Of a stretch of DNA of 6,213 nucleotides, positions 1 through 6,213 are shown one piece after another (position 1 is the first letter of the stretch; each line of letters starts with the position of its first letter). The notes beneath the pieces were generated by a model that worked only from the letters and a program-made list of their open reading frames with translations, made no database searches and was not told the DNA's origin. A program made the position numbers and the translations under genes. Origin of the DNA: an uncultured Bacilli bacterium (GTDB lineage Bacteria > Bacillota_I > Bacilli_A > RF39 > UBA660). The stretch covers positions 1-6,213 of the forward strand of contig CALVRQ010000124.1 in assembly GCA_944358685.1 (NCBI GenBank), written 5' to 3'.

Positions 1-126
1 ATTGCCGGCGGTGGATTCGGTCTTCTCTTTCAGGTATACAAAGTCTGCCTCCTCTTTCACCATCAGGATAGACATCACGCCAAGTCTTAGCTGGGAATGC
101 AGCAACGGATTCAGTTCTTTCGGCAT
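1..126 (-). CDS. Winged-helix transcriptional regulator (HTH_34/MarR-like), N-terminal part only
   Basis: Reading leftward from ATG at 126-124 there are 42 open codons to the window edge, so the gene is cut off. The peptide starts MPKELNPLLHSQLRLGVMSI and continues with EEADFVYLKEKTESTAGN. This matches the opening of the small winged-helix family Pfam HTH_34 (PF13601): a 'LNPLLHSQLRL' helix, then 'ADF.YLKEKT..T.GN' entering the recognition helix. Family members are usually about 95-105 residues and consist of little more than the DNA-binding domain. The start overlaps the last 16 bases of the membrane-protein gene (its TGA is at 113-111), so the two are co-transcribed and probably translationally coupled. 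Such regulator/membrane-protein pairs often autoregulate, and the operon's leader carries a palindrome (765-779) that is a natural candidate operator. Family assignment is confident; the operator link and effector are inference. Confidence 0.85.
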   Translation of the reverse strand, partial: MPKELNPLLHSQLRLGVMSILMVKEEADFVYLKEKTESTAGN

Positions 127-749
127 AGCTTCTTGGCTTTACGGTTAATGATATGTCCGGGGATAATCATCATCAAGATAAAACAAAGGATGTACAAAGG
201 TATCGCCCAAGTGATATAAATCGGTATGTCGCAGATGGCGCAGCTTGCCACGACTCCTCCCGCGGCTATACTGAACAACCCTCCGAATGTCAGACTTTGT
301 TCACGGATGATAATCCCTTGCGCTATGCTTCCGAATCCGATAATGATGAAAGCGTATGCAAACATCAGTATCCAGCAGTTGTATCCGCAAAACATAAAAG
401 CCATGCAAATAGCTGCAAACAAGCAGGCAATAATGCCTACGCTCTTCCAGATTCCGGCGGAAACCTTATCAACGTAGCTGGACGAATGTGGCTTTACGTT
501 GGCTTCTTTCCTTTTTTGTTTTTGCGTAACCCCATACCCGATGAGGGGAATCAGGAACCAAAGCCAGTTGACGTGTGGGGTTTGAACCCATAAAAGCAGG
601 GCATAGACAAGGATAGCCGTGCATACCGACACATATCCCCATAGTAACAACATATTCCCGTCGCCTACTTCCAATTTGTTTTTCGTCTCCTGAATCATGC
701 GTGTGATGATTTCCAGGCTTTCTTTTTCGTTTAATGTCTTTTCTTCCAT
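111..749 (-). CDS. Multi-pass inner-membrane protein of unknown function, partner of the winged-helix regulator
   Basis: The product is 212 residues from ATG 749-747 (MEEKTLNEKESL). A longer reading to 830 exists, but those codons lie in the promoter and leader, where a TATATTTG -7 element and a hairpin are visible, so the short start is preferred. A charged N-terminal stretch (about 1-30, with SLEIITRMIQETKN) is followed by hydrophobic segments near 33-54, 61-77, 103-121, 126-147, 153-175 and 178-199, giving five or six membrane spans, and a basic tail (NRKAKKLCRKN). Between spans two and three lies a basic loop (QKQKRKEANVK). I recognise the general type, Bacteroidetes membrane proteins encoded just ahead of an HTH_34 regulator, but know no defined activity and no catalytic motif is visible. 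It may sense or buffer an envelope signal for the regulator; that is inference. Confidence 0.85.
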   Translation of the reverse strand: MEEKTLNEKESLEIITRMIQETKNKLEVGDGNMLLLWGYVSVCTAILVYALLLWVQTPHVNWLWFLIPLIGYGVTQKQKRKEANVKPHSSSYVDKVSAGIWKSVGIIACLFAAICMAFMFCGYNCWILMFAYAFIIIGFGSIAQGIIIREQSLTFGGLFSIAAGGVVASCAICDIPIYITWAIPLYILCFILMMIIPGHIINRKAKKLCRKN

Positions 750-764
750 AGTCTTAATAAAATG

Positions 765-779
765 GTTTATGTTATAAAC
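765..779. promoter_or_regulatory. 15-bp palindrome GTTTAT-GTT-ATAAAC, candidate operator in the membrane-protein/regulator leader
   Basis: The arms GTTTAT and ATAAAC are perfect inverted repeats around 3 bp. The site lies 15 bp upstream of the membrane-protein ATG and downstream of the predicted transcription start. The same arms with the same 3-bp gap recur at 3407-3421 and 3487-3501 in front of the DUF2141/receptor operon. Size and symmetry fit a dimeric winged-helix protein. Binding by the adjacent regulator is inference. Confidence 0.55.
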
Positions 780-794
780 TTTATGCGGAAAAAT

Positions 795-822
795 AAAAGC
801 AAGAAAACGAGGACTTGCTTTT
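795..822 (-). promoter_or_regulatory. 5' leader hairpin of the membrane-protein/regulator operon
   Basis: In the minus-strand transcript AAAAGCAAG (822-814) pairs with CTTGCTTTT (803-795) across a 10-nt loop, and ATTTTT follows. It begins 6 nt after the -7 element, so it should lie at or very near the 5' end of the mRNA. The same 9-bp stem, again followed by ATTT, occurs at 3436-3467. The U-rich 3' side also resembles a weak intrinsic terminator, so it could act as an attenuator, a 5' mRNA stabiliser, or the terminator of the upstream receptor gene, which ends at 847. Confidence 0.5.
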
Positions 823-827
823 GCTTG

Positions 828-859
828 CAAATATAAAACGGTTTCATCAATCTGCCAAA
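828..859 (-). promoter_or_regulatory. Bacteroidetes-type promoter of the membrane-protein/regulator operon
   Basis: Read on the minus strand, TTTG (859-856) is separated by 20 bp from TATATTTG (835-828), fitting the Bacteroidetes housekeeping consensus TTTG/TAnnTTTG with its 19-21 bp spacing. The predicted start of transcription is near 822-824. The -33 element and much of the spacer overlap the original 3' end of the receptor gene (stop at 847-849), so the two operons abut tightly. Confidence 0.75.
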
Positions 860-1130
860 CGGTTCCGCTGGGAAAATTTGCCTTTTTCCACTTCCGTCTT
901 TTTCGCTTGTTTCCCTTTTCCGAAGTTCCATGCGATTCCTATTTTCCATGTCCTCCCTTGCGAAGCTGTGTGGATATGTATGTCTCTCTCGTAGTCTTCC
1001 GTATGGCATGCATAGCCGGAAGAACGGTCGAACAGATTGTCTATGCCCAGCGTGAGTATCCATTTCCCTTGATTGAATTTTTTCTGCAAGCGGATGTCTG
1101 CCGTGTGATAGGGATTGATTTCGCTATTCC
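847..1130 (-). pseudogene. Detached C-terminal part of the TonB-dependent receptor, out of frame after a frameshift
   Basis: In the frame one base away from the main receptor reading frame, this stretch encodes GNSEINPYHTADIRLQKKFN, then WILTLGIDNLFDRSSG, a strand ending KIGIAWNFGKG, and a charged tail ending QRNRLAD. This is the standard end of this barrel family: the 'DIRLQKKF' and 'LGIDNLFD' strands, then the terminal aromatic strand, with a lysine-rich tail. Stop is TGA at 849-847. An ATG at 1089 could restart it, but a fragment without plug, signal peptide or most of the barrel would not be a functional protein. Adding one G to the GGGG run (plus-strand CCCC, 1129-1132) joins it to the upstream frame as ...YAYIRGNSEINP..., giving a 718-residue protein. 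Confidence 0.85.
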
Positions 1131-3002
1131 CCGAATGTAAGCGTAAGCTCCGCTGTATTTCATTTCAAGTGAAAGATCCCAAGGCAGGAAGCATTCGGCT
1201 TGGGCGCGGATGAAATAAAGCCAATGGCTTTGCCGTTCCTCTTCGGGATTCATATAGATGTCTTGCCTGGATCCGATAAAGTTGGCGGTAAGGTTTAGCC
1301 AGCCTGTGGGTTGCCAAGGAGCGGAAATTGCAACGAACCAATGATTTTCCCGATGGTGGTTTTCGTAAGTGACGTATGCGATGTCCGGATTTGCTTCGTC
1401 TTGCTTGGTAAACTCGCGAATCAGGTTTTTATGCAGATTGCCTCCTATGGTTAAGGTATAGCGGTATTTGTAGATTAGCGTCAGGCTGAAGCGGTTGATG
1501 TAAGTAGGCTTCAGCCAAGGGTTTCCTATCTGGTAGCTATAGTCGGAGGTTTGTGTCCGGTTCGGGTTTAGTGCCGCGAATGCCGGGCGTTCGATGTACT
1601 TGCCATATTGTCCTGCCAGCATCCAGTGTTGGAGAGGGTCGAACGCATAGCTGACATCCATGTGCGGAAACCAGTCGAAATACCGTTGGTTTACGTTGTT
1701 TTCCCGGTTAGAGGTATGGGTATATTCCAACCGGAGTCCGACTTTTACCGACCATTTCCTTCGGGTAAATGTGTATTGTGCATACCAGGCGGCTATCTGT
1801 TCCCGGTAATCCCGTATGTAACCGAAATCGGGCAGGGGCGTCCACGTGGTTCCGCTACGGAATCCTTCGTATGCCGAAGTGTTATCGGTATAGGTTTGTG
1901 TGTATTTGGCACCTGTTTGGAAAGATTTGCTATTCCATGACACATCTGCGTTGATAATCCGGTAATCGGCTTTTGTTTGCGACCGGTATAAAGTATCCTT
2001 TTTGTAATCCCCGGCTTGGCGCAGGATGTTGTAGCGGTTTTTTCCTTTTGCATGTTTGCCGGTATAGTCTGCCAATATTTTTAATGTCGAACAGGAATGT
2101 GACAGGCGGTGCTGGTAGCTGAAATTAACGGATGTCATGTCGTAATCAGATTTTTGGTGATAATTCCCATGGCTATAGACCGTTTCATGTCTGTTGCTTA
2201 TTGCGTCACGGCTATGCGACGGGTTATCGGATGAATGGCGGAAGTATTCCACTTCCAGTCCGAACGTATTCAGCGTGTCGGGCGAGAAGATGATGCCTGA
2301 GCGGAACGTCTCATAATCTGATGTTTGCTTTCGTGCTCCTGTGCTTTGAAACTGTTTGCCTGTTTGGCGATAGATGCGGTCTTCGTTCCAATCGCTTGCA
2401 TCTTCCGGTTTCCAGGTTATGGAAGCGGAAGCGTACCAGTCCCATTTGTCCCAATGTGCATGCCAACTTCCGTTAGGCTGATATTGCTGGGCGGAATGTC
2501 CTGTTGTGGACATCAGCGAGAAATGCCCTTGCCAACCTTTCTGCTTGGGTTTTCTTAACAGGATATAGACAGCACCGCCTTGAGCGTTTGCATCTTTTTC
2601 AGCTCCGGAGAAGGGAAGTATCTCGATGCGCTGGATGTCTGCCGATTGCAAGGACTGCAGGCGGAAATGCAGAAGTTCTCCTTCCAGCCTCACTTCCTGT
2701 CCGTTGATATAGACTTTGGCTCCAGACGCTCCGTTGATGGAAATCCCTTTGTCGGAAAGCCATACACCGGGTGCTTCTTTCAACAATTCAATTCCGTTTT
2801 TTCCCGAGGATGGTGTCACTTGCATGATAAACCGGTCGGCATTCCGCTTGATTTTACTGCTTCTCACCGTTATCTCTGGCAGGTCGTAGGTTTTCAATGT
2901 AGCATGGATGCTGTCCGTCAATGCCTGTGGGGCGATAGGCATCCCATGTAGAAGTGCAATGCCTCCTGTATATAATAGGTAGAGAAAGACCAGGCGTTTC
3001 AT
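1041..3002 (-). CDS. TonB-dependent outer-membrane beta-barrel receptor, frameshifted near the C-terminus
   Basis: The open frame gives 653 residues. Residues 1-20 are a signal peptide (MKRLVFLYLLYTGGIALLHG). A short linker with a TonB-box-like segment (LPEITV, 41-46) leads into a plug domain (about 55-150; EAPGV 76-80, VYINGQ 97-102, GGAVYILLR 142-150). The remainder is barrel strands of the OMP_b-brl_3 (PF14905-like) type, distinct from SusC. The carboxypeptidase-regulatory-like N-terminal domain common in this family is absent. From residue 625 the reading becomes unrelated (RGIAKSIPITRQTS...) and stops at 1041, while the true end is encoded out of frame at 847-1130. As written, the product lacks its last strands and terminal aromatic signal and should not assemble. 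The ATG overlaps the TGA of the DUF2141 gene (ATGA), so both share one promoter. Substrate unknown. The frameshift may be real or a sequencing error. Confidence 0.85.
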   Translation of the reverse strand: MKRLVFLYLLYTGGIALLHGMPIAPQALTDSIHATLKTYDLPEITVRSSKIKRNADRFIMQVTPSSGKNGIELLKEAPGVWLSDKGISINGASGAKVYINGQEVRLEGELLHFRLQSLQSADIQRIEILPFSGAEKDANAQGGAVYILLRKPKQKGWQGHFSLMSTTGHSAQQYQPNGSWHAHWDKWDWYASASITWKPEDASDWNEDRIYRQTGKQFQSTGARKQTSDYETFRSGIIFSPDTLNTFGLEVEYFRHSSDNPSHSRDAISNRHETVYSHGNYHQKSDYDMTSVNFSYQHRLSHSCSTLKILADYTGKHAKGKNRYNILRQAGDYKKDTLYRSQTKADYRIINADVSWNSKSFQTGAKYTQTYTDNTSAYEGFRSGTTWTPLPDFGYIRDYREQIAAWYAQYTFTRRKWSVKVGLRLEYTHTSNRENNVNQRYFDWFPHMDVSYAFDPLQHWMLAGQYGKYIERPAFAALNPNRTQTSDYSYQIGNPWLKPTYINRFSLTLIYKYRYTLTIGGNLHKNLIREFTKQDEANPDIAYVTYENHHRENHWFVAISAPWQPTGWLNLTANFIGSRQDIYMNPEEERQSHWLYFIRAQAECFLPWDLSLEMKYSGAYAYIRGIAKSIPITRQTSACRKNSIKGNGYSRWA

Positions 3003-3376
3003 CGTTCTAAAGGATTATCGAAATAAAACAATTTCAACTTACATGCATCTTCTTTTTTCTTCGGATGATGCTTTTCCCGTGCAAAACCTTCTACAGGTTT
3101 TCCCTGTTCGTCTGTATCTATTTGCCAATTTTCGTTTTCATCGTGAAAGACAGAAATGGTAAAGTGCTCCCAAGTCACTTCTTCTATTGTGATGGTCACC
3201 TCTCCCTTTTGTGCTTTTGCCATTCCGTAAACAGGTTTGTTTTGTCCGTCCGCTTGAAGCATGACCAAGATATTCCCGTTATCATTGCGGATATTGCCGA
3301 TGGAGATAGAAAATCCTTTGGCTGAAGCAGATACAGACAAGCTTAACAGCGCGATTATAAAGCAGATTGTTTTCAT
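2999..3376 (-). CDS. Secreted DUF2141-domain protein, first gene of the receptor operon
   Basis: The product is 125 residues. Residues 1-19 (MKTICFIIALLSLSVSASA) are a clear signal peptide for export to the periplasm or beyond. The mature part shows the DUF2141 (PF09912) pattern: an N-terminal strand with IRNDNGNILVML (29-40), the hallmark ISVFHDENENWQIDT (74-88), and GKPVEGFA (92-99), followed by a basic segment and a short C-terminal strand. The family's function is not established; it is a small beta-sandwich often encoded beside outer-membrane receptors. I chose ATG 3376-3374 because the signal peptide begins there with Met-Lys; an in-frame ATG at 3382-3380 adds only Met-Ile. The TGA (3001-2999) overlaps the receptor ATG, implying translational coupling. 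It may be an envelope accessory to the receptor, which is inference. Confidence 0.85.
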   Translation of the reverse strand: MKTICFIIALLSLSVSASAKGFSISIGNIRNDNGNILVMLQADGQNKPVYGMAKAQKGEVTITIEEVTWEHFTISVFHDENENWQIDTDEQGKPVEGFAREKHHPKKKEDACKLKLFYFDNPLER

Positions 3377-3406
3377 AATCATTTATTGTTTTAAGTTGAT
3401 AAATAA

Positions 3407-3421
3407 GTTTATAGTATAAAC
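3407..3421. promoter_or_regulatory. 15-bp palindrome GTTTATA-G-TATAAAC, candidate operator in the DUF2141/receptor leader
   Basis: This is the most symmetric copy: 7-bp perfect arms around one base. It lies in the untranslated leader, 30 bp upstream of the DUF2141 start and downstream of the leader hairpin, the same order as in the membrane-protein/regulator operon. A regulator bound here would act as a roadblock, or the transcript itself could fold. Confidence 0.55.
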
Positions 3422-3435
3422 CGAATACGTTAAAT

Positions 3436-3467
3436 AAAAGCAAGAGTGCGCGCTTTCCCTTGCTTTT
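3436..3467 (-). promoter_or_regulatory. 5' leader hairpin of the DUF2141/receptor operon
   Basis: In the minus-strand transcript AAAAGCAAG (3467-3459) pairs with CTTGCTTTT (3444-3436) across a 14-nt GC-containing loop (GCGCGC inside), followed by ATTT. The 9-bp stem is identical to that at 795-822, while loop sequence and length differ, so the stem seems to be what is conserved. It starts 7 nt beyond the -7 element, at the 5' end of the mRNA. Confidence 0.5.
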
Positions 3468-3473
3468 GTTTTG

Positions 3474-3505
3474 CAAATATAGAATAGTTTATTTTATAAA
3501 CCAAT
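3474..3505 (-). promoter_or_regulatory. Bacteroidetes-type promoter of the DUF2141/receptor operon
   Basis: On the minus strand, ATTG (3505-3502, three of four matches to TTTG) is spaced 20 bp from a consensus TATATTTG (3481-3474). The -7 element and the following CAA are identical to those of the promoter at 828-859. The spacer is almost entirely filled by the palindrome at 3487-3501, so a protein bound there would compete with RNA polymerase. Confidence 0.7.
3487..3501. promoter_or_regulatory. 15-bp palindrome GTTTAT-TTT-ATAAAC between -33 and -7, candidate repressor operator
   Basis: Perfect 6-bp arms around 3 bp, the same arms and gap as at 765-779 and 3407-3421. Its position inside the promoter spacer is a classical repressor site. 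The membrane-protein/regulator promoter has no matching site in its spacer, so the two operons may respond with different strength. Confidence 0.6.
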
Positions 3506-3578
3506 AAAAGGAAATAATTTAACTTCTTTTTTTATTAGAGTCTTGCTTACATTATTTTATATGAACATCGGTATTTAG

Positions 3579-3613
3579 AAAAAACTGTTTTGAATTTCTA
3601 CAAATAGTTTTTT
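3579..3613. terminator. Possible weak bidirectional terminator hairpin
   Basis: AAAAAACTGTTT (3579-3590) can pair with AAATAGTTTTTT (3602-3613) across an 11-nt loop; one position is G-U in the plus transcript and A-C in the minus transcript. Each direction ends in a T run. It lies downstream of the RibD_C/hydrolase-relic operon and upstream of the DUF2141 promoter, where a terminator is expected. The stem is almost all A/U and therefore weak. Confidence 0.3.
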
Positions 3614-3631
3614 GGGTTTGATGTGTTCGTT

Positions 3632-3647
3632 TCATGTGTTCACATGA
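3632..3647. repeat. 16-bp palindrome TCATGTG-TT-CACATGA in the gene-free stretch
   Basis: Two perfect 7-bp arms around TT. It sits in the 3505-3732 interval, which has no credible gene on either strand. It is not next to a recognisable promoter, so an operator role is only a possibility; part of GTGTTC is also repeated directly just upstream. Confidence 0.4.
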
Positions 3648-3654
3648 CTGCCTT

Positions 3655-3727
3655 GTTTGTAAGATTATTAATCTTTATGCCGAAAGATTATTAATCTTCA
3701 CGCTGTAAGATTATTAATCTTACAAAC
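3655..3727. repeat. Array of three identical 15-bp palindromes at 23-bp period
   Basis: AAGATTATTAATCTT occurs at 3661-3675, 3684-3698 and 3707-3721. Each copy is a perfect 7-bp inverted repeat around a central T, and the start-to-start distance is exactly 23 bp both times; the two 8-bp spacers differ (TATGCCGA, CACGCTGT). The outer flanks are also mirror images: GTTTGT before copy one and ACAAAC after copy three. Copies one and three with flanks could thus form a 21-bp stem with one central mismatch, copy two in the loop. It begins just downstream of the hydrolase relic. Protein-binding sites, a transcript-processing structure, or a dispersed genomic repeat are all possible. Confidence 0.8.
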
Positions 3728-3732
3728 GGTGC

Positions 3733-4124
3733 AGCTATATTGTGGTAGAACTGTTCGATTTTATCGAACGAGATTTTTCGCTGAATTAACGTGAGTGTGC
3801 TTTCTCGCCGTGGACAAGCAATACGGCATTGCGGATTTCACCGGCGTACGTCAGAATCGGCATGTTGAGGAACGAAAGTGAAGAAGTCTGATTCCATCCA
3901 CCGTTCGAGTTGAGCGAACGTTTGTGGTAGCCGCGTTTGGTTTTGTAGTAAGTCTTGCTGTGGTCTACCTTGTCGCTCTGTGGGAATACTTTGTCCCACG
4001 TTTGTGTTAAAGTCAGTTTTTCTTCTATAAAGCTATTAGAATTGATGGGATTATTCATAAGGCTGGAGGTGGCAAATAAGCCTGCCAGCAGGGTTGTATA
4101 AAGTCTTTTCAGTGGATGTTTCAT
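3733..4124 (-). pseudogene. Remnant of an alpha/beta hydrolase with two internal deletions and a nonsense codon
   Basis: A 112-codon frame (4124 to 3786) starts with a signal-like N-terminus (MKHPLKRLYTTLLAGLFATS) and reaches FPQSDKVDHSK (47-57), typical of the N-terminus of secreted Bacteroidetes alpha/beta hydrolases of the YcjY type. It then jumps to YYKTKRGYHKRSLNSNGGWN, SLSFLNMPILTY and LLVHGEKAHSR, which I recall from the C-terminal third of the same roughly 330-residue family. About 190 residues, including the GxSxG nucleophile elbow, are missing near 3954. After HSR comes TAA (3788-3786) where the family has Tyr, then FSE, and after a second deletion and frame change KISFDKIEQFYHN (about 3777-3739), matching the usual 'IPFDK..FY' end. 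The ATG lies 2 nt after the RibD_C stop, so the pair was once an operon. No activity is expected. Assignment rests on remembered family patterns. Confidence 0.75.
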
Positions 4125-4126
4125 GG

Positions 4127-4825
4127 TTAAGGTCTGCTTGGGTTTGTAGTGTCAATGACGTTATAGCGCAACCAGGCGGAGTTTTCACCGATGCGTTCCA
4201 TACTTTTCAGTTTCAGAAGGGTGGTGGGGTAATTTTTATCATCAATGCCATCGAATACGGCGGTCATTCCTTTCCTTCCATCGATTCCGGCACCGATTAC
4301 CAGGCTTACTTCGTCCAGCAGTCCGGCTTTCAGAAAGGCTCCGTTGATGTGTCCTCCTCCTACGATGGCAAGACGTTCTACGCCAAAATGTTCATTCAGC
4401 ATCTTTACGGCTTGAGTCAAGTCAACTTTTTCTTTTCCGGTTGTTATCCACGAAATGTTTTGTCTGCATAAGGTGTCAAGATAGGTTTGCGCCACTTGTT
4501 CACTTGCGATGACGAGCATTGGTTTTCCGTCAATATTGTTGCCAGGCCATTTCAGCTTGCCTTTCGAGTCGAGTACGATGGAATATCCTTTTGCTTCTGT
4601 TGCCTTGTAAAACGAAGATTGGTTTGCCGGTTTCGGATTGTCGGTGTGAAAAGGTTCGGGTAAGGCAATGTGCATGGCCGCCGTTATACGTCCTGATAAA
4701 TCGGAGTCGCAAGCCAGTTGCTCCAGTGCTTCGTAATATTCGTTTCCGCCAATGCGTTCCGTCATATCGCAGTCAATGCGTCCGTCTATGGATGCCATCA
4801 TGTGGCAAATGATGTAAGGTTTCAT
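4127..4825 (-). CDS. RibD C-terminal-domain (dihydrofolate reductase family) NADPH-dependent reductase
   Basis: The product is 232 residues with no signal peptide, so cytoplasmic. It is a standalone RibD_C (PF01872) fold: an opening strand and MMASIDGRID (9-18), a substrate-side segment around SGRITAAM (44-51), a central strand YSIVLDSKGKLKW (81-93), LVIASEQ (104-110), and the nucleotide-binding IVGGGHINGAFLKAGLLDEV (154-173), followed by a strand ending in LVIGAGIDG. In RibD this domain reduces the ribosylamino-pyrimidine intermediate of riboflavin synthesis with NADPH. Here the deaminase domain is absent and no riboflavin genes are nearby, so a different small substrate is likely; calling it ribD would be unsafe. 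Start ATG 4825-4823 gives the expected N-terminus. The gene is followed after 2 nt by the hydrolase remnant. Confidence 0.88.
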   Translation of the reverse strand: MKPYIICHMMASIDGRIDCDMTERIGGNEYYEALEQLACDSDLSGRITAAMHIALPEPFHTDNPKPANQSSFYKATEAKGYSIVLDSKGKLKWPGNNIDGKPMLVIASEQVAQTYLDTLCRQNISWITTGKEKVDLTQAVKMLNEHFGVERLAIVGGGHINGAFLKAGLLDEVSLVIGAGIDGRKGMTAVFDGIDDKNYPTTLLKLKSMERIGENSAWLRYNVIDTTNPSRP

Positions 4826-4856
4826 GATGTTGATTCATTTTTTATGATTATAAAGA

Positions 4857-4864
4857 CAAAGATA
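4857..4864 (-). promoter_or_regulatory. -7 element of the RibD_C gene promoter
   Basis: On the minus strand TATCTTTG matches TAnnTTTG exactly and lies 31 bp upstream of the RibD_C start. No TTTG is present 19-21 bp further upstream, so only the -7 half can be supported. It differs from the shared promoter-leader module at 765-859 and 3407-3505, with neither the AAAAGCAAG hairpin nor the exact palindrome. Confidence 0.5.
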
Positions 4865-4950
4865 GGGCAGAACTTATTTAGTCTGATTGCTGAAAGGCTC
4901 AATTTATATTGTTGAAAAGTTCAAAATGAAAGATATGCTTTTTATAATAT

Positions 4951-5122
4951 GATTGTCCGCATTTCACTAATAAGAAGTTATTTCAGGGAGTTAAAGGGAG
5001 TTAGAAGCCAATGCATTTACTAATGGAAATCCTAACAGAACTATTGTCCTTTAACTCCTGTGGGCGAAGCGAGCATAACTTCTTCTAACTCCTTTCATAC
5101 CATTGACATTTTGCGGACATTC
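4951..5122. repeat. 172-bp inverted-repeat element (MITE-like or dispersed intergenic repeat)
   Basis: The ends are GATTGTCCGCA (4951-4961) and TGCGGACATTC (5112-5122), inverted repeats matching at 10 of 11 positions. Inside are more inverted pairs: AAGAAGTTAT (4972-4981) with ATAACTTCTT (5075-5084), GGAGTTAAAGG (4987-4997) with CCTTTAACTCC (5048-5058), and GGAGTTAGAAG (4997-5007) with CTTCTAACTCC (5082-5092), all perfect. It also holds the compact hairpin motif GCGAAGC (5064-5070). Strings of GGAGTTA-type units are, from memory, common between genes in Bacteroides genomes. No transposase is encoded and no clear target-site duplication flanks it, so mobility is unproven. It lies between two divergent genes. 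Confidence 0.5.
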
Positions 5123-5321
5123 ATTTTTTTTTATAGTGTGGCAATGTTGCACAGATTGTGGATTTTTTCTACAATAATATCTGCCGGTTTGATTTCCTTC
5201 TTTATTTTTTGCAATGGTAAAATGTTGTTGTTTAATGTGTTTTGATGAATCGGACGTGAAAAGCCGGTGTTTGGTATTTGTTTTGCAAAGGAAGTAGTGT
5301 ATAGGCAAAAATTTATAACTT

Positions 5322-6213
5322 ATGTCAAGAGAGAAAGTATTGTTTATTTTCATTGCCTTGTTTTTAGTGGGGCAGACGGTTGTCGCTCAAAACCGTACAT
5401 TGCAAGGCATTATCACTTCGGCTGAAGACGGCGAACCCTTGATTGGGGCTGTCATCGCCATTAAAGGAAACGAAGCTCAAGGTACGATTACTGATATCAA
5501 CGGGCATTATACGCTTGATGTGCCTTCTGAGACTCAGGCTTTGATTGTTTCGTATGTAGGTATGAAAACTCAGGAAGTCCGTATCCCTCATGGGCGTGAC
5601 AAGTTGAATATCATTTTGCAGCCTGATAATCAGATGTTGCAGGAAGTCGTAGTGACGGGATATGGTAATTTTACCAAGTCGTCATTTACCGGTTCTGCCA
5701 ATACCTTGCGGGCGGATATGATGAAAGACATTCCTGTTATGAATGTGGAGCAGAAACTGGAAGGGATGACTACCGGTGTGAACATTACCGGAAGTTCGGG
5801 GCAACCGGGTGCCAATCAAAGCATCCGTATCCGTGGTATGGGATCGTTTAACGCGTCGCAAGAACCCTTGTTCGTAATTGACGGCGTGCCGGTTACTTCC
5901 GGAAATTTAAGTACAGGAGGCTTTGACGCATCGTATATGAATAATTCGAAAACAAATATCATGAGCACGCTGAACCCTTCTGATATTGAAAACATAACGG
6001 TGATTAAAGATGCGGCTGCAGCTTCGCTTTACGGTTCGCGCGCGGCTAACGGCGTTATCTTGATTACTACCAAACGGGGGAAATTAGGCAGGACGCAAGT
6101 CACGCTGAATGTGTCGGGAGGATTCTCAAACTCTGCTGTCGATTTCCGTCCGACACTGAACGGTGACCAGCGGCGTGAATTATTGTATGAGGGCTTGGTG
6201 AATTATGCCACAG
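5322..6213 (+). CDS. SusC/RagA-family TonB-dependent outer-membrane receptor, N-terminal part only
   Basis: The frame is open from ATG 5322 to the right edge: 297 codons of a protein usually about 1000 residues long. Residues 1-22 are a signal peptide (MSREKVLFIFIALFLVGQTV, cleaved near VA|QN). Residues about 26-100 form the carboxypeptidase-regulatory-like beta-sandwich (LQGIITSAEDGEPLIGAVI, GTITDINGHYTLDV, VSYVGMKTQEV). The TonB-box region EVVVTGYG (108-115) follows, then the plug: LEGMTTGVNITGSSGQPG, IRIRG (168-172), LFVIDGVPV (183-191), and the signature IKDAAAASLYGSRAANGVIL (228-247). Barrel strands start near 258 (TQVTLNVSGGF). No STN domain precedes the sandwich, so direct anti-sigma signalling through STN is not expected. 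Such receptors import glycans or peptides with a SusD lipoprotein, normally encoded just downstream, here beyond the edge. Substrate cannot be read from this part. Confidence 0.93.
   Translation, partial: MSREKVLFIFIALFLVGQTVVAQNRTLQGIITSAEDGEPLIGAVIAIKGNEAQGTITDINGHYTLDVPSETQALIVSYVGMKTQEVRIPHGRDKLNIILQPDNQMLQEVVVTGYGNFTKSSFTGSANTLRADMMKDIPVMNVEQKLEGMTTGVNITGSSGQPGANQSIRIRGMGSFNASQEPLFVIDGVPVTSGNLSTGGFDASYMNNSKTNIMSTLNPSDIENITVIKDAAAASLYGSRAANGVILITTKRGKLGRTQVTLNVSGGFSNSAVDFRPTLNGDQRRELLYEGLVNYAT

Follow-up and report, generated by a model that had tools for sequence, protein, structure and literature searches.

A putative operator palindrome and a conserved leader hairpin at the HTH_34 regulator gene cluster of a gut bacterium

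The closest described systems to the locus analyzed here are autoregulated winged-helix repressors of the MarR, PadR and HTH_34 type, leader attenuators and kissing-loop dimer sites. With the winged-helix repressors it shares a small protein, a short palindrome over the regulator's own promoter and a site that is nearly unique to the operon. It differs from them in that paired predicted operators flank a conserved leader hairpin and that an undescribed membrane protein is encoded ahead of the regulator. As in leader attenuators, a hairpin with a U-rich tail lies between promoter and coding region, but no leader peptide was noticed, no Rfam family was assigned and a palindrome is conserved in the loop. 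The retroviral dimerization initiation site and the oskar 3' UTR are examples of palindromic kissing-loop dimer sites (PMC7357161). Like those described there, the loop discussed below is apical and carries a six-nucleotide, mostly GC-rich palindrome whose flanking bases are often purines; unlike them, it lies in a bacterial mRNA leader beside a protein operator, it occurs with many different palindromes and its dimer is predicted only. The same review states that functional RNA oligomers have seldom been observed in nature (PMC7357161). A search of the open-licence literature for HTH_34 together with Bacteroid gave no paper, and none of the titles listed deals with this operator or leader. 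Through the present analysis, a group of Bacteroidales winged-helix regulators without a site described in these titles receives a predicted operator. With three sites in one genome the locus is also a clean test case. Should the loop palindrome prove functional, mRNA self-pairing would have a bacterial example; a hairpin tip that sticks to its own second copy is, to our knowledge, rarely described in bacteria.

The palindrome cluster is carried by a gut bacterium and was analyzed in a stretch of 6,213 nucleotides (the window). The sequence GTTTAT-N3-ATAAAC occurs three times in the window with perfect arms, compared to 0.41 copies expected, and three or more copies were reached in 1 of 200 shuffles. 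No further copy with up to two mismatches was found in the window. The original prediction had described three palindromes with identical arms and identical gaps, and all of them lie where it had placed them (Table 1). It had also put one copy between a -33 and a -7 element. This holds for the promoter copy, which directly follows ATTG at the -33 position and lies 5 bases ahead of the minus-strand -7 box. The promoter consensus of Bacteroidota consists of TTTG at -33 and TAnnTTTG at -7. Elements of this type flank the palindrome in the collected leaders, for which presence of the -7 box was the selection criterion. Both minus-strand leaders of the window have the same order, with the -7 box TATATTTGCAA, the hairpin arms AAAAGCAAG and CTTGCTTTT, a U-rich tail, the palindrome and then the start codon.

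Table 1. Features of the window, with position, strand and the evidence on which each entry is based.
Feature	Position	Strand	Evidence
HTH_34 winged-helix regulator, cut off by the window edge after 42 residues	1..126	-	PF13601, E 4.3e-7, 30.4 bits
212-aa membrane protein directly ahead of the regulator gene	111..749	-	ORF
Putative operator copy, membrane-protein/HTH_34 leader	765..779		exact match
Inner leader hairpin, 9-bp stem (795-803 / 814-822), U-rich tail, loop without palindrome	795..822	-	folding
-7 box TATATTTG of the inner promoter	828..835	-	sequence; alignment with outer leader
Outer-membrane beta-barrel, TonB-receptor type	850..3002	-	PF14905
DUF2141 protein, encoded first after the outer promoter	2999..3382	-	PF09912, E 6.1e-11
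Putative second operator, DUF2141 leader, 80 bp from the promoter copy	3407..3421		exact match
Outer leader hairpin, 11-bp stem, 10-nt loop (3447-3456), palindrome GCGCGC (3448-3453), then AUUU	3436..3467	-	folding
-7 box TATATTTG of the outer promoter	3474..3481	-	sequence
Putative promoter operator between the -33 and -7 elements	3487..3501		exact match; same position in 66/72 orthologous loci
-33 element ATTG (consensus TTTG)	3502..3505	-	sequence

The start of the regulator gene overlaps the end of the membrane-protein gene. A full regulator orthologue of 95 aa in Phocaeicola intestinalis (locus L001) reaches 111.1 bits for HTH_34 (PF13601), for which the curated cut-off is 27, and the piece encoded in the window also scores above this cut-off. 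The nearest solved sequence is PH1061 (PDB 1UB9, E 2.7e-5), which is named only "Hypothetical protein" in the database. The 212-aa membrane protein is 99% identical to its P. intestinalis counterpart. It was assigned to no family in Pfam and NCBIfam and has 394 relatives at E 0.001 or better. Its predicted structure has six long helices preceded by one helix at the N terminus (mean pLDDT 79.3), and the fold search of this model in the PDB gave 0 matches at E 0.001 or better. A role as signal sensor is possible. The frame of the beta-barrel gene is broken near position 1140 in the window and, by comparison, intact in L001.

In four related genomes (G097, G155, G009 and G011) the genes for DUF2141, barrel, membrane protein and HTH_34 regulator form one row behind a single promoter palindrome, which lies 3.3-3.5 kb ahead of the regulator and before the whole row. 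G009 and G011 have an extra palindrome with two mismatches near the inner position. The inner promoter and leader of the window can be aligned with the outer ones, and the inner promoter palindrome is lost. From this alignment and the row layout in the four genomes, the inner leader looks like an extra, partly decayed copy of the outer leader, with promoter palindrome and loop both decayed, which the original prediction had not noticed. It had assigned the sites to two neighbouring operons; given the one-row layout and the likeness of the two leaders, this division holds only in part. DUF2141 and barrel genes are located upstream in 5 of 74 family loci and DUF2141 alone in one more, while among the best 80 of 391 membrane-protein loci DUF2141 lies upstream in L001 and L022; these neighbour counts derive from single-query tblastn and are lower bounds. 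The proposed control is supported for the regulator's own cluster; the DUF2141 and receptor genes share the site in few lineages.

For the analysis of conservation, 87 of 90 regulator matches were taken with up to 5 kb of upstream sequence. Loci entered the orthologue set if they had 57% identity or more and 1 kb of upstream sequence, which gave 72; two orthologues that lie at contig ends were excluded. The palindrome is present upstream of 62 of them as an exact match and of 69 with at most one mismatch, compared to means of 0.05 and 1.85 (maxima 1 and 7) for 40 palindromes with shuffled arms on the same loci, so that the conservation expected from the original prediction was found. In 66 of the 72 loci one copy lies directly before the -7 box. 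Three orthologues lack a site even when one mismatch is allowed: in L207 and L229 the promoter site has two mismatches, and L241 has none in place. Among 13 paralogues below 57% identity, the palindrome was exact in one and present with at most one mismatch in two. A second set was obtained with the membrane protein and consisted of the best 80 of 391 loci, 78 of them with at least 200 nt upstream. Here, 74 loci have the palindrome within 300 nt upstream (69 exact), in 71 cases before the -7 box. L012, L022, L025 and L051 have no copy within 300 nt; in L012, L025 and L051 it is located farther upstream. A palindrome over the own promoter that is conserved in orthologues is the arrangement of an autoregulated repressor. 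With at most one mismatch allowed, 72 spacings between the two operators were obtained, of which 2 are 68 bp, 61 are 77-84 bp and 9 are 88-93 bp. Helical phasing of the pair was considered, and the spacings show no clean 10.5-bp rule.

The genome-wide spread of the motif was analyzed as well. In the near-identical genome of P. intestinalis (G001, 4.1 Mb) the exact motif occurs three times, always at this cluster, and the reversed control pattern does not occur. The even spread of hits that would have contradicted the original prediction was therefore not seen. In five further genomes the exact motif was counted 2, 2, 2, 2 and 1 times, each copy being placed at the operon by its coordinates, and the reversed control 3, 0, 0, 0 and 1 times. 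With at most one mismatch, 24 motif sites and 19 control sites were counted in G001, thus there is no real excess beyond the exact sites. Over 201 genomes of the family, the motif is present in 68 of 79 with an HTH_34 match and in 22 of 122 without (Fisher 1.5e-22, a value which overstates the case as related genomes are not independent). The reversed control shows no such link (28 of 79 versus 43 of 122). In 11 of the 79 genomes the exact motif is missing. For 42 of the 75 motif places listed (132 sites in all), the regulator is at most 5 kb away. Twelve of at least 18 unlinked exact sites in regulator-bearing genomes were inspected, and 7 were found inside and 5 between ORFs. The unlinked sites in G007 and G037 are of promoter type and lie, as judged by eye, ahead of a short reading frame which starts like the membrane gene. 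Overall, the unlinked exact sites of other genomes look like chance occurrences. A wider regulon was also sought with a promoter-extended pattern with two mismatches and rejected, the pattern giving 166 matches compared to 148 for the control (both strands of 10 genomes, the operon's own sites included). The small envelope regulon of the original prediction is not supported by these counts, and the palindrome is very probably a one-locus switch rather than the signal of a wide envelope regulon.

Near-exclusiveness for the locus, conservation in orthologues and co-occurrence with the regulator together indicate that GTTTATNNNATAAAC very probably serves as operator for the HTH_34 winged-helix protein whose gene closes this cluster. 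The palindrome might instead be bound by a different regulator, with the HTH_34 gene as merely one of its targets, as the 22 genomes with motif and without HTH_34 match would allow. We consider this unlikely, for the motif goes with the HTH_34 orthologue, hardly occurs outside its operon and is mostly absent from the distant paralogues. It could also act as RNA, given that the leader copies fold as hairpins. Such a role is highly improbable: the promoter copy lies upstream of the predicted transcription start, and the palindrome arms are nearly constant with no covariation, although the selection of sites by similarity biases towards constancy. A dimer of the HTH_34 protein on the promoter copy would cover the DNA from -33 to -7 and block RNA polymerase, and in consequence the protein would repress its own cluster and, in this species, the DUF2141 and barrel genes as well. 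Both the binding and repression as the direction of control are inferred from sequence comparison. The leader operator about 80 bp downstream may add strength or act as a roadblock. The membrane protein probably gates the regulator in response to an envelope signal.

Many leaders hold a second operator, and a hairpin, overlooked in the original prediction, opens the transcript between the two. The collection consisted of 145 leaders, with some species represented twice; a second palindrome with at most two mismatches was found in 75 and was absent from 70. In total, 65 distinct two-site leaders were folded. The hairpins of the window are more stable than most shuffled sequences, with a z value of -2.46 for the outer (3 of 200 shuffles as stable) and -2.79 for the inner one (4 of 200). 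In 23 hand-aligned hairpins, chosen for 10-nt loops, 158 of 161 stem cells pair, G-U included, with 3 to 6 standard pair types per position. RNAalifold gave no pairs on the first leader alignment, in which the stems had been misaligned by MAFFT. A comparison of the leader with Rfam yielded no family at gathering score; below this score there were five weak matches (E up to 5), to a tRNA and to unrelated families. A covariance model of the Muribaculaceae-type hairpins (R1), for which 150 candidates per genome were scored, identified the operon hairpin in 14 of 20 genomes (E 6.5e-5 or better) but not in the other six, including G001 and G002. Its other matches had E 2.0e-4 or worse, those elsewhere in G209, G210 and G211 reaching 29 to 30.5 bits. 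Both the stem arms and the loop are inverted repeats also in the DNA, and the region could thus be a dyad for a second dimeric protein. This is improbable, since a DNA-binding protein would hold the letters of the stem, which drift while pairing is kept. Moreover, arms and palindrome have no common symmetry axis in the common 10-nt loops. As an RNA element between the operators, the hairpin with its U-rich tail may attenuate or stabilize the transcript and would then tune read-through or stability.

The loop itself is frequently palindromic. A rule which picks the best stem without regard to the loop, and which provides the unbiased count, found a six-base palindrome in 48 of 64 two-site loops compared to 6.1 expected from shuffled loops. 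Among distinct two-site loops it was 26 of 40 (4.1 expected), with ten different hexamers. Control terminators from L001-L080 have a loop palindrome in 25 of 229 cases, and in 10 of 80 for loops of 8-12 nt. For the hand-chosen hairpins, the palindrome is present in 17 of 19 distinct loops, a number reached in 0 of 5000 shuffles. An earlier hairpin rule, with a margin round the palindrome and stems that ran into the loop, was positive for 42 of the 65 leaders with two sites and for 4 of the 67 with one. On the membrane-protein tree (64 loci), 15 changes away from a palindromic loop were inferred, and 11 of them lead to a different palindrome, or 14 of 18 after six corrections by eye. In most loops a six-base apical palindrome is therefore kept through sequence change, as in kissing loops; by the rule, 16 of the 64 loops have none, and the inner leader of the window is also without one. 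For the outer hairpin of the window, the extended duplex was estimated at -17.1 kcal/mol relative to two monomers, whereas 60 scrambled loops had a mean of -5.1 and none reached it; for the inner hairpin the predicted gain is 5.9 kcal/mol. These energies are estimates for secondary structure and not for a kissing complex. The scrambled-loop control is uninformative for folded loops of 4 or 5 nt (G127, L043, L055, L068, G037, G128 and G117), and G173 showed no gain in duplex energy over scrambled loops.

An ordinary intrinsic terminator or 5' stabilizer, with an inherited and functionless loop palindrome, would explain the hairpin too, and we give this an even chance. It fits the U-rich tail; the tail of many relatives was judged by eye to have five or six U, and the window has AUUU after a U-rich arm. 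The window hairpin was not among the matches of a generic terminator scan. Sixteen of the 64 loops have no palindrome by the rule, some of which show one on inspection and others, G049, G183 and G155 for example, do not. CGCGCG and TCGCGA together account for 35 of the 64 tree loci, so that the loop counts are not independent. On the other hand, the excess of palindromes over both shuffled loops and control terminators, the ten hexamers and the changes from one palindrome to another speak against an ordinary terminator. The layout is that of kissing-loop dimer sites, and the leader may carry a dimer-forming kissing hairpin, through whose palindromic loop the mRNA could pair with itself. While autoregulation by protein and DNA is the firm reading of the locus, this self-pairing is the boldest and is tentative, rather less likely than not. 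Transcripts, or an early-termination RNA of about 45 nt (length read from the sequence), would pair through their palindromic loops. In this way the leader would act as antisense RNA to itself and add to the protein operator a second brake that depends on concentration.

Leaders with one site differ in this respect. A loop palindrome was found in 18 of 67 (4.5 expected), but in only 8 of 52 distinct loops (3.4 expected), a near-expected count by which this class adds little. One group of them, which we read as Prevotella-type, has a structured leader of another kind; the alignment of 22 such leaders gave 11 predicted pairs, 8 of them with compensatory change. A covariance model of this group (R2) gave one strong match in each of 21 genomes, 19 of which belonged to the training set, at E 2.0e-13 or better, with the next match at 0.011. 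The loop contains CUGCAG in 21 of the 22 leaders. In the kissing model these leaders may likewise pair through their palindromic loop, in an unrelated fold.

Among the leaders that carry only one operator, those which we call the Prevotella-type show evidence of a conserved RNA structure. Their alignment (A7, leaders of loci L195-L236) contains covarying stems which are nested, and the loop reads CTTTCTGCAGGAG. A search with the covariance model R2 gave a single strong match in every one of the 21 genomes, 19 of which are part of the training set of the model. No Rfam family matched among the leaders scanned. This leader RNA is a candidate for a new RNA family.

Other leaders without the second operator (L009, L011, L017, L024 and similar loci) form a class with the palindrome AGATTTATAAATCT located immediately 3' of the -7 box. 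The same position is occupied by AGATTCGAATCT or GTGATTCGAACAC in further leaders. A repeated near-palindrome was also found in the window, with 6 matches (both strands counted) vs. 0.01 expected. It is possibly the operator of a different regulator.

Near-palindromic repeat of the window
Feature	Start positions of the three copies	Span	Period
AAGATTATTAATCTT	3661, 3684, 3707	3661-3721	23

In two genomes, G037 (L161, position 3088) and G007 (L162, position 3052), a second promoter-type palindrome is followed by a short frame whose beginning resembles that of the membrane-protein gene. Here, the operon start was duplicated, and the copy is apparently truncated.

The reductase region adjoining the operator (3786-4825; L001:2589-3366 in the near-identical P. 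intestinalis genome) is the site of a recent rearrangement, since L001 encodes a RibD_C-type reductase of 156 aa, shortened from the 232 aa of the window, and its listed ORFs do not include the adjoining 112-aa ORF. In the beta-barrel gene, the ORF comparison revealed a frame break at about 1140, either a mutation or a sequencing error; the L001 counterpart is intact (718 aa).

The operon and leader in their Muribaculaceae form are also present in L054, labelled as a Staphylococcus sp. MAG, a label which is probably wrong.
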